From Streptomyces sp. NRRL F-5727 (GTDB lineage Bacteria; Actinomycetota; Actinomycetes; Streptomycetales; Streptomycetaceae), in assembly GCF_000719555.1 (NCBI RefSeq), contig NZ_JOGX01000001.1, positions 1-64,000 on the forward strand: a DNA stretch of 64,000 nucleotides, given 5' to 3'. How positions within the stretch are numbered: position 1 is the stretch's first letter; each line of letters begins with the position of its first letter. Shown piece by piece: positions 1 through 64,000 of this stretch. Position numbers and translations under genes: made by a program. Under the pieces are notes generated by a model. The model was given only the letters and a program-made list of their open reading frames with translations. It did no database searches and was not told the DNA's origin.

Positions 1-21
1 CCCTCCGCCCTCCGCCCTCCG
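1..21. repeat. Three tandem copies of a 7-bp unit
   Basis: The unit CCCTCCG occurs three times directly upstream of the amidase ribosome-binding site. It may continue beyond the window edge. No function can be assigned. Confidence 0.8.
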
Positions 22-34
22 GAAAGGCTTCCCC

Positions 35-1504
35 ATGAGCAAGCAGAACCCCGGCTCCGGTCTCGCCTATCTCAGCGCCACCGACGCCCGACGGCTCTTC
101 GCGGCCCGCGAGCTCTCCCCCGTGGAGCTGATGCGTGCGGTGATCGACCGCGCCGAACAGACCGAACCGGTCGTCAACGCCTTCGCCGAGCGACTCTTCG
201 ACCAGGCGCTCGAACAGGCCCGGCACGCCGAGGACCGTTTCCTCGGCAAAGGCGGCCTGACGCCGCGCCCGCTGGAGGGCATCCCGATCGCCACCAAAGA
301 GAAGCACGCCATCGCCGGGCGCTCCCTCACCGAGGGCTCGCTGGTCCGCGCCGGCGTCACCGCGACCGAGAACGCGCCGGTGATCGACCGCATCCTGGAG
401 GCCGGCGGCATCATCCACGCCCGCACCACCACCCCCGAGTTCTCCATCGCCACCTTCACCCACAGCCGCCTGTGGGGCGTCACCCGCAACCCGTGGAACC
501 CCGACCTCACCCCCGGCGGCTCATCCGGGGGCGCAGGGGCCTCGCTCGCGGCAGGCTCCACCCTCCTGGCCTCCGCCTCCGACATCGGCGGCTCCACCCG
601 CATCCCCGCCGCCTTCACCGGCACCGTCGGCTTCAAGGCCCCCTACGGCCGGATCCCTGGCGTCGCGCCGCTCTCCGCCGACCACTACCGGGGCGACGGC
701 CCCATGGCCCGGACCGTGGACGACTGCGTCACCTTCGCCAACGTCCTGGCCGGACCCGACCCGCGCGACCACGTGTCCTTGCGCCCCAAGCTCGTCCTGC
801 CGGCCGAGTACGACACGGTCGAGGGGATGCGCATCGCCCTGTGCCTCCGCCTGGGCGCATACGACGTCCATCAGGAGATCGAGGACAACACCCGCGCGGT
901 CGCCCGTGCCCTCGCCGACGCGGGCGCGGTCGTCGAGGAGATCGAGCTCCCCTGGACCAAGGACGACCTCCTCCTCAGCCTCGCCGCCCACTTCTCCACG
1001 ATCTTCGGGGCTCTCGTCTCCGAGGTCGAGGCGAAGCACCGCGACCGGATGTCGGGCTACGCGGTGGCCTTCGCGGACACCATGGCGGAGGCCCGCGAGC
1101 GGGTCTCGTACCTCGACGGCCTGCGTGTCGAGACACGACTGCAGCGCGAACTGGCCGAGGCGATGGAACCGTTCGACGCCCTGATCTGCCCGACGACGGC
1201 CGTTCCCGGTCTGCCCGCCGGAGACGACCTCCTGGGCCGCCTGGTGGTGAACGGCGAGGACCACGGCGAACCCCTGTGGGCGGCCATGACCGCCCCCTTC
1301 AACATCAACAACCGCTGCCCGGTCCTCAACGTGCCTAGCGGCCGATCCAGTTGGGGCCTCCCGACAGGAGTCCAGATCGTCGGTCACACCTACGACGACC
1401 CGACCGTCTTCCGGATCGGCAAGGCCCTGGAGCAGCTCCGGCCCTGGACCTACTCCCCGGACCGCCTACCCCAGGTCGGGCCGAGCTCCGCGAGCAGCTC
1501 CTGA
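35..1504 (+). CDS. Amidase signature family hydrolase
   Basis: A 489-residue cytosolic enzyme expected to hydrolyse a carboxamide to the acid and ammonia. The Ser-cisSer-Lys machinery is recognisable: Lys88 in IPIATKE, the Gly/Ser-rich loop GGSSGGAGAS at 161-170 with Ser163/164, and the nucleophile Ser187 in SDIGGSTRIP. The length is normal for the family. The ATG follows a GGAAAGG ribosome-binding site. The substrate cannot be read from sequence; the closest relatives I recall include indole-acetamide hydrolase-type and general amidases. It stands alone in the window, since relics follow it, so it may be the last gene of an operon entering from the left. Confidence 0.93.
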   Translation: MSKQNPGSGLAYLSATDARRLFAARELSPVELMRAVIDRAEQTEPVVNAFAERLFDQALEQARHAEDRFLGKGGLTPRPLEGIPIATKEKHAIAGRSLTEGSLVRAGVTATENAPVIDRILEAGGIIHARTTTPEFSIATFTHSRLWGVTRNPWNPDLTPGGSSGGAGASLAAGSTLLASASDIGGSTRIPAAFTGTVGFKAPYGRIPGVAPLSADHYRGDGPMARTVDDCVTFANVLAGPDPRDHVSLRPKLVLPAEYDTVEGMRIALCLRLGAYDVHQEIEDNTRAVARALADAGAVVEEIELPWTKDDLLLSLAAHFSTIFGALVSEVEAKHRDRMSGYAVAFADTMAEARERVSYLDGLRVETRLQRELAEAMEPFDALICPTTAVPGLPAGDDLLGRLVVNGEDHGEPLWAAMTAPFNINNRCPVLNVPSGRSSWGLPTGVQIVGHTYDDPTVFRIGKALEQLRPWTYSPDRLPQVGPSSASSS

Positions 1505-1788
1505 GTCTGCTCGCCGAGAGCTGGAGCGGCCCGGCGGAAGGTGCCGCGCCCGCGCCGAACATGACGGGGAAGCGTGCCTGTGTGGTGGCCGAGGGCTCGT
1601 GGGTGGCTCATGGAAGAGACCGCGGGCCCGGGCCTGGGGTCGGTGAGGAGATCGGCGATGCGAGGGCGCGCCGATCACGTCGAGCCGTTTGTGCCACCAG
1701 GTGTAGTCGCGGGCGTCTCAGCACGGCGGACCTCACCACCGGCGCGCTCACCGCGTCCCCCTACTTCGTCCCCGAAGCTCGCGCGGCA

Positions 1789-1960
1789 ATCGGCATCAGA
1801 TCATCGTTCGGCACCGCGCCATCATCAGGCTGCAACCAACACGAAGGTCAACCGCCACGAGCGGCCCCGCCGACACGGAAGCGCCCGAGGGCCCGCGCGG
1901 TGGTGTCGCGCGAGCCCCCGGGCTGTTTCCCCCGTTCCCGCATCCGCCCTGATCCCGGGT
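1789..1960. repeat. Dispersed repeat, copy A (MerR start, promoter and terminator module)
   Basis: This 172-bp segment is closely similar to 9150-9320. Both copies hold, in order, the start codon of a MerR-like gene on the minus strand, its promoter region, and a long GC hairpin. In this copy nothing recognisable as the MerR body remains to the left, and an IS630 scrap follows on the right. It therefore looks like a duplicated and stranded regulatory module. Confidence 0.75.
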
Positions 1961-2047
1961 CGCGATGAGCGGGTGGTGCTGGTCTGGGAAGGGCTGTCGG
2001 CTCACTGGAGCCGGACGATGCGGGCCTGGGTCGCCGAGCAGGGCACG
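1961..2047 (+). pseudogene. IS630-family transposase fragment
   Basis: A short in-frame stretch reads VVLVWEGLSAHWSR followed by MRAWVAEQ. This matches the catalytic-core strand of IS630-type transposases (usually VLVWDGLSAHWS). No other part of the element remains. It is a relic with no expected function. Confidence 0.6.
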
Positions 2048-2092
2048 CCTGCATCAGGATTGACGCGTGGGTGACGGCTGTGCGGTGGTGCC

Positions 2093-2981
2093 TCAGCGAC
2101 GTTCGTAGGCGGTGAAGGGCCGGCGCCCGGTCGAGTCGGCGTCATAGCGCGCGACGATGAGCCGGTCCCGGTACGTGAAGATCCGGTCGGCGGAGTCCAT
2201 GCTGTCCGGGAGATCGCTGATCTCGCGCTGCTCACCCGTGGCCGGGTCGAGGACACGGACGCGGTAGGACCTCGAGGTGCGAGGTGAGGACGGTGAGCTT
2301 CCCGTCCTGGACGAGAAGGCGGTACCCGCTGTCGCCGTCGAGGCGGTCGTCGTCGGGGCCGCCCCAGACGGGGGTCCCGGTGGCCAGGTCGAAGGCGATC
2401 AGGTGGTTTCGGCTGTCACGAGACCTCAGTGTCGGGGGCGTGGGCAGGGCATAGAGCCTGCGGTCGTCCGCCACCGCCAGAGTCAGGCTGTGGACGTAGT
2501 GGATCCTTCCGTACGGGCCGCTGAAGTCGATCGGAGGGTTCGGGCGGCCGTCCGCACCGAAGGAGAAGTACGCACCGTGCTCGCCATCCTCGGAGGCGGC
2601 CACCACTACCGGATCGGCCGACACGAAGTCCGTGGAGGCGTCATGCTCGATGGGGCGCCGGCCTCCGAGCGGGGTGGACCACCTGAGCGCGCCGGTGGCC
2701 GGGTCGAAGGCGGCGGTGTGCAGTTCGGCGTCCTCCGCGACCTTCTCGTCCCACAGGTTGTCCTCGCCGCCGCAGGCGAGGACGGCGGCAATCTGGTGCT
2801 CGGCCGCTGCGGTCCGGCCCGGGACGCAGTCCTTCGGTAGGGCCGCCTTCCAGCGGGGCTTCCCGGTACGGACGTGCACGGCGCGCAGCTGGTCTTGCTG
2901 GAGGAGCACGGCGACGCCGCCGCCGGCGGACACGGAGGAGTCCTGGAGGCGGGGCGGAGCGCTTCGCTGTCGACGGTCCAC
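2093..2981 (-). pseudogene. PQQ-type beta-propeller protein, frameshifted and 5'-truncated
   Basis: Reading leftwards from about 2981, repeated propeller blades are visible, such as LRAVHVRTGKPRWKAALP, FDPATGALRWSTPLG and IAFDLATGTPVWGG. This is the outer-strand signature of PQQ-like/quinoprotein repeats. Near 2270 the frame is lost. The correct continuation lies in another frame as YRVRVLDPATGEQ and ends at a TGA whose complement is at 2093-2095. No signal peptide or plausible native start is present. The likely ancestor was an exported or membrane-anchored propeller protein. A sequencing indel at about 2270 is the alternative to true decay. Confidence 0.7.
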
Positions 2982-3127
2982 GTAAATTCCCGTGTCCCTC
3001 AGCGGCGATCATCATAGGGCGCCACCTGCCCGACCCGGACGCGCGCCTCCGGCTATCGGGCAGCTCATGACGAAGTACCACGACACCGCGATCGGCGATG
3101 ATCATTTGAAGCCACTGCCTATGAAGC

Positions 3128-3991
3128 GTGTTGCAGAAGGTCGCGTCCGGGCAGGCCAGAGCCGGGTTTGCGGCCGGTCTCGTCATGCGGCGAGGGCGAG
3201 GTTGTGCATGGGGGCGACGGCGTGGACCGCGTAGTGGAGACCGTTCCCACGCTGTCGGCAGTCTCGGAGGATCTTGCAGTGCTTCATGCGGGCGAAGGCG
3301 TGCTCGACCCGGGCTCGGACCTTACGGTGCTCGGCCTTGTCCTCCTCCTCGCCCGGCAGCAGGGCACTGCCCGGCCGTTTGCGGTGCGGGGCCACGAGCC
3401 CGGTGTTGATGTGGGCGCCCTCGGCCGGCACCGTCACGCCCTCACAGACGGGGGTCAAGCCGGACTCCCCCCAGACCTTCCCGTCGTGTTGCCGGGTGTC
3501 GGCCAGGCCGCGGCGATGACCAGCTTGGTGTCGGCGTCGATGATGACCTGTACGTTCGCCGAGAACCGGTAGTTGCGTGAGGACGCCCCGGTCTTCCGGT
3601 CGCGGACCGGGACGAGGGTGCCGTCCACGATCCACAGCCGGTCGACCGCGTCGGCCGGACGTGCTGCCGGCTCGATCGCGTCCAACGGCCGCAGCCGCTG
3701 GACGACCCGGCAGAGCAGACCGTCGCAGACGAGACATCGAACAGTGCGCGAGCTGCCCCATCGTGAGGTTCGTGCGGTAGTACACCGCTACCAGCAGCAC
3801 CCGGTCCGCCGGCGGCAGGCACCACGGACGGCCGCCGCCTGCACCGTTTTCCGCCCCGTTCCCGCACGACTTTCAGCAGCCGCTCGAACTGCCGCATCCG
3901 CAGCCCCGTGACCGTCTCCACCCACAACGGCTCAGCCCTCAACACCCTACGCAAGCAGGGAAAATGCCCGAACCAAAGCCATCTGCAACAC
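3128..3991 (-). mobile_element. IS5-family insertion sequence, 864 bp, degenerate
   Basis: The ends carry short inverted repeats: GTGTTGCAGAAGG at 3128-3140 and its near complement CCATCTGCAACAC at 3979-3991. The element encloses a decayed DDE transposase on the minus strand. The size is right for a small IS5-subgroup element. No clear target-site duplication is seen. The right end joins directly onto a RidA gene remnant, so insertion or later deletion removed the start of that gene. Confidence 0.7.
3183..3955 (-). pseudogene. IS5-type DDE transposase (DDE_Tnp_4-like), multiply frameshifted
   Basis: The original protein can be reassembled from three frames. It begins WVETVTGLRMRQFERLLK, continues VYYRTNLTMGQLA, DVSSATVCR and LWIVDGTLVPVRDR, then IIDADTKLVIAAA, and ends KVRARVEHAFARMK and NLALAA. 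The DG of the first catalytic Asp (IVDGTLV) and the terminal EHAFARMK helix survive, but at least two frameshifts separate them. It is inactive unless frameshifting is programmed, which is unlikely because breaks are scattered. Confidence 0.75.
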
Positions 3992-4203
3992 GGTTTGGAG
4001 GGCGCGGGCGCGACGTTCGCGGACGTGGTGCGCCTGACCCTCCACCGGACCTGGTGGATCGGCGAATTCATGGCCGGCGTGGAGGCCGTCGCCGAGGAAC
4101 TCGCCCTCCGGCTTCCCATCCCCCGGCCCCCCTCATCGGCGTCGAGTACCACTTCGAGCCGGACGTCCTCGTCAAGGTCGAGGCGACCCCGCTCCTGGAC
4201 TGA
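3992..4203 (+). pseudogene. RidA-family protein, C-terminal remnant
   Basis: The fragment begins at the IS junction with LEGAGATFADVVRLTLH, continues with EFMAGVEAVAEEL, shifts frame near 4130, and ends IGVEYHFEPDVLVKVEATPLLD before a stop. This is the conserved C-terminal half of the YjgF/RidA reactive-intermediate deaminase family, where the end is normally R-P-P-A-x-T-x-I-G-V then VEIEA. The N-terminal half is missing at the IS5 end. Non-functional. Confidence 0.65.
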
Positions 4204-4369
4204 TCTCTTCGAGAGGGGCTCACGCAGTCCCGGCACGGCCGCGTGAAGAGATCTCCGGTGGCCGCCGTCAAAGGATGGGCGGGGGGCCCGCCCCGACGGT
4301 CCGCGACAGGTCTTCGGGAACGGGGCGCCGGCCGTTTACTGTTCCAGCCCGCAGCCCGCAGCGGCAGTC

Positions 4370-4774
4370 CCGGCGCGCTCTTCGACGCGGCCAGCTGTGT
4401 CGCGTCCACGGGCTTCATCGGGCTGTGGAACAACATCACCTGACCGCCCTTCACCGTCGCGTCGTCCCGCCACGCCTGGGTCGCGAACACGTACGTCTCA
4501 CCGGCTGGCAGTCTCTGCCCTGGCTCCTCGTCGGGCGCCCCACCCGCACGATGCCCGTCACGTCACCACGCAGCACCGAGACCACGTGCACCAGGTAGAT
4601 GTCCGTCGACCACGAGTCGATCTCCCACTGCCCCTCGAACGCCTCCACTCGGCCCGTGAACACGTCCTCGGAGTGCGGCACCGTACCCGCCGGCGTCCGG
4701 GCGTCGTAACCGCGGATCACCGAACCCGTCCCGACCTGCGCCTCCAGATGCTGGTAGCCGAACCAGCCGCCCAC
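4370..4774 (-). pseudogene. Decayed secreted-protein fragment
   Basis: On the minus strand a coding-like stretch reads SEDVFTGRVEAFEGQWEIDS, then IYLVHVVSVLRGDVTGIVRVG, and in a second frame ETYVFATQAWRDD and GQVMLFHSPMKPVDA. The pattern resembles beta-rich extracellular domains of actinobacterial secreted proteins, but I do not recognise the family. The frame change near 4500 shows it is broken. It may be a different gene from the metalloprotease-like piece just upstream. Confidence 0.4.
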
Positions 4775-4807
4775 CGTCAGCCGCGATGTCGCTGTAGGTC
4801 TCCCACC

Positions 4808-5264
4808 TCACCGACAGCTTGTCGGTCTTCTTGTGGCAGAACCCCAGCGCGTGGCCCAGCGCGTGCACTGCGACCCGCCTGCGGCCCTCGTTTGACCCGT
4901 GCGACCTTCCGTCATCCAGATACGCCCGGTTGAACCACAGGTAGTCGGTGCCCGTGCTCGGGTCCCACCTGCCGTACACGAGGTTCCAGCCCTTGCCGGT
5001 GCTGCTGGTGTCCTTCCACTCCGGGTCGGCGCAGGACGTCGCATCGTCCGGCTTGATCTTCACCTGTCTGAGCGTCTTCGAACTTCGAGACCTCGTCCCA
5101 GGCCGACTCCTGCCGTCCACAGACGACCGGCCTCGTGAGTCGACTTCCCCTCCCAGGCATCTGTAGGGCTGCGCCGCGCCTGGAGCCGCGTGCACCGGGG
5201 CCGGAACAGCCAGCAGGACAGCGGCGGCCGAAGCCGCCGCGAGGGCTGAGGCGTTCGTCGTCAT
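4808..5264 (-). pseudogene. Secreted metalloprotease-like remnant
   Basis: The product starts MTTNASALAAASAAAVLLAV, a clear Sec signal peptide ending PVHAAPG. It continues with ATSCADPEWKDTSSTG and DYLWFNRAYLDD, and reaches VHALGHALGFCHK. The last motif resembles the zinc-binding HExxH of matrixin- or snapalysin-type proteases, but the catalytic Glu is replaced by Ala (HALGH). The signal peptide region and the HALGH region are in one frame only after a suspect join near 5100. Inactive in any case. Confidence 0.5.
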
Positions 5265-5685
5265 GGCCGGACGGTAGCGTTTCGCAACCACCGCGAAGCG
5301 GCGCCTCGTCACCGACGGCAGGTGCTCGCCGGTGAACCTCCGGCGACCACGCCCCTCACCCCCGTCCCGACACGCTCCGACCACACCCAGAGCACCTGCA
5401 CCAGCGGCACGCACAGCCGGGTTCGGACGTACGTACGTCGAAGGGCCGTTTCCCCGGTGAACTTCATCCCCCACAGGGACCAGCAGCCGCCGCATCCCAG
5501 TACGTCAATGACGCCGGATTCGCTATCTCTTACCTCCGTGATCAAGAACCTGGTGCGCGCCGCCGCGTCTTCCCTGCTCCCGTCCCCGCTCGCTCTTCCC
5601 ACCTCACCCGCAGTTGCGCCGCGCCTGCCGCAGGCCATGCCGCGACTGTCCTCGCCCTGCTCCACGCGGTTGAGCAGACTCGCCG

Positions 5686-6214
5686 GTGAGTCCAGAGAGG
5701 GCTACACCCGGGACGAGTTCCGGCACTGGAACACCAGGCTGGACAAGGGCGATGGCTGCAACACCCGCAAACGAGGTGCTCCTTGCCCAGGCAACCGAGG
5801 CCCCGACGGTCGCCGCCGGCTGCGAGCTCAGCGGTGGCGAATGGGTGTCCGTACTACGACGGCCAGGAGGTCACCGACCCGGCCACGCTCGACATCGACC
5901 ACATGGTGCCGCTCGCCGAGGCATGGGGCTCCGGCGCCGGTGACTGGGGCCCGGCGGCGAGAGGCGTACGCGAACGGCCAGGACGCCGCTACCTCGTTGG
6001 TCGCGGTCACCGCACGGTCGAACACGGCCAAGGCGGACCAGGTTTCGGCCGAGTGGACGCCGCCGCTCCCGGACGCGCGCTGCCGCGACGTCGGCGAGTG
6101 GACCGCCACGAAGCTGCGCTGGGGATCGACCGCGGACTAGGCCGAGCTCGACGCGCTGACGGTGTACGCGGAGGCGTGTGAGAACACGGTATGCACTACA
6201 CCCCGGCGCCGTAG
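5686..6214 (+). pseudogene. Secreted HNH endonuclease (DUF1524-like), frameshifted
   Basis: Pieces in three frames assemble into GYTRDEFRHWNTRLDKGDGC, QATEAPTVAAGCELSGG, YYDGQEVTDPATLDIDHMVP and LAEAWGSGAGDWGP, then EAYANGQDAATSLVAVTAR, ending AENTVMHYTPAP before a TAG. The D-I-D-H-M-V-P-L motif and the following LAEAWxSGA are the hallmark of the small HNH/DUF1524 nucleases common in Streptomyces. Several frameshifts make it a pseudogene. A signal peptide cannot be located with confidence. Confidence 0.7.
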
Positions 6215-6673
6215 GCGCCCCGAGAACGCAATGGGCGCCGCAGCCGAGGGTGTGGGCACAAAGGGGCGAGACTAACGACCAGTCAACCCGTTCCCCCTCC
6301 TGCATGCTCGCCGTAACCGGCGGCCGGCGGTCGCCCGGGGCGTTTCCCAGCGCCGGTCACGCGGACGAGCTACAGCTCCGCGCCACCGGTGACCCGGCCC
6401 GTTGACGAGGGTGATGCGGCGACCCGATTGCCCCTGTGGAAGCGAATGTGGCTCCCCGATGACCACGGCGGCCCCGGCCCCCAGTGGACGCACCTGGGAA
6501 CGCCCCACCACCGCCGCCGAGCAAGCCGTCAAAGCCGCCCCGCCACCTGCTGCCCGGCCCGGGACTGCTCCGGGCCTCGATCGCCAGCCCCTCGGCGACT
6601 CCCCCCAGCACCCTCTACCACCCCGTCCCCGACCTACGCACCGGAACCTTCCCCTGCCAGCTGGAGGCCACTA
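6215..6673. other. No convincing gene
   Basis: Between the HNH relic and the next gene several overlapping open frames exist, but none shows family motifs. One frame ending at 6674 overlaps the downstream GTG and could be a short coupled ORF starting about 6408 (MRRPDCPCGSE), but its proline-rich composition is typical of chance frames in GC-rich DNA. Confidence 0.4.
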
Positions 6674-7879
6674 GTGACCACCCTGACCGAGCTCGCTGCC
6701 GCGCCCTGGAAGGCGCCCGAGCCCCGCGAACTGCCGGAGTGGAGGGCGCGGATGTGTGACTACATCACCAGCGACGAGTCCATTCAGTCGCTCGCCCAGG
6801 CCACCAACACCGGGAACACCGCGATGTTTCCGACCGTTCCCGGCATGGACGGCTCGCCGGATGCGGTCGCCTACTCGCTGCTCGCCCGCGCCGAGGAACG
6901 CCGCCTGCGCGAAGCCCACCTGTACTACGCCACCGCCGACATGACCTCGCTCGCGCTGGCCGCCGCTTCCACCCCGCCCGCAGAGCCGGTCAAAGAGACA
7001 CGGCTGCCCTCCCCCTACGGCCTCATGGTGTTCGCCGAGCCGATCGGCGGCCACACCCAGGACCTCGCCGAGGTCCTCGCCGACAGCCCCATGACCCTCG
7101 AGGGGGCGCACACTACCGTGACCACGCCGATCGTCGCCGTCAGCTGGGGTGTGTGGGCCCCTGACGACGCCGGCCTGAGCGGCGACCCCGCCGTGAGGTG
7201 GTTCAACCTGCGCACGCACGGCACAGTGGAGCCGATCCCGCACAACTTCGACGGCGTGTGGCTCACCTTCTACTCCCAGCCCGGCAGCGCCTTCGAAGCC
7301 CTGGCACCGGACACCGTCATCGCCACCGCGCCGGACGGCACCGCGATCACCGCGGGCGTCATCCAGGCACACCCCCACCGCACCCCTCTGACCTGGGAAA
7401 ACGAAACCGCTCTTGCCTTCGGGGTGCCGTTCGGGGAGCTGGAGCCCGACCCCACGAAGGAATGGGCCCAGGTCGTCTACACCGCCTGGCAGCTGATGAG
7501 CCAGACCGGAAAGACCCAGCTCACCGAGGTCGAGGAGATCCCGCGTGACCGCGCCGGCCGCAAGCGTGACCGCCGCGACGGCATCACCGGGCCCTCCGGC
7601 GTCCGCCTCGTCAACGTCCACACGGCCCACCGTCCCAGCCAGGACGCCGCCGAACAGGACGCCCTCGCCTCCACCGGCCGCCGTGCCCCACAGTGGTCCT
7701 GCCGCTGGCCCGTACGCCCATACCGGCGCAACACCTGCCTCAACCCCCGCGCCCACGGCGACAGCGGATGCGAACACGAGGACCGCATCGTGCCCGCCCA
7801 CATCAAAGGCCCCTCCGACAGGCCGCTCAAGGTCGGACAGACCGTGAACCTCTGGGACCACCAGCCACAGGGCAGCTGA
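6674..7879 (+). CDS. Conserved hypothetical protein of actinobacterial plasmid/ICE type
   Basis: A 401-residue protein of unknown function. The GTG at 6674 is preferred because the residues upstream in the same frame are low-complexity, while coding-like sequence begins VTTLTELAAAPWKAP. A mid-region reads VSWGVWAPDDAGLSGDPAVR. The C-terminus has a compact Cys/His-containing module: RRNTCLNPRAHGDSGCEHED then RIVPAHIKGPSDRPL and VNLWDHQP. From memory, similar C-termini occur in hypothetical proteins on mobile elements, but no activity is known to me. The start codon overlaps the stop of a short upstream frame. Confidence 0.7.
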   Translation: MTTLTELAAAPWKAPEPRELPEWRARMCDYITSDESIQSLAQATNTGNTAMFPTVPGMDGSPDAVAYSLLARAEERRLREAHLYYATADMTSLALAAASTPPAEPVKETRLPSPYGLMVFAEPIGGHTQDLAEVLADSPMTLEGAHTTVTTPIVAVSWGVWAPDDAGLSGDPAVRWFNLRTHGTVEPIPHNFDGVWLTFYSQPGSAFEALAPDTVIATAPDGTAITAGVIQAHPHRTPLTWENETALAFGVPFGELEPDPTKEWAQVVYTAWQLMSQTGKTQLTEVEEIPRDRAGRKRDRRDGITGPSGVRLVNVHTAHRPSQDAAEQDALASTGRRAPQWSCRWPVRPYRRNTCLNPRAHGDSGCEHEDRIVPAHIKGPSDRPLKVGQTVNLWDHQPQGS

Positions 7880-8266
7880 CCATCACCTGCACCATGGGCC
7901 GGAGACAGGGCCAGGACCTCGCGTCCCTCCAAGGATGGTCTGTGTGACCGCGTCAGCCAGAGCACCCAGGATGTTGGCGGCCGCCGCACTCCAGCGGGGA
8001 CCGGCCGCAGCGTCCCCGCTCTCGACCGCCACCTCCGCCATCTGGGGCAGGAGCCGTTGCCTGCCAGTGTGAGGACGCCAGCGGAACGCCCCTCCGGGGT
8101 GGGGCCTCGCGGAGTGGCCGGGTGTCTCCCCGTTTCATCGCGCCCGACCCACGACGACGCACAGCGAGACGTGAGTCGCACCTGAGGGCTGTCACGTCCA
8201 GCCGTGGTCGCTTGTCCCAAGGGCGTCACCGGTACCGAAGCCGGTGCCCGACACTGGGAGATTGAG
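7880..8266. other. Intergenic, leader of the oxidoreductase relic
   Basis: No gene-like frame is seen. The last 60 bases carry the ribosome-binding site GGGAGA of the oxidoreductase remnant at 8267. Short inverted repeats around 8097-8112 are not convincing as a terminator. Confidence 0.4.
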
Positions 8267-8450
8267 ATGAGCAACGGCCACCACTTCGTCGTTCTCGGCG
8301 CCGGCTACACGGGTATGTTCAGCGCAATCCGGGTGGCCCACCGCACGCGCCGGACCGACGTGAACTGGCGTCACCTTCGTCCAGGGCACCGCGACCGCTA
8401 TCGGTCTCACGAACCGCGGCCCATCCTTGGCGCGCCATCCGCGCCTGCGA
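8267..8450 (+). pseudogene. FAD/NAD(P)-dependent oxidoreductase (NDH-2-like) with internal deletion
   Basis: The start is well preserved: GGGAGA, then ATG, then HHFVVLGAGYTGMFSAIRVA, which is a dinucleotide-binding G-x-G-x-x-G type fold. About 35 codons in, the frame changes and sequence resumes as GVTFVQGTATAIGL. In type-2 NADH dehydrogenase-like flavoproteins that segment lies roughly 60 residues further on. The middle of the FAD domain has therefore been deleted and the rest of the gene is absent. Confidence 0.65.
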
Positions 8451-8568
8451 GATCTGTCGGCTGGACGCAGGGCTTGGCATCCTCCGCTGGGGCGTCAACG
8501 GCTCCCTCGCACGGATGCTCCTCCGGCCCGTCAGTGAACCGGTGGGTTGGTGCACCCGTTGGCAGGGC

Positions 8569-8682
8569 ATGAAGAACGACGATCAACACATCTCCGAGCC
8601 GGGACTCGTCGTCCTCGACGTCACAGCGGCGGACGAAGATACAGCGCGAGCGGTGATGGACAGCCTCCAGCGGCAATGGGCG
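8569..8682 (+). pseudogene. DUF6207 protein, truncated by an IS remnant
   Basis: The first 38 residues, including HISEPGLVVLDVTAADED and VMDSLQRQWA, match the complete DUF6207 gene at 23134-23343 in this window. Sequence then switches abruptly to an IS5-type transposase end on the opposite strand. The C-terminal half, which in the intact copy reads YADLRHRPDLVG, is lost. Confidence 0.7.
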
Positions 8683-8880
8683 GAGGATGAGGGTGCCGGC
8701 GAGGGTGATGGCGGCGAGGTATCGGTCGGGAGGCTTGTCGTAGCGGGTGGCGATGCCGCGCCATCGCTTGAGTCGGTGGAAGCAGCGTTCGACGACGTTG
8801 CGGCGCTGGTAGGCGGCCTTGTCGAACCCGCAGGGCCGTTCGCGACGTCTTCTGCGTCCCGGGCCCGGAAAGTGCGGGCC
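8683..8880 (-). pseudogene. IS5-family transposase, C-terminal fragment
   Basis: On the minus strand the frame reads RPCGFDKAAYQRRNVVERCF then HRLKRWRGIATRYDKPPDRY. The pattern F-D-x-x-x-Y-x-x-R-N-x-V-E-R is the catalytic-Glu region of IS5/ISL-type DDE transposases and parallels 24460-24609. Only about 50 residues remain. It replaced the end of the DUF6207 gene on its right-hand border. Confidence 0.65.
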
Positions 8881-8894
8881 GACTAGCCCTTGTC

Positions 8895-9157
8895 GCCGAC
8901 CGCGTGGTCGGGCTCGGGTCCACCTTCGCGACGTGCTCGTCCAACAGCCGGGCCGCCGCGTCGGCCCCGGAGCCCAGGGGCATGGCGATCTCACGGAGCC
9001 GACGCAGCACGGTCGCCCGGCCACCTGATCGGCGCTGTAGCGGTAGCCCGAGACCGGGTGACCTCGGCCGGGGGGGGGGCAGGAGCCCGAAGTCGCCGTA
9101 GAAGCGCGGAACGCTGAAGGTCAGGCGGGTGCGCTGGGCGAAGACCCCGATCGGCAT
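8895..9157 (-). pseudogene. MerR-family regulator, frameshifted
   Basis: From the ATG at 9157 the product begins MPIGVFAQRTRLTFSVPRFY then GDFGLLPPP, a standard MerR winged helix (family norm: IGELAxRTGLSVxALRFYDExGLLPP). A long G-run at about 9069-9077 shifts the frame. The restored frame gives GYRYSADQ then ATVLRRLREIAMPLG. The dimerisation helix is cut off near 8900. Upstream lies its dyad operator. Confidence 0.65.
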
Positions 9158-9189
9158 CAGATCCTCGTTCGGCACCGCGCCGCATCGGA

Positions 9190-9206
9190 CTTCGACCAAC
9201 ACGAAG
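9190..9206 (-). promoter_or_regulatory. MerR-type promoter/operator
   Basis: A dyad CTTCG-N7-CGAAG lies within the minus-strand promoter of the MerR remnant, just downstream of a TTGACC -35-like element in the same strand. MerR regulators bind such dyads in the spacer of their own promoters. The placement supports autoregulation in the ancestral gene. Confidence 0.5.
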
Positions 9207-9243
9207 GTCAACCGCGACGAGCGGCCCCACCGACACGGAAGCG

Positions 9244-9282
9244 CCCGGGGGCCCGCGCGGTGGTGTCGCGCGAGCCCCCGGG
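9244..9282. terminator. Hairpin terminator downstream of the FG-GAP gene
   Basis: The arms CCCGGGGGC (9244-9252) and GCCCCCGGG (9274-9282) pair perfectly and are extended by GCGCG/CGCGC inside. A T-rich tail follows on the plus side. The equivalent hairpin in repeat copy A is at about 1884-1922. It lies between the converging MerR promoter region and the end of the minus-strand FG-GAP gene. Confidence 0.65.
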
Positions 9283-9324
9283 TTGTTTCCCCCCTTCCCC
9301 CGTCCGCCCTGATCCCGGGTTCCC

Positions 9325-9356
9325 GTTCCCCCGTTCCCCCGTTCCCCCGTTCCCCC
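9325..9356. repeat. Four tandem copies of GTTCCCCC
   Basis: The 8-bp unit is repeated four times without error between the terminator and the FG-GAP stop codon. It lies outside coding sequence. Confidence 0.85.
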
Positions 9357-9366
9357 GGGACGAGCG

Positions 9367-10305
9367 TCAGACGAAGTAGATGTTGTTCGGGTCGGTGTAC
9401 TGCCAGCCGGTGCCGCAGCCCCTGGCCCCGGCCCAGCCCTTGCCCTTGCCCGTGTTCGGGTAGTACTGCAGCGCGTCACCGTTCCGCTGGACGATGTCGG
9501 CCTGACCGTCGCCGGTGATGTCGGCGAACCAGACGTTGTTCGGGTCCACGCCCTCCCAGCCGGAGCCGGTGGTGTGGTCGTACTCGCCGGGCCAGGGGAA
9601 ACCGCCGCCGGCGGCGTGCGTGTTGGGCGAGACGTAGAAGCTGGTGCCGGTGTGCTCGATCAGCTCGGCGTCCCCGTCGCCGTCGAGGTCGGCGAAGTGG
9701 ATGCGGTTCGGGTCGCTGACGTTGGCGACACCGAGGGAGATCGCGCCGCCCCAGGAGTTGCCGCCCCCGCGGTTGGGGAAGTACCGCAGGTACGAGCCGA
9801 CCTTCTGGATCAGGTCGGCCTGGTTGTCGCCGTTGATGTCGGCGAACCAGACGTCGGCCGCGTTCACGCCGCTCCACCCGGAGGTCCCGGTGGTGAAGGT
9901 CGCCGGGAACGGATTGCTGGTCCAGCCCCGCTCGGCGTTGTGCCAGCCCCTGAAGCCGTCACCGTACTTCTGGATACGTTCCTTGAAGCCGTCGGCGTCC
10001 ATGTCGGCGAAGTAGACGCCGCGGCCGTCGACACCGCCCCAGCCCTCGCCGGCCCCGAAGCTCGTGCTGCCGTCCCAGGGCCAGCCCCAGGTGTGGCCGC
10101 TCGCGTTCCTGAAGGCGTAGAACTGGTCCCCCTTGGAGATCAGTTCGGCCCTGCCGTCGCCGGTGAGGTCGGGTCGGCCCACGATGCTGGTGGCGCCCGA
10201 CGTGGCGGCATGGGCCGCCGTGGTGGTGCCGGTCACGCCCAGCATGGGCGCGGCCACGGCGGCCGCGAGGACCAAGGCGCGTACGCGCTTGCTCATCATC
10301 TTCAT
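9367..10305 (-). CDS. Secreted FG-GAP/VCBS repeat protein
   Basis: A 312-residue exported beta-propeller. The ATG at 10305 is preceded by AGGGGGA at good spacing. The product starts with a Sec signal peptide (MKMMSKRVRALVLAAAVAA, cleavage after AHA). About five FG-GAP blades follow, each containing a calcium-type loop such as DLTGDGRAELI, DMDADGFKERI, DINGDNQADLI, DLDGDGDAELI and DITGDGQADIV, spaced about 55 residues apart. Each blade also has a WFADI or YFADM strand. Function is unknown; such proteins are common in Streptomyces secretomes. A second, longer member is at 51179-52894. Confidence 0.88.
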   Translation of the reverse strand: MKMMSKRVRALVLAAAVAAPMLGVTGTTTAAHAATSGATSIVGRPDLTGDGRAELISKGDQFYAFRNASGHTWGWPWDGSTSFGAGEGWGGVDGRGVYFADMDADGFKERIQKYGDGFRGWHNAERGWTSNPFPATFTTGTSGWSGVNAADVWFADINGDNQADLIQKVGSYLRYFPNRGGGNSWGGAISLGVANVSDPNRIHFADLDGDGDAELIEHTGTSFYVSPNTHAAGGGFPWPGEYDHTTGSGWEGVDPNNVWFADITGDGQADIVQRNGDALQYYPNTGKGKGWAGARGCGTGWQYTDPNNIYFV

Positions 10306-10415
10306 GGAAATCCCCCTGGAGAAGGTCTGCTTCGGAGGCGCCGGCTGCGCCACCCGGAGGTGCGGCGTCCTGCGCTGGGAAGACCTTCCGCCCGGGAGGC
10401 CATGGCCCGCCACGA

Positions 10416-10431
10416 TTTCGTCACCGCTTAA
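10416..10431 (+). promoter_or_regulatory. Conserved 16-bp motif shared with the regulator at 62683
   Basis: TTTCGTCACCGCTTAA occurs here 55 bases before a regulator gene fragment, and again at 62636-62651 in front of the intact homologue. At the intact copy it overlaps a likely -35 element. The conservation outside coding DNA suggests an operator or promoter element of this regulator family. Confidence 0.5.
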
Positions 10432-10485
10432 TCGGCGGCAGGGCGAGGCCCGTCCGGACGCTCGTGACGGCGCTGCGCTTCCCCG

Positions 10486-10585
10486 GTGATCGAGCCTTTG
10501 TTCGACCCCGACGATCTGACGCGGATCCGATTCGCCCGGTCGCCGCTGGAGGAGCTGGTCCACAGCGTGCCGGTGCTTGCGGTGC
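10486..10585 (+). pseudogene. ArsR-like (DUF5937-type) regulator, N-terminal remnant
   Basis: From GTG the frame reads VIEPLFDPDDLTRIRFARSP then LEELVHSVPVLA, nearly the same as the first 30 residues of the intact regulator at 62683-63678 (VIEIRLGADDLARIRFARSP). Homology stops after about 33 codons. It is a truncated paralogue. Confidence 0.7.
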
Positions 10586-10706
10586 CCGCCGTCTGCCGAT
10601 GCACGGCCTGGGGTACGCCAGCCGGGCGTACCGCGCGGGCGGCGTTCAGTTCGGCTGCGATGGCGTCGAGGTGGTCACCACTGTGCCGCGCCGGGACGGG
10701 CTTGCT

Positions 10707-10722
10707 TTCAAGTGCACTTGAA
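10707..10722. promoter_or_regulatory. MerR operator of the SDR-MerR operon
   Basis: The perfect 16-bp palindrome TTCAAGTGCACTTGAA ends 17 bases before the SDR start codon. The operon's second gene encodes a MerR-family protein. MerR proteins bind palindromes placed in an over-long promoter spacer, so this is the likely self-regulated site. Confidence 0.65.
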
Positions 10723-10739
10723 GCTTTAGCGTCGGGGGC

Positions 10740-11612
10740 ATGACGAAGACGAACGAGACGAAGACGTGGATCATCACGGGTGCGAGTTCGGGCCTCGGCC
10801 TGGCGCTCGCCGAGGCGGCTCTCGTGGCCGGCGAGCAGGTGGTCGGGACCGCGCGGCGGGCCGACCGGTTCGACGGGCTCAAGGCCCGGTACGGGGACCG
10901 GCTTCTCGCCGTCGAGCACGACGTGCGTGACACGGCGGGAGCGTCCTCGGTCGTGCAGCGGGCGCTGGAGGTGTTCGGGCGTGTCGACGTGCTCGTCAAC
11001 AATGCCGGTGCCGGCCAGGTCGGTACCGCCGAAGAGATCACGGATGCCGAACTGCGGGCCATGCTCGAGCAGCATCTGTTCGGCCCGGCCGCCTATGTGC
11101 GCGCCGTGCTGCCCCATCTGCGGGAGCGCCGCTCGGGCGCGATCGTGCAGATGAGCAGCCAGGGAGGGCGGATGTCGTTCCCCGCCGTCGGCAGCTACTC
11201 GGCCGGAAAGTTCGCACTCGAGGGATGGTCGGAGGCGCTCGCGGGTGAGATCGCCCCGTTCGGCATCCGTGTCCTGATCGCCGAACCCAGCCGCTTCCGC
11301 ACCGCGTTCAACGCCCCCGACGTACTCAACACAGCGCGGCAGAGCTCCACCTACGACGATTCCGTCAGCGCCGTGCGTGCGAACATGGCCGAGGCCGACG
11401 GCGTTCAGGAGGGCGACCCGGCACGTGCCGCCCGGGTGATCCGCGACATGCTCGACACCCCCGACGCGCCGCTCCGCATCCCCCTCGGTGCCGAGGCCGT
11501 TCGCAACCTCACCCGCGTCTACCGGAGCGGGCTCGACGACGTCGAGAAATGGGCGTCGGTGAGCGAGTCGGCGGACTTCCCGGGGCTGCCGCCCGCAGTG
11601 CGCGCGTTCTGA
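10740..11612 (+). CDS. Short-chain dehydrogenase/reductase
   Basis: A 290-residue classical SDR, cytosolic, expected to use NAD(P). The TGASSGLG cofactor loop is at 13-20 and NNAG at 87-90. The catalytic residues are Ser139/140 in QMSS, Tyr153 and Lys157 in SYSAGK. Arg39/Arg40 after the second strand suggest a preference for NADP. The gene is followed after 19 bases by a MerR regulator in the same direction, and both sit behind a palindromic operator. That arrangement is typical of an enzyme induced by the small molecule its regulator senses. Substrate unknown. Confidence 0.93.
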   Translation: MTKTNETKTWIITGASSGLGLALAEAALVAGEQVVGTARRADRFDGLKARYGDRLLAVEHDVRDTAGASSVVQRALEVFGRVDVLVNNAGAGQVGTAEEITDAELRAMLEQHLFGPAAYVRAVLPHLRERRSGAIVQMSSQGGRMSFPAVGSYSAGKFALEGWSEALAGEIAPFGIRVLIAEPSRFRTAFNAPDVLNTARQSSTYDDSVSAVRANMAEADGVQEGDPARAARVIRDMLDTPDAPLRIPLGAEAVRNLTRVYRSGLDDVEKWASVSESADFPGLPPAVRAF

Positions 11613-11631
11613 TCGCCGTAGGCTGCAGGCC

Positions 11632-12105
11632 ATGGCCACTGAAGCGCTGATCGAACGCATCCTCGCTGCCGGCGACGGGCCGTCCTCGTCCGCGATCGAT
11701 GCTCTGCACGAGCTCCTCGACGACGCCACGATCGAGGCCTCGGCGATGCCCAAGAGCGTCGCCGAGGCCGCCCGGCTGGTCGGCCTGTCGACGCACACCC
11801 TCCGGTACTACGAGCAGGAGGGACTCGTGCGGCCCGCTCGTAACACATCCGGGTACCGGGAGTACTCCGCGCTCGACCTGCGCCGACTCGTCTTCCTCAC
11901 CCGGATGCGCCTGTCGGGCATGACCATGACCGACCTGAAGCGCTACATCCTGCTCGTCGAGGAGGGCCCGGGCACCATCCCGGAACGCCGCCGCATCATG
12001 CACGACCAGCAGGACCGCATCAGACGGCAGATCCGTGAACTCGGTCTGGCGCTGGAGATCACCGAGTACAAGATCCGCGTCTACGACGGACACCCGGAGG
12101 ACTGA
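11632..12105 (+). CDS. MerR-family transcriptional regulator
   Basis: A 157-residue regulator. A 38-residue N-terminal extension precedes the winged helix (VAEAARLVGLSTHTLRYYEQ, then GLVRP). The second part of the DNA-binding domain follows (SGYREYSALDLRRLVFLTRM), and then a coiled-coil dimerisation helix. No cysteine pair is present at the metal or Fe-S positions, so it is probably a small-molecule sensor. It is co-transcribed with the SDR gene, and the palindrome at 10707-10722 is its likely operator. ATG 11632 was kept because the frame is coding-like from there; the ATG before PKSVAEA at residue 39 is the alternative start. Confidence 0.9.
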   Translation: MATEALIERILAAGDGPSSSAIDALHELLDDATIEASAMPKSVAEAARLVGLSTHTLRYYEQEGLVRPARNTSGYREYSALDLRRLVFLTRMRLSGMTMTDLKRYILLVEEGPGTIPERRRIMHDQQDRIRRQIRELGLALEITEYKIRVYDGHPED

Positions 12106-12189
12106 CGCCCACCCTCCGGTCCCGTGACCAGATGTGAGCATGCATCACGGGTGGCCACTGCACGCGCAAGCCGAGTAGCTGTTTCTCAG

Positions 12190-13058
12190 CGGGCCGACGA
12201 GTGTCTCGCTGACAGCGGCCCGGGCGACGAACGCGAGCCAGACCCGTGTTTCCGCGCGGCGTTCTTCGCGGGGCAGGACGATCTCGTCTGCGGCGTGGCC
12301 CGGTCCTGGCGGGTGATCCAGGCGCCGAGGTCGTCTCCGTCGTGGACGACGCCGTCGTGGACGACCCCGGGAAGGCGGCCGTCGGGTTCGACGGCGGCGA
12401 GGCGGGCGAGGACCGGGTGGTGGCGCTGCCAGTCCCGGGGCCAGGGGCGTTCCATTCGCGGTCGATCTCGGCGAGCTGCGTCGCGCGGGTGGCGGCCCGC
12501 TCGGGGTCCTTGCCCAGAGCGCCGGGACGGCGGAGGTTGGCGAGCAGCCGGCCGATCGCGAGGGGTTCGCCGTCGTTGCCGCCTCACACCGCGTCCTGGC
12601 GGGGGGCGAGGTGGCCGGGGGCACGGTGGTGGGAGCGCAGGACAGCGAGCCTGGTCTCCCCCACCTCGTCGCCGGGCTCCCACACGATGCCCTCGGCGTA
12701 CAGCTGGTCCTTGCGGAGCCGCACCGCCCTCGATGCTGTTCTCGGCGCGCCAGCCGCGCAGGGCTTGGTAGCCCTCCAGCCACACCAGGGACTTCGGGCG
12801 GTAGACGCGGGTGCGCAGAAACGCCGCGATGGCGGCCGGGTCGCGAGGCGTGGCGAAGCGGAGCAGCGCGGACTCGACGACGGCCTGCGCGGTCTCGCCG
12901 GCCTCGTCCTCGTCGCCGGCATCGTCGGCTTGGTCCTCGACGCCGGTGCCTGGTGCGGCGGGGTTGATGCAGCCGTCCTCGTCGCGCAGCACGTGGACCT
13001 TGCGGTGTTCCTCACCGCGGAGAAGGAGCACTCGACGACATCGGGGCCTGGGGCCCAC
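12190..13058 (-). pseudogene. Helicase-associated (HA) domain protein, decayed
   Basis: Several frames together give SALLRFATPRDPAAIAAFLR, SLVWLEGYQALRGWRAE, QLYAEGIVWEPGDEVGETRL, AIGRLLANLRRPGALGKDPE then TQLAEIDREWNAPGP, and DWQRHHPVLARLAAVEPDG. The G-R-x-L-A-N-L-R-R-P-G-x-L-G segment and the following D-W-Q-R-H are typical of the HA repeats found after the motor domain of large Streptomyces DEAD/DEAH proteins. An in-frame stop near 12587 and frame changes show decay. A 12-bp duplication encodes VVHDGVVHDG. The ATPase domain is absent. Confidence 0.55.
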
Positions 13059-13068
13059 TGAACCCGGC

Positions 13069-13108
13069 GCGCGGGGGCGCCTGGAGCGGACCCCAGGCGC
13101 CCCCGCGC
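13069..13108. terminator. Strong hairpin downstream of the EF-hand gene
   Basis: The arms at 13069-13084 and 13093-13108 are a perfect 16-bp inverted repeat with an 8-base loop. It lies just beyond the stop codon of the minus-strand EF-hand gene. Confidence 0.8.
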
Positions 13109-13122
13109 GGTCAGGCCTGACG

Positions 13123-13326
13123 CTACTTCAGCAGGGTGCGGAACTCGTCGAAGTCGAGGACGCCGTCGTGGTTCGCGTCGGCCGCCATGGCCTTCTTGAC
13201 CTCTTCCGCGAGGTGCCCGTGGGCTCCCTCTGCCTTGAAGCCCTCTGCCAACTCGACGATATTGATCCGCCCGTCGCCATCCGTGTCGATCTCGTCGAAC
13301 AGCGCCTTGAGCTCAGCCTCGTTCAC
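13123..13326 (-). CDS. Small two-EF-hand calcium-binding protein
   Basis: A 67-residue cytosolic protein consisting of one EF-hand pair. The first loop is DTDGDGRINIVE (residues 14-25) and the second DANHDGVLDFDE (50-61). Both have acidic or Asn/Thr ligands at positions 1, 3, 5 and a Glu at 12, so both should bind calcium. The GTG start follows GAGAGAGG. Similar calmodulin-like small proteins occur in Streptomyces, where some act as calcium buffers during development. A strong terminator follows immediately, so it is monocistronic. Confidence 0.93.
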   Translation of the reverse strand: MNEAELKALFDEIDTDGDGRINIVELAEGFKAEGAHGHLAEEVKKAMAADANHDGVLDFDEFRTLLK

Positions 13327-13603
13327 GGCATACCTCTCTCACGTTCACGGGCCCGAAGGCCCACATGCCCACCACCCTGCCACACCATCGACGGCACGCT
13401 GACGACCAAGTCCTCAGAGCGGACCGCCTCGGCGACCACTCCCCCGGGCCACCACGCTGTCAAGCCACGCCGGTCCGGCGGGATCGAAGGCCGCAGGGCC
13501 AGGCCCCATACGGCGAGAGCAGAACCTACGGGGCGGGGGTGTAGGGGACGACCTAACTGTATTGATCACGAGCGTTGTCAACGGTGCCGGGGCCTGATCA
13601 TGG

Positions 13604-13664
13604 CGAAGACCTCCGGTGTGGTGGAGGTGTCTGGGCTCCACCACACCGCACACGGAGGTCTTCG
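13604..13664. repeat. Nested double palindrome at the start of an IS481 remnant
   Basis: The outer arms, 13604-13615 and 13653-13664, are a perfect 12-bp inverted repeat. Inside them, 13616-13625 and 13637-13646 form a perfect 10-bp inverted repeat. The structure abuts the IS481 transposase start. It may be two transposon ends in head-to-head contact, or a stem-loop controlling translation. Confidence 0.75.
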
Positions 13665-13960
13665 TGTCCCACCGGAACGCCCGGCTGACCGTTCACGGCA
13701 GGCGGATCCTGGTCGGACGAGTCCTGGCGGGCCAGCCGGTCGCGCATGTGGCCGCAGAGACGGGCATATCGAGATCCACCGCCCACGCATGGGTTCGCCG
13801 CCGGCAGGGCGAGGGCGACGCGGTTCCCACGACCGTTCCCGTCGGCCCCGCACGACGCCGCACCGCACGCCGCCGGTGGTCGAGGACCGGGTCTGTCGGC
13901 TGCGGACCGGCGGCCAGCTCGGCCCGGCACGCATCGCAAGTGCCACCTCTCAGGCCCCAG
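13664..13960 (+). pseudogene. IS481-family transposase, N-terminal remnant
   Basis: From GTG the frame gives VSHRNARLTVHGRRILVGRV, then AGQPVAHVAAETGISRSTAH and AWVRRRQGEGDA. This is the double-HTH N-terminus of IS481-type integrases (family: VSHRNAxLTxxGRxxLAR). A frame change leads to VVEDRVCRLRTGGQLGPARI. The DDE core is absent. Confidence 0.7.
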
Positions 13961-14245
13961 CGCCCTGCTCACCAAGACGAGCCCCACTCACCACGCCTTC
14001 CAGAAACACCTGCCGGTATCGCCGCGCACCCCGTCCGACAGCCCTTCCGGCTGCAGGTCTGCACGCCGAGAATGCCTGCTCCCGCGCCCCCGATGCCGGC
14101 ACCGACGCCCCTCCCGCCCTCGCCTGCCGGCACCGCCGCGCGCTCACTGCATGGATGCAAGGAGAGACCATCCCCGCTGCTGGTCAGTGGGTTCCTGCTC
14201 TGCCCTGACTTCCAGGTCGACCTGGACGGACCGCGCCCGCGTCGG

Positions 14246-15658
14246 TCAAGCGGTGGGCGCTGTGCTGCCGGCGAGGATCTCGGGCTTCAGCAGGTCCGAG
14301 AGGATATCGGCGGGCAGCAGGCCCTTCTCCAGGACGAGTTCGGCCACTCCGCGACCGGTGGCGAGGGCCTCCTTGGCAATGGTGGTGGCGGCCTCGTAGC
14401 CGAGGTGCGGGTTGAGGGCGGTGACCAGGCCGATGGAGTTCTCGACGGTCTTGCGCAGGGCATCTGTGTTGGCTGTGATGCCCTCTACGCAGCGCTCGGC
14501 GAGGGTGCGGCAGGCGGCCTGCAGGTGGGTGATGGACTTCGCCAGGGAATGCAGGATGATCGGTTCGAAGGCGTTGAGCTGGAGCTGGCCTGCTTCGGCG
14601 GCCATGGTGATGGTGACGTCGTTGCCGATGACCTCGAAGGCGACCTGATTGACGACCTCGGGGACGACCGGGTTGACCTTGCCGGGCATGATGCTCGATC
14701 CGGCCTGGACGGGTGGGAGGTTGATCTCGCCGAGGCCGGCGCGCGGGCCGGAGGACAGCAGTCGCAGATCGTTGCAGGTCTTCGACAGCTTGACGGCGAT
14801 CCGCTTGAGGACGCCGGAGAGCTGGACGAAGGCGCCGCAGTCCTGGGTGGCCTCGACGAGGTTCGCCGCGGTGACCAGGGGCAGTCCGGTGATGTCGGCG
14901 AGGTGGCGGCGGGCGGCTTCGGTGTAGCCTGCGGGGGCGTTGAGGCCGGTGCCGATGGCGGTGGCACCGAGGTTGATCTCGTGGATCAGCTCGACGGCTT
15001 CGGCGAGCCGTCCGCGGTCCTCCTCCAGCATGACCGCGTAGGTGGAGAACTCCTGGCCGAGCGTCATCGGCACGGCGTCCTGGAGCTGGGTGCGGCCCAT
15101 CTTCAGTACGTCTCGGAACTCGACGGCCTTCTCGGCGAAGGCGTCCTGGAGGACGGTCATCGCCGTGAGGAGGCCACGGGCGGCGAAGACGGTGGCTATC
15201 TTGACGGCGGTCGGGTAGACGTCGTTGGTCGACTGGCCGAGGTTGACGTCCTCATTGGGGTGCAGGTGCTGGTAGTCGCCCTTGGCGTGGCCGAGCAGTT
15301 CGAGGGCGCGGTTGGCGACGACCTCGTTGGCGTTCATGTTGGTGGAGGTGCCGGCGCCGCCCTGGATGACGTCGACGACGAACTCCTCGTGCAGTCTGCC
15401 GTCGCGGATCTCGCGGCAGGCGACCACGATCGCCTCGGCCTTGTCGGCGGGCAGGAGGCCGAGTTCCCGGTTGGCGAGGGCGGCGGCTTCCTTGACGGCG
15501 GCGAGGGCGTCGACGAGGTGCGGGTAGACGGAGATCGGGGTGCCGGTGACGGGGAAGTTCTCCAGGGCGCGCAGGGTGTGGATACCCCAGTACGCGTCGG
15601 CCGGGACGTTCCGGTGGCCGAGGAGATCGTGTTCGCTGCGGGTGGCCTCTGCGGTCAT
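14246..15658 (-). CDS. aspA: Aspartate ammonia-lyase
   Basis: A 470-residue fumarase/aspartase-superfamily enzyme that converts L-aspartate to fumarate and ammonia in the cytosol. The superfamily signature GSSIMPGKVNP is at 320-330 and its first Ser is the catalytic base. GTSTNMNANE (103-112) and NLGQSTNDVYPT (139-150) are the other two active-site regions. The D-V-I-Q-G-G-A-G-T-S start and the G-x-S-x-x-N-D-V-Y-P-T form favour aspartase over fumarase C. It lies 55 bases after the L-asparaginase gene in the same direction, giving a two-step route from asparagine to fumarate, and it is probably controlled by the FadR-type regulator upstream. Confidence 0.93.
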   Translation of the reverse strand: MTAEATRSEHDLLGHRNVPADAYWGIHTLRALENFPVTGTPISVYPHLVDALAAVKEAAALANRELGLLPADKAEAIVVACREIRDGRLHEEFVVDVIQGGAGTSTNMNANEVVANRALELLGHAKGDYQHLHPNEDVNLGQSTNDVYPTAVKIATVFAARGLLTAMTVLQDAFAEKAVEFRDVLKMGRTQLQDAVPMTLGQEFSTYAVMLEEDRGRLAEAVELIHEINLGATAIGTGLNAPAGYTEAARRHLADITGLPLVTAANLVEATQDCGAFVQLSGVLKRIAVKLSKTCNDLRLLSSGPRAGLGEINLPPVQAGSSIMPGKVNPVVPEVVNQVAFEVIGNDVTITMAAEAGQLQLNAFEPIILHSLAKSITHLQAACRTLAERCVEGITANTDALRKTVENSIGLVTALNPHLGYEAATTIAKEALATGRGVAELVLEKGLLPADILSDLLKPEILAGSTAPTA

Positions 15659-15713
15659 GACGGTGCGGTTCTTCCTTCGGAGGTGTGGGCGGGTGGTCGG
15701 GGGCCGTACCGGG

Positions 15714-16730
15714 TCAGGCTCCGGCCGGCGTTGTGACCGGGGTCAGGGCGGGTACGGGCCGGATGTGGCCGACCGGCCGGCCGCCGCCCAGCAGCGGCTC
15801 CCCCTGGAACCCGGTGAGCCGACAGGGATCGACGCCGGCCCGGGCGAGGGCGGCCGCTGCGACAGGTACGCGGGCCCGGTCGGCTCCGTCGGCGATCTTC
15901 ACGGCGATGGCGCGGCCGTCCGGGAGGGCTGCGACTTCGACGCCCTCGGCGCCGTCCTTGGCCACCAGCCCGGGCACGGCCTCCATCAGAGCGGCGACGT
16001 CGCGGCCGGAACCGGATGCCATCTCGGGGTACGCGCGCATGGAGTTCGCGACGCGGGCCTCGGGCGTGCCGGGGGCGGCGGCGGTGATCCGGGCGGTGGC
16101 GCGGGCGAGGCCGTGCAGGGAGACGGAGAAGAGGGGGGCACCGCAGCCGTCGACGGTCGTCCGGGCGATGCGCTGTCCGGTGAGATCCTCGACGGTGGCG
16201 GCGATCGCCTGCTGGAGGGGGTGGGCGGGGTCGAGGTAGTCGTGCAGGCTCCAGCCGTTGATCCGGCAGGTGGAGAGCATGGCCGCGTGCTTGGCGGAGC
16301 AGTTGTGGGCCAGGCGGTCGGGCTCGCGGCCCGCACGTACCCAGGCGTCCCGGGCGGCTGGGCCGTAGGGCATGTCTATGGCGTTTCGAAGGTCGTCCTC
16401 GGAGAGGCCGGCGAGTGCGAGGATGCTCCGGGCGCCGTCGAGATGGCGTTCCTCGCCGGAATGGCTGGAGGCGGCGAGGGAGAGAAGGCCGTCGTCGAGC
16501 GGGAGGCCCGCGCGCACCATGGCGACGGCCTGGACGGGCTTGAGTGCCGAGCGCGGGTAGAACGCGGCCTCGATGTCGCCGAGCTGGAGCCGGACCCGGC
16601 CCTCGGCGTCGAGGACGACGACCGAGCCGTAGTGGATTCCCTCGACGACGCCACCGCGGACGAGGTGGGCGACGGGAGCATGCAGGGGTTCACGGACGAC
16701 GGGTGCGTCCGTGAGGGTGTCGCTGTGCAT
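15714..16730 (-). CDS. L-asparaginase, asparaginase II (Rhizobium etli-type) family
   Basis: A 338-residue protein of the asparaginase-II family, which is distinct from E. coli AnsA/AnsB. It hydrolyses L-asparagine to aspartate and ammonia. Family motifs are visible: SGVVEGIH-like GGVVEGIHYGSVVVLD, YPRSALKPVQAVAMV near 60-75, AASSHSGEERHL, HNCSAKHAAML and VDGCGAPLFSVSL. The start at 16730 (MHSDTLTD) was chosen because AAGAGG lies just upstream. No signal peptide is seen, so it is cytosolic. It feeds aspartase, whose gene follows directly. Confidence 0.9.
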   Translation of the reverse strand: MHSDTLTDAPVVREPLHAPVAHLVRGGVVEGIHYGSVVVLDAEGRVRLQLGDIEAAFYPRSALKPVQAVAMVRAGLPLDDGLLSLAASSHSGEERHLDGARSILALAGLSEDDLRNAIDMPYGPAARDAWVRAGREPDRLAHNCSAKHAAMLSTCRINGWSLHDYLDPAHPLQQAIAATVEDLTGQRIARTTVDGCGAPLFSVSLHGLARATARITAAAPGTPEARVANSMRAYPEMASGSGRDVAALMEAVPGLVAKDGAEGVEVAALPDGRAIAVKIADGADRARVPVAAAALARAGVDPCRLTGFQGEPLLGGGRPVGHIRPVPALTPVTTPAGA

Positions 16731-16780
16731 GGGTGCCTCTTGGTCGAACGAACGTGCCGGGCGGCGGGACGTCACGCCGG

Positions 16781-16925
16781 TTACGCGTCGGTCTTGGGTG
16801 CGGTGGGGGCGAGCGGGCCGTCGGCACCGAGGACACAGCCCGTGACGATGGCTCCGCCGACGGAGATCATGCTGGCGTGCCGGGGCCTGAGCGACGTGCT
16901 GCGGCCGGTGCCTCCCCCATCGACA
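16781..16925 (-). pseudogene. Amino-acid permease remnant
   Basis: The minus-strand frame reads SLRPRHASMISVGGAIVTG then CVLGADGPLAPTAPKTDA and a stop. The first half resembles the N-terminus of AAP/APC-type permeases (family: LKxRHxTMIxxGGxIGxGLF). The last dozen residues look like a permease tail, suggesting the twelve-helix middle was deleted. Its place between the regulator and the asparaginase fits an AnsP-like asparagine transporter. The family assignment is an inference from about 25 residues. Confidence 0.4.
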
Positions 16926-16968
16926 TGAGGGCGCGAGGTACGCGACTCGTCCCCGAGGTCTTGGTCTC

Positions 16969-17697
16969 TCACGCCTCTGGCCCGCCTTCCGTGGGGCTGC
17001 TCGCGCGAGGAGAGCGCACGATGTCGGTGAGCGAGGTCTCGACGCGGTCGAGGTGGTGGCTCATCGCCTCGACCGCGTCGTGCTCGGAGCCGTCGATCAG
17101 CGCCTCGACGATCGACCGGTGCTCACGGTTGGACTGTTCACGCCGGTCGCCCAGCTGGCTGAGGAAGGTCGACTGACGCGCCAGGGCGTCCCGGATCTCC
17201 TCGATCACCCGGCGAAACGCCGGGTTCTGGGCGGCTTCGGCCACGGCCAGGTGGAAGAGGGTGTCCATCGCGACCCATGCGGTGGTGTCCGTCTCCCGTT
17301 CCATGCGGTCGAGCAGATGGGCCAGGTGGTCGAGGTTCTCCGGGGTGCGGCGCAGCGCCGCGTACCCGGCGACCGGGATCTCGACGTGACGGCGGACCTC
17401 CAGCAGGTCACTGGCTGCGTAGTCGCCGAAGGTGGGGTCCTCGACGGTGCTCGCGACCACAAAGGTGCCCTTGCCGGTCTTCGAGGCCGTCAGTCCCATG
17501 GTCTGCAGGGCGCGCAGGGCCTCCCGCAGGACCGGACGGGACACCTCGAGGGTGCGGCAGAGCTCCGCCTCGGAGGGGAGCTTGTCGCCGATGGCGTACT
17601 CGCCGCGCTCGATGGCGCCGCGAAGGTGGGTGAGTACCGCTTCCATGGCGCTCACACGCCGCAGACTCCCACCTGTCTGGCTGTCTGACAGGTTCAC
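16969..17697 (-). CDS. GntR-family regulator, FadR/FCD subfamily
   Basis: A 242-residue regulator. The GTG at 17697 was chosen because GGAGG lies 8 bases upstream. The winged helix spans about residues 20-85 (LRGAIERGEYAIGDKLPSEA, then VSRPVLREALRALQTMGL and GKGTFV). A C-terminal helical FCD domain follows, with histidines (VAMDTLFHLAVAEAAQNP and NREHRSIVEAL) suited to a metal and carboxylate ligand. The neighbouring asparaginase and aspartase suggest it senses aspartate, asparagine or a C4-dicarboxylate. A palindrome over its own first codons points to autoregulation. Confidence 0.9.
   Translation of the reverse strand: MNLSDSQTGGSLRRVSAMEAVLTHLRGAIERGEYAIGDKLPSEAELCRTLEVSRPVLREALRALQTMGLTASKTGKGTFVVASTVEDPTFGDYAASDLLEVRRHVEIPVAGYAALRRTPENLDHLAHLLDRMERETDTTAWVAMDTLFHLAVAEAAQNPAFRRVIEEIRDALARQSTFLSQLGDRREQSNREHRSIVEALIDGSEHDAVEAMSHHLDRVETSLTDIVRSPRASSPTEGGPEA
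17671..17693. promoter_or_regulatory. FadR-type operator overlapping the start of the regulator gene
   Basis: CTGTCTGACAG at 17681-17691 is a perfect palindrome of the GTCNGAC type bound by FadR/FCD regulators. It is nested in a wider ACCTGTC-N9-GACAGGT inverted repeat (17671-17677 and 17687-17693). It covers codons 3 to 9 of the regulator gene, a position suited to self-repression. Confidence 0.55.
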
Positions 17698-17859
17698 CCT
17701 GCGATCCTCCAGGCTGCGGAACCGGCATGTCAAGCGCGGGGAGCACGGTCTCAGGATCCGTGCCCGGTGCAGTCGGCACGCACGTCGCGCGCACGCCCCC
17801 ACCTTCAGAAACTCCGTACGTGTCCCCGCCGACCGCCGACCGCCGAGTGGACCGTCACG

Positions 17860-18000
17860 CGGTTCGGCCGTGGCTTCGACGGGGATATCCCGGCCCACCG
17901 CCCACACGTGGGTCTGCCGCCGGCGAGCCGAGGGCGACGCGAGCCTCCACGACCGCTCGAGCAGACCCCGCACCCCACCGCATCGCACAACAGTGACCGT
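17860..18000 (+). pseudogene. IS481-family transposase, second N-terminal remnant
   Basis: The frame gives STGISRPTAHTWVCRRRAEG then DASLHDRSSRPRTPPHRT, matching residues about 33-70 of the IS481 piece at 13664 (ETGISRSTAHAWVRRRQGEG). Nothing of the catalytic domain is present. The two relics bracket the asparaginase-aspartase-regulator cluster in the same orientation. Confidence 0.6.
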
Positions 18001-18229
18001 CGCCCCCGGGTCTGCCGATTGCGTTCCGATCGCAGCGACGCCCTCGACCGCCTCGCGCAGCGCCGCGAGGTCGGCGACGATCACGTCCGGCGCGGCGGGC
18101 ACATGATGGTCCCCCCTGTACTGCTACGAGCTCCGCCTCCTGGACATCGCCCCCGGCGGCGGCCATCGACGAGGGGCCGCTTCCAACACGGTCAGGTCAG
18201 GTGCGAGGACCGCGCTCGGTCGGCGACTC

Positions 18230-18400
18230 GAGCATGTGCACGTCCGTGACCGCCGGGGATGCCCAGGGTCCGGCCCTTACGGGCACGGCCGTGGCGCTCG
18301 TAGAAGCCAGGTACCTGAAACGGGAAGGAGGAGACCGCGACGCGGTTGCAACCGCGTGTCCGCGCTTCCATCTCGACCGCCGGCAGGATCTTGCTGCCCC
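18230..18400 (-). pseudogene. GNAT acetyltransferase, C-terminal remnant
   Basis: The minus-strand frame reads VEMEARTRGCNRVAVSSFPF then QVPGFYERHGRARKGRTLGI and PGGHG. The A-R-x-R-G-C ... F-Q-A-P-G-F-Y-E-R pattern is the acetyl-CoA-binding end of GNAT enzymes. The N-terminal half is missing. Confidence 0.6.
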
Positions 18401-18499
18401 ATCCGTCCTTTCGGCATCCTCCCGGACCCACGGCATCGAGATCACACGACACAGACCGCCGCACGTCCATGCGGTGAGCCCGCCGACCAGCTCGCCCGC

Positions 18500-18640
18500 G
18501 CCATGGACCGACAAGCCTGAAACAGGCGGGCCTCGTGGCCTCGTCGGGAAAGGAGCGTGATCGTGAACGTGGACTCCTCATGTGGTGTCGATCGCCGGCG
18601 GCTGCTCAGGTGGGGCGGAGTGGCTATGGGCTGTCTCGCT
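18500..18640 (+). pseudogene. Leader and TAT signal of a serine hydrolase, remnant
   Basis: From about 18559 the frame reads VDRRRLLRWGGVAMGCLAAL, a twin-arginine signal. The untranslated leader (CCTGAAAC within a small hairpin) and the signal both resemble the intact serine hydrolase gene at 46190-46330 (IDRRGLLGWGGSAAVG). The enzyme body is absent. It is a truncated paralogue. Confidence 0.55.
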
Positions 18641-18758
18641 GCCCTCCGACAAGCCGCAGATGGGCCGTCATCTGCTGGGCCGCCGCGCCCGGTTACCGTG
18701 GCGATCACAGGCTGGCGCCGACTCCGGGCGCACTGCCTGCTCCATCGCTGACCGCGCG

Positions 18759-18792
18759 GTGAAGCCCCGCCGATCGGTGGGCGGGGCTTCAC
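18759..18792. terminator. Hairpin terminator
   Basis: A perfect 13-bp inverted repeat (GTGAAGCCCCGCC at 18759-18771 and its complement at 18780-18792) with an 8-base loop. It lies between the serine-hydrolase relic and the minus-strand small gene at 18875, and could serve either. Confidence 0.8.
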
Positions 18793-18874
18793 GTTTGCGG
18801 TCGGTCAGACGAGTTCGAGTCAGGGTGCGTCGCTCGGTTCCAGGAGTGCTGCCGTCACCTGGTCCAGCGGGGCG

Positions 18875-19072
18875 TCACCCGGCCCCGGAATGCACCTCGA
18901 TCGCGCAGAAGTAGACGTCCCGAAAGGCGAACGTCATGTCCGGCTTCCCGAGCCCCCAGCGGAGCCCCATCTCCAGCGCGGCGACGTCGTCGATGCGCTC
19001 CAGCGAGAAGCGGTCCAGGAAGTACCCCTGGCAGCGGGGGGCGACGTCGAGGAACGTCTGGAATGAACTCAT
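18875..19072 (-). CDS. Small hypothetical protein
   Basis: A 65-residue product starting MSSFQTFLDVAPRCQGYFLD, with GLGKPDMTFAFRDVYFCAIE near its end. Composition is coding-like. The ATG follows GGGAGAG at a rather long distance. I do not recognise the family. It may be the surviving N-terminus of a longer protein, since the sequence to the left is terminator DNA and the stop may be secondary. Confidence 0.45.
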   Translation of the reverse strand: MSSFQTFLDVAPRCQGYFLDRFSLERIDDVAALEMGLRWGLGKPDMTFAFRDVYFCAIEVHSGAG

Positions 19073-19119
19073 CGGACCACCATCTCTCCCGTGGAGTGCT
19101 CCTGCGTGACCTCCCGTCA

Positions 19120-19560
19120 GGACCGTACCTCTGAAAGTAGTTCTTCTGGTTCGGGCCAGGGTCGATCGAGGGGCCGAGCCGCTGTACTGCGCCGTTCGGC
19201 CGGATCCAGATCTGGCATGCACGCACTTGGCCGGAAGGGTTCGCTCGTGCGGGCGGTGCGGCTGTCGGTAGAGCCCGGCGTCGAGCCGTACTCCGTCGCG
19301 GACGTGCCGTGGGGGAACGCGGAGGTGGTCGTGTTCGCGACGCTGGGAGGCGGCGGCCGGCTGTCGTTCCTGGAGGGGGGCAGGTCCACGCGCCAGACCA
19401 TTCCGTACTCCTGCAGGGTCCGGCCCTTGGCTTGGGGCAGCGGGTCGGCCCGCGCCCAGCCGGACGCCGTCCTGAGCGTGCCTCTGCGGGGGCCAAACGT
19501 GTCCGTGCGCGGCCTTGAACGCGGCGGGCGCGTCGAGGAGAAGCCAGGCGGCAGGTCTAC
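19120..19560 (-). pseudogene. Helicase-associated (HA) domain fragments
   Basis: Two minus-strand stretches resemble HA repeats: AAFKAAHGHVWPPQRHAQDG then VRLGAG, and REHDHLRVPPRHVRDGVRLD followed by GLYRQPHRPHERTLPAK. The A-x-x-H-G-H-x-x-V-P ... D-G-V-R-L-G-x-W-L pattern is diagnostic of that repeat. Frames change between and within them. This is a second relic of the type at 12190-13058, with no motor domain. Confidence 0.55.
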
Positions 19561-19749
19561 GCGGTGATCCGCTTCGGTCCGCCACGCCCGAGGGACAGCC
19601 GCCCACTCCGGACGACGTGATGGCGGGCGGCTTCCGCGCACCGCTGTCAAGCCGTCACGGCCGTACGCCGACTCGCCGACTGGGCGGTCCGGGTGCTCGC
19701 TTTCCCCGCGCGGATGTGGCCTGCCCGGGATGTCGTTTACGGTAGTGCC

Positions 19750-19773
19750 ATGTCTACGCCCCGAGTTTCCTAG
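19750..19773 (+). CDS. Seven-residue leader peptide upstream of the ABC-F gene
   Basis: ATG TCT ACG CCC CGA GTT TCC TAG encodes MSTPRVS. A TACGGT -10-like hexamer lies 7 bases upstream, so the leader mRNA would begin at or next to the ATG. The ORF stops 4 bases before an intrinsic terminator. This is the layout of ribosome-mediated attenuation known for several antibiotic-resistance ABC-F, Erm and efflux genes. Translation is inferred. Confidence 0.6.
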   Translation: MSTPRVS

Positions 19774-19776
19774 CTG

Positions 19777-19817
19777 AGGACCCGCTTCCACGCCAGAAGT
19801 GTGTCCTTTTGCTTTTT
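19777..19817 (+). terminator. Intrinsic attenuator in front of the ABC-F gene
   Basis: The stem is AGGAC (19777-19781) plus CGCTTC (19783-19788) pairing with GAAGTG (19796-19801) plus GTCCT (19803-19807), with a single C/T mismatch and loop CACGCCA. The tail TTTTGCTTTTT follows at once. A run of Ts is rare in this genome. An alternative hairpin pairs TCCT (19768-19771, at the end of the leader ORF) with AGGA (19777-19780) and would pre-empt the terminator. The ribosome-binding site GGAG of the ABC-F gene begins right after the T-run. Confidence 0.7.
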
Positions 19818-19831
19818 CGGAGCGTAACCCA

Positions 19832-21436
19832 ATGATCACTGTTCGTGATGTCCATGTGCGTGCAGGTGCCCGCCTGCTGCTCTCGGACCTTTCCTTTACC
19901 GTCTCCGCCGGCGACCGTATCGGCCTGGTCGGCCCTAACGGTGCGGGGAAGACCACCTTGATGACCGCCCTGGCCGGACGGTCCAAGCCCGCTGCAGGGA
20001 CGATCGTTCATACCGGCCCGGTCGGGTTCCTCGCGCAGGACTCCCGCGGCGCCGACCCCGCGGTCACGGTGCGCGACCGTATCCTGTCCGCTCGCGCCCT
20101 GGATGCGGCGCTGCGTCGTCTGCGGGCGGCTGAGACCGCGATGGCCGAGGCTGGTGTCCCCGGCGCCCTGGAGCGGGCGATGGGTGCCTATGCCCGGGCG
20201 GAGGCGGCCTTCCAGGCCGGAGGCGGATACGCGGCCGAAGCCGAGGCCGCCCGTGTCGCGGCCGGTCTGGGCCTGCCCGAACGGGTGATGGCCGAGCTGG
20301 TCGGCAACCTCTCGGGCGGGCAGAAGCGCCGCGTGGAACTGGCTCGGATCCTGTTCGCCGGGGACGACGGAGTGCTGCTGCTGGACGAGCCGACCAACCA
20401 TCTGGACGCCGACTCGCTCACCTGGCTGCGCACCTTCCTGCGGGAGTACCGGGGCGGCCTGGTGGTGATCAGCCATGACACTGCCCTGCTCGCCGATGTC
20501 GTGAACCGGGTCTTCCACCTGGATGCCACCCGGGCGGCGATCGATGTTCACAACACCGGCTGGACGGACTATCTGGCCCAGCGGGAAGCGGACCAGCGCC
20601 GGCGGGAGCGGGAGCGTGCCAACGCCGAGCGCAAGGCCGCCGCCCTGCACGCGCAGGCGGAGAAGATCAAGGCCCGCTCGGCCACCGCGGTCACCGCCCG
20701 CAGCATGGCCCGGCGCGCGCAGCGCATGCTGGCCGACCTGGAGCCGGTCCGCCGTACGGAGAAGACTGCCAGGATCCGGCTGCCCGAGCCGCTGCCGTGC
20801 GGCCGGATGCCGCTGGGCGCCGTCAGCCTTTCCAAGTCCTACAACGGCCACCGCGTGCTCGACGGTGTGGACCTGGCGGTGGACCGGGGCAGCCGTCTCG
20901 TGGTCCTGGGCCTCAACGGCGCGGGTAAGACCACGTTGCTGCGGCTGCTCGCCGGTGCAGAGCGGCCTGATTCCGGGAGGGTCGTGCATGGGCACGGGCT
21001 GCGGCTGGGCTACTTCGCCCAGGAGCACGACACGCTCGCTCCCGGGCGCACCGTCCTGGAGAACCTGCTGGATGCCGCACCGCACCTGACGGACGGCGAG
21101 GCACGCCGGGTGCTCGGGTCGTTCCTGTTCAGCGGGGACGACGCGGACAAGAGCGCCGGGGTGCTCTCCGGCGGCGAGAAGACCCGCCTGGCACTGGCCG
21201 GCCTGGTCCACTCCGGTGCGAACGTGCTGCTGATGGACGAGCCGACCAACAACCTCGACCCCGTCTCCCGCACCGAGGTCCTTGCGGCCGTCGACTCCTA
21301 CCCCGGAGCGATCGTCATGGTCACCCACGACGAGGGCGCCATCGACGCCCTCCGCCCCGACCGCGTCCTGCTCCTGCCGGACGCGGACGAGGACCTGTGG
21401 AGCGAGGACTACCGCGACCTGGTCGCCCTCGCCTGA
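19832..21436 (+). CDS. ABC-F family ATPase, probable ribosome-protection factor
   Basis: A 534-residue soluble twin-ATPase protein without membrane segments. Domain 1 has Walker A GPNGAGKTT (34-42), signature LSGGQ (160-164) and Walker B LLLDEPTNHLD (182-192). A charged linker of about 245-315 (READQRRRERERANAERKAA) corresponds to the P-site tRNA interaction motif. Domain 2 has GLNGAGKTT (360-368), LSGGEKTRLAL and LLMDEPTNNLD. Length and layout match Streptomyces resistance ABC-Fs of the TlrC/SrmB/CarA type, which remove macrolide-, lincosamide- or streptogramin-type drugs from the ribosome. The leader peptide and attenuator support drug-inducible expression. No biosynthetic genes lie nearby. 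Confidence 0.9.
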   Translation: MITVRDVHVRAGARLLLSDLSFTVSAGDRIGLVGPNGAGKTTLMTALAGRSKPAAGTIVHTGPVGFLAQDSRGADPAVTVRDRILSARALDAALRRLRAAETAMAEAGVPGALERAMGAYARAEAAFQAGGGYAAEAEAARVAAGLGLPERVMAELVGNLSGGQKRRVELARILFAGDDGVLLLDEPTNHLDADSLTWLRTFLREYRGGLVVISHDTALLADVVNRVFHLDATRAAIDVHNTGWTDYLAQREADQRRRERERANAERKAAALHAQAEKIKARSATAVTARSMARRAQRMLADLEPVRRTEKTARIRLPEPLPCGRMPLGAVSLSKSYNGHRVLDGVDLAVDRGSRLVVLGLNGAGKTTLLRLLAGAERPDSGRVVHGHGLRLGYFAQEHDTLAPGRTVLENLLDAAPHLTDGEARRVLGSFLFSGDDADKSAGVLSGGEKTRLALAGLVHSGANVLLMDEPTNNLDPVSRTEVLAAVDSYPGAIVMVTHDEGAIDALRPDRVLLLPDADEDLWSEDYRDLVALA

Positions 21437-21821
21437 CCCACCTGACCGCGCCCCTTCCGCCCTGACCGGGTGGGCCCGGAGGCGGTGGGGGCCGGGGAAC
21501 GAAGGGGTGCCGAAGGAGGGCCGAAGGGAGGCCGAAGCCCTCTACAGGGAAGCCGCCAACCACGGCGCCCCTACGCCGTAGAAGGTCGACCGATCAGGTT
21601 GTGGCCCTACGACCTGGCCCCGGATGGCACGCCGACACCACCATGGGCTCCTCCCTGATCGTGCGGGGACGTAGCCCGCCCCGCGTCCCCAGGCATCCGC
21701 CTCACATGCCGCAGGTCACCCGCTCACCCGCACGAGCCCCGGAGCGGGTGACACTGTCCCCGGCGCTGCGGGCGGGCCGTTCGCAGTGGCTCCTCGTCTT
21801 CTGGCCTTACGGGACAGGCTC
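21437..21821. other. No gene recognised
   Basis: Downstream of the ABC-F gene the sequence shows GC-rich direct repeats (GGCCGAAGG-type near 21510-21535) and no coding-like frame with family motifs. Confidence 0.4.
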
Positions 21822-21874
21822 CACCCCACCCCGTCGTGCCGGTACGCAGGTTGCGTACGAGGCGGTGGGGTGGG
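21822..21874. repeat. Compound hairpin
   Basis: The outer arms CCACCCCACC (21822-21831) and GGTGGGGTGG (21865-21874) are perfectly complementary. Inside, GTACGC-N5-GCGTAC (21843-21859) forms a second stem. It lies in a gene-free stretch. No T-run follows, so a simple terminator is not obvious. Confidence 0.7.
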
Positions 21875-22044
21875 ACTACCGGCTCGTCGGAGAATCAATC
21901 GGGTGCGGGTGGCGAATGTGCGGTGGCTCGCCGGGTGCCGCCATCCGCGGTTCGGTGGGGCGGGGGTGACGGAGGCAGTCGAGGCTGCCTCCGTGGTTCC
22001 CGGTCCTCTGATGGGCCAACGGCCCGGAATTCGACCAGGCGCCG

Positions 22045-22178
22045 CCGTCGACGCCGGCCTGACCCTGCCCTACCCCAACGGCTGCACCGAGGGCGTCAAC
22101 ACCCGCACCAAGAGGGCCATGAGCCAGATGCACGGACGCGCCGGACTCGACCTTCTCCGACACAGCATCCTCCTAGGG
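22045..22178 (+). pseudogene. ISL3-family transposase, C-terminal fragment
   Basis: The frame reads TLPYPNGCTEGVNTRTKRAM then SQMHGRAGLDLLRHSILLG. The E-G-x-N-x-K-x-K ... M-x-G-R-A-G-F-x-L-L-R-x-R-I-L-L ending is typical of ISL3/IS204-type DDE transposases. Only about 45 residues remain, and they abut an IS5 piece in the opposite direction. Confidence 0.65.
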
Positions 22179-22331
22179 AACACCGGTCCGGACCCGGAAC
22201 CGTATGCCGTCGATCAACTGCCGCCGAGACCAGACCGGTGGCCGCCCCGGCTTCGCCCCTCTCGGCAGCAACAGCTCCAGCGTTGCCCACTGCTCGGCTG
22301 TGAGATCCCCCGCCCCATGAACCGCGATCAT
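22179..22331 (-). pseudogene. IS5-family transposase, N-terminal fragment
   Basis: From ATG at 22331 the product reads MIAVHGAGDLTAEQWATLEL, then LLPRGAKPGRPPVWSRRQLI and DGIRFRVRTGVP. That is the standard N-terminus of IS5/IS402-like transposases up to the R-T-G-x-P-W-R-D motif, where it is cut off by the ISL3 fragment. Confidence 0.7.
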
Positions 22332-22369
22332 GCACAGCCCAAGATCCACTTTTGATACACGACCTACAG

Positions 22370-22395
22370 TAGGTTCTGTCCGGCCGATCTTGGGT
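22370..22395. repeat. Degenerate IS end related to the unit at 23623
   Basis: TAGGTTCTGTCCGGCCGATC matches the outer sequence of the intact IS5-type unit (TAGGACTTGTCCGGCCGATC) with three mismatches, including the leading TA. It has the same orientation as the left end at 23621. It marks an older insertion of the same family whose transposase is no longer recognisable. Confidence 0.55.
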
Positions 22396-22600
22396 TGTGG
22401 GAGAATGTTGCCCATGACTTGTATTCGAAGGGGCCGTGCCTCGTAGGCCACCAGCTTTGCTTCGGCCTCGGGGGCGCGGCTGGCGTAGCCCCTGGTTGCG
22501 GTATCGCGATGTCCCGGGTCTGTCGGGAGCGGCGAATGCGGCTGTCCGTGTGTTCGAACGGGATCGATCGTCTCCGGGCATCGTGGCGGCGGCGCTGAGC

Positions 22601-22846
22601 GTGTGGTCCGTGCGCGTCCACGGCACGAGGCGCCGGTGGAGGCCGTGGGAGGAGGAGTTCACGTGCTTCTGCTGCGGCGAGGGTTGGGCCCGGGACAAGC
22701 TGCAGGATGCTCTGTTCATGCTTCCGCCGAGGGCCGCCGGCGAGCTTCGGGTACAGGTCGAGCGCCTGGACGCGGTGCTCCTCAAGCGCACGCATCACGA
22801 GCCGACGAAAGACCCGGAGTTGGCGTGGTGGCATCGCAGGTGCTGA
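22601..22846 (+). CDS. Small hypothetical protein with a Cys motif
   Basis: An approximately 81-residue frame with GTG start. Visible features are EEEFTCFCCGEGWARDKLQD, then LPPRAAGELRVQVERLDAVL and a final WWHRRC. The C-F-C-C cluster and W-A-R-D-x-L-Q-D stretch look like genuine protein, and I recall similar Streptomyces hypothetical proteins. The start is uncertain and the piece may be the C-terminal part of a longer broken gene. Confidence 0.4.
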   Translation: MWSVRVHGTRRRWRPWEEEFTCFCCGEGWARDKLQDALFMLPPRAAGELRVQVERLDAVLLKRTHHEPTKDPELAWWHRRC

Positions 22847-23133
22847 CCGTACCCATGCCGCCCACTGGTTCGTTGGCCCTTGCGTGACTGGTCGGGGGGA
22901 GCTGACAGAGGCTACGGCGGAGAGGGATTCGTGCCGCTCGGGGGTTGGCACGGCTCCCTGGCATGGGACGCTCAGCCGTCCGTTCCTGTCAGCGGATGCG
23001 GCTGCGTTTCATTTCTGCGGCCGAGATGTGGCCGACGCGGCTACCGAGGGGCGAGTCGGTGAGCAGACTCCCCCGTACGGGGCTTCTCACTGTGCTGGCG
23101 AACCGGACGCTAGCGGAGCACGTCGCTGGGGGC

Positions 23134-23343
23134 ATGGAGAACGATGAGCACGTCGCAGAACCGGGGCTAGTGGTCCTGGACATCGCTGCCGCAGACGAAG
23201 TCATCGCTGCCGCGGTGATGGATGCCCTCCAGCGGCAGTGGGCCACATCCGGGATGACTCCGGTACGGCGCACCCCTGGCGAGGCGAGGGTCAGGTCGCG
23301 GGCGTATGCGGACCTGCGCCACCGCCCCGACCTCGTCGGCTAG
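23134..23343 (+). CDS. DUF6207 family protein
   Basis: A 69-residue protein of unknown function. It starts MENDEHVAEPGLVVLDIAAA, continues VMDALQRQWATSGMTPVRRT, and ends YADLRHRPDLVG, covering the full domain as I know it from Streptomyces. A truncated paralogue lies at 8569. ATG 23134 was chosen because conservation with that paralogue starts there. The ribosome-binding site is weak (CTGGGGG). Confidence 0.75.
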   Translation: MENDEHVAEPGLVVLDIAAADEVIAAAVMDALQRQWATSGMTPVRRTPGEARVRSRAYADLRHRPDLVG

Positions 23344-23403
23344 CGGTGCTGGAGCAGTCGTATGCAGGGCCGGTGCCGGCTGTCGCTGCGGGCGGGTTCG
23401 CGG

Positions 23404-23559
23404 TCAGCGCCATCTGGGCGGGAGATCTAGTGTGACTTCGCCGGCCGTGGTTTTGAGCGTGAGGGTTGTCTCGCCGCGGCCGATGGCACGGTTGATCTTC
23501 TTGATCTCTGGCCATGTGAAGCCGAGGCGGTGGTACTTGTTGCGCTGCTTCGGCCTCAT
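23404..23559 (-). CDS. Small basic hypothetical protein
   Basis: A 51-residue frame from ATG 23559 (MRPKQRNKYHRLGFTWPEIK, then GRGETTLTLKTTAGEVTLDL). AAGGAGG lies 11 bases upstream of this ATG, whereas the in-frame ATG at 23592 has no ribosome-binding site. Lys/Arg-rich at the N-terminus. Not recognised. Confidence 0.45.
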   Translation of the reverse strand: MRPKQRNKYHRLGFTWPEIKKINRAIGRGETTLTLKTTAGEVTLDLPPRWR

Positions 23560-23670
23560 GTGCGTGATGTCCTCCTTCGAAGCCGTGGTCATGCCGGGAT
23601 GCCACGCGCGGGCCGGCCGCTAGGACTTGTCCGGCCGATCATGTGACTACTCCGTGCCCGTGTCGTTGCT

Positions 23671-24609
23671 GTGGGCATGGGGCGGGGTGATCTGATCGAT
23701 GCTGAGTGGGAACGGCTGCGGCCGTTCCTGCCGGTGAACAACGGGCGTTGTGGCAGGTGGCGGGATCACCGGCAGGTGATCGACGGGATCCTGCACCGGG
23801 TGCGGACCGGGGTGCAGTGGCGTGACTGCCCGAACGGTTCGGGCCGTGGAAGACCGTCTACGAACGCCATCGCCTGTGGTCGGCCGACGGCACCTGGAAG
23901 CGTCTGCTCCAGCAGGTCCAGGCCGCGGCCGACGCCGCAGGCGAGATCGACTGGGACATCTCGGTCGACTCCACCATTGTCCGCGCGCATCAGCATGCAG
24001 CCGGCGCCCGCACCGACCCGCCGCCGGCCCCAGGACAAAAGGGGGCCGCAGGGGTGGAACACCAGGACGAGACGCCGTGGCAGAGTCTCGTCGCCCGTCT
24101 GGTGGAGGTGGTGCGGGAGGTGAGGGCCTGGGCCGCTCGCGGGGCGGGTTCACCAGCAAGCTCCACCTGAGCGCGGACGGGCGTTGCCGCCCGCTGTCCC
24201 TGGTCGTCACACCCGGTCAGCGGGCGGACTGCACCCAGTTCACGCCGGTCCTGGAGAAAATCCGGGTGCCCAGATCTGGCCTGGGCAGGCCGCGCAAGAA
24301 GCCCGACAGCCTCGCGGCCGACAGGGCCTACAGCAACGGACCGATCCGCGAGTACCTGCGACGGCGGGGCATCCGCCACACCATCCCGGAGAGAAGACCA
24401 ACAGCCAGGCGGCTCGCCTGCGTAAAGGCGCCCGTGGCGGACGGCCGCCCGGCTTCGACGAGGACCGCTACGAGAAACGCAACACCGTCGATCGGGCGAT
24501 CAACCGCCTGAAACAGTCTCGGGCAGTCGCCACCCGCTACGACAAGCGCGGCTACGTCTTCCTCGGCACTGCCACCGCCGCGGCCGTCACGATCTGGCTT
24601 CGGACATGA
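23671..24609 (+). pseudogene. IS5-family DDE transposase, frameshifted
   Basis: The protein assembles across frames as DLIDAEWERLRPFLPVNNGR, VIDGILHRVRTGVQWRD, TVYERHRLWSADGTWKRLLQ, WDISVDSTIVRAHQHAAGAR, GLGRSRGGFTSKLHLSADGR, SLAADRAYSNGPIREYLRRR and FDEDRYEKRNTVDRAINRLK. The catalytic Asp of SVDSTIV, the second Asp of AADRAY and the Glu-equivalent region are all visible. Frame changes near 23840, 24060-24120 and 24400 break it. One of them could be a programmed shift, but three are hard to explain that way. Confidence 0.75.
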
Positions 24610-24613
24610 GCTC

Positions 24614-24811
24614 CTACGCGACCCAGCAGTAGACGCTCTGCTTCTGGCGGCGGGCGCTGCTGAGGAGAGCAGCCAGATCTCCCACATTCACGTCGGCAAT
24701 CTCCGTGTCGATGACCTCGCCGTCCTCCGCATACAACCGGGTCCACGAGGCGGCGACGTCACTCAACCTGGCGTGCCCGGCGTCCGCGAGCGCAGTGGAC
24801 AGGCGAGGCAA
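24614..24811 (-). CDS. Hypothetical protein or C-terminal fragment inside the IS unit
   Basis: A coding-like minus-strand frame gives LPRLSTALADAGHARLSDVA, then YAEDGEVIDTEIADVNVGDL and ARRQKQSVYCWVA. There is no good start (TTG at 24811 is the only candidate, and a stop lies 36 bases further upstream). It may be the tail of a captured gene. Its stop lies 5 bases from the transposase stop on the other strand. Confidence 0.35.
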   Translation of the reverse strand: MPRLSTALADAGHARLSDVAASWTRLYAEDGEVIDTEIADVNVGDLAALLSSARRQKQSVYCWVA

Positions 24812-24899
24812 ACCTGCATCCTCGACCGTCGGCGCCTCGTGTCACACTCCTTCCCTGATCACGGGAGTATTCGTCTCCCGTGCGCTGAAGGGGATGCGT

Positions 24900-25463
24900 G
24901 TGAACAGGGTGGGGTGGGCTGTCGTCTATACGGCGGCGGTGACGATCGGAGTGGCCGGTTGCGGGGGCGATGCCATCGATCGGAATGTGAACGGGACGTC
25001 TGCGGCTACCTCCGCTCCGGTTTCAGCGAGGCCGGAGGACTCCGGTCCGATCACCAAGGCCAAGATGCGCCTGGTGCTCGACGGCATCACCAGGGATGTC
25101 GGGGCGCCGCCGAGCGATCCGGAAGCGGCCTCGATGCCGGAGTCGTCCAAGTACTCGCTGGCTGCGTGTTTCGTCACTTACAAGGGGTTCGACACAGCCG
25201 CCTCCACGCTGGACGTGGACCGGACCAATGCCCTGGCGGCCGCGTTGACTGGCCGTGGGTGGACAGAGGTCAAGAAGCGCAATGAGCGAAGGGCACCGGA
25301 CGGCACAGTCGATGTGGTGGGGGCGGTGTTCAAGAAGCGCGGCTGGACCGTAGTCATGGAGTACCGCCTGTTCTCCGACAACCGAACGCTCAGTCTGAAC
25401 GCCTACGATGATGCCTGCGTCAAGAAGGTCCGGGCGGCTGAGGACGCCACGTCCTCCAACTGA
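24900..25463 (+). CDS. Putative secreted lipoprotein, IS passenger gene
   Basis: A 187-residue protein with a lipoprotein signal: a short basic start (NRVGWAVV), a hydrophobic core, then the lipobox VAGC before GGDA. The mature part begins with a Ser/Thr/Ala-rich linker and has two Cys (AACFVTY and DDACVKK) that could form a disulfide. GTG 24900 was chosen because AAGGGG lies 6 bases upstream; the ATG at 24894 abuts that site and is too close. It would be anchored on the outer face of the membrane. No known domain is recognised. It sits inside the terminal repeats of an IS5-type unit. Confidence 0.75.
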   Translation: MNRVGWAVVYTAAVTIGVAGCGGDAIDRNVNGTSAATSAPVSARPEDSGPITKAKMRLVLDGITRDVGAPPSDPEAASMPESSKYSLAACFVTYKGFDTAASTLDVDRTNALAAALTGRGWTEVKKRNERRAPDGTVDVVGAVFKKRGWTVVMEYRLFSDNRTLSLNAYDDACVKKVRAAEDATSSN

Positions 25464-25799
25464 TGGAGCCTGGCGCGGGCGACGGCGCCCCGCGCCTGCC
25501 GTCGCCCGCAGGCAGACGATGTGTTGGTCTCGTTGCTCACCCTCACGTCATGATCGGCCGGACAAGTCCTATCTAAACCCGCCTCGACCAGAACGAGGAA
25601 CAGCCAGGGGCGAGCGCGGCGATGGGGCACCCATGGACGCTCTATCTCTATCGGGGTGAACGAATTCAGACACGGATTCCCTCAACGCAACCAAGAGTCG
25701 ATTACGTTCTGTAGTCGGTCGAAGACTCGCTCGAAGGCTGTGCTGCGCGGCTCTCCGTGCGCGAGAATGCTCGGCATGACGACTTGAAGAGCATCGGCC

Positions 25800-26173
25800 G
25801 GGCGACAGTATCGGCGAAAGGTCGGGAGCTGGGACACGGTTCCCGACGGCGATCGACGCGTCTGCGCCGCCTGCGGAGCGCCAGCCGTTCGTACCAGTAT
25901 CGCTTCCATCCTCGCGAGTCCCCGATGTTCGAGCGGTGCATCGGACTCGCCTGGTGTCCCACGTGCCGGATCTACTCCGGCAACATGGTGCACATCCCAC
26001 GGCGGCGCGTCCTGGTCGACCTCCTCGCATCTCTTCCTCCTGAGCAGCGAGAACGGCTTCTGCGTTCGGAGACGCGAGTGATCGAATTCCTGGACCGCCA
26101 GATGCAAGGCACCAGAGGTGAGCGCCTGCGGCTGGCCGCGCCCGTGGTACGGGAACCGGAAGAAGGCTGCTGA
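25800..26173 (+). pseudogene. Conserved Streptomyces hypothetical protein, frameshifted
   Basis: The C-terminal part is well preserved: RYQYRF-like YQYRFHPRESPMFERCIGLA, then WCPTCRIYSGNMVHIPRRRV and LLASLPPEQRERLLRSETRV. Upstream, another frame gives DGDRRVCAACGAP, the expected N-terminal CxxC of this protein type. The two CxxC motifs (CAAC and CPTC) would make a zinc-ribbon-like module. The frame change lies near 25880. It could be a sequencing error. Confidence 0.55.
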
Positions 26174-26524
26174 GGGGCCGTCATGCGCCGGGCTGTTCGC
26201 AGAATGCAGGTCCCAGAAGGGAGTCCGTCCCGGTTCTAAGCGAGAACGGGCGCGGGGAGCAGTCCTGTCGCCGGTGCGTCAGTTGAACGGCGCCGACAGC
26301 TCGTCCGCCGCCTTGGCGATGGTCTTCAAACCGGTGGAGTCCGTCCAGCAGCAGGGACAAGCTGTGAAGCCGCAGCGCCTCGTCGCACTGGTCCGGGCCG
26401 CGGCCCGCTTCGCGCGTGGCACCCTCATCGAGCGATCGGCGGTCCGCGTGGCTTGTACACCAACGACGGCCGTTCGCCGGAAAACCGGTGGCGGGCCCGG
26501 CCAGCCTGTGGTGAAGATCGCGGC
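26174..26524. other. Intergenic, no gene recognised
   Basis: No frame shows family motifs. The last 40 bases are the untranslated region of the GNAT gene. Confidence 0.4.
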
Positions 26525-27082
26525 ATGTCCGACTTCCTGGAGACCAGCCGGCTCGTTCTGCGCGCGTTCACGACGGCCGACACCGACCACCTGCTCGCCC
26601 TGGACAACGACCCCGAGGTCATGCGCTTCATCAACGGAGGTCGCACCACAAGCCGTCAGGCAATCGAGACGCGCGTCCTGCCGCGACTCCTCCAGGACTA
26701 CCCGTGCTGGGAGACCCGCGGATACTGGGCCGCCCAGGAGAAGACCACCAGCACCTTCCTGGGCTGGTTCGAGTTCCGACCGTTGGACGAGCACAGCCCC
26801 GCCGTGGTCGAACTCGGCTACCGCTTGAACCAGGCGGCATGGGGGCACGGCTACGCCACTGAGGGATCCCAGGCCCTGATCCGCAAGGGGTTCACTGACC
26901 TGGAAGTCGAGCGGGTCACGGCGAACACGATGGCCGTCAACACCCGCTCCCGCCGCGTCATGGAGAAGTCGGGCCTGTCCTTCGTCCGGAACTTCACCGG
27001 GGACTGGCCGGAGGCGATCGAAGGCTCCGAACACGGTGAAGTCGAATACGAACTCACGCGGACCGCGTGGGAACAGCGGTAG
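26525..27082 (+). CDS. GNAT-family N-acetyltransferase (RimJ/RimL-like)
   Basis: A 185-residue cytosolic acetyltransferase. It starts MSDFLETSRLVLRAFTTADT, the usual opening of the RimJ/RimL subgroup (TxRLxLRxFTxxD). The acetyl-CoA loop region reads VVELGYRLNQAAWGHGYATE, followed by the conserved N-x-x-S-x-R-V-M-E-K-x-G motif in VNTRSRRVMEKSGLSFVR. ATG 26525 is the natural domain start. Substrate unknown: ribosomal protein N-termini or small amines. Confidence 0.9.
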   Translation: MSDFLETSRLVLRAFTTADTDHLLALDNDPEVMRFINGGRTTSRQAIETRVLPRLLQDYPCWETRGYWAAQEKTTSTFLGWFEFRPLDEHSPAVVELGYRLNQAAWGHGYATEGSQALIRKGFTDLEVERVTANTMAVNTRSRRVMEKSGLSFVRNFTGDWPEAIEGSEHGEVEYELTRTAWEQR

Positions 27083-27508
27083 ACGCAGTCGCCCCAGTAC
27101 ACGACACTCGGCAATCTCGGACCGTCGGCACCATGCCCGCAGGGACAGGTCGCAGACCCTCCCGCACGCGACGGTGATGCTGTTGCGGGGCCGCCCGCGG
27201 CCGCGGGGAACAGCCGGTACTTCGCCCGCGCCTCCGACCCGCGGCTGGTTCTCCTCCCGTACCCGCTCCGGACCGTCGTCCGTCCTCCCGTCCCGCCATC
27301 CGCCTTCCCCTCCTCTCTCCTACCTGAAGGGACGGACCGGCGGACACAGACGTCGGTGTCTGAGCGGTAAGGCTGAGCGGAAATCGCGATCTTGCAGGTC
27401 AGCCGCCGGCGTACCCGCTCTGCTACGGCCCGATCACGCCGGGGTGCGCCGGCGGGGAGAACCGTCCAGATCGCGCGCAGCATCGCGCGGGGAGCGTCGT
27501 TCCGGGTG
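27083..27508. other. No gene recognised
   Basis: A gene-free stretch between convergent genes (GNAT ends on the left, DUF1905 ends on the right). No clear terminator or RNA gene was found. Confidence 0.45.
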
Positions 27509-27778
27509 TCAGGCGTCCAACCGCTCCTCCAGGCGGACGGTCACGGTGTCCCCTTCCTCCTTGCCGATCGCCTTGCGCACTTCCGCCTTCACCGGCAGTT
27601 TGTGCGTGCCGTCCCCCAAGGCCATGAACGAGCTTTCGAACGGATGGCCGTCGACCGTGCCGCGGACCTTCACCAGGCCGCGGGTACCGAAGAACTCCGC
27701 CGACTCGGGCCACACGACGTAGGTCCAGCCGCCCTTGTTCGGGCTCTTCTGCAAGGTCGCGGTGAACTGCTTGTCCAT
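27509..27778 (-). CDS. DUF1905 domain protein
   Basis: An 89-residue protein forming one small beta-barrel of the DUF1905 type: [20 protein letters not shown], then [40 protein letters not shown] and [12 protein letters not shown] 27778 is 16 bases after the VOC gene stop, so the two form an operon. The biochemical role of the family is not established. Confidence 0.9.
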
Positions 27779-27794
27779 CACTGATGCCTCCTGT

Positions 27795-28160
27795 TCACGA
27801 GCTTTCGACGAGGATGAGGTTGTTGCCGTCCGGGTCGCGCACAGCGAACATGGGCGGCGCTGCGGGCCCCATCCGCACGACCTGTGCATCCGTATCGACG
27901 CCGCGTGCGCGCAGGTCCGCGTGGGCGGCGTCGGCGTCCTGTGTCGCAAGGCGGATGCCGGACGGGACGCCTTCGGGAACGAGCGCGACCGTCGTCGTCG
28001 CCCCGGGCGGTGCCACCTCGATCCAGCGCCCGTCGCCGAAGGGCACGTCCCGGCGTAGCTCGAAGCCGAGCTCACCGACGTAGAAGTCGACGGCCTTCTG
28101 CTGGTCGGTGACGCGGATCCCGACCGTGGCCACTTGTGTGATGCGGGTGGTCCTGCTCAT
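27795..28160 (-). CDS. VOC-family (glyoxalase/bleomycin-resistance fold) protein
   Basis: A 121-residue single-module VOC protein. It shows [20 protein letters not shown], then [40 protein letters not shown] and [17 protein letters not shown]. The F-A-V-R-D-P-D-G-N end with the metal-ligand Glu in ILVE is standard. It may act as a dioxygenase, isomerase or drug-binding protein; this cannot be told from sequence. It is the first gene of a two-gene operon with DUF1905. Confidence 0.92.
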
Positions 28161-28342
28161 CCCGTGCCTCCGCTTCCGGTGGTGTTCACCAGGTAAGACG
28201 GACGCAGGTGGGAAAACTCATCGCGGGCGACGAAGCCCGACCGGACGGGGCTCGTCGATCGGGACAGATCCTGCCTGCTGCGGCACGAGCGTCGGGCCGT
28301 CCGTGTGGACCGTAGGCGGTGGCCGCACACGGCACGGAACGC

Positions 28343-29386
28343 CTACTCCTCCGCCGATGTGGCCGCGAGCGCCGTCCCGAGGCCGGTCCTTGCGTATCGG
28401 ACGACGCGACCTCGGCGGTATCGATCGACCAGCCCCGCCCGCAGCAGAATGCCGAGGTGGTACGACACGGTCGCGCTGCTCCAGCCGGTCCTCCGGCTCA
28501 ACTCGACCGTGGACGCCGGCACGTCGAGCGTGGTCAGCAGCGCGGCCCTGGTCACGCCCACCAGTCCCGCCAGGGCCGATTCCGCCGCGCCGGCCGGACG
28601 TTCCCCGAGAGCGCCGATGCCGCGCGCCCGATAGATCAGCACTGGCGGGTGGGGACGTTCCGCAGCGAACAGCACCGGACCGACATGTGTGGTGGCCGGC
28701 ACGAAGAGCACTCCTTCGTCAGCCCAGTCGACGACGCCGGAGTAGGGGCGCTCCAGGACGAGTTCGGTGCCGGACCACCGCATTCGCTCGCCAAGGTCGT
28801 CGAGCACCGCCGCGGCGCCGTGCGCGGCCATCCGGTCGGCACGGTTGCCGATGTCGGCGTCCAGAACCGCTCGGACCCGTGGCCAGTCCGGCGCGAGTAC
28901 GGACTCGAACAGGGTCGCCATCGCCGCGGCGGCAGCAGTCGCCACAGCGGCACCGCCGTCGCGTGCCACCGTCGCCAGCGCCTGGGGCATCGGGCGCCGC
29001 CACCGCTCGTAGGACGCCTCGCTGCGATGCTGCGCGAGAACGTGGGGCCACACACGCCGACCGCGGATCGCGATGTCGAGCTGGTAGTCGACCTCCTCCC
29101 CCGGGGTCGCCGCGATACGGGCGGCCACCTGCGACATCGACTCGCCGGGGCGCGGCACGGGTGTCAGGAAGTCCGGGGTGTAGCTGTGATCGGCGGGCAC
29201 CAGGGCCTCCAGCAGCGCCCGCTGCCCCGGCGGCAGTACCTGCCGGGCACGGGCATACCACTGCCGTGCGTGAGCAGCCGGATGCCGGCCGCGGTGGCGC
29301 AGCACACCGAGAACCTCCATGGCCGCAGACGTGGCAAAGCGTGACCTGCTCCAAGCCCGTGCGTCCAGCTGCACCCTCATCGCCAT
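28343..29386 (-). CDS. ArsR-like winged-helix regulator (DUF5937-type)
   Basis: A 347-residue regulator with a large N-terminal ligand-type region (MRVQLDARAWSRSRFATSAA ... YTPDFLTPVPRP) and a C-terminal winged helix (TRAALLTTLDVPASTVELSR, then GWSSATVSYHLGILLRAGLV and RGRVVRYARTG). The layout matches the regulator at 62683-63678: N-terminal RFxxSP-like start, a PDFLxPxP motif near residue 65, and the HTH at the end. Start is ATG 29386 or 29380; neither has a strong ribosome-binding site. A palindrome at 29425-29442, upstream and between divergent genes, is the probable self-operator. Confidence 0.85.
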   Translation of the reverse strand: MAMRVQLDARAWSRSRFATSAAMEVLGVLRHRGRHPAAHARQWYARARQVLPPGQRALLEALVPADHSYTPDFLTPVPRPGESMSQVAARIAATPGEEVDYQLDIAIRGRRVWPHVLAQHRSEASYERWRRPMPQALATVARDGGAAVATAAAAAMATLFESVLAPDWPRVRAVLDADIGNRADRMAAHGAAAVLDDLGERMRWSGTELVLERPYSGVVDWADEGVLFVPATTHVGPVLFAAERPHPPVLIYRARGIGALGERPAGAAESALAGLVGVTRAALLTTLDVPASTVELSRRTGWSSATVSYHLGILLRAGLVDRYRRGRVVRYARTGLGTALAATSAEE

Positions 29387-29424
29387 CCCGAGAGTGTCCC
29401 ATCGCCGCCGGGACGGGCCGATGG

Positions 29425-29442
29425 ATTCGAAGGGCTTCGAAT
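29425..29442. promoter_or_regulatory. Palindromic operator between divergent genes
   Basis: ATTCGAAG-GG-CTTCGAAT is a perfect 8-bp inverted repeat with a 2-base spacer. It lies 39 bases upstream of the regulator start and 70 bases upstream of the divergent secreted-protein gene, so it could control both. Confidence 0.65.
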
Positions 29443-29470
29443 GCATGGCAGCCACCGCCGATCCCGCCGG

Positions 29471-29511
29471 ATGGTGAACCGCGACCGTACGACCACGACC
29501 GAGGAGGCGCC

Positions 29512-29515
<4 letters not shown>
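29471..29515 (+). CDS. Possible 14-codon coupled leader ORF
   Basis: ATG GTG AAC ... CCT TGA encodes MVNRDRTTTTEEAP. Its TGA overlaps the TTG start of the next gene (CTTGAG), the arrangement expected for translational coupling. The GAGGAGG ribosome-binding site of the next gene lies inside it. No motif identifies a function, and it may be chance. Confidence 0.3.
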
Positions 29516-30282
<767 letters not shown>

Positions 30283-30529
30283 CACCCGGAACCGAGACAG
30301 CCGCGGCCCCGGCCCCACGGGGACCCCACGGCGCCGTCGTACCGGAGTGCCTGAGGTCCCTGACCTGCAGGGAGACTCGTGTCGACTGCTCCGGGCCGGG
30401 ACCATGAGATGGAATGTCGGATTCTCTCCCTTCTGTGGCGTAAATGGCCCATCCCGGAGCCGATTCCTCCGAGGTACGTTCCACACGCGCCCTGCGCAGC
30501 CGGCGCGGGACGCCGACCAAGGGGGAACC

Positions 30530-30811
30530 ATGACGTTCAAGGCCAAACCACTCGGCATCGCTGCGTCCGCCCTGCTCGGGCTGAGCCTGGTGTTGGGGGG
30601 CGCGAGCACCGCTGCCGCCGACGTCGGGTGCGGCGACGTGTGGGACAGCGAGATCCGTTCGCACGAGGTCACCTTCACGTACGAGGGCGAGTGGGTCTCG
30701 GACGAGGGGGTGACCATGTACCGGTACTCCGGGATGGTCAACGGCAGCGTGCAGAACGCGTACGAGACCTCCTATCAGGGTTCCAGCATGACGCTCAACA
30801 TCCCCTGCTGA
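30530..30811 (+). CDS. Small secreted protein
   Basis: A 93-residue protein with a Sec signal peptide (FKAKPLGIAASALLGLSLVL, cleavage after TAAA). The mature part is about 62 residues, acidic, with Cys near its start (VGCGDVWD) and the final residue Cys (LNIPC), suggesting a disulfide that closes the fold. ATG 30530 follows AGGGGGA. Family not recognised. Confidence 0.75.
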   Translation: MTFKAKPLGIAASALLGLSLVLGGASTAAADVGCGDVWDSEIRSHEVTFTYEGEWVSDEGVTMYRYSGMVNGSVQNAYETSYQGSSMTLNIPC

Positions 30812-31100
30812 CAGCCACGGAGGGCCCTCGCCCGCGGACCTCGGCGAGGTGGCGCGGGCGGCGGGGCGACGGGGCGGCGGGCCGACGAGGCCGACCAGCT
30901 CGATGGCACCGCCCGCCCGCCGTTCCACCCCGCAGGCGCGGGCAGGCTCGGGGATCCGCTTCCCCGCATCCGGGTGCCGGAACAGGACATCGGGGACGAC
31001 TGGCAGGTGATGGCCGCGCGCGCCGCGGAAAGCGCGCTTCTGACATCGCGACACCGGGCGAGCGGGTACGGGCCGATGTCCTGCGCTGAGGCCGGCCGGG

Positions 31101-31127
31101 GGCCCTGCCGCACATGCCGGCAGGGCC
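31101..31127. terminator. Hairpin, possible terminator
   Basis: GGCCCTGCCG (31101-31110) and CGGCAGGGCC (31118-31127) are perfectly complementary with a 7-base loop. It lies 210 bases beyond the end of the minus-strand Hsp20-DUF2267 operon. There is no T-run, as is usual in Streptomyces. Confidence 0.45.
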
Positions 31128-31290
31128 GCACGCCCCGGGATGCAGCCACCACCCCAGCGGGTTCGGCCACCGGCGGGATGCGGTCCACCGGATGTTCGAG
31201 GCTTCCTCGCGTCGTCCCGACCCGACGGCCGTACCCGCGGGCACGGCCGTCGGGCCGGCCTCGGTCACGCCGTACGCCGTACGCCGTCTG

Positions 31291-31320
31291 CACCGCACCG
31301 CACCGCACCGCACCGCACCG
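31291..31320. repeat. Six tandem copies of CACCG
   Basis: A perfect 5-bp repeat, six units, in the intergenic region next to the end of the DUF2267 gene. Confidence 0.9.
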
Positions 31321-31338
31321 AGACTGTCGGCGCCTCGG

Positions 31339-31854
31339 TCAACGGCCGCTCCGTGTCCTCGCGTCCCTGCCGCCTCCGGGCGTGGTCAGGAGTTCCGCCT
31401 TGCCGAAGAGGAGGGCGTAGCCGGGAGGCAGCTGCTGGATCATGCGGTCGGTGAGGTCGGGACCGGCCAGCCGGGCGATCGGGGTGAGGACCGCACCGAC
31501 GTCCCATCTGGTGGTGGCCAGGCTGCCGCCGGTCTGCTGGGCGAGGTCCTTGACGAACTCCCAGCCGGTGAGGGGCGTGGTGACGGGGATCTGCGCGGTG
31601 AGGGTCAGAGCGGCTTCGACGGGCAGCCGGCCGGCGAGGTCGACGCGTTCGTCACCGACGAGTTGCCGTCCCAGCGCCGACAGCACGGAGCGGACCGCGT
31701 CCTCGGCGCGCTCACGGGTCGGGTAGGCGCCCTCGTAGCGGACGCGTTCGAGGAGGGCGGCGTAGGAGGCTCCTTGCCGGATCGCCGCGGACCTGTCGGT
31801 CGGGTACGTGGTGTCGGTGCGGTCCTGGATGGTGGTTTCGGTCTGGAGAGTCAT
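31339..31854 (-). CDS. DUF2267 domain protein
   Basis: A 171-residue protein with one DUF2267 module (about 28-155): YAALLERVRYEGAYPTRERA, then VLSALGRQLVGDERVDLAGR, LPVEAALTLTAQIPVTTPLT and RMIQQLPPGYALLFGKAELL. The module is found next to small heat-shock genes in actinobacteria; its biochemical role is unknown to me. It is the third gene of the Hsp20 operon. A 25-residue polar N-terminal extension precedes the domain. Confidence 0.88.
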   Translation of the reverse strand: MTLQTETTIQDRTDTTYPTDRSAAIRQGASYAALLERVRYEGAYPTRERAEDAVRSVLSALGRQLVGDERVDLAGRLPVEAALTLTAQIPVTTPLTGWEFVKDLAQQTGGSLATTRWDVGAVLTPIARLAGPDLTDRMIQQLPPGYALLFGKAELLTTPGGGRDARTRSGR

Positions 31855-31935
31855 GGGGGTGCAGGTCGCCGTTCTCTTCAGGCCCGGTCGTCGCGGCCGG
31901 GCGGAGCGAACAGGTGTCGGCAGGGCGAGTCGGGT

Positions 31936-32334
31936 TCACCTGGGAAGGTGTGGCCGACCGAAGAGCAGGTCGTAGCCGGGTGGGAGCTGGAGGAGCATCC
32001 GGGCGGTGAGGTCCTCGCCGGCGGCGTCGGCGGTGACGCTGAGCACGGCGCCGACGTCCCACGCCGCCGTCCGTTCGCTGGCCCCCTCGATCCAGGCGGC
32101 GGTCGCCCGTACGAAGCGTTCCGGAGAGAGTGGTTCGGTGGCCTGGAGCGGGTTGAGCAGGATGACGGCGAAGGTCTCGGGGAGGCGGGCGGCGAGCGCG
32201 GCCCGCACGTCACCGACCAGATGGGCGCCGAGGAGGGCCAGTACGACACGGGCGGCGCGTTCGGCCTCGTGCGGCGTGTCGTAGGCGCCGCGCTCCTGCA
32301 CCCGGTCGAGGAACGTCTGCCATGGCAGTCTCAT
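31936..32334 (-). CDS. DUF2267 domain protein
   Basis: A 132-residue protein that is essentially a bare DUF2267 module: MRLPWQTFLDRVQERGAYDT, then VLALLGAHLVGDVRAALAAR, LPETFAVILLNPLQATEPLS and RMLLQLPPGYDLLFGRPHLP. It is a paralogue of the next gene in the operon, so a local duplication is likely. It lies 88 bases after Hsp20. Confidence 0.88.
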   Translation of the reverse strand: MRLPWQTFLDRVQERGAYDTPHEAERAARVVLALLGAHLVGDVRAALAARLPETFAVILLNPLQATEPLSPERFVRATAAWIEGASERTAAWDVGAVLSVTADAAGEDLTARMLLQLPPGYDLLFGRPHLPR

Positions 32335-32422
32335 CGCGACCCCTTGTGTACGCGGGGATGAGCGGGAGCGGAGCGGCGGAGGCGAGAACCGTCGCCCTCC
32401 GCTCCCTGCCTACGGGCGCGGC

Positions 32423-32857
32423 TCAGCCGCTGATCTGCTTGCGGTCGTCGCCGCTGCCGATCGAGATCTTCCGGGGCTTGGCCCGCTCGGCGATCGGGAT
32501 GCGCAGAGTGAGCACGCCCGCGGTGTAGTCCGCGGTGATCTTCTCGGTGTCGAGGGTGTCGGCCAGCATCAGCTGGCGGGAGAAGACGCCGAGGGGCCGC
32601 TCGGACAGTTCCATCTGGACCTCGTCGGACTTCTGGACCGGTCGGCGCTCCGCCTTCACGGTCAGCATGTTCCGTTCGACGTCGATGTCGATCGCGTCGG
32701 GCGCGACACCGGGGAGATCCAGCATGATCACATACGCGTCCCCGTCGCGATAGGCGTCCATCGGGACGGCGGAGGGACGGGACCAGGTGCCGGTCGTACC
32801 CAGCATCTGCTGGGTGAGGCGGTCGAGCTCCCGGAACGGATCGGTGCGCATCAACAT
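32423..32857 (-). CDS. Small heat-shock protein, Hsp20/alpha-crystallin family
   Basis: A 144-residue ATP-independent chaperone that holds unfolded proteins during stress. N-terminal [19 protein letters not shown] is typical of the Hsp18/Hsp16 class. The alpha-crystallin domain spans about 40-135: [20 protein letters not shown], then [28 protein letters not shown] and [20 protein letters not shown], with the G-V-L-T-L-R-I-P motif. ATG 32857 follows GGAGG. It is transcribed away from a dedicated regulator gene, and the shared promoter region contains two dyads. Confidence 0.95.
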
Positions 32858-32908
32858 GGGAACACCTCCATCGGTTCAGGCAGTGGCTGCCAATGCGCTT
32901 CACCTGAC

Positions 32909-32953
32909 TCCGTTGTAACATGTCAACGGATGGATGACAACTTCAGTGTCATC
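32909..32953. promoter_or_regulatory. Two dyads between hsp20 and the Hsp18-type regulator gene
   Basis: The first is TCCGTTG-N8-CAACGGA (32909-32930) and the second GATGACA-N7-TGTCATC (32933-32953). Both are perfect 7-bp inverted repeats. A TTGACA -35-like element for hsp20 is embedded in the first on the minus strand. They are the obvious candidates for heat-shock repression by the divergent regulator. Confidence 0.6.
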
Positions 32954-32986
32954 GCATGGACGACAGCCGGCCGCAGGAAGAGCGTG

Positions 32987-33637
32987 ATGCCCATGACCGG
33001 AGGCGACGAGCCCGTGAGCTGCCAGGCGGCGCTGGTCGCGCTCGCCGCGATCGACGAGGCCGTCCGCGCGGCGCGATCCGGCGGCACGCCGACCACCCAC
33101 CCGAGCGCCTCCTCCGAAGAGGCGCTCACGGCACTCCTGCTCCTGCGCGAGCTCCGCGAGCAGCTCGCAGGCTGGGAGCCCGGCCTGATCGAAGCCGCCC
33201 GCGACGCGGGCGCCAGCTGGGCCGACCTCGCCACCCCCCTCGGCGTCACCAGCCGGCAGGCCGCAGAACGCCGTTACCTGCGCGTACGCCCCGGCACCCC
33301 TGGCGCCACCCGCGAAGAGCGCGTCCAGGCCACCCGAGACCGCCGCGCGGCCGATCGCACCGTCACCAACTGGGCCCGGGACAACGCCGCCGACCTGCGT
33401 CAGCTCGCCGGGCAGATCACCGCACTCGACGCTCTCCCCGCCGCCCTGCGACGCGACCTCAGCCAGGCCCTCGCGGACGACGACCCGGCCAACCTCCTGT
33501 CCCCCCTCGCCCGCGCGCGCACCGCCCGACCCCCGCTGCCCGCCGGCCTCGCGGAACGAGTCGACACCCTCGCCCGCCGCACCGCGGACCTCCGCAGCGA
33601 GAGCGACCAGCGCCGCTCGGGCACCCAAGGGCCCTGA
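32987..33637 (+). CDS. Hsp18-type transcriptional regulator
   Basis: A 216-residue protein of the kind annotated in Streptomyces as HSP18 transcriptional regulator. It has helical regions (QAALVALAAIDEAVRAARSG and LLLRELREQLAGWEPGLIEA). An HTH follows (AGASWADLATPLGVTSRQAA then ERRYLRVRP), and a coiled C-terminus. ATG 32987 was chosen over the in-frame ATG at 32930 because AGGAAG lies 6 bases upstream and because the upstream start would place the operator dyads inside the gene. It is divergent from hsp20 and presumably represses it in the absence of stress. Confidence 0.8.
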   Translation: MPMTGGDEPVSCQAALVALAAIDEAVRAARSGGTPTTHPSASSEEALTALLLLRELREQLAGWEPGLIEAARDAGASWADLATPLGVTSRQAAERRYLRVRPGTPGATREERVQATRDRRAADRTVTNWARDNAADLRQLAGQITALDALPAALRRDLSQALADDDPANLLSPLARARTARPPLPAGLAERVDTLARRTADLRSESDQRRSGTQGP

Positions 33638-33751
33638 CACGCCGCCTCTGGGCGGGACAGTTCACGCCGACCGGAAACTGCGCGCGGTCACGGCGCCGTC
33701 GAACCGTCGGGCTTCGGCCCGGCGGTGGGCGCGTCGACGGCGCGGAAGCGA

Positions 33752-33774
33752 GGCCCGCCCCCGAAGGGCGGGCC
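33752..33774. terminator. Hairpin terminator
   Basis: GGCCCGCCC (33752-33760) and GGGCGGGCC (33766-33774) pair perfectly with loop CCGAA. It lies between the convergent Hsp18-type regulator and DeoR genes. A near-direct repeat (TGCGGGCGGGCGTC) follows twice at about 33786 and 33810. Confidence 0.75.
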
Positions 33775-33862
33775 CCGGGTGCCTGACTGCGGGCGGGCGT
33801 CCTCCTGCGTGCGGGCGGGCGTCTTCCCGCGGCCGCTGCGAGGTCGGTGCCACCGCCGTCGG

Positions 33863-34621
33863 TCAACCCGCCGGCAGCACCTCGACGCCGTTCGCCATGA
33901 GCTGCCCAACCACCGGGTCCTGCGGGGGCCTGTCCGTGATCAGCCCGCTGACGTCCTCCCAGGGCAGGACCCGGTACCGGGAAGCGGTGCCGATCTTCTC
34001 GGAGGACGCGAGGACGTAGGTGTCCGCGGCGCGAGCCGCGAGGGCGCGTTTCATCGCCGCGTCCTCCGCGTCTCCGGTGGTGAGCCCCGCCTCGGGGTGC
34101 ACGCCGGTGACGCCCAGGAGGAAGAGATCGGCGGAGACGTTCTGCGCAGCCTCGACCGCGGCCGCGCCGCAGGCGACCGCCGAGTGCTTGAACAGGCGGC
34201 CGCCGAGCATGAAGACCTCCGCCCGCGGATGCTCGAGCAGCGCGGCGGCGATCGTCGGGCTATGGGTGATCACCGTACAAGCGAGGTCTTTCCGGAGCGC
34301 GTGGACGACGGCCAGGGCGGTGGTGCCTCCGTCGAGGATCACCACGCCGCCGGGCCGCACCAGTCCGGCGGCCACCGCGGCGACCTTGCGTTTGCCGTCC
34401 GGGGCCACGGCGTGCCGGGCGCCGTAGTCTGCCACCGCCGGCGACACCGGAAGGGCGCCGCCATAGACGCGCTGACACAACCCTTCGCTCGCGAGGTCGC
34501 GAAGGTCGCGCCGCACGGTGTCCTCCGAGAGCCCCAGCTCGGCAGCGACGTCCTTGGCCACGATCTTCCCCTCGCGGGCGAGCAGGCCCAACAGGTGGTC
34601 ACGCCGTTCAGCAGCCAGCAT
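33863..34621 (-). CDS. DeoR-family transcriptional regulator
   Basis: A 252-residue sugar-phosphate-type regulator. The N-terminal winged helix reads LAAERRDHLLGLLAREGKIV, then LGLSEDTVRRDLRDLASEGL and QRVYGGALP, the standard DeoR pattern. The sensor domain follows, with G-x-x-I-L-D-G-G-T-T (VVILDGGTTALAVV), TVITHSPTIAAAL, MLGGRLFKHS and FLLGVTGVHPEAGLT. It is transcribed divergently from a small protein and Nudix operon and has a dyad in the shared region, so that operon is its likely target. Confidence 0.93.
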   Translation of the reverse strand: MLAAERRDHLLGLLAREGKIVAKDVAAELGLSEDTVRRDLRDLASEGLCQRVYGGALPVSPAVADYGARHAVAPDGKRKVAAVAAGLVRPGGVVILDGGTTALAVVHALRKDLACTVITHSPTIAAALLEHPRAEVFMLGGRLFKHSAVACGAAAVEAAQNVSADLFLLGVTGVHPEAGLTTGDAEDAAMKRALAARAADTYVLASSEKIGTASRYRVLPWEDVSGLITDRPPQDPVVGQLMANGVEVLPAG

Positions 34622-34642
34622 TCACGTTCTCTCCTGTTCTTG

Positions 34643-34656
34643 CACGTTTCTGCGTG
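34643..34656. promoter_or_regulatory. Dyad operator between deoR-type gene and the Nudix operon
   Basis: CACG-N6-CGTG (34643-34656) lies midway between the divergent starts at 34621 and 34670. A further ACGT(T) half-site at 34624 gives a repeated half-site pattern, as is common for DeoR regulators. Confidence 0.45.
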
Positions 34657-34669
34657 TAGCGTAGCGCTC

Positions 34670-34930
34670 ATGACCGCCACACCCATGCTCACCCTCGACG
34701 CCGGGCCGGATCGCTCCGGCACCGACGCCGAGCCGCACCTCTCCGGCACCGACGCCGGGCCGTACCTCTCCGGCGCCGACGACCCGTGGGCCAAGGCCGC
34801 CGGCCTCCCCCGCCCGGGAGTCGCCGCGTGGCCCGTTTTCGCCGGCCCCCTTCCCGTCATCGCGGAACGGACCGCCCTCACCGATGACCTCGCGCAGAGG
34901 CCGCCCCTCGACCAGCGGGGGGACGCGTGA
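34670..34930 (+). CDS. Small protein with internal tandem repeats, coupled to Nudix
   Basis: An 86-residue protein. It has MLTLDAGPDRSGTDAEPHLS, a repeat of about nine residues (SGTDAEPHL/SGTDAGPYL/SGADDPW) coded by 27-bp DNA repeats, then GLPRPGVAAWPVFAGPLPVI and TALTDDLAQRPPLDQ. Its TGA overlaps the GTG of the Nudix gene by 4 bases, so the two are translationally coupled. Family not recognised. Confidence 0.6.
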   Translation: MTATPMLTLDAGPDRSGTDAEPHLSGTDAGPYLSGADDPWAKAAGLPRPGVAAWPVFAGPLPVIAERTALTDDLAQRPPLDQRGDA

Positions 34931-35628
34931 AGCGCCGACCCGGTATCGACACCCCCGACCACCGCGGCCGCACCGGTCTCGACCAGGCAGGACGCGACCT
35001 CGACCGCAATCCCGACGTCGTCGTGCGCGACGTCGAACTCACCTCCACGGGCTGGCACGTCCTGCGGCGCACCACCTTCGACTACCGCCGCCGCGACGGG
35101 CGTTGGGAGACACAGCAGCGCGAGACCTACGACCGCGGCAACGGCGCCGTCGTCCTGCCCTACGACACCGCACGCGGTCGCGTCCTCCTGACCCGCCAGT
35201 TCCGCTACCCCGCCTACGTCAACGACCACCCCGACGGCATGCTCATCGAAGCCGCCGCCGGGCTGCTCGACGCGGACGACCCGGCCACCGCCATCCGTCG
35301 CGAGGCGGCCGAAGAGCTCGGCGTCGAACTCGGCCGGCTCACCCACGTCCTCGACGCCTACATGAGCCCCGGCTCCGTCACGGAACGCCTCCACTTCTTC
35401 GCCGCCGCCTACACCCCCGGCGACCGGACCGGAACCGGCGGCGGAATCGAGGAGGACGGCGAGGACATCGAGGTCATCGAAATGCCCTTCGCCGAAGCCC
35501 TCGCCATGACTGGCGACGGCCGCATCACCGACGGCAAGACCATCCTGCTGCTGCAATGGGCCGCCCTGCACGGCCCCTTCGCGACACATGCAGCAGGCAC
35601 GGACAGCACCACCGCGCCAGCCGGGTAG
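34927..35628 (+). CDS. Nudix hydrolase, NudK/ADP-ribose pyrophosphatase-like
   Basis: A 233-residue hydrolase of nucleoside-diphosphate-linked compounds. Before the Nudix box is the typical GDP-mannose/ADP-sugar pyrophosphatase lead, VLRRTTFDYRRRDGRWETQQ then LPYDTARGRVLLTRQFRYPA. The box reads GLLDADDPATAIRREAAEEL, with Asp instead of Glu at the seventh position and the metal-binding REAAEE intact. A later Glu-rich segment (EEDGEDIEVIEMPF) is characteristic of the subgroup. It is coupled to the upstream small gene and probably controlled by the divergent DeoR protein. Confidence 0.88.
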   Translation: MKRRPGIDTPDHRGRTGLDQAGRDLDRNPDVVVRDVELTSTGWHVLRRTTFDYRRRDGRWETQQRETYDRGNGAVVLPYDTARGRVLLTRQFRYPAYVNDHPDGMLIEAAAGLLDADDPATAIRREAAEELGVELGRLTHVLDAYMSPGSVTERLHFFAAAYTPGDRTGTGGGIEEDGEDIEVIEMPFAEALAMTGDGRITDGKTILLLQWAALHGPFATHAAGTDSTTAPAG

Positions 35629-36347
35629 TCGTCGGCGGGGATTCTCGGGGGGCGGCATTTGGTGTCGGTGTCTGGCGCTGGCGTGGCGTCTGCCGCTGGC
35701 GTCAGAGGACGTCTCGACGCCGTCGCCCAGGCCGAGGCCGAGGGGGAGGCCGAGACGGCGATCGTCGGCCAGAACGACGACTGTCCGGCCTGGGGCCGAG
35801 CTGACCAACAGCCGCATTCGCGTCCTTCTACAGCGAGGCGCTCTGCTTCTCCTTCCCCAGCGGACACGACCTATGGCGAGATGCCGCCGGCAACGCAACC
35901 GAACCGCGGCCGGCGACGCGTCGCCCCCCCTCCCCCGCAATCCCGCTCCCGCTGGCACGGCGGCATGGGCAGCGGCCTGCTCGATGCCGGGGACGGCGCC
36001 ACTGACCGCTGCCTCGAATCGGACCTCGCCGAGCTCGCCGACCGCGACATCGCCGGGGCCCGCCGATCTCGCCGCCGAAGCAGCACCCAGCCCCCGTGAC
36101 GTACAGGGGCGGCGTCCTGCCCTCTGCTTGTGATCACGGGGTTCCAGGCGGCGAGGCCGCATCCCGAGTCGCCACGCCATCGGATGACACGGCTCGGCCG
36201 GACGAGTGACAGCGGGCGCCGCAAGCCGCTGCTGGATGAGCCGGTGCTCCAAGATCAGTGCCGCCGCCGTCTCCGACGGCAACGGCCCGCCACCGCGTCT
36301 GTGCCGTGTGATCGGATCGACCACGGCTGTTCGAGGAGTCTCACCCC
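35629..36347. other. Region without a recognisable gene
   Basis: Coding-like scraps occur, for example AFYSEALCFSFPSGHDLWRD on the plus strand near 35820-35910, but they cannot be extended or assigned. The last 30 bases hold the GAGGAG ribosome-binding site of the next gene. Confidence 0.4.
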
Positions 36348-36869
36348 ATGCGTTCACGCGTCATCGCCGTCACGGCCGCCGCGCTCGCTGCCACCGCGGC
36401 ACTCGCGCAACCCGCCCACTCAGCCCCGCTAGTCGACGGGGTGTACCGGTTCGCAGCTCTCACGGACGGCAAGTGTCTGGTCTGGCCCAAGACGCACGCG
36501 AGTATGGGCGTGGTGTCGCTGGGCGAGTGCGCGGAGACCGCGTCCACCTCGGCGAACTGGCAGGTGCTGCGCCGCCCCGACGGAATGATGGAAGTCTCCC
36601 CGCCGGGCTCCAACCCACGCACTTGCCTGATGGTGACATCGCAGCACAGCGTGTCGGTCTCCAGCTGCGGTGACAGGCACGCCGAGTGGACCGTCTCCTA
36701 CGGCTCCGCCGGACCCGACAGCGTGGTGTGGGCCGACATCGAGCACACACCCGGCGATTTCTCCCCCTCCTACGGGAAGATCGTCGACGATCCCGGCGTG
36801 ACCGGCCGGATCGTGGTCAGGCAGGCCCCCATCGAACCGCACTACTGGGCATTGCAGCCGGCCGGATAG
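36348..36869 (+). CDS. Secreted protein, possibly beta-trefoil-like
   Basis: A 173-residue exported protein. A Sec signal peptide (MRSRVIAVTAAALAATAALA, cleavage after AHS) precedes a mature domain with GVYRFAALTDGKCLVWPK, SANWQVLRRPDGMMEVSPPG, TCLMVTSQHSVSVSSCGDRH and a final HYWALQPAG. Repeated W-Q-V/W-T-V-like strands and Cys pairs suggest a ricin-type or serpin-inhibitor-like beta-trefoil, but the Q-x-W motifs are not clear. ATG follows GAGGAG. Confidence 0.72.
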   Translation: MRSRVIAVTAAALAATAALAQPAHSAPLVDGVYRFAALTDGKCLVWPKTHASMGVVSLGECAETASTSANWQVLRRPDGMMEVSPPGSNPRTCLMVTSQHSVSVSSCGDRHAEWTVSYGSAGPDSVVWADIEHTPGDFSPSYGKIVDDPGVTGRIVVRQAPIEPHYWALQPAG

Positions 36870-37185
36870 GAATCGCCGGGCCGATCGCGACCTTTGATCC
36901 ACGGTGCCCGTGCCACCTCGGACCGCAGGCGGCGCTGCACTCGCTACGCCGCCTGGGCTGGGGCCTCCGGTTGCTGGCCTGCGCCGACCGGAGCGGCGCC
37001 GAAACGCGTCGGGGAGCGGTACCGGACCGGGACGGCACTGCCGGCGGACGACCCGGCCCCGACACCCATACCCGGCCTCGCCGTCAGAACCGCTGCGTCC
37101 TGCTGGTCACCTTCTGCGACGGTGACGGTGACGAGCTTCCTTACCGCCGCCTGCCCCGCCACGAGGCCGCTTAAGCCGTCGCTTC
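36870..37185. other. Region without a recognisable gene
   Basis: Lies between convergent genes. A plus-strand scrap (CVLLVTFCDGDGDELPYRRL) near 37095-37155 looks protein-like but has no start or partner. Probably relic DNA. Confidence 0.35.
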
Positions 37186-37782
37186 TTATGGCTGAGGTGC
37201 GGGGTGGACAGTTTCAGGGAAGCCCAGCTCGTCCAGCAGCGCGTCGAACAGCTCCTCCACGAAGGTCTCCTGTGTCCGCAGCAGTTCCTCGATCCGAGGC
37301 TGCTGCGCCGCGGTTTGGACACCAGCTGCTGAGGCCCACATGAGAGCGCCTTCGGCATCGGTCGGCACCTCCGCATCGAGCTCTGCACGCTTGTGTCCGA
37401 TGGCCTCTTCGAACTCCGGGGTGGCCATCCATACGCTGACGTCGTCCACGTCCCCGGGTTCCTCGACGAGGAGAGCAGCGGCGTGGTCCAGGTTGAGCCA
37501 TGTCTGCCAGCGCTGCCCGTTGGTGTCCAGGCCGGTCACCAGGGCGATGCTGCTGTCGGAGACGTCGGCGACGCAAGCCGGTGCTCCGGTCCATTCGACC
37601 AAGGTGGGCAGGTGCTCGTCCTCCCAGATGCCTTGTTCCAACTGCAGGGTCTGCCAGCCGCCCGGTCGCGGCTGCCACTCGTGCACATCGCCCCCCAGCC
37701 CTAGACCGGTGCTGCCGAACAGGGGTGCTTCCAGCAGTGGGCGCTCGCTACGCGCAAAGACCAGATGACCGGAAAAGCCCAT
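37186..37782 (-). CDS. Conserved hypothetical protein
   Basis: A 198-residue cytosolic protein starting MGFSGHLVFARSERPLLEAP. Further features are WQTLQLEQGIWEDEHLPTLV, VADVSDSSIALVTGLDTNGQ and a C-terminal helical segment LLRTQETFVEELFDALLDEL. GGAGG precedes the ATG. Proteins of this type are common hypothetical proteins in Streptomyces; I know no function. It is followed by relic DNA on both sides. Confidence 0.75.
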   Translation of the reverse strand: MGFSGHLVFARSERPLLEAPLFGSTGLGLGGDVHEWQPRPGGWQTLQLEQGIWEDEHLPTLVEWTGAPACVADVSDSSIALVTGLDTNGQRWQTWLNLDHAAALLVEEPGDVDDVSVWMATPEFEEAIGHKRAELDAEVPTDAEGALMWASAAGVQTAAQQPRIEELLRTQETFVEELFDALLDELGFPETVHPAPQP

Positions 37783-37867
37783 GGAACCTCCTCGTCGAAT
37801 CCCAGCGCACCCTACGAGCTGTCACTGACACCACCGGGGCCGGCCGTCTGTCTCCCGACCGACCGGC

Positions 37868-38297
37868 TCACCGGATCCACCGGGGGTAGCCGATGAGGAC
37901 TGCGGCTATGCCGACGAAGGCAAGGAAGTGTTCAGCCTTGCGCTTGTACCGCTGGTGACCTCGCACAAGCGGTTCCAAGCCCAGCCTGTCATGCAAGTTC
38001 GCGCCAGAGATGGCCAGGGACAGCGGCAGCCCGGTACGGTCACAGATCAGGTGGATCTTCGATCCCAACTTGCCCGTGCAGCTTGACGTTGCCACGAAGA
38101 TGATCGCCGGCAGAGCCTCACGGTCACCCGCCCGACGCCGACCACCACCCTGCGGACGCGTGACCACCGTCGGCGGGACCACCCGCCTGGACAACACCCA
38201 CAACTCGTCCGGCACCAGCCGCTCACCGAGATCCGGCTGCACGGATCAACGAACGCTCACGCCAAAAGAAGCGACGTCTAAAAGAGCGTTTTGTCCC
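37868..38297 (-). pseudogene. IS5-family transposase with large internal deletion
   Basis: The frame gives QPDLGERLVPDELWVL, then GKLGSKIHLICDRTGLPLSL and AISGANLHDRLGLEPLVRG, and jumps to RYKRKAEHFLAFVGIAAVLI. The segment normally between LVRG and RYERKAEHF (about 70 residues with the second Asp and the Glu) is missing. Its gene-start side ends at 38297 with the IS end GGGACAAAACGCTCTTT on the minus strand, repeated inversely at 45040-45056. Confidence 0.7.
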
Positions 38298-38303
38298 AGC
38301 GGG
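38276..38303. repeat. IS end, inverted partner of 45033-45061
   Basis: On the minus strand GGGACAAAACGCTCTTT (38281-38297) with a CCCCGC lead and an AGAC tail. The same 17 bases occur on the plus strand at 45040-45056. The two point away from each other around a 6.7-kb region. Confidence 0.7.
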
Positions 38304-38392
38304 GGTGTTTGGTATCGCCGGGTTGTTTGAGGAGTTCCGCAGGTGCGGTGGGTGTGACGGTCGATGTCAGCGTCGGGTGAGAGGATCACGGG

Positions 38393-38815
38393 ATGCCTCT
38401 GCCTCAGCCTGATGATCTGACCTCGCTGGTACTGCGTACCGACTTCGCTGACGACGGAGCTTGGGACGCGGTTCGAGCTGCGCTCGACGCGGCCGATGAG
38501 TACCCCCACGCCACATATGGCAGCGAGCTTCGCTTCGCCGACGCGGAGGTCCGGGCATTGGTGGATGAAGAGGCTGCCGCGGATGAAGAAGCGCAGATCG
38601 TCCATGTCTTTCTGGCGGACGCGGCCACGATGAAGGATCCGGATCACTCGCTCCTGGCCGTGGATCTCTCGGACGAGCCTGGGCGGACGTTCAGGCTCCC
38701 TACGCGGTGGTTTCCTGATGTCTCGGCCAACCTCAGCATCGCCAACATGGACTTTGCGGAGTTCGCCGACGCTGCTGACGGATCAGGGACCTTCCGCGGC
38801 TTTGACGAGGGCTGA
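38393..38815 (+). CDS. DUF6924 family protein
   Basis: A 140-residue acidic protein. It shows LPQPDDLTSLVLRTDFADDG, then VDEEAAADEEAQIVHVFLAD and LLAVDLSDEPGRTFRLPTRW, ending VSANLSIANMDFAEFADAAD. The V-D-L-x-x-x-P-G-R-T-F-R-x-P and S-A-N-L-x-I-A-N-M-D-F-x-E-F-A-D signatures match DUF6924 as I recall it. Such proteins occur singly in many actinobacteria and their role is unknown. It is bordered by two IS5 relics. Confidence 0.8.
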   Translation: MPLPQPDDLTSLVLRTDFADDGAWDAVRAALDAADEYPHATYGSELRFADAEVRALVDEEAAADEEAQIVHVFLADAATMKDPDHSLLAVDLSDEPGRTFRLPTRWFPDVSANLSIANMDFAEFADAADGSGTFRGFDEG

Positions 38816-38832
38816 CCCTCTATCCGGGTGAG

Positions 38833-39505
38833 CTATGTGCCGCGCCAGTTCAGAGTGGCTTCGCGGGTGAGGCGGCGGCTCATCAGGTCGATCATGGCAA
38901 GGCGGATCATGGCTTCGGAGCGGTGGGGGTGGGTTTCGTAGTCGCGGGCGAGGCGGCGGTGATGCTTGAGCCAGCCGAAGGTCCGCTCGACGACCCAGCG
39001 TCGCGGAATCACCTTGAAGCCCTTCTGGGCGGGGTCGCGGCGGGTGACTTCGACGTCGATGCCGAGGCGGGCGCCGTGGTCGATGACCTTGGTGCGGTAG
39101 CCGGAGTCGGCCCATGCCTTCGTGACACGCGGGTGGTCTGCGGCGATGCTTGAGAGAACCTGAATGCCGCCTACGTTGTCGGAGACGCTGGCGGCGGTGA
39201 CGTCGATGCCCTGGCCGGCGGCCGGGACGTTCGCAGAGGTCTTGACGCTCTGGGCGTCCAGCACACAGGCGCTCGGCTCGGCGTCGCGGCCTTCGGCTTC
39301 CCGGACCAGGCGCCGCAGGAGACCGTTGAGCCGGTCGAAGACCGCATCCTTCTGCCAGGCGGCGAAGTATCCGTAAACCGTCTCCCACGGAGCGAAGTCG
39401 TGTGGCAGATACCTCCACGGGATCCCGGTCCGGTCGACGTAGAGGATGGCGTCCATGATCCGGCGCAGATCGTGTTCGGGCGGCCGCCCGATGTCCAGGC
39501 CCTTC
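38833..39505 (-). pseudogene. IS5-family transposase, 5'-truncated with in-frame core deletion
   Basis: The C-terminal end is intact (GFKVIPRRWVVERTFGWLKH, then ATLNWRGT), as is the middle (AILYVDRTGIPWRYLPHDFA). After SVKTSANVPAAGQGID the sequence jumps to VTAASVSDNVGG. In relatives a segment of about 22 residues (with RKRHIGVDTLGLLL) lies between. The N-terminus stops at GLDIGRPPEHDLRRIM where it meets an IS21 remnant. No activity is expected. Confidence 0.75.
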
Positions 39506-39536
39506 CCCCTTCGTTGGGCCCGCCAGGCTGTCAGGC

Positions 39537-40493
39537 ATGGGCATTCCGAAGGTCTACTCGTTCCACATGACGCTGTCGTACTCGCGCGACCCGTTCTGCT
39601 GCTTCACCACCAGCCAGGACCTGCAGAGCTTCTTCGACTGCCACCGCCGGGCCTTCGCCCACTTCGGCGGCGTCCCGATGGCGATCGTCTACGACCGGAC
39701 CAAGACCGTTGTCCGACGCCACGTTGCTCCGGGCGAGGCCGTTCCGCTGCATCCGGAGGCGGTGGGCTTCGCCGGCCACTACGACTTCGACATCGACGTC
39801 CTGGCGGCCTACCGGCCCACGGGCAAGGGCCGGGTGGAGCGGCAGGTCCTCATCGTCCGCGACCACGTTCTGTCCGGTCGGTCCTTTTCGTCCATCGAGG
39901 AGATGGACGCCGCCTTCGCCACCTGGGTCCCGCAGCGGCGGGCCCAGGCTCACAGGACTCACCAGCAGATCATCGGAGAGCGTGCGGCCCGTGACCACGC
40001 GGCCCTCAAGCCTCTGCCGCCGACTCCGTATCTGGTGGCCGAGCGGCATCTGCGGCCGGTCGGTAAGGACTGCCTGGTCGCCTTCGGCGGCAACTTCTAC
40101 TCGGTGCCGGCCCGCAAGGTCCGCTCCCGGCAGCTGGTCGAGATCAGGGCCACGAAGTCCCAGGTCATGCTCCATTCGACAGCCCCCGACAAAGATGGAG
40201 AGAGCCTGCTGGCGATCCACCCGCGGGCGGTGGGCCGCGGAGTCCGCGTCGTCGACGAGACCCACTGGGACGGCCTGCCGACGGGCAAGGGACGCCGAAC
40301 CACCACCGGCGACATCCCGGCCCAGCCCCGGCGCGAACCGCCGCCAGGACGGGAGACCGGACCGCTGGAAACCTTGCTGAGCCGGGCCGCCGTCACACGG
40401 ATCGAGGTCGGTCGCCGACCGCTGTCGGTCTATGACGAGCTGACCGGCACCCGCCCCTTCACCACCCACCCGAGCACAGGGGAAACGTCGTGA
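39537..40493 (+). pseudogene. istA: IS21-family transposase IstA, N-terminally truncated
   Basis: The frame opens within the integrase core (YSFHMTLSYSRDPFCCFTTS), then FGGVPMAIVYDRTKTVV and a long C-terminal part (GKDCLVAFGGNFYSVPARKV). The HTH and the first catalytic Asp, normally about 100-150 residues upstream, are missing at the junction with the IS5 relic near 39510. The helper gene istB follows with a 4-base overlap, as in intact IS21 elements. Confidence 0.8.
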
Positions 40494-41260
40494 GCGAGCT
40501 GACCGGCAACCGCATCCGCACCACGGCCAGCAAGCTCGGCCTGCCCCACCTCGCGGAAACCATCAACGAGTACACCCGCCGGGCCGACGAGGCGAAGATG
40601 GGCTACCTCGACTTCCTCGACCTGGTGCTGTCCGAAGAACTCGCCGTCCGCGACGACCGCCGCTTCCGCCAGGGCCTGCGACTGTCGAAACTGCCGCACC
40701 ACAAGACCCTGGACGAATACGACTTCTCCTTCCAGCCCGAGCTCGACCCGCGCAAGGTCAAGGACCTCGCCACCCTCTCATTCGTCGAGGCCAAGGCCAA
40801 CGCCGCCCTGCTCGGGCCGCCCGGGGTCGGCAAGACACACATCGCCGTCGCCCTCGCCGTCGCGGCCTGCCGGGCCGGCTACTCGATCTACTTCACCAGC
40901 CTCGACGACATGGTCCGCAACCTCAAAACCGCCGAGGAGACCGGCCGTCTGACCAGCAAGCTCGGCACCTACTTGCGGCCCAGCGTCCTCGTGGTCGACG
41001 AAGTCGGCTACCAGCCCCTCGAACGCGCCGAGGCGAACCTGGTCTTCCAGGTCATCTCCAAGCGCTACGAGAAGGGCTCCATCATCCTGACCTCGAACAA
41101 GACCTTCAGCGAGTGGGGCCAGGTGTTCGGCGACGAGGTCCTGGCCACCGCCATCCTCGACCGACTCCTCCACCACTGCGACGTCATCTCCATCAACGAC
41201 CCCAGCTACCGGCTGAAGAACCGCCTCATGGCCATCGAGCGAGACAACGACGTCGCCTGA
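40490..41260 (+). CDS. istB: IS21-family ATPase IstB
   Basis: A 256-residue AAA+ helper of IS21 transposition. It has a Walker A GPPGVGKTH and Walker B VLVVDEVGY, preceded by the family N-terminus (LPHLAETINEYTRRADEAKM) and followed by the sensor region (SIILTSNKTFSEWGQVFGDE, LHHCDVISINDPSYRLK). The GTG overlaps the istA TGA. The protein looks complete, but its partner IstA is truncated, so the element should not move by itself. Confidence 0.92.
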   Translation: MSELTGNRIRTTASKLGLPHLAETINEYTRRADEAKMGYLDFLDLVLSEELAVRDDRRFRQGLRLSKLPHHKTLDEYDFSFQPELDPRKVKDLATLSFVEAKANAALLGPPGVGKTHIAVALAVAACRAGYSIYFTSLDDMVRNLKTAEETGRLTSKLGTYLRPSVLVVDEVGYQPLERAEANLVFQVISKRYEKGSIILTSNKTFSEWGQVFGDEVLATAILDRLLHHCDVISINDPSYRLKNRLMAIERDNDVA

Positions 41261-41273
41261 AGAGATCCCGTCA

Positions 41274-41588
41274 TCAGACGGGTCGCATCACCTGGGCCAG
41301 GCCCTCCGCGGTGTCCTTCACCTCTGGCGGAGGCCCCGGGTTACCCCGATACGTCACACCACCGATGGTGACCTCACCCGTCGCTTCGGCCAGCGGCCGA
41401 TGTTCCGTCCGACCGTCAGCCGGCCCGCCGACGAAGGTCACCAGGACAGTGATCGAATTCGGGTCCATCGAAGCCGTCGCCTCCACACGCTCTACTTCAC
41501 TCGGGGCCGCAGCACCGTCACCGGAACCACCACATCCCACGAGCGCAACCAGCAGGCCAACACAGCCCACCATTCTTCGGATCTGCAT
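41274..41588 (-). CDS. Small putative lipoprotein
   Basis: A 104-residue protein with a lipoprotein signal: MQIRRM, hydrophobic VGCVGLLVALVG, lipobox LVGC followed by GGSGDG. The mature part is about 85 residues and reads VTFVGGPADGRTEHRPLAEA. ATG 41588 has AGGA about 10 bases upstream. Family not recognised. It is convergent with istB, only 13 bases apart. Confidence 0.7.
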   Translation of the reverse strand: MQIRRMVGCVGLLVALVGCGGSGDGAAAPSEVERVEATASMDPNSITVLVTFVGGPADGRTEHRPLAEATGEVTIGGVTYRGNPGPPPEVKDTAEGLAQVMRPV

Positions 41589-41714
41589 CCACGCATCCTG
41601 CCAGGGCCAGGTCAGACGGCCTACACCAGAGACGATCTTGTGACCTCCGCACAGTCCAGACCTCTAACTCGCGCCATCAACTGGGGACGTTCATCCGTAC
41701 GCAACTGGGGAACT

Positions 41715-42003
41715 GAGGCCGTACTCCGACACCTGGCGCCGACTGCGGGACTGGACCGAGGCCGGCGTCTGGCCACGCCTGCACACCGCCCTGTTGACCG
41801 AGCTTCGTCGCGCCAGCCTGCTGGACCTGGACGACTGCTCCGTGGACCGATCGCACGTCCGGGCGCTCAAGGAGGGAACACGTCGGACCCTCGACCGTCG
41901 ATCAGGCCCGCTATGGCTCGAAGCACCAACTGATCGTCGAACGCCACGGAACCCCGCTCGCCGTCACGCTCACCGGCGACAACCGGCATGACGCCACCCA
42001 GTG
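41715..42003 (+). pseudogene. IS5-family transposase, first half, interrupted
   Basis: The frames give WRRLRDWTEAGVWPRLHTAL, then LLDLDDCSVDRSHVRALKEG, and after a shift HVGPSTVDQARYGSKHQLIV and LAVTLTGDNRHDATQ. The first catalytic Asp (CSVDRSHV) is present. Sequence then changes to another mobile unit. The matching C-terminal part resumes at 43998. Confidence 0.7.
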
Positions 42004-42094
42004 AGCCTTTTCCAACCTGCTTCTGTGTCCGATAGTTGGGCTGACAACGTGGTGAAGCCCCTGATAGACGGGTTCACGACCAAGATTCCCTCGG

Positions 42095-42832
42095 GTGTCC
42101 AGCTCTGCCCTGCGCTTCCTGTCCACCGAGCTCCGCCGACGCCGTGAGGAGATCGGCACCCGCTGGCGGCGGCTGACTCCGGGCCGACAGGCCCTGCTTA
42201 CCCTCGCCCATCTCCGCAACGGCCACCCGTATGCCCAGCTCGCGGCTGGGTTCGGTATCGGGACCACGACCGCCTATCGGTACATTGCCGAGGCGGTGGA
42301 GGTCCTGGCAGCTCTCGCACCGAGCCTTGCAGGGGCGGCACGCACGGCATCGGCGAAAGCGTTCGTCCTGCTGGACGGGACCCTGCTGCCGACCGATCGC
42401 ATCGCCGCGGACCGACCCTTTTACTCCGGCAAGCACAAGAAGCACGGGATGAACGTGCAGATCCTTGCCGATCCGGCCGGCCGACTGCTGTGGGCCTCAC
42501 CGGCCCTGCCCGGTGCGATCCATGACTTCTGGGCCGCTCGTCAGCACGGCATCGTCGATGTCCTCACCGATGCCGGCATCACGTGTTGGGCGGACAAGGG
42601 CTACCGAGGGGCGGGAGGCACGCTCCGCGTCCCATACTGGGGCCGCTGGGAGAACCTCTCCACAAATCAGCAGGCCGTCAACCGGTCCCACGCGAAAATC
42701 CGAGCCCTCGTCGAGCAGGCGATCGCCACGCTCAAGTCCTGGCGAGTCCTGCGCAAGCTCCGCTGCTCAACCACCCGCATCACCAGCCTCGTCCGTGCCG
42801 TACTCACCCTGCATCTGGCCAGCTCAAGCTGA
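42095..42832 (+). CDS. IS5-family (DDE_Tnp_4-type) transposase, apparently intact
   Basis: A 245-residue transposase. It has an N-terminal HTH (TPGRQALLTLAHLRNGHPYA, then GIGTTTAYRYIAEAVEVL), the first Asp in VLLDGTLLPTDR, the second Asp in ITCWADKGYRGAG and the Glu region in KIRALVEQAIATLKSWRVLR, ending LHLASSS. GTG 42095 is the only start consistent with the HTH. No frameshift is visible, so this may be one of the few functional transposases in the window. Confidence 0.85.
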   Translation: MSSSALRFLSTELRRRREEIGTRWRRLTPGRQALLTLAHLRNGHPYAQLAAGFGIGTTTAYRYIAEAVEVLAALAPSLAGAARTASAKAFVLLDGTLLPTDRIAADRPFYSGKHKKHGMNVQILADPAGRLLWASPALPGAIHDFWAARQHGIVDVLTDAGITCWADKGYRGAGGTLRVPYWGRWENLSTNQQAVNRSHAKIRALVEQAIATLKSWRVLRKLRCSTTRITSLVRAVLTLHLASSS

Positions 42833-43101
42833 AGATGGATGGCTGTGCCTAAGGCGCTCCGCGGTGAACGCGCGCTTGCCGGCCTCGGTTCCCATCGTGG
42901 CCGACGGGGGCCGATGGAGTGGGGACTTGCGTCGGTGCGTCGTGCCGCGGTTTCCACGAAATCTGGTGGAGTCTCAGCGGCCGGAAGTGGTTGGGTCCTG
43001 CTCAATGCTTCGCTGACACGGCCCGGCACAGTGCGAGGCGCAAGGTCCGAATCGCAGGCGCGGTCTAGCCCGTGTGTCGTCGAGTGATGGAGGTTATCGC
43101 G

Positions 43102-43890
43102 GTGGCTGGTTATGGGGCACTTTCCGACGTATACGAGTGGCTGATCGGGGACGACAAGTTGACCCCCGCCAAGGCAGCCGAGGTTTACTACAGCGATGTC
43201 GTGGGCTCTCTGCCGCCCCACGCGCGCGTCCTCGACTGCGCGTGTGGAACCGGCCAGCTCGCCGTCGGTCTCGCGAGTCTTGGCCTTGACGTGGTCGCCG
43301 CAGACGCCAGCAGCGGGATGGTTCGCCGGACCGAGAAGGCCGCCGACGAGCATGGTGTCTCGCTTCAAGCCCTCCGCGCGAGCTGGGACGAGCTGCCCGA
43401 CCACCTGGAGGACTCCGCGTTCGATCTGGCGTTCTGCGTCGGCAATTCCCTCGGGCACGCCAAGGGCGCAGCCGGGCGCCTGACCGCACTGGAAGCGATG
43501 TCGCGGCTGCTGAATCCGGGCGGACGCCTTGTGCTCCACTCACGCAACTGGGAGCTCGTGCGCTCCGCCGGCTCACGGGTAGACGTCCGCGATCGACTCA
43601 TCCGCCGCAACGACCGCGATGCGGTCGTCAGCTACTACTGGCAGATCGAGAAGCACTGGGAGCAGGAACACTTCCTCGAGATCGTGGTCGCCCAGATCGA
43701 GCCGGATGGGGCAGTGCGAGCCTGCTCGGAGCGGTTGTCCATCTGGCCCTACCGGTACGAGGACCTCGTGGCGCAGTTGCGGAGCGTCGGGCTCACGGTG
43801 CAGTCCACCACCTTCGACCCCGAGAGCGATGGATACCTGGTGGTCGCTAGCCGCAACCAGGCGCGAGGCACGTCTGAGCCAGCGCGCTGA
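43102..43890 (+). CDS. SAM-dependent class I methyltransferase
   Basis: A 262-residue methyltransferase. Motif I is VLDCACGTGQLAVGLASLG and the adenosine-binding acidic loop is VVAADASSGMV. Motif IV is FDLAFCVGNSLGHAKG, and LLNPGGRLVLHSRNW is the post-motif strand. GTG 43102 was chosen because GGAGG lies 8 bases upstream and the next codons (AGYGALSDVYEWLIGDD) are typical of small-molecule N-methyltransferases. The N-x-L-G-H after motif IV recalls glycine/sarcosine-type enzymes, but substrate is not predictable. It lies inside an IS-like unit and looks like cargo. Confidence 0.85.
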   Translation: MAGYGALSDVYEWLIGDDKLTPAKAAEVYYSDVVGSLPPHARVLDCACGTGQLAVGLASLGLDVVAADASSGMVRRTEKAADEHGVSLQALRASWDELPDHLEDSAFDLAFCVGNSLGHAKGAAGRLTALEAMSRLLNPGGRLVLHSRNWELVRSAGSRVDVRDRLIRRNDRDAVVSYYWQIEKHWEQEHFLEIVVAQIEPDGAVRACSERLSIWPYRYEDLVAQLRSVGLTVQSTTFDPESDGYLVVASRNQARGTSEPAR

Positions 43891-43997
43891 TCCACCCTTC
43901 GTTGATGTCGGTGCCGACCTGCCGGCTCGCGACCGCCTGCAGCCCGCCCTCACCTTGCATCTGACCTGCTCAAGCGGAGGTTGGAAACAGCTCAGTG

Positions 43998-44125
43998 CGT
44001 CGCTCACGGCTCCGGACTGGGCAGGTGCGCTGGGTGGTCGAGCAAGCCTTCGCCTGGCTGAACCAGTTCAAACGGCTCCGCACCCGCTACGAGCGCCCCG
44101 CCGATCTGAAAGATCAGTAAGGGGC
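43998..44125 (+). pseudogene. IS5-family transposase, last part, interrupted
   Basis: Frames give VAHGSGLG, then VRWVVEQAFAWLNQFKRLRT and RYERPADL. This is the catalytic-Glu end of the same transposase type whose first half ends at 42003. Roughly 60 codons that should lie between the halves are gone. Confidence 0.65.
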
Positions 44126-44184
44126 GACGCATTGAAGTTGGGGGCAGGGTAGCGAAGTCGGGTTCCTGCCCTTGCGAGCTGAAC

Positions 44185-44511
44185 TCAGGTGAGGTCGAAG
44201 GTGACGCTCACGGAGCCGTCCCAGTCCGGTGCCTCCACGAGCGTGAGGGTTCCGTCCTCGGCCTCGACGACTCGCACCGTGATCCCGTCGCAGTCCTCAC
44301 CTGGAAACGCTAAGGAGAAGTGGGGATCCATCTCCATGAGGAAGTCCCAACCCTCGCGTTGGGTCGCGTCAAGGGCGTTGGCATGCCGACCGGTCGCCCG
44401 CCATTTGCCGTCCGCGTCGACAGTGGCAGTGATGTTGATGTCGTACATCTCAAGGCAAATCGACGGATTAGCCCACCATTCGAGGCGGCCCTGACCCACG
44501 AATCGATCCAT
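44185..44511 (-). CDS. Hypothetical protein
   Basis: A 108-residue acidic protein starting MDRFVGQGRLEWWANPSICL, with ITATVDADGKWRATGRHANA and DGITVRVVEAEDGTLTLVEA. It is rich in beta-type sequence. ATG 44511 was chosen as the start of coding-like sequence. It is divergent from the next gene. Family not recognised. Confidence 0.6.
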   Translation of the reverse strand: MDRFVGQGRLEWWANPSICLEMYDINITATVDADGKWRATGRHANALDATQREGWDFLMEMDPHFSLAFPGEDCDGITVRVVEAEDGTLTLVEAPDWDGSVSVTFDLT

Positions 44512-44592
44512 GAGCACACTATGCAACTGTGCAGGCCGACCGGGCGAGCCTGCACGGCTGTCGGCCGTCATGGGACAGGCCACGACACTGAA

Positions 44593-44991
44593 TTGCATGG
44601 GGCAGACCGGACGGGCCCTCGCCTCATCCGGCGGTACCCCCTACGCCTGGCCTCCGCCGACTTCGTCGATGCTCGGCTTGAACTCTTCCTACTCCAAGGG
44701 GACCTCGACGCCTGGCAGCGCGCCCTGGCCCGGCTCGCTCCGGGCGCGGACGTGAGTATCGGCGGCGACCGCGGACTCAGCCTCGACTTCCACATGCACG
44801 AGGACCACTCCTTGTCCGTGACCCTCAACGACCCAGACCGCCTCACCGCACTGCTCTGGCTCCAGCCGAAGGAAGCGGCATGGATCCCGAAGCATCACCG
44901 GCGACTTGAGCGCGTTCGAGAAACCTGGCCAACTGAAGTCGTGAAGACGGCTCCCGGGGCCTACGAGTGGAGTCCCAGCCGCAAGCGTTGA
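44593..44991 (+). CDS. DUF5959-like hypothetical protein
   Basis: About 132 residues from TTG 44593 (start uncertain). The core reads ASADFVDARLELFLLQGDLD, then AWQRALARLAPGADVSIGGD and RGLSLDFHMHEDHSLSVTLN, which is similar in pattern to DUF5959 proteins (SGRLDLxLxxxDLxxWxxALxxL). The C-terminus (LWLQPKEAAWIPKHHRRLER) is extra. Role unknown. Confidence 0.5.
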   Translation: MHGADRTGPRLIRRYPLRLASADFVDARLELFLLQGDLDAWQRALARLAPGADVSIGGDRGLSLDFHMHEDHSLSVTLNDPDRLTALLWLQPKEAAWIPKHHRRLERVRETWPTEVVKTAPGAYEWSPSRKR

Positions 44992-45032
44992 ACCGTGTTG
45001 TCCGCCCGCGAATGCCCTCACTTCTCAAACAG

Positions 45033-45061
45033 CCCCGCCGGGACAAAACGCTCTTTAAGAC
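45033..45061. repeat. IS end, inverted partner of 38276-38303
   Basis: GGGACAAAACGCTCTTT at 45040-45056 with the same CCCCGC lead and AGAC tail as the IS end at 38281-38297, in the opposite orientation. No transposase is recognisable to its right. Confidence 0.7.
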
Positions 45062-45178
45062 CTCCATCCGCGCCGAACAGGCACCCCCAGGTGTAACCCC
45101 GCCAACGCAACGCGGCCTATTCGTCATGCTCCGAGCAGCCACGGTTGACCGGAGGAGGACGTACGAACGCCGGCTCCC

Positions 45179-45754
45179 TCAAAGTTTGCCTGCCACGAGA
45201 ACCGTGCGGTGCCCTCCGAGCGCGCGGGAGAGACCTTCGAGGAACGCGGGACTGAAGTCGGGCCAGTCCCAGAACTCGAAACCGAGATACCCGAAGGCGA
45301 AGTAGTCATCCGACCAGGCCCACGCGGTCAGGTCACCAGCGCGCCGGCAGTGCGGGCAGGCGACTGCCGCGCTGCCTGTGTCGCTCCAGTCGTCGATGGC
45401 CTCAGCGAAGGGTTCCCACGCACCCTCGATCTCCTCCAGCCGGTCGGTGTAGAACTCCGCGCGCCCGGCACAGTGGGGGCACACCGCGAAACTGGGTTCG
45501 CCTTGACCGCAGTTGAATACGGTGCGGCTGGTCTCGATCCTGAGTCCGTCGCTCGGCACCCAGTCCTCCTGACCGACCGCCTTGGCCCAGGAGGGACCGG
45601 GCGGATGCCCCGACGGGGCCCCGAGAACACAGTCGGTGAGCTCGGCCCGAACGATCCCCTCCCTGACCAGCCAGTCGAGTCCGCTGGCTGCGAGGGTGCG
45701 GGCGTCCGCATGCGTGGCGTCGAGGTCGACGACGGTCTGAAAGTAGTTCCCCAT
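45179..45754 (-). CDS. Conserved hypothetical protein with two CxxC motifs
   Basis: A 191-residue cytosolic protein starting MGNYFQTVVDLDATHADART. It has LTDCVLGAPSGHPPGPSWAK in the middle and two zinc-ribbon-like knuckles, VCPHCAGRAEFYTDR and ACPHCRRAGDLTAW. The C-terminus reads YLGFEFWDWPDFSPAFLEGL. I recall similar proteins as Streptomyces hypothetical proteins. The start codon lacks a strong ribosome-binding site. Confidence 0.75.
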   Translation of the reverse strand: MGNYFQTVVDLDATHADARTLAASGLDWLVREGIVRAELTDCVLGAPSGHPPGPSWAKAVGQEDWVPSDGLRIETSRTVFNCGQGEPSFAVCPHCAGRAEFYTDRLEEIEGAWEPFAEAIDDWSDTGSAAVACPHCRRAGDLTAWAWSDDYFAFGYLGFEFWDWPDFSPAFLEGLSRALGGHRTVLVAGKL

Positions 45755-46246
45755 GAGGCAACAGTAGAAGCAGCGACCGACAGCACGTCCCGAGCCCACT
45801 CCACCGTCGGAACGTTGCTGGTCAGCGCATGTGATGGCTGTGGGCGTCTGACACACCCCGACCATGACGTTCTTGGCGGTGGTCGACGGTGATGCGGATC
45901 GAAGGGAGCGTCTCGCCGTTCGTGCGCCTACCGTCACGTCTCCCCCTGTCAGAGACTCCAGCCTCATTGTCGCCGCGGCCTACTCAGCGAAGCCTCGGGA
46001 CAGGTCCGGCTGCGATGCCTGCGGTCGAGTCCGGCGAAATTCTGGTGGACGTACGCCACGACGGCCGCCCCTCGTCGACACGCATACCGACCGGCTCGAG
46101 TCGCCGGTTCCCCGGTGCCGGGCTTCGCGGTATCGCGAGCGTCTCGGAATTCGCATACGCCACCGCAACAGTCCTCCGTCTTCAGTGGAGGCATGGACCG
46201 ACAGACCTGAAACGGTCGGGCTGTCGATCGGGAGAGGATCGCGATC
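45755..46246. other. Long leader region of the serine hydrolase gene
   Basis: No gene recognised. The segment 46190-46246 carries a small GACC-TGAAAC-GGTC hairpin and GGAGAGGA ahead of the ATG. It is similar to 18490-18558 ahead of the truncated paralogue. Confidence 0.5.
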
Positions 46247-47503
46247 ATGGACTTGAACCCCTTACGCCGTATTGACCGGCGGGGCCTGCTCGGGTGGGGC
46301 GGATCCGCGGCCGTCGGCGTTGCGGCAGGCGCAGTGCCGCTGGTGGGTGCCGCAGCCGGCCAAGCCGTGGCCGCGGGGCAGCACCACCCGGCACCGACCG
46401 GCCTCGGCATCCCACCGGGTACCCGTCCCGGCGGAACGTACGACCGGTACGTGGCGAGGCTGGCCGCCGAGGGCAGGTTCTCCGGCGTGGTGCTGCTGTC
46501 GCATCGGGGCCGGACGGTGCTGTCGCGCAGCTACGGCATGGCCGACAGGGAGAAGGGGATCCGCAACCACGAGGGCGTCGCGTTCAGCCTCAGCTCGGCG
46601 GGCAAGCCCTTCGTAGCGGTGGCCGTCCTCCAGCTGGCGCAACAGGGCAAGCTGCGGCTGTCGGACACGGTGGGCACCCACCTGACCGGCTTCACCACGG
46701 ACATCGCCGAGCAGGTGACCATCCACCACCTGCTCTCCGGCACCTCCAGGCTGTCCAGCCCGGAGGAGGACGTGCACCACGTCTTCCAGAGCCGGGACGA
46801 GGTGCACCGGTACTACGAACAGCGTGCCCGGCAGGCGAGACTGGTGGGCGTCCCCGGTACCGTCGACACCACGCACGCAGAGGCGGAGATCACCCTCTCC
46901 GCTCTGATCGTGGAGGCCGTGACCGGCACTTCGTACTGGGACCACGTCGAGGAACACGTCTTCAAGCGCTGCGCCATGACCGGCGCGGCGTTCTGCACCA
47001 GGCCGCAGTGGCTCACCGACCAGCGCATCGCGCACCCCTATATGACGCTGTCCGACGGGAGCCAGGTCGACGCCGTCCGCAATCTCGACAGGGGCAGCCC
47101 GGACCCCCACACGCCCGGCAGGAACCCTGGCCGTGCATTCGTCGACGGCCCGGGGGACGGCGGGTTCGCCACCGCGCCTGACCTGGTCCGGTTCGCACGC
47201 GCGCTGGGCGACGGCACACTCCTGGACCGGCCCTGGGCCGACGTACTCACCGGAGCCAAGCTCCCCCACGAACCGGCGTCGTTCGGGGCCTACGGAATTC
47301 CGGTCTCCATCGTCAACGGCCAGTGGCAGTACCAGCGCGCCGGCGCCAACCCAGGGATCGCCGCCAACTGGACCATCTACCCGTCCACCGGGTGGGTCGG
47401 CGTCATCCTCGGCAACATCGACGGCGTGCCGCTGCAGGACATGCTCGTCCGGGAGACACAGGCCATCACCGGGGTCACACCCGACGACGGCACAGACGGC
47501 TGA
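46247..47503 (+). CDS. TAT-exported serine hydrolase, class C beta-lactamase fold
   Basis: A 418-residue protein. A twin-arginine signal (DRRGLLGWGGSAAVGVAAGA) is followed by a penicillin-binding/beta-lactamase domain. The nucleophile motif SxxK is Ser117-Ala-Gly-Lys120 in FSLSSAGKPF. The usual Y-x-N motif is not present; the corresponding region reads TTHAEAEITLSALIVEAVTG where families have YSNxGYxLLGxIVE. DGGFATAPDLVRFARAL is typical. The final K-T-G/H-x-G loop is also weak (RAGANPGIA). It may be a D-aminopeptidase or esterase-like variant, or catalytically altered. Confidence 0.82.
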   Translation: MDLNPLRRIDRRGLLGWGGSAAVGVAAGAVPLVGAAAGQAVAAGQHHPAPTGLGIPPGTRPGGTYDRYVARLAAEGRFSGVVLLSHRGRTVLSRSYGMADREKGIRNHEGVAFSLSSAGKPFVAVAVLQLAQQGKLRLSDTVGTHLTGFTTDIAEQVTIHHLLSGTSRLSSPEEDVHHVFQSRDEVHRYYEQRARQARLVGVPGTVDTTHAEAEITLSALIVEAVTGTSYWDHVEEHVFKRCAMTGAAFCTRPQWLTDQRIAHPYMTLSDGSQVDAVRNLDRGSPDPHTPGRNPGRAFVDGPGDGGFATAPDLVRFARALGDGTLLDRPWADVLTGAKLPHEPASFGAYGIPVSIVNGQWQYQRAGANPGIAANWTIYPSTGWVGVILGNIDGVPLQDMLVRETQAITGVTPDDGTDG

Positions 47504-47536
47504 GGCGGCTCAGGCGGCTCAGGCGGCTCAGGCGGT
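47504..47536. repeat. Tandem 9-bp repeat after the serine hydrolase stop
   Basis: GGCGGCTCA is repeated about three and a half times directly after the TGA. Confidence 0.85.
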
Positions 47537-47683
47537 CATCGCGCCCCTGGTGAGGAGCGCTTCCGAGTCCTCAGCCGCTGGCAGGGATCGAACCGTCGAG
47601 GCCCAGGACCATCCCCGCGAGCATGGAGGGAGCCGGGGCTCGGTGGGGCGACGGGTCGTGGCCGCGGGGTGGGTTGCGCCGTG

Positions 47684-47724
47684 CTCGCGAGCGACGGGGC
47701 CAGGGGCTTCCGGTCGCTCGCGAG
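47684..47724. terminator. Hairpin terminator between convergent genes
   Basis: CTCGCGAGCGAC (47684-47695) and GTCGCTCGCGAG (47713-47724) are a perfect 12-bp inverted repeat just after the glutamate-binding protein stop codon. Confidence 0.8.
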
Positions 47725-47730
47725 TGGGGG

Positions 47731-48714
47731 TCAGTTCCGGATCGTCGGCGGGGGTTCGCTCTTGTAGCTCGACAGGCTGAAGTGCTTCCTCACGAGCTTG
47801 CGCCAGGTGCCGTCGGACACCATCTCCCCGAGGGCCTTGTTGATGTCGCCCTTGAGCGCGGTGTCGCCCTTCTTGAGGCCGATGCCGTAGTTCTCGTCGC
47901 TCAGGGAGAGGCCCACGAGCTTGAACTTGCCCCAGTGCTGCTGCTGCGAGGCGTAGCCGGCCAGGATGGCGGCGTCCGTGGTGAGAGCGTCGACCTTCTT
48001 CTCCTCCAGGCCCTTCAGGCACTCGGAGTAGCCGCCGAACTGCTGGAGGGCGGCCTTCGGAGCCAGCTTCTCCTTGACGTTCTGCGCGGAGGTGGAGCCG
48101 GTGACCGAGCAGAGCTTCCTGGAGTTGAGGTCCTCGACCTTGGTGATCGAGACCTCGTCGCCGCGGACCAGCAGGTCCTGGTGGGTCAGGAAGTACGGGC
48201 CCGCGAAGTCGACCTCCGCCAGGCGCTTCTCGTTGATCGAGTAGGTCGCCACGACGAACTTCACGTCGCCGTTCTTGATGAGGTTCTCGCGCTCGGCCGA
48301 CGGGGCCTCCTTCCAGACGATGTCGTCCTCGGAGTAACCCAGCTTCTTGGCGACGTACGTGGCGACGTCGACGTCGAAGCCCGTGTACGAGCCGTCCGCG
48401 TTCTTCAGGCCCAGGCCCGGCTGGTCGAACTTGATGCCGATGGCGATCTTCTCACCGTTGCCGCCGAGGTCCGACCCGAGACCGCACCCGGTGGCGGTCA
48501 GCGCAAGAACGACGGCGCCGCCGACGGCCCCGAGCGAGCGCATGCCGCGGGGTTTCACGAGGGCGAAGACGACTTCGCCTCGGCCCATCGCGAGCCTGAT
48601 GTCCTTCAGTACGCGTGGCATGCCGAAACGTTTCTGCGACTCGGACACAACGACCAGATCTTCCTGGGCCCGGGAAGAACCCCCGCGCTCCTCGGACACT
48701 GCCACTCCGCTCAC
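47731..48714 (-). CDS. gluB: Glutamate-type solute-binding lipoprotein fused to the start of its ABC ATPase
   Basis: The frame encodes 327 residues. Residues 1-51 (SGVAVSEERGGSSRAQEDLV, then RFGMPRVLKDIRLAMGRGEV) match the N-terminus of GluA-type ATPases up to just before Walker A. From residue about 53 the sequence is a GluB-type binding protein: a lipoprotein signal (AVVLALTATGC), then EKIAIGIKFDQPGLGLKNAD, GFDVDVATYVAKKLG and GGYSECLKGLEEKKVDALTT. It should bind glutamate or a related amino acid outside the membrane. Translation could also begin at the internal GTG (48558) or ATG (48543), giving a normal GluB. No GluC/GluD permease genes follow, so an in-frame deletion has removed the transporter. 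Confidence 0.85.
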   Translation of the reverse strand: MSGVAVSEERGGSSRAQEDLVVVSESQKRFGMPRVLKDIRLAMGRGEVVFALVKPRGMRSLGAVGGAVVLALTATGCGLGSDLGGNGEKIAIGIKFDQPGLGLKNADGSYTGFDVDVATYVAKKLGYSEDDIVWKEAPSAERENLIKNGDVKFVVATYSINEKRLAEVDFAGPYFLTHQDLLVRGDEVSITKVEDLNSRKLCSVTGSTSAQNVKEKLAPKAALQQFGGYSECLKGLEEKKVDALTTDAAILAGYASQQQHWGKFKLVGLSLSDENYGIGLKKGDTALKGDINKALGEMVSDGTWRKLVRKHFSLSSYKSEPPPTIRN

Positions 48715-49064
48715 CGGCCTCTTGCTCCGTCTTCCTCGAATGAGAGGACACTAGAGACACATTCGAAGAATCGTCATCACATCTGAGCGGAACTTGAGGT
48801 AGCCGCACCACCTCATCTACACATCCACTCCCTAAACGGGGCGTCCGCCATGTGCATCCGCGGCAATCCGGTCCCAGGCCGCCGACGGATGCAGGGGTGT
48901 CGGCCTCTCGTCGCGTCGAGCCGCAGGTCAGCCGCGGCCGCTGGCCGGGGAACCGCGGTCCGGGCCTGCCGACCATCCGACCCGCCCGCTCATCCGGCGC
49001 CCGCCTGTCGTACGCCGCCGGCGCGGGAGCTGTCGTGGCGGGGGCTCGTATGATCGCTGACGGG
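48715..49064. other. Intergenic, promoter region of the tRNA-like gene
   Basis: No gene. A TATGAT -10-like hexamer at 49049-49054 lies 11-12 bases before the tRNA-like sequence. The left part is the promoter region of the glu remnant. Confidence 0.45.
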
Positions 49065-49065
49065 A

Positions 49066-49141
<76 letters not shown>

Positions 49142-49437
49142 CCCGCTTCCCTCTGCTCCGAAACGGGGACGGCTGCGGCACCGGACGGGTCGAGGCCGGT
49201 GGCCATGCCGGGGCCGGCCGGCCGCGGGCGAGGCCGGGCGCCCGCGCGCAGGTGCGCCGGGTCGGCCGGGGTGGACGCGAGGAGGTCGTCGGCCGAGTCG
49301 CAGTGGTGGCAAGGTCAGCTCTCCTGGTTCGCACCCGCGGCCGTCGGGCGTGGAGCGGCCGAGGTCTTCGGCGATGGCGTGCCCGAGGAGCGGGCGCGGG
49401 GCGCTGTCCAGGAGTCCTTGTCGGGGGTCATCGGCGC

Positions 49438-50133
49438 CTATGCCCGTGCCTCCTCGCGCACGGGGCGCAGCCCCGGTCGGACCCCCTGCTCCCGGACGGA
49501 GGCGTAGGAGGCGGTGAAGGAGCCTTCGTAGCCGAACAGTGGTCCCACGTGACGGTTGACGACCCGGACCCGGATGCGGAAGCGGCCGGTCTCCTCGTCG
49601 AAGGACTCGCGTACCTCGGCGTCGGCGCCGATCAGGCCGGGGACCCGGAGGTCGACAGGTCCCTCGCGGAAGCGGTGTTCGCCCGAGCGGATGAGCAGCG
49701 ACCCGTCGGGCTCGGCGGTCAGGTGCAGGTCGCTGGCCAGGTGCTGGTGGGTGCCGAGGTAGTCGAGGACGCAGCCGCGGGCGGGGCTGTGCACCATCGT
49801 GGCGTCGAAGCGGCGTGGGCCGCTGGGCAGTTGGAAGGTGCGTACGAAGGTGACGGTCTCGCGCCCGTAGGAGTCGCGGTAGGGCACGTTCTCGATGGTG
49901 AAGGGGGTGTTCCGGCCGGTGCGCGGGAGCAGGATGTTGCGGGTGGCGCCGAGTGCGAGGAACGGCCGGACGAGTGGTCCGACGGGTCCCCTGGCGTGCC
50001 AGATGTGGTCCATCACCCCGCGTCCGACGCACAGCTCGCCGTTGTCGAGTCCGACGGAGAAGCGTCGGCGCAGCTCCGGGTGCAGCCGCCCGAAGGCGGC
50101 ATCGCCCATGGCGGTGCGGAAGATCGAGGTCAT
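49438..50133 (-). CDS. DUF4166 domain protein
   Basis: A 231-residue protein. TSIFRTAMGDAAFGRLHPEL at the N-terminus is the DUF4166 opening; FENVPYRDSYGRE-like ENVPYRDSYGRETVTFVRTF and FDATMVHSPARGCVLDYLG follow. The domain is found alone or fused to oxidoreductases. Its start overlaps the stop of the upstream gene by 4 bases (ATGA), so the two are translationally coupled. Function unknown. Confidence 0.85.
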   Translation of the reverse strand: MTSIFRTAMGDAAFGRLHPELRRRFSVGLDNGELCVGRGVMDHIWHARGPVGPLVRPFLALGATRNILLPRTGRNTPFTIENVPYRDSYGRETVTFVRTFQLPSGPRRFDATMVHSPARGCVLDYLGTHQHLASDLHLTAEPDGSLLIRSGEHRFREGPVDLRVPGLIGADAEVRESFDEETGRFRIRVRVVNRHVGPLFGYEGSFTASYASVREQGVRPGLRPVREEARA

Positions 50134-50852
50134 GGCTGCTCCAGGGTGGCGAGGAGGCGGGGAGTCCGGCTCCGTCCGGGCGCGGTGCGCAGGCAGCGGC
50201 GGGCGGCGGGGGTGCCTGGCGCCGGCGGCAGACAGAGGGCGGCGAGTAGGCCGAGGACCGTGAGCGGGACTGCGGCGAGCGAGAGCGCACCCAGCGGTAG
50301 CAGGGTCGTGGTGAACGGGACGCCCGCGAGGAGCAGCCGGGCGCCCAGTTCGAGCAGCCAGCGGGTGCGGGCGCGTTCGGGCGGGACGCCGTTCTCGCAC
50401 CACAGCCGCAGCCGGTCGAAGGACCAGGCCGTGGCCCAGCCCATCAGGGGCCGGAAGAGGACGCGGTCGGCGACCCGGCCGAGGCGACCCCAGCGCGGCT
50501 GGTAGTCGTAGGCCGTGAGGAAGCGGACGCCGTCCTGCCCCTGCACGTAGCGCCAGTAGCCGCTGCCCACGGCGAGGAGGGACAGCGGGTCCGGGGAGGC
50601 GAAACGGAGGGCGGAGACCCGGTCGCCGCCGGCCCGGTGGCGCTCTCCTGCGGAGACGCCCGTGCCGGCGACGGTCAGGAAGGGCAGGAGGCGTACGGCG
50701 TACCGAAACCGGCGGGGCTCGCCTGGAGCTGACGGCAGATACGCGATCTCGGTGAACCGGAGGTCCCACCGCTGATGCTCGGCCGGATCCTGCGTCCGCT
50801 CCCAGAGTGTGTCCAGGTCGGCATGGATACGCGCCTCGACGTAGAGCGCCAC
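50130..50852 (-). CDS. SRPBCC-like protein with a C-terminal membrane segment
   Basis: A 240-residue protein. The N-terminal half looks like a START/SRPBCC lipid-binding domain (YVEARIHADLDTLWERTQDP, then QRWDLRFTEIAYLP and FLTAYDYQPRWGRLGRVADR). One or two hydrophobic helices are near the C-terminus (LLAGVPFTTTLLPLGALSLA, VPLTVLGLLAALCL). GTG 50852 follows GGAGGGGG. It is the first gene of a two-gene operon with DUF4166. Twin palindromes upstream indicate repressor control. Function unknown. Confidence 0.78.
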   Translation of the reverse strand: MALYVEARIHADLDTLWERTQDPAEHQRWDLRFTEIAYLPSAPGEPRRFRYAVRLLPFLTVAGTGVSAGERHRAGGDRVSALRFASPDPLSLLAVGSGYWRYVQGQDGVRFLTAYDYQPRWGRLGRVADRVLFRPLMGWATAWSFDRLRLWCENGVPPERARTRWLLELGARLLLAGVPFTTTLLPLGALSLAAVPLTVLGLLAALCLPPAPGTPAARRCLRTAPGRSRTPRLLATLEQP

Positions 50853-50868
50853 GGCTCGCCCCCTCCCC

Positions 50869-50933
50869 CGTTTTGAGCGACCGCTCAAAACGGCCCCAGC
50901 GCGGACAGTAGCCGGTTTTGAGCAGTCGCTCAA
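50869..50933. promoter_or_regulatory. Twin TetR-type operators
   Basis: CGTTTTGAGC-GACC-GCTCAAAACG (50869-50892) and a second site TTGAGC-AGTC-GCTCAA (50918-50933) share the half-site TTGAGC with a 4-base spacer. Their centres are 45 bases apart, upstream of the SRPBCC-DUF4166 operon. The form is typical of TetR-family binding sites. No tetR gene lies next to them. Confidence 0.65.
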
Positions 50934-51133
50934 GATTCTCTTGGCGGGGGTCGGACCGGCCGGAAGCGCCCATGGCAAGGTGCAGCGACCCCGACTGCCG
51001 GCGCCGCGCGCTTGCGGCCATCGCGCACCTGCGACGGCCGCACCGGCGAACGAACCCCGCCGCCTCGCGCGCGGGCGCGTATGAGGGACCGGGGCCCGCG
51101 AGGAGCGCGGAGCGCATGTCCGCGGAAACGGCG

Positions 51134-51169
51134 AGGCGCCCCGCGCCGGGGGTCCGGTGCGGGGCGCCT
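51134..51169. terminator. Hairpin terminator of the FG-GAP gene
   Basis: AGGCGCCCCGC (51134-51144) and GCGGGGCGCCT (51159-51169) pair perfectly, 10 bases beyond the stop codon of the minus-strand gene. Confidence 0.8.
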
Positions 51170-51178
51170 GTCGGGCTT

Positions 51179-52894
51179 CTAGTACAGGTTGGTGTACGTC
51201 TGGTAGCCGTAGCCGATCTTCACGCGCGGGCTGATCGCGGAGTTGGTGCCGGTGCCCAGGTAGCGGTACAGGTCGCCCGCCGCGGTCACCGCGAGCAGGT
51301 CGGCCCGGCCGTCGCCGCTGATGTCGCCGGGCGCCACCAGCTTGGAGTACGTGCCCCAGCCGCCGCCGATCCTCAGCCGGCCCGCGAACGGGGCCGTCGC
51401 GGAGCCCGTACCCCGGTACAGGAAGAGGTCGCCGCGGCCGTCGCGGGCGAGGACGTCCGCACGACCGTCGCCGGTGTAGTCACCCGCGCCGAGGATCTGG
51501 TTGTACGCGCCCCAGCCGGAACCGACCCGGACGCGGGAGGCGAAGCCCGTACCGGCGCCGTTGCCCCGGTAGAGGTACAGGACACCGGACGCGTCACGGG
51601 CGAGCAGGTCCGACTTGCCGTCACCGGAGAGGTCGCCGGGGCCGACGAGCCGGTTGTAGATCTGCCAGCCGCCGCCGAGGTCCTGCTTGTTGGAGGTGTT
51701 CCAGAGGTGGCCCTGGTGGACCAGCAGGAGGTCGGGGAGCGTGTTGCCGTCCAGCGCGTAGGCGAGCGAGAGGTTCGCGCCCGCCCAGCCGCCGGTGTCG
51801 CTGATCTGCTCGCGCGCGGCGAGCTTGCCGTTGTTCAGACCGCGCTGCCAGAAGAGCGTTCCGGCCTTGTCGCGGGCGATGAAGAGGGTCTTGCCGACGG
51901 AAGGGATGTTGCCCGCCCCGCCGAACTGCTCCACCTTGGTCCAGGCGGTGCCGGTCTGCGCCCGCGCCGTGAACGTGCCGTTGCCGCGGCCGTAGTAGGC
52001 CCACAGCGTGCCGTTCAGGTCACGCGCGAACACGTCGGCCCGGCCGTCGAGGTTGCGGTCGTCGACGGCGACGATCTGGTTGTACACCTGCCAGCCGGTC
52101 GCGAGCGCCTTCCGCGGCTTGAACGGCGCCAGCTTGTTGCCGGTGCTGCCGTAGAAGTACACCTGCCCGGCCGGGGTACGGGCGAGCAGATCGCCCTTTC
52201 CGTCACCGTCGTTGTCGCCGAGACCCACGAGCTGGTCGTACGCGCCCCAGCCCGGGCCCACCTTCACGCGCCCGGCGAAGGGCGACGTCAGCGTCCCGGT
52301 CGAACGGTAGAAGTACAGGTCGCCGTTGTACTGGCGGGCCATGAGGTCGGCCCTGCCGTCGCCGTCGACGTCACCGGGCGAGAACACCTTGTTGTAGGTG
52401 TTCCAGCCGTAGCCCGTCCACCTGAGCGTGCCCGAGGTGGTGGACGCGTCCGCGTACAGCCGGAGCGCGCCGGTCGTGGAGACCGACAGCACCTCGGGCG
52501 CGCCGTTGGCGTTCTGGTCGCCGAGCGGGACGAGGTCGAGGTCGGTGGACGTGCCCTCGGTGGCGAACTCGACGTGCGCCCCGCCCGAGGACGGCGCGAC
52601 GAAGGTGAAGCCGTGGCGCGTGCGGTGGATGAGGTCGGTCTTGCCGTCGCCGGTCACGTCGAAGCGGGGCTTCGAGACGGCCGTCGCAGCGGCGGTACGG
52701 GCCGTGCCGGCCGTGCCGTCGAGCTCCGGCGCGTCGAGCGTCGGCGCCGCCGGGCTCTCGGTCAGCGGCCGCTTCAGAACGCTCCAAGGAGCCGACTCGG
52801 CGACGGCGGGCGACGCCAGCAGCATGCCGGCGGAGAGGGCGAGCGCGGTGCATGTGGTGACACGGCGAGCACGCCCGGAAAAAGCGGAACCCAA
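51179..52894 (-). CDS. Secreted FG-GAP/VCBS repeat protein, long form
   Basis: A 571-residue exported propeller protein. TTG 52894 was chosen because a G-run ribosome-binding site lies about 5 bases upstream and the start then gives GSAFSGRARRVTTCTALALS, a good Sec signal ending AVA. At least eight FG-GAP blades follow, each with a calcium-type loop: DVTGDGKTDLI, DVDGDGRADLM, DNDGDGKGDLL, DRNLDGRADVF, DLSGDGKS, DYTGDGRADVL and DISGDGRADLL. Each is followed by a LYFYRSTG or LFLYRGTG strand. Surface adhesion or enzyme-scaffold roles are known for relatives. The GTG at 52858 is an alternative start. Confidence 0.88.
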   Translation of the reverse strand: MGSAFSGRARRVTTCTALALSAGMLLASPAVAESAPWSVLKRPLTESPAAPTLDAPELDGTAGTARTAAATAVSKPRFDVTGDGKTDLIHRTRHGFTFVAPSSGGAHVEFATEGTSTDLDLVPLGDQNANGAPEVLSVSTTGALRLYADASTTSGTLRWTGYGWNTYNKVFSPGDVDGDGRADLMARQYNGDLYFYRSTGTLTSPFAGRVKVGPGWGAYDQLVGLGDNDGDGKGDLLARTPAGQVYFYGSTGNKLAPFKPRKALATGWQVYNQIVAVDDRNLDGRADVFARDLNGTLWAYYGRGNGTFTARAQTGTAWTKVEQFGGAGNIPSVGKTLFIARDKAGTLFWQRGLNNGKLAAREQISDTGGWAGANLSLAYALDGNTLPDLLLVHQGHLWNTSNKQDLGGGWQIYNRLVGPGDLSGDGKSDLLARDASGVLYLYRGNGAGTGFASRVRVGSGWGAYNQILGAGDYTGDGRADVLARDGRGDLFLYRGTGSATAPFAGRLRIGGGWGTYSKLVAPGDISGDGRADLLAVTAAGDLYRYLGTGTNSAISPRVKIGYGYQTYTNLY

Positions 52895-53391
52895 AAGATC
52901 CCCCCCCTGGGGAACGTGGACTGGAACCGGAACGAGGGGTCCACAGCACCTCCGTACGGCCGCTGAGACGGGCACGTACGGACGGCGGACACCCCCCCGG
53001 ATGTGTAGGCGGAGTGTACTCGCAGGAATGATCAGCAAAGCAAGCGATTTCGGAGTGTGTCAGATCGATCCATCGGGCCCCTCCCCCACCGCCGCCAGAA
53101 CCGTCGGTCACGCCATCGATGTCGCGTGTTCCGGGCGTCCTCCGACCTCGAAGGTGCAGTTCGCCACGGACGGAGTCGCCCCGAGCGAGCGCTGGTCGCC
53201 GAAGGTCGACGGCGGGTCGGGCTCCCCCGGGCAACCGGCCTTGTCCAGGGCGGACACGACGTCCGCGTGCTGGAGCCCGGCCGGGATGGTGCCCGTACCG
53301 CCGTAGCGTCAGCCGACGGAGCGCACGTTTCCGAGGGGCCTCCCCCGCTCCCGTGGCGGGCGTACCCACGCCTTCGTGCCAGGATGACGAG
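52895..53391. other. Gene-free stretch between divergent genes
   Basis: Promoter region of the FG-GAP gene on the left and of the small HEAT-type gene on the right. No other gene recognised. An in-frame upstream extension of the FG-GAP frame is not coding-like. Confidence 0.45.
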
Positions 53392-53802
53392 GTGATCGAA
53401 TCCGAGGGTGGCGAGGACGTGAGCGGTCCTCTGCGCGACGCCGCTTCAGAGTCGTGGGCGGTCCGAGCGGCTGCCGGGCGGAGCCTGGCAGCCTCAGCCG
53501 ACGCACCGGCTGCAGTGGACGTCCTGCATCGCCTGCTGCTGGACGAATGGGACACGGCGGTCACGCAGGAGACGGCGGAGGCGCTTCTCGAACGCCGAGA
53601 CGTCTTCGGCTTGCGTCTGGTGCTTCTCGCCCTGGCCGTCGCCGACGACGACACCGCCGATCACCTTGATGACGCCCTCACCCACGTGTGTCGCCGGTCG
53701 GACGACGACGTGGCGCTGCTGGAACGGTTCTGCCTGGAGCTGGCATCAGACCCCTCCGAGGGCGTTCGGCGGGAAGCCGCCGCGATCCTGCTGCGCCCTT
53801 GA
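53392..53802 (+). CDS. Small HEAT-repeat-like protein
   Basis: A 136-residue all-helical protein. It shows LRDAASESWAVRAAAGRSLA, then AAVDVLHRLLLDEWDTAVTQ, ETAEALLERRDVFGLRLVLL and DPSEGVRREAAAILLRP. The R-x-x-A-A/L-x-L-L spacing marks two or three HEAT-type units. GTG 53392 with AGGA upstream. Such proteins are widespread single genes in Streptomyces, perhaps protein-interaction modules. Confidence 0.75.
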   Translation: MIESEGGEDVSGPLRDAASESWAVRAAAGRSLAASADAPAAVDVLHRLLLDEWDTAVTQETAEALLERRDVFGLRLVLLALAVADDDTADHLDDALTHVCRRSDDDVALLERFCLELASDPSEGVRREAAAILLRP

Positions 53803-54329
53803 CCCTCCGCCGGATGGTCGAATGATCGAGCACCGCCCCACGAGCCGGATGCGGAGGTGCCGGAAGGTCGCTCGGCCACGCAAGGCCCTCCTGATCGCTT
53901 CCGTCCGGCTCGCACAAAGAGCGTCAGGACGCAGCGGCGTGCCGTGCCCCCCTGCTGCCGCAGGCGACGCGAGCGACACGAGCGACACGAGGATCACACG
54001 GGGGCGGCGGATTCGGTACCCGTCGCCGGGGTGACCGTGGCGCGCCTTCCGACGGCCCGCTCGCGGCGGGCGAAGCACTCGCTCGCGCCCAGCGTGTCGC
54101 ACCGTCCGACACCTTCACTGTGCCGGGATGCCCGTGGGACCTGCCGCCACGGCGTGTTCGCCCCCCCTCGGCCGCCACCATCCGGTCGCCGACCGCCTCC
54201 ACACCCACATCCACACGAGCGACCGCTCCACGCCCTCGAGCGCGCCGTCCTCGATCCCCGTGACCAACCACCTTCGTCGCCGTCGAGTCGTACGGTTCCG
54301 CCTCCGCGGCCGTCGAGGTCGAGGCCAGC
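53803..54329. other. No gene recognised
   Basis: Direct ACGAGCGAC-type repeats at about 53966-53990 are the only structure noticed. No family motifs are seen. Confidence 0.4.
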
Positions 54330-54728
54330 CGGGTCGATACCAGCTCTACGAGGTGGCCGACTACGCCCCGGCGTCGCAGCGCGAGCGGCTCCAGACGTCG
54401 GCCGTCTGCTACTCACGGGGCATCGAGGCCGCGGAGTGGCCCCTGATGGCCGAGGGCGGCGCGAAGTCCCCGGTCGTATCGACGTGGTCCACCGAGTTCC
54501 GCACCCACTTCAAGGAGCTCGCCCACAAGGACGACGCCACCTTCCCGCTCCTCGTCGAAGCCGATGACGAGCGCGCCAAGGCCCGGCAGACCGGGATCTC
54601 GGAGGCCAGCCCCGCCATTGGCCGACGCGATGCGGCAGACCGCCGACGACGTCGCCGAGGACTTCGCCACGGACCACCCCACAAGCACACTGCCCTGCGA
54701 TGCGGGTGGGAAGCGCACCACGACCTGA
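54330..54728 (+). pseudogene. Unidentified gene remnant, frameshifted
   Basis: A coding-like frame reads YQLYEVADYAPASQRERLQT, then RGIEAAEWPLMAEGGAKSPV and FPLLVEADDERAKARQTGIS. After a shift near 54618 it continues ADAMRQTADDVAEDFATDHP and ends at TGA 54726-54728. The start is missing. I do not recognise the family. Confidence 0.5.
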
Positions 54729-54850
54729 GCCCGTCGGCCTTCCACACCGAGGTGGGGCGCGACGGCACCGGAAGGTGTTGGCTGGGAGGTGGACCCGGAC
54801 TCGCGCGGCGGCCCGCCCCGGTCCGCCGGCGCCGGGCGAAGGAGGTCGTG

Positions 54851-55261
54851 ATGTCCAGCACCGTCAAGGACATGCTCGCCACCTACCCCGCCGACCTCGG
54901 CGAGATCGACCGCGAGAAGCTCACCCACTGCATCGAGCAGTGCATCGCCTGTGCGCAGGCGTGTACGGCGTGCGCGGACGCCTGCCTGTCCGAGGGCATG
55001 GTCGGTGACCTGACCAAGTGCATCCGTACCGACATGGACTGCGCCGACATCTGCAACGCCACCGCGTCCGTCCTCTCGCGCCACACCGGCTACGACGCCG
55101 ACATCACCCGCGCGATCGTCCAGGCGTGCGCCGTGGCCTGCAAGGCGTGCGGCGACGAATGCGCCTCCCACGCCGACATGCACGAACACTGCCGCGTGTG
55201 CGCCGAAGCCTGCCGCTCCTGCGAGATGGCGTGCGACGAGCTCATCGGCGCCCTCGGCTGA
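54851..55261 (+). CDS. Four-helix-bundle copper-storage protein (Csp-like, DUF326)
   Basis: A 136-residue cytosolic protein with 18 Cys, most spaced CxxxC or CxxC along helices: CIEQCIACAQACTACADAC, then CADIC, CAVACKACGDEC and CRVCAEACRSCEMAC. His residues near the bundle mouth (MHEH) are typical. This is the Csp3-type arrangement, in which many Cu(I) ions bind in the core of a four-helix bundle. ATG 54851 follows GGAGG. A 42-bp palindromic terminator lies downstream. It lies convergent with the BglG gene and has no copper regulator nearby. Confidence 0.92.
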   Translation: MSSTVKDMLATYPADLGEIDREKLTHCIEQCIACAQACTACADACLSEGMVGDLTKCIRTDMDCADICNATASVLSRHTGYDADITRAIVQACAVACKACGDECASHADMHEHCRVCAEACRSCEMACDELIGALG

Positions 55262-55308
55262 CCGGAGACGCCGCGGTTCCACGCCGGCCTGGCGGCCGAC
55301 TCGTGCGC

Positions 55309-55350
55309 CCCGGGGGCCGAGGGGACGAGCTCGTCCCCTCGGCCCCCGGG
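55309..55350. terminator. Perfect 42-bp palindrome, bidirectional terminator
   Basis: Positions 55309-55329 and 55330-55350 are exact reverse complements (21-bp arms, no spacer). It lies between the convergent csp-like and bglG-type genes, 48 bases after one stop and 20 before the other. Confidence 0.88.
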
Positions 55351-55369
55351 CACAGGCGCGAGGCGTCGG

Positions 55370-56227
55370 TCACACGGGGGTGCCGTCCGGCTCCGTCTCC
55401 ATGGTCATGCGGGCGACGTGGAGCGCCAGGTAGGAGACCTCGTCCTCGCTCAGGTGCGTGCCCAGGCGCAGCTCGACGATCGTCGCCAGCTGCTGTGCGG
55501 TGCGGGTCGCCTCCGGGTAGTGGCGGCGGATGCCCCGGCCGATCGTGGACTCGTGTCCCTTCAGCTGCCGGTGCTGCTGGATCCGCACGAAGAGGTAGCG
55601 CACGTGGGTGATGAACCGCGCCGCGCTCATGGACTCCTGGGAGACGGACAGCCCGTGCCGTTCCCTGACGACGGCGAGCATCTGCTGGATGACGCCGGTC
55701 ATCGTGTACGTGAAGGACAGGTCGCCCTTGGCGAAGCCCGCGTTCACCAGGTGCAGCGCGAGCGCGATCGCCTCGGGGGGCTCCAGTCGCGGGTCCACGC
55801 GCTCGTTGATGGCCGCGAGGAGGCGCTGGGCCTGGGCGTACTCGGTGGCGTACAGGGCCTGGACCTCGGCACGCAGCGGGTACTCGACGACGATGCCTCG
55901 CGCGGCCCTGTCCAGCGCGCCGGCGACGTGGTCGGCGACGGCGATGGCGAGGGTCGGCCGGGTGGACTCGCGTCCCTCGATGCCGGTCTCGTCGAGCGCG
56001 ATCACGACGGCCCGCAGGACCTCCTCGTCGATGAGGGCGAGGGCCTCGCTCAGATGGTCCGGGTCGCGGCCGTCCGCCGGGACGAAGACGCGGACGATCA
56101 GCGCCGGGTCGACCGGCTTGCCCTGACGGGAGCTGAAGCCGATGCCGCGCCCGGTGAGGATGACCTCCTGGCCCTTGTCGTCGCGCGCGAGGACCACATT
56201 GTTGTTGAGGACACGCAGCGCCTTCAA
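55370..56227 (-). CDS. BglG/LicT-family transcriptional antiterminator
   Basis: A 285-residue RNA-binding regulator. The N-terminal CAT RNA-binding domain (ALRVLNNNVVLARDDKGQEV, then TGRGIGFSSRQG) is followed by two PRD domains. The phosphorylatable His are at 100 (VADHV) and 159 (ALHLV) in PRD1 and 208 (THVRYLF) and 270 (ALHVARM) in PRD2. It should bind the RNA antiterminator in the leader of the PTS gene just upstream and be controlled by PTS phosphorylation of its PRDs. It lies 151 bases downstream of the PTS gene in the same direction. Confidence 0.94.
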   Translation of the reverse strand: MKALRVLNNNVVLARDDKGQEVILTGRGIGFSSRQGKPVDPALIVRVFVPADGRDPDHLSEALALIDEEVLRAVVIALDETGIEGRESTRPTLAIAVADHVAGALDRAARGIVVEYPLRAEVQALYATEYAQAQRLLAAINERVDPRLEPPEAIALALHLVNAGFAKGDLSFTYTMTGVIQQMLAVVRERHGLSVSQESMSAARFITHVRYLFVRIQQHRQLKGHESTIGRGIRRHYPEATRTAQQLATIVELRLGTHLSEDEVSYLALHVARMTMETEPDGTPV

Positions 56228-56364
56228 CGCCTGCTCTCCTTCTCGTCCGCGGTCCGTTTCTCCCCCAATGATCCCGCATGGTCCGCCGTAACCGCGCCGG
56301 GCCCCTGCGGGCCGGTCCCACGCGGGTACGCGCTCCTCGGGGTCGGGCGCGTACCCGTGTCGGA

Positions 56365-56385
56365 CCGGTGACCGCTGGTCACCGG
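56365..56385. terminator. Intercistronic hairpin between the PTS and bglG-type genes
   Basis: CCGGTGACC-GCT-GGTCACCGG is a perfect 9-bp hairpin overlapping the stop codon of the PTS gene. It may lower read-through into the antiterminator gene or protect the mRNA 3' end. Confidence 0.5.
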
Positions 56386-58562
56386 CGTACGGTCACCACG
56401 GGTGCGCCGACGGCGACGTCCTGTCCGGTGTGGGGCTCGACGGACGCGAGCTCCGCGGTGTTCGTCACGGTCATGAGGGTGACGGTCGGGTGCTCCGCCG
56501 CGCGCACTGCGTCGAGGTCGACCTCGACGAGGAGGTCGCCGGCGCGGACCTGCCGGCCGGCTTCGGCGCGGACGTCGAAGCCCTCACCCTGCATCTGCAC
56601 GGTGTCGATGCCGACGTGGATGAGCACCTCGACACCGTCGGCGGTACGGATGCCGAAGGCGTGGCCGGTGTCGGCGACGACCATCAGCTCGCCGTCGACC
56701 GGGGCGACGACGCGGCCGTCGGCCGGCTCGATGCCCACGCCCTCGCCGAGCGCCCGGGAGGCGAAGACGGGGTCCCCGACCTCGTCGAGATCGACCACGC
56801 GGCCCGCGACCGGCGCGGCGAGCTCGATGCCCTTCGCGGCGGTGGCGGTGGCGACCGGAGCGGGGGCGACGGCGGCGGGAGCGGTCGCGGTGGGGGCGGC
56901 CGGGGTGGTCGGGCTCGCGGTGGGGGTGGTCGCGGTGGGGGTGGCGGATTCCGCGGTCGGGGTGGCCGCGGCGGCCGAGCCGGCCTGGGAGGCCGCGGGG
57001 GCACCGACGGTGACGAGCTCGCGGTCGTCCGCCGCGGTCCCGGTCTCCGGGGAGGCCGCCTCGGCGGCGTCGCGCTCGGCGTTGGCGCGGGCCCGGTCCT
57101 GCGGGGTGCGGAAGTCGGAGAAGTACACGAGGGCCATGGCGGTGAAGAAGGAGGCCGTGATCGCGATGACGTAGACCAGCATCGGGTCGAAGACCGGGAT
57201 GGTCAGCAGCGAGGTGAAGGCGAAGGCGTTGGTGTCCACGCCGCCCAGGACGCCCACGATGACACCGCCGACGAGGCAGCCGACCAGCATGCGCGGGTAG
57301 ATCCGCTTGAAACGCAGGTGGATGCCGTACAGCGAGGGCTCGGAGATGCCGCCGAAGAGGCCGGCGGCGAGGGCACCGGTCGCGGTCTGGCGCATCTCCT
57401 TCTCACGGTGGCGCACCGAGAGCAGCAGCACGCCGGCGGTGGCGCCGAAGCAGGCGAAGTTCCACGCGCCCATGGGGCCCTGGATGAAGTCGTAGCCGAG
57501 GGTGTTGATGTTCTGCAGCATGAGCGCGTTCAGCGGCCAGTGCAGGCCCAGCGGCACCAGGAACGGGTACAGCAGCGGGATCATGATGGCGAAGACGATC
57601 GGGGCGTTGTTGTTCAGCCAGGACAGGCCCTCGCCGAGACCGTTGCCGGCCCAGATGCCGAGGGGGCCGATGAGGAAGGCGGTCACCGGGATCATGATCA
57701 GCATGCTGAAGAACGGCACGAAGACCATGTGCACGCTCTCGGGGAAGATGCGCTGCAGGCCCTTGTAGACCAGGGCGAGCAGGGCGACCATCAGCAGCGG
57801 CACGAAGACCTGGCCGCCGTAGTCGTTGAGCTGCATCGGCAGGCCGAAGACGTGCGCGACGGACTCCGTGGTGCCCAGCGTCTCGTTGGTGGTGGTGGTG
57901 ACGCCGGGGATCTTGGAGTTGATCAGCCCCGTGAAGTTCGGGGTCATCACCGCGGCCATCACGGCGGCGCCCACCCACGGGTCGACCTTCAGCTTCTTGG
58001 CCGCGTTGTAGGCGACGAAGATCGGCAGGAAGTAGAGCACCGAGCGCCACATGGCGTCGACGAACACCCAGGTCGCGGACTTGTCCGCGGCGCGGAAGTC
58101 CACCACGCCGAGGGCGTCGAGGACGGAGGCGATCGCGATGATCAGCGAGGAGCCGAGCAGGACGCCCATGAGCGGGCGGAACGAGTCCGAGAGGTACTCG
58201 AAGAAGTTGTCGAGCCAGGCGAAGCGGCCGCGGCTCTTGGCCCGCATCTCGGCCTTGACGTCGGCGTCCGACTTGCGCGGCGCCGTGCCGCCGCTGGTCA
58301 TCGACGGCAGGTTCATGATCTCGGAGTAGACCCGTGCGACGGCTCCGCCGATCACGATCTGGAGGCGGTCGCCGGACTGCGGCACCGTGGCCATGACGCC
58401 GTCGAGGGCGTCGAGCGCGGCCGGGTCGGCCTTCGCCCCGTCGTGGAGCTGGAAGCGGAGCCTCGTGGCGCAGTGCGTGAGGCTCTCGACGTTCTCGGCT
58501 CCGCCGACGCCGCGGAGGATCCGCTCCGCGAGCGTGCCGTGACCGGTTGCGGGTGTGTTCAT
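56379..58562 (-). CDS. PTS beta-glucoside-type permease, EIIBCA
   Basis: A 727-residue membrane protein that imports and phosphorylates a sugar. EIIB is at about 8-85 with the phospho-Cys31 in LTHCATRLRF. EIIC (about 105-460) has ten or so membrane segments, including FFEYLSDSFRPLMGVLLGSS and GISEPSLYGIHLRFKRIYPR, the GISEP substrate motif. A flexible Ala/Pro/Thr linker (about 490-570) leads to EIIA with the phospho-His near 649 in VLIHVGIDTV. The domain order B-C-A and the GISEP type match BglF-like permeases for beta-glucosides or trehalose/sucrose relatives. ATG 58562 is the start of EIIB. Control by BglG-type antitermination is encoded in the leader. Confidence 0.95.
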   Translation of the reverse strand: MNTPATGHGTLAERILRGVGGAENVESLTHCATRLRFQLHDGAKADPAALDALDGVMATVPQSGDRLQIVIGGAVARVYSEIMNLPSMTSGGTAPRKSDADVKAEMRAKSRGRFAWLDNFFEYLSDSFRPLMGVLLGSSLIIAIASVLDALGVVDFRAADKSATWVFVDAMWRSVLYFLPIFVAYNAAKKLKVDPWVGAAVMAAVMTPNFTGLINSKIPGVTTTTNETLGTTESVAHVFGLPMQLNDYGGQVFVPLLMVALLALVYKGLQRIFPESVHMVFVPFFSMLIMIPVTAFLIGPLGIWAGNGLGEGLSWLNNNAPIVFAIMIPLLYPFLVPLGLHWPLNALMLQNINTLGYDFIQGPMGAWNFACFGATAGVLLLSVRHREKEMRQTATGALAAGLFGGISEPSLYGIHLRFKRIYPRMLVGCLVGGVIVGVLGGVDTNAFAFTSLLTIPVFDPMLVYVIAITASFFTAMALVYFSDFRTPQDRARANAERDAAEAASPETGTAADDRELVTVGAPAASQAGSAAAATPTAESATPTATTPTASPTTPAAPTATAPAAVAPAPVATATAAKGIELAAPVAGRVVDLDEVGDPVFASRALGEGVGIEPADGRVVAPVDGELMVVADTGHAFGIRTADGVEVLIHVGIDTVQMQGEGFDVRAEAGRQVRAGDLLVEVDLDAVRAAEHPTVTLMTVTNTAELASVEPHTGQDVAVGAPVVTVRR

Positions 58563-58636
58563 GATGCGTCCTTGCATCCTCGGGCTGGTGCCGTCCTGGT
58601 TCTGTCCGCGATCTCTCCCACCCGGATCCGGGCAAC

Positions 58637-58676
58637 AAAAAAGGCCCGGGTCGCGCACACGGCGCTACCCAGGCCT
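58637..58676 (-). terminator. Intrinsic terminator in the PTS leader
   Basis: On the minus strand AGGCCTGGGT pairs with ACCCGGGCCT (one G-T pair) across a 15-base loop, followed by six Ts. It lies 75 bases before the PTS start codon and would stop transcription unless the antiterminator forms. Confidence 0.85.
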
Positions 58677-58751
58677 TGCCTTCCCTCAAGCGGTACGCCG
58701 TCATGGCGTCGCGCGGGCGACGAAGACGGCGTCCTCGGGAAGTAACAATCC
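58672..58751 (-). promoter_or_regulatory. RNA antiterminator (RAT) site with an expanded apical loop
   Basis: On the minus strand GGATTGTTACTTCCC (58737-58751) and GGGAAGGCAAGGCC (58672-58685) correspond to the two halves of the LicT/BglG target (GGATTGTTACT and AGGCAAAACC). The ACTTCCC/GGGAAGG parts pair. Instead of the usual short loop, 51 bases intervene and contain their own ACGCCGTC/GACGGCGT hairpin. The 3' half overlaps the 5' arm of the terminator at 58667-58676, so the two structures exclude each other. Confidence 0.75.
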
Positions 58752-58833
58752 TGCGATCGAGATCGATTCGAACACACTGTAACACCGGGATCGGCCTGCT
58801 CGGGACGAGCTCGTTCGACCGGCATCAGCTCCT

Positions 58834-58863
58834 TTGACATAGGTATCTCGACATACCTATTCT
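58834..58863 (+). promoter_or_regulatory. Leaderless MarR promoter with built-in operator
   Basis: TTGACA (58834-58839), an 18-base spacer, then TATTCT (58858-58863). The palindrome ATAGGTAT-N6-ATACCTAT (58839-58860) fills the spacer. The ATG of the MarR gene lies 8 bases after the -10 element and no ribosome-binding site is present, so the mRNA is likely leaderless. MarR bound here would block RNA polymerase. Confidence 0.8.
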
Positions 58864-58870
58864 TGCCGGC

Positions 58871-59347
58871 ATGCCCGCCCAGTCCAGCGCGTCCCCCCGG
58901 GACCTCGACCACGTGGCCGGCGGCCTCGCGGCGTGCCTGCCCGCGCTGGTCCGCGCCATGGAGCGTCAGGTCGACCGGGACTTCCCGCACGACAAGCCCT
59001 CCGAGGCGCAGCTGGCGCTGCTGCGGCACGTCGAGACCCATGACGGGGTGACCGTCCGCTCGGCGGCCGAGGCGCTGCTGATGAAGCCGAACAACGTGAG
59101 CGCCCTCGTCCGGCAGCTCACCGAGCAGGGGCTGCTGGAGCGCCGGCAGGACGCCACCGACAAGCGGGTCGCGCACCTGCACCTGACGTCGACCGCCCGG
59201 CAGCGCGTCGCCGACGTCACGCGGCTCATGGGCGCCCACATCGCCCACGCGCTGCGCGCTCTGACCGACGGCGAACGGGACGCCCTCGGCTCCGCCGTCG
59301 GGGCGCTCACGTCCCTGGAGCGGCAGCTCCACCACACCGCCCGCTGA
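58871..59347 (+). CDS. MarR-family regulator
   Basis: A 158-residue repressor. The winged helix reads PSEAQLALLRHVETHDGVTV, then AAEALLMKPNNVSALVRQLT, EQGLLERRQDATDKRVAHLH and LTSTARQRV, including the D-x-R wing (DATDKRV). It probably represses itself and the downstream DHA2 exporter, which follows after a 35-base hairpin. The ligand is likely a toxic compound exported by that pump. Confidence 0.93.
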   Translation: MPAQSSASPRDLDHVAGGLAACLPALVRAMERQVDRDFPHDKPSEAQLALLRHVETHDGVTVRSAAEALLMKPNNVSALVRQLTEQGLLERRQDATDKRVAHLHLTSTARQRVADVTRLMGAHIAHALRALTDGERDALGSAVGALTSLERQLHHTAR

Positions 59348-59350
59348 TCA

Positions 59351-59385
59351 CACACGACCGGAATCCCGAGGATCCCGGTCGTGTG
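59351..59385. terminator. Hairpin between the MarR and exporter genes
   Basis: CACACGACCGG (59351-59361) and CCGGTCGTGTG (59375-59385) form a perfect 11-bp stem. It suggests the exporter has its own promoter in 59386-59616. Confidence 0.75.
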
Positions 59386-59616
59386 CGGTGCGGGCGATGG
59401 CCGCCCGGCCCCCTGCCGGGCGTCCCCTCCTCCTGCTGCTTCCGCGTCCGGCCGCCGGTCCGCATCGTTCCCGCGGAAAGGTCGCGTCCGTCCACGCGCT
59501 CGCGGACTCCGTCTGCCTCTCTCCGAGCTCGCTCTGCGCTGTCTCTGAGCGCGCTCCGCACTCTCCCCCTGAGCTCTTTCCGAACTCCCCCTGACGTACG
59601 AAGGACAGGCACCTTC

Positions 59617-61215
59617 ATGCCCACCGACACCCTCGGTACCGTGTCCCCGCCGATCCACTCCGCACCCGACGAGCAGCCGCCCCGCGGGCTGCGCGCCAGC
59701 CCCTGGCTCGCGCTGGTCGCCGTCGCCTTCGGCCTCTTCATGGTCGGCCTCGACGGCTCGGTCGTCTCGATCGCCAACCCCGAGATCGGCCGCGACCTCA
59801 ACGCCTCCACCGCCGACCTGCAATGGGTCACCAACTCCTACCTGCTGGCCCTCGCGGCCGCGCTGATCCTCGGCGGAAAGCTCGGCGACCGCTTCGGGCG
59901 GCGGACCTTCTACCTGATCGGCGTCGCCGGGTTCACCGCCGCCTCCGTCGCCATCGGCCTCGCCGGATCCGTCGAGGGCGTCATCGCCTTCCGCGCCCTC
60001 CAGGGCCTCTTCGGCGCGCTGTTGATGCCGAACACCCTCGGCATCCTGCGCGCCGTCTTCCCGCCGAGGAGGTTCGGCATGGCGGTCGGCATCTGGGCGA
60101 TGGTCTCCTCGGTCTCCACCGCCCTCGGCCCCATCGTCGGCGGGCTGCTCATCGAGCACGTCAACTGGGAGTCCGTCTTCTACCTCAACGCGCCGATCGG
60201 CGTCATCGCACTCGTCTTCAGCGCGCTCGTCCTGCCGGAGAGCCGCAACACCGCCGCGGCGGGCGAGAAGTTCGACATCGCCGGTGTCGTCCTGCTGGCG
60301 CTGGGCCTCCTCGCCGTCGTGTTCGGCGTCGTCAAGGGCGAGACCTGGGGCTGGACTTCCGGCGGCACCCTGGGGGCCATCGCCGGCGGGCTGGTGGTTC
60401 TCGTCCTCTTCGGCCGGTACGAGACCCGGGCCGCCTCCCCTCTGCTGCCCATGCGCCTGTTCCGCAGCCCCGCGCTGACCATCGGCACGATCATCACCGC
60501 GCTGAACTTCTTCATCCTGCTCGGCGTGATCTTCTTCGTCATGCTCTACCTGCAGAACGTCCGCGGCTTCACCCCCGTCGAGGCCGGCGTGCGCACCCTC
60601 CCGCTGAGCCTCGCCTCGGTCGTGGCCTCGCCGCTCGGCGCCGCGCTCACCGACCGGTTCGGGCCGCGGCTCACCATGCCGCTCGGCATGGTGCTCCAGG
60701 CGATCGCCTGCTTCGGGATGCTCGGCTGGGGCGCGGACGCGTCGTACGCCCTGATGTGGCCGCCGTTCATCGCGCTCGGCCTGGGCGTCGGCATGGTGAT
60801 GGCGTCCTCCTCCGACGCCATCGTCGGCAACGCCCCGGTGAGGGACGGCGGCGTCGCGGGCGGCCTCCAGGCCACCGCGCTCCAGGTGGGCGGCGCGCTG
60901 GGCACCTCCGTCCTGGTGTCGCTCATCGGCGGCAAGGTAGGTGCCACGCTCACCGGCGAACTGACCGCGGCCGGTGTTCCCGCACAGGCGGCCCAGGCCC
61001 TGCACGAGGCCAGGGACGCGGTGGCGATGGGCGTCGCACCGGTCGCCGCCGAGATGCCCGCCCCGCTCAAGGCCGCCGTCGTCGAGGGAAGCCACCACGC
61101 CTTCATGAACGGCGTGCACACCTCCCTGCTGGTCGCCGGAACGCTGTGCGTCCTCGGTGCTCTGCTGGCCGTGGTCGGCGTGCGGCGAAGCCCCGTACCG
61201 ACCGACCGGCTCTGA
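59617..61215 (+). CDS. MFS exporter, DHA2 family (14 membrane segments)
   Basis: A 532-residue drug:H+ antiporter of the EmrB/QacA type. The first helix carries the D1 motif (FGLFMVGLDGSVVSIANPEI). The loop 2-3 motif A is GGKLGDRFGRRTFYL and motif C in helix 5 is ALGPIVGGLLIEHVNWESVF. Fourteen hydrophobic segments can be counted. ATG 59617 follows AGGACAGG. The adjacent MarR repressor points to inducible efflux of an antimicrobial or aromatic compound. Confidence 0.94.
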   Translation: MPTDTLGTVSPPIHSAPDEQPPRGLRASPWLALVAVAFGLFMVGLDGSVVSIANPEIGRDLNASTADLQWVTNSYLLALAAALILGGKLGDRFGRRTFYLIGVAGFTAASVAIGLAGSVEGVIAFRALQGLFGALLMPNTLGILRAVFPPRRFGMAVGIWAMVSSVSTALGPIVGGLLIEHVNWESVFYLNAPIGVIALVFSALVLPESRNTAAAGEKFDIAGVVLLALGLLAVVFGVVKGETWGWTSGGTLGAIAGGLVVLVLFGRYETRAASPLLPMRLFRSPALTIGTIITALNFFILLGVIFFVMLYLQNVRGFTPVEAGVRTLPLSLASVVASPLGAALTDRFGPRLTMPLGMVLQAIACFGMLGWGADASYALMWPPFIALGLGVGMVMASSSDAIVGNAPVRDGGVAGGLQATALQVGGALGTSVLVSLIGGKVGATLTGELTAAGVPAQAAQALHEARDAVAMGVAPVAAEMPAPLKAAVVEGSHHAFMNGVHTSLLVAGTLCVLGALLAVVGVRRSPVPTDRL

Positions 61216-61315
61216 CGGGTCGGCGGGGCAGGAGAATGACGGGGTCGGCGCGTGGCGCCGGCCCCGTGCCGCGTGCCAGGCTGGCGGCCGACCAGGGTGG
61301 GAAGAGGAGTTGAGA

Positions 61316-62281
61316 GTGACCAGTACGCGAAGGCTGTTCCTGGGGGCGTTCACCGCGGGGGCCGTGACGGTCGCCGCCGGATCGGGGACCGCTTCGGCGG
61401 CCGGGCAGGCCGAGAAGACCGGGCAAGGCGGGCAGGCTGAGCAAGCCGGGCAGGCCGCGGAAGCCGGGCCGGCCGAGGGGGACGTGACGTACCCCGGTGA
61501 GGTGTACGCCCGTAACTTCCGCACCGACGGCGGGACCACCTCGTCGTTCAGGACCGTGTCCACGGCGACGACGGCGAAGCTCCACGCCCTGACCGTCCAT
61601 CAGGCGGGCACGGGCGGCAACGGAGTCGCGCTGAACGTCGTCTCCGACAATCCAGAGGACTCGGCGATGTACCTCTCCGGGACGGAGAGGAGCCGAGGCA
61701 CGCTCAAGATCCTGCACCGGGGCCACGCGGACGCCTCGGACGCGGGAGCCGCCGCGATCTCCGTCTACCTGGACACGGACGGCGTCACCGACGCCTCGGG
61801 CGGCACCGCAGCCCAGGGCATCTACGTCACCCAGTCCACCGGACCCACCAAGGGCAACCTGATCACGCTGCGGAACAACGGCGTGGACGACTTCGTGGTG
61901 AAGGGGTCCGGCGCGGTGGGCATCGGCCTCGCGATCGGCGCGACGCCGCGCGGCCGGGTGGAGATCGCCCAGCGGACCTCCCTGATCGGTCTGCTGATGC
62001 AGGCCAACGAGGACGCCAACAGCCGGCTGATCGAGATCCGGGACCGGACCGGCACGGCGAAGCTGCGGGTCCTCAACAGCGGTGCGCTCGCCGCCCACAA
62101 CGCCATGTTCGGCGTCACGAGCGGAGAGTCGTACGGCGGAGGTGACGGCGTCATCGGCATCCGCAACGCCACCACCGTCCCGACAGCCGATCCGACGAAC
62201 GGCGGCGTCCTCTACGCCGAGGGCGGCGCCCTCAAGTGGCGCGGCCCGTCGGGCACCGTGACCGAGATCGGATCGGCCTGA
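61316..62281 (+). CDS. TAT-exported protein, phage tail-fibre/hyaluronidase-like
   Basis: A 321-residue protein. GTG 61316 was chosen because GAGGAG lies 7 bases upstream. The signal is twin-arginine type (STRRLFLGAFTAGAVTVAAG). A Gly/Gln/Ala-rich spacer precedes a beta-rich part with VYARNFRTDGGTTSSFRTVS, GIGLAIGATPRGRVEIAQRT and a tail GGVLYAEGGALKWRGPSGTV. That tail resembles the C-terminus of phage hyaluronidase and tail-fibre proteins (GVLYxxxGALKWRGxxGTVT). A surface or extracellular role, perhaps domesticated from a phage, is likely. Confidence 0.75.
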   Translation: MTSTRRLFLGAFTAGAVTVAAGSGTASAAGQAEKTGQGGQAEQAGQAAEAGPAEGDVTYPGEVYARNFRTDGGTTSSFRTVSTATTAKLHALTVHQAGTGGNGVALNVVSDNPEDSAMYLSGTERSRGTLKILHRGHADASDAGAAAISVYLDTDGVTDASGGTAAQGIYVTQSTGPTKGNLITLRNNGVDDFVVKGSGAVGIGLAIGATPRGRVEIAQRTSLIGLLMQANEDANSRLIEIRDRTGTAKLRVLNSGALAAHNAMFGVTSGESYGGGDGVIGIRNATTVPTADPTNGGVLYAEGGALKWRGPSGTVTEIGSA

Positions 62282-62283
62282 CC

Positions 62284-62439
62284 ATGGAACTCACCCCTGA
62301 GCAGCTCGTGTCGGAGTTCCAGGACGCCGTCATGGAGCTGTACTTCGCCCGCAAGCGCATCGCCCTCCTGGAAGCCGAGAACGCGGCGCTGCGCGAGCAC
62401 CTGGCCCGCACCGGGCAGACCTCCCGCGCGGAGGACTGA
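62284..62439 (+). CDS. Small coiled-coil protein coupled to the tail-fibre-like gene
   Basis: A 51-residue protein: LTPEQLVSEFQDAVMELYFA then RIALLEAENAALREHLART. Heptad leucines make a short coiled coil. The ATG lies 2 bases after the stop of the upstream gene, so translation is coupled. Small coiled-coil proteins of this kind also follow tail-fibre genes in actinophages. Confidence 0.7.
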   Translation: MELTPEQLVSEFQDAVMELYFARKRIALLEAENAALREHLARTGQTSRAED

Positions 62440-62488
62440 GGAAGGTTTCAGGCCCGTCGGCAGACGGCCGCCCAGCCGGTGAGGCCGG

Positions 62489-62534
62489 CCCGGCCGCGCA
62501 CAGCCCTCCCCCGAGGGAGCTGCGTGCGGCCGGG
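62489..62534. terminator. Imperfect hairpin terminator
   Basis: CCCGGCCGCGCACAGC (62489-62504) and GCTGCGTGCGGCCGGG (62519-62534) pair over most of their length, 50 bases after the coiled-coil gene. Confidence 0.6.
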
Positions 62535-62635
62535 CTGCTGGGGCCGGCCTGCTGGGTGCCGGCACCTTGAAGCCGGGCCGCTGGGGCCGGGCCGTCGGGC
62601 AGAGACTGGCCCGGGGCCGGGGCGCCGTTCCACGC

Positions 62636-62676
62636 TTTCGTCACCGCTTAACCCACCGGTCCGGCGGCGCTATGCT
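62636..62676 (+). promoter_or_regulatory. Leaderless promoter of the ArsR-like regulator
   Basis: The 16-bp motif TTTCGTCACCGCTTAA (62636-62651), shared with 10416-10431, overlaps TTAACC (62648-62653). After 17 bases comes TATGCT (62671-62676), and the GTG start follows after 6 more. The mRNA should be leaderless. The shared motif is the likely operator. Confidence 0.65.
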
Positions 62677-62682
62677 CCGGCG

Positions 62683-63678
62683 GTGATCGAGATACGGCTG
62701 GGCGCCGACGACCTTGCCCGCATCCGCTTCGCCCGGTCGCCGCTCGAGGAGCTGATCCACAGCGTCCCCGTGTTGGCGGGAACCCGCAGCTCGGTCGTGC
62801 ACCGGCCGTGGGTGTCCATGGCGCTGCCCCGGGTGGCCGGGCTGGACCTGGACGTGCTGCTCGCGCTCGCCCGCGGGCCGCGCTTCCTGCCCGACTTCCT
62901 CGCCCCGCCGCCGGACCGGCTCACCGGGGCGCTCACCGACGAACTCGACGCGATCGAGGCGACGGCGCCGGAGGAGGTCGTACGCTCGCTCGACGAGCTG
63001 CGGGCCGACCGCGGCGGCCTGCTGCCCCCGGAGCTCCGGCCGCTGTACGAGCGTCCCGCACGCGAACTCGGGCGGCTGACGGCGACCATGCGGGCGTACT
63101 GGGCGGCCGCCGTCGAGCCCGTCTGGCCCCGGCTGCGCGCCCTGCACGACGCCGATCTGGAGCACCGGTCACAGCAGCTGACGAAGGGCGGCCTGGCCGC
63201 CGTCTTCGCGGACCTGCACCAGGAGGCGGAGTTCGCCAACGGACTGCTGCGCATCGACAAGCCCCTGCACACGGCGACCCGCGACGCGTGCGGGACGGGG
63301 CTGGTGCTGGTGCCGTGCTCCTTCGCCTGGCCGAAACTGCTGGTGCTGCACAACGAGCCGTACCAGCCCACCCTCACGTACTCGCCCCGTGGCATCGGCA
63401 CCCTGTGGGAGGGCACGCCGCAGTCCGACCGCGAGCCCCTGGGCGAACTGCTCGGCCGCAACCGGGCGGCGCTCCTCGCGCACCTGGACCTGCCGGTGTC
63501 GACGAGCCAGCTGGCCGCGTACCTCGGGGTGAGCGCGGCCGCCGTCAGCCAGCATCTGGCGGTGCTGCGCCGCACCCGCCTGGTCACCTCCCGCCGCTCG
63601 GGACGCTGGGTCCTCCACCGGCGTACCCCCCTGGCCTCCGAACTGCTGGCGGCGTCGGAGGCGCCGGGCTCGGCCTGA
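62683..63678 (+). CDS. ArsR-like winged-helix regulator (DUF5937-type)
   Basis: A 331-residue regulator. It has a conserved N-terminus (DDLARIRFARSPLEELIHSV), the PDFLxPPPD motif (RFLPDFLAPPPDRL), a ligand-type middle, and a C-terminal HTH (LDLPVSTSQLAAYLGVSAAA, then VSQHLAVLRRTRLVTSRRSG). GTG 62683 is supported by the promoter immediately upstream. Its N-terminus and its upstream motif are duplicated as a relic at 10416-10585, and the regulator at 28343 has the same layout. Confidence 0.9.
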   Translation: MIEIRLGADDLARIRFARSPLEELIHSVPVLAGTRSSVVHRPWVSMALPRVAGLDLDVLLALARGPRFLPDFLAPPPDRLTGALTDELDAIEATAPEEVVRSLDELRADRGGLLPPELRPLYERPARELGRLTATMRAYWAAAVEPVWPRLRALHDADLEHRSQQLTKGGLAAVFADLHQEAEFANGLLRIDKPLHTATRDACGTGLVLVPCSFAWPKLLVLHNEPYQPTLTYSPRGIGTLWEGTPQSDREPLGELLGRNRAALLAHLDLPVSTSQLAAYLGVSAAAVSQHLAVLRRTRLVTSRRSGRWVLHRRTPLASELLAASEAPGSA

Positions 63679-63726
63679 CCACGCATCTGCCCTCCGGGGC
63701 CGCGTGCTGCACCACCGCGTCGGGCG

Positions 63727-64000
63727 TCAACTGCCGCTCACGCGCCGCACGACGGCCGCCAGCAGCTCGTCCAGGGCCGGCGTCGGCGTCTGGCGGCGAG
63801 GCCAGGCCAGTACCACCCGGCTCGGTAGGATCCCGCGGACAGGGCGGAACACGACGCCCGGGTGGGAGTAGAAGCGCGCCGCCGACGCCGGCGCCAGGGC
63901 GACGCAGCCGCCTGCGACCGCTCCGAGCCACTCGTCGGGTCGGCTGGTGACGGCGCCGACCCGGACGGGGTGTCCGTCCCGTTCCTCGACGGCCAGCCAG
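63727..64000 (-). CDS. LysR-family regulator, C-terminal part (runs off the window)
   Basis: The minus-strand frame reads AVEERDGHPVRVGAVTSRPD, then AGGCVALAPASAARFYSHPG and VVFRPVRGILPSRVVLAWPR, ending VVRRVSGS. This is the end of a LysR substrate-binding domain: the G-x-G-x-x-L/V-x-P-A-S-x-A strand, a V-x-F-R-P-V segment, and a W-R-R-x-x-x-x-P-A-L-x-x-L tail. About 90 residues are in the window. The HTH lies beyond 64,000. Confidence 0.8.
   Translation of the reverse strand, partial: WLAVEERDGHPVRVGAVTSRPDEWLGAVAGGCVALAPASAARFYSHPGVVFRPVRGILPSRVVLAWPRRQTPTPALDELLAAVVRRVSGS

Follow-up and report, generated by a model that had tools for sequence, protein, structure and literature searches.

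A seven-codon open reading frame that ends just upstream of an ABC-F gene raises the question of how the one might control the other. Within the 64,000-nucleotide stretch of Streptomyces DNA analyzed here (the window), which comes from a 7.9 Mb genome, both the leader and the ABC-F gene can be read directly from the sequence (Table 1). An earlier note on this DNA had described the ORF MSTPRVS, a 3-base gap, an 11-pair stem, a T-run, and an adjoining ABC-F ribosome-binding site, and had assembled them into a terminator and a competing antiterminator. All of these parts are present: the stem pairs 19777-19788 with 19796-19807 (11 pairs, one C·U mismatch, and a 7-nt loop) and begins 3 bases past the stop codon of the upstream ORF (uORF). 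We assemble them differently and propose, with a probability of roughly 0.7, translational attenuation in which the codons of the uORF themselves serve as the anti-Shine–Dalgarno (anti-SD) strand, in Streptomyces and in some related soil bacteria. The computed basis of this reading consists of the parts, their conservation, their pairing, two-sided base changes, and an SD that is cheaper to open when the leader is masked.

Table 1 Features of the leader and of the ABC-F gene in window coordinates
Feature	Position	Strand	Basis and remarks
-10 element TACGGT	19738..19743	+	Direct reading; predicted transcription start is the A of the uORF ATG
Leaderless (predicted) uORF MSTPRVS, stop TAG	19750..19773	+	Direct reading and conservation
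P1 5' arm, uORF codons 3-6, anti-SD	19755..19765	+	Minimum-energy fold and pair counts
P2 5' arm AGC, overlapping the uORF stop codon	19772..19774	+	Fold and pair counts; pairs with GCU 19811-19813
P3 inner hairpin	19776..19808	+	Fold and pair counts; 19776-19781 with 19803-19808
T-rich stretch TTTTGCTTTTT (4 T, GC, 5 T)	19807..19817	+	Direct reading; possible terminator tail in the window's clade
P1 3' arm, contains ABC-F SD GGAG (19819-19822)	19816..19826	+	Fold and pair counts
ABC-F ATPase, 534 aa, distinct subfamily	19832..21436	+	Homology; start ATG 19832

A start at GTG 19799, as given in a mechanical ORF list, was rejected for the ABC-F gene because homology places the start at 19832. 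The upstream neighbors on the minus strand encode L-asparaginase II and a GntR/FCD regulator (15714-18102), and a downstream ORF at 23671-24120 resembles an IS4/5-family transposase (DUF4096).

Predicted pairing of leader codons with the ABC-F SD

The 82-nt leader folds at -31.6 kcal/mol, compared with -16.7 ± 2.8 kcal/mol for shuffled sequences (z -5.3; 0/200 as low), and its minimum-energy fold is one long hairpin with P1 outermost, followed by P2 and then P3. P1 pairs codons 3-6 of the uORF with the SD of the ABC-F gene around a single C·A mismatch, and in this computed structure the SD is predicted to be sequestered. P3, which carries an apical extension (19783-19788 with 19796-19801), corresponds to the terminator stem of the earlier note; the best-conserved element is P1 rather than this proposed terminator. 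A loop segment, CCGCUUCC, was considered as a second SD partner and dropped, as visual comparison of the leaders showed no conservation of it. Rfam gave no match to 19500-20000 at E values up to 1.

Across 91 distinct leaders, the 17 pairs of the structure are 91.6% paired, and sliding the partner by 1-3 columns lowers the pairing to 31-43%. Two-sided changes number 51, compared with 13.8 in shuffles (0/500 as high, with related sequences counted separately), and P1, not the inner hairpin, is the helix with the largest number of them. The strongest positions in these counts are the Arg5 wobble base and base 1 of codon 6. At Arg5, the wobble base and its SD-side partner form A-U in 49 leaders, G-C in 17, C-G in 7, U-A in 4, and G-U in 1, the pair being broken in the other 13/91; at codon 6, the first base and its partner form A-U in 66, G-C in 14, and G-U in 9, with 2 others, so that the alternation of Ile and Val in the peptide tracks the flank of the SD. 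Correcting these counts for the tree (on starred branches) leaves only four informative pairs at each position: at Arg5, two follow, none goes against, and two show no difference; at codon 6, about two follow and one goes against. P2 is paired in 86.8% of cells with no two-sided change, and P2 and P3 each lack some pairs in 6-25% of leaders. The final pair counts are based on an alignment fitted to the model structure, MAFFT having misaligned a GGACAC group in P3; the unfitted alignment yields the same pairing picture.

To represent a ribosome on the AUG, we blocked 16 nucleotides of the leader (masking) and computed the energy needed to open the SD. Its mean over the 91 leaders is 11.4 kcal/mol in the free RNA and 4.6 kcal/mol in the masked RNA; for the window leader, the corresponding values are 13.2 and 2.6 kcal/mol. 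The gain upon masking exceeds 3 kcal/mol in 89/91 leaders, compared with 6/273 shuffled controls. By a simpler measure, the mean unpaired probability of GGAG, masking brings no increase: the value is 0.25 in the free RNA, 0.19-0.23 in the masked RNA, and 0.13 in leader-shuffled controls. The reason is that weak local pairs form in place of P1, and the support therefore rests on the opening-energy result. At the 5' end, the first five RNA bases are unpaired in 8/11 unmasked folds.

In the mechanism that we propose, transcription would start with the first A of the uORF or a base beside it, and a ribosome would begin on the leaderless AUG. As long as no ribosome is held there, codons 3-6 of the uORF (ACGCCCCGAG) would be paired with the ribosome-binding site of the ABC-F gene (UUCGGAGCGU), and the inner helices AGC:GCU and GGAC:GUCC would join the two arms, thereby hiding the ABC-F start. 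If a ribosome-binding drug or some other block arrested a ribosome within the seven codons, that ribosome would cover the 5' arm, allowing the outer helix to open and the ABC-F protein to be translated. Induction may thus come, in line with the earlier note, from a drug that stalls ribosomes on MSTPRVS. If this reading is right, the leader would be a minimal attenuator: within about 82 nt, a single stretch would double as start site, reading frame, and anti-SD, and leaderless initiation would serve sensing, offering a direct route to ask how leaderless 70S initiation behaves under ribosome inhibitors in Streptomyces.

The translational attenuators of cat-86/cmlA and ermC combine a short uORF with a downstream SD held in a hairpin, from which a stalled ribosome frees the SD; in cat-86, the ribosome stalled on the leader reaches the left arm of the hairpin. 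The likeness of the window leader to these systems lies in the short uORF and the predicted sequestration of the downstream SD, its release by a stalled ribosome being proposed here. The differences are that the uORF is predicted to be leaderless, that its own codons 3-6 form the putative anti-SD, and that the controlled gene encodes an ABC-F protein.

Transcription termination as an alternative

The inner hairpin could instead act on transcription. In this alternative, which we judge unlikely, the hairpin and the T-run form an intrinsic terminator, a stalled ribosome causes the end of the leader to pair with the 5' arm, thereby preventing termination, and pairing with the SD is secondary. ABC-F genes of other bacteria use such a mechanism: according to PMC10314930 and PMC10201436, MsrD, VmlR, and CplR are controlled by terminator attenuators that, like the window leader, comprise a uORF, a hairpin, and a downstream ABC-F gene, and the terminator stem of cplR also sequesters the SD. 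In the window itself, the tail after the hairpin contains 6 T in 8 positions. A scan for terminator-like sites found 4 in 10 kb, two of them in the leader, compared with 2.6 ± 2.0 in shuffles, which is unremarkable on its own, and conservation is therefore needed to decide.

In contrast to the MsrD, VmlR, and CplR leaders, the U-tract after the hairpin is not conserved across orthologues, with a run of at least 4 T between P3 and the SD in only 25/91 leaders and a run of 5 in 10/91. Divergent leaders, e.g., L108, pair the SD strongly without a T-run, and the finding that P1 has more two-sided changes than the inner hairpin also argues against a terminator as the conserved function. However, the 27 leaders with the window's type of apical stem have a stronger inner hairpin than the other 64 (-15.5 vs. 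-10.5 kcal/mol) and more often carry at least 5 T in 8 (16/27 vs. 18/64), and termination may thus contribute in leaders of this type. The competing hairpin on which the switch of the earlier note depended does exist in the window, where UCCU 19768-19771 can pair with AGGA 19777-19780, but comprises 4 bp; a run of at least 4 such pairs is found in 69/91 leaders, a mild enrichment over about 42% of shuffles that favors the transcriptional alternative. A terminator–antiterminator switch is not supported as the general mechanism. Termination may be a layer added in the window's clade rather than the mechanism of the family.

Conservation of the leader and of its predicted promoter

A protein search of 150 Streptomyces genomes, which is a less biased test of conservation than a search by pattern, recovered the leader in 28/28 window-type orthologues with a 5' end (at least 68% identity, among the matches listed); a further orthologue, in G141, is a fragment without a 5' end and lies outside this count. 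The apparently leaderless uORF that the earlier note had described before the ABC-F gene is thus real and conserved, and an RNA structure is tied to it. In a survey of 100 related genomes, the leader accompanies 20/20 orthologues with at least 70% identity and a 5' end (L001-L019, L024), shorter fragments without a 5' end being left unscored. Two leaders carry short duplications within the attenuator: L015 has a second block resembling a ribosome-binding site, and L063 has a repeated GTGTGTC.

A degenerate leader pattern has a single match in each of 69/392 Streptomyces genomes, and the reversed pattern, used as a control, matches 0/392. This pattern, the source of most of the 72 seed leaders, fixes the peptide, and its matches therefore cannot prove that the peptide is conserved. 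Of the 28 genomes from the protein search, 27 are also pattern matches, and the leader in the 28th (G108, L234) reads MPTPRVS. On the ABC-F tree, the third base of Ser2 changed at least 20 times and its first two bases never, the third base of Arg5 changed at least 7 times, and the uORF stop is always TAG (70 leaders, mostly pattern-found, in which the pattern itself fixes the constant bases, i.e., the first two bases of Ser2 and the stop). One leader change that alters Pro4 could close the C·A mismatch of P1, a hint to be read with the fact that the pattern fixes this base. We take the uORF to be translated, with these codon-level patterns in mind.

A covariance model built from the 72 leaders gave 22 matches in 394 genomes of the class, 21 of them immediately preceding the start of an ABC-F gene; the 22nd (L110) is weak and has no ABC-F start within its locus. 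Outside the genus, the leaders found with the model read MSTPRIS, MSLPRIS, MALPRIS, MATPRTS, MSNSRIY, and MSESRIY, and that of Actinomadura macrotermitis reads MASPRIS; the leader thus recurs in other families. The 80 loci from a scan of named genomes are mostly remote ABC-F relatives, and among the 23 of these and 10 earlier loci that were run, 4/33 match the model. A quick tree was built from 42 selected ABC-F proteins, and in it a single branch (SH-aLRT 100, no bootstrap) separates off all 23 proteins that have the leader.

In 91/91 leaders, the A of the ATG lies at +7 (52 leaders) or +8 (39 leaders) counted from the last base of a TANNNT -10 element (raw count), and the uORF is therefore predicted to be leaderless; in the window, the ATG at 19750 has its A 7 nt past the element. 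In published WblC promoters, the distance from the -10 element to the transcription start is likewise 7 or 8 bp, and the S. coelicolor WblC motif consists of GAAAWY, a 3 bp gap, the -35 element, a 16-19 bp spacer, and TANNNT (PMC7157823). A WblC-type box with 5 or 6 of 6 letters precedes 75/91 leaders, compared with 47/1820 shuffles (gaps of 2-4 bp allowed). These 75 leaders have in common with WblC/WhiB7 promoters, as described in PMC7157823, the GAAAWY box, TANNNT, and the start after 7-8 bp, all as predicted sites, and in most orthologues the box would add a transcriptional layer to the proposed attenuation. The window's own copy (19700-19737) differs from these promoters in having only 1/6 letters of the box, and WblC control thus looks lost there. 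Several near relatives (L054, L067, L088, L134, and L008) likewise have a low WblC-box score.

The promoter also bears on a second alternative, in which the leader senses no drug and the leaderless uORF instead couples the ABC-F gene to the state of translation (70S leaderless initiation, starvation, or ribosome shortage) through the same unmasking. Such a device would meet the same structure tests, and the leader contains no published arrest motif among those tested for. However, the enrichment of the WblC-type box together with an ABC-F partner points to ribosome-drug stress, as does the second residue, which is Ser or Ala in 91/92 leaders, although the pattern through which the majority of these leaders were collected itself requires Ser; on balance, we regard an attenuator blind to drugs as quite improbable.

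The ABC-F protein and related leaders

The ABC-F protein presumably protects the ribosome. Its best named matches include S. lydicus and S. xanthochromogenes proteins at 83% identity. The protein falls below the cut-off of the general NCBIfam model for ribosomal-protection ABC-F proteins, NF000355 (344.9 vs. 380 bits), and scores 278.8 against NF000171 (cut-off 800). A Mycobacterium relative (L130) is 59% identical to the query ABC-F, and its termini match the residues encoded by the cloning primers of MAB_2736c, the counterpart of OcrA (Rv1473), as read from the primers in PMC13041422; the window-type clade is separate from it in the quick tree. According to the same source, cells become more sensitive to linezolid, chloramphenicol, and macrolides when MAB_2736c is knocked down, and linezolid and chloramphenicol are also the drugs against which OcrA is said to act. 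By analogy, this effect of the mycobacterial relatives on linezolid and chloramphenicol hints at an inducer class but does not establish one. Stalling by chloramphenicol and linezolid is reported to be best with Ala as the penultimate residue and less with Ser or Thr (PMC8987054); as the Ser or Ala at position 2 of our leaders is mostly pattern-ascertained, the inducer is a guess. If the reading is right, an uncharacterised ABC-F subfamily would be tied to a predicted and testable class of inducers.

Attenuators with a uORF before an ABC-F gene have been described in the same genus, for tiaA (MVGDDDISG) and are5sc (MLV) of S. coelicolor (PMC12421871), where regulation of tiaA is apparently translational, as we propose for the window leader. 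The tiaA and are5sc 5' UTRs are given in that source as 194 and 232 bp, with uORFs that have ribosome-binding sites; the window leader, compared here by its layout, has 82 nt, apparently no 5' UTR, and a different peptide. Among the open-licence papers searched, the attenuator is named in no title or opening of an abstract, and the peptides MSTPRIS, MSTPRVS, and MSTPRMS are absent.

At least 149/150 genomes of the genus hold one or more members of the family at E values up to 1e-100. A core paralogue of about 62% identity is preceded by a different uORF, also predicted to be leaderless, in 20/20 loci of the genus that were examined (L191-L210). This uORF mostly reads MA[IFN]L[LP][AV]H, with variants including MAPLLAH, MAFLLLH, and MANLLAD, and in the window genome it reads MDILPWDILPWVH (L191, G000:C2:199027-199400). 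Masking of 16 nt gains more than 3 kcal/mol in 12/20 of these loci (raw count). At other loci, the same masking gains 6.9 kcal/mol (L020), 5.7 (L022), about 2 (L115 and L029), and between -1.5 and 2 (L116, L117, and L223). Two of the latter, in Nonomuraea and Microtetraspora (L116, L117; upstream of position 5001), carry predicted leaderless uORFs of five codons, MHTPD and MPTPD, with 7-8 nt of perfect complementarity to the SD (read by eye), and masking brings no gain for the Nonomuraea leader and about 2 kcal/mol for that of Microtetraspora. At some loci examined in other genomes, no uORF was seen before the ABC-F gene.

These leaders invite a broader and more tentative proposal, to which we assign somewhat less than an even chance: a general actinobacterial design in which the codons of a leaderless uORF serve as anti-SD for the gene that follows, many such uORFs stand behind WblC-type promoters, and residue 2 (Ser/Ala) is tuned to arrest of the chloramphenicol or oxazolidinone type, so that drug stress would come into play twice on the way to a ribosome-protection factor, at the promoter and at the uORF. 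At several loci in other genomes, the main ABC-F gene looks leaderless in its own right, as judged by script for L218, L219, and L222 and by eye for L021, L025-L028, and L030.
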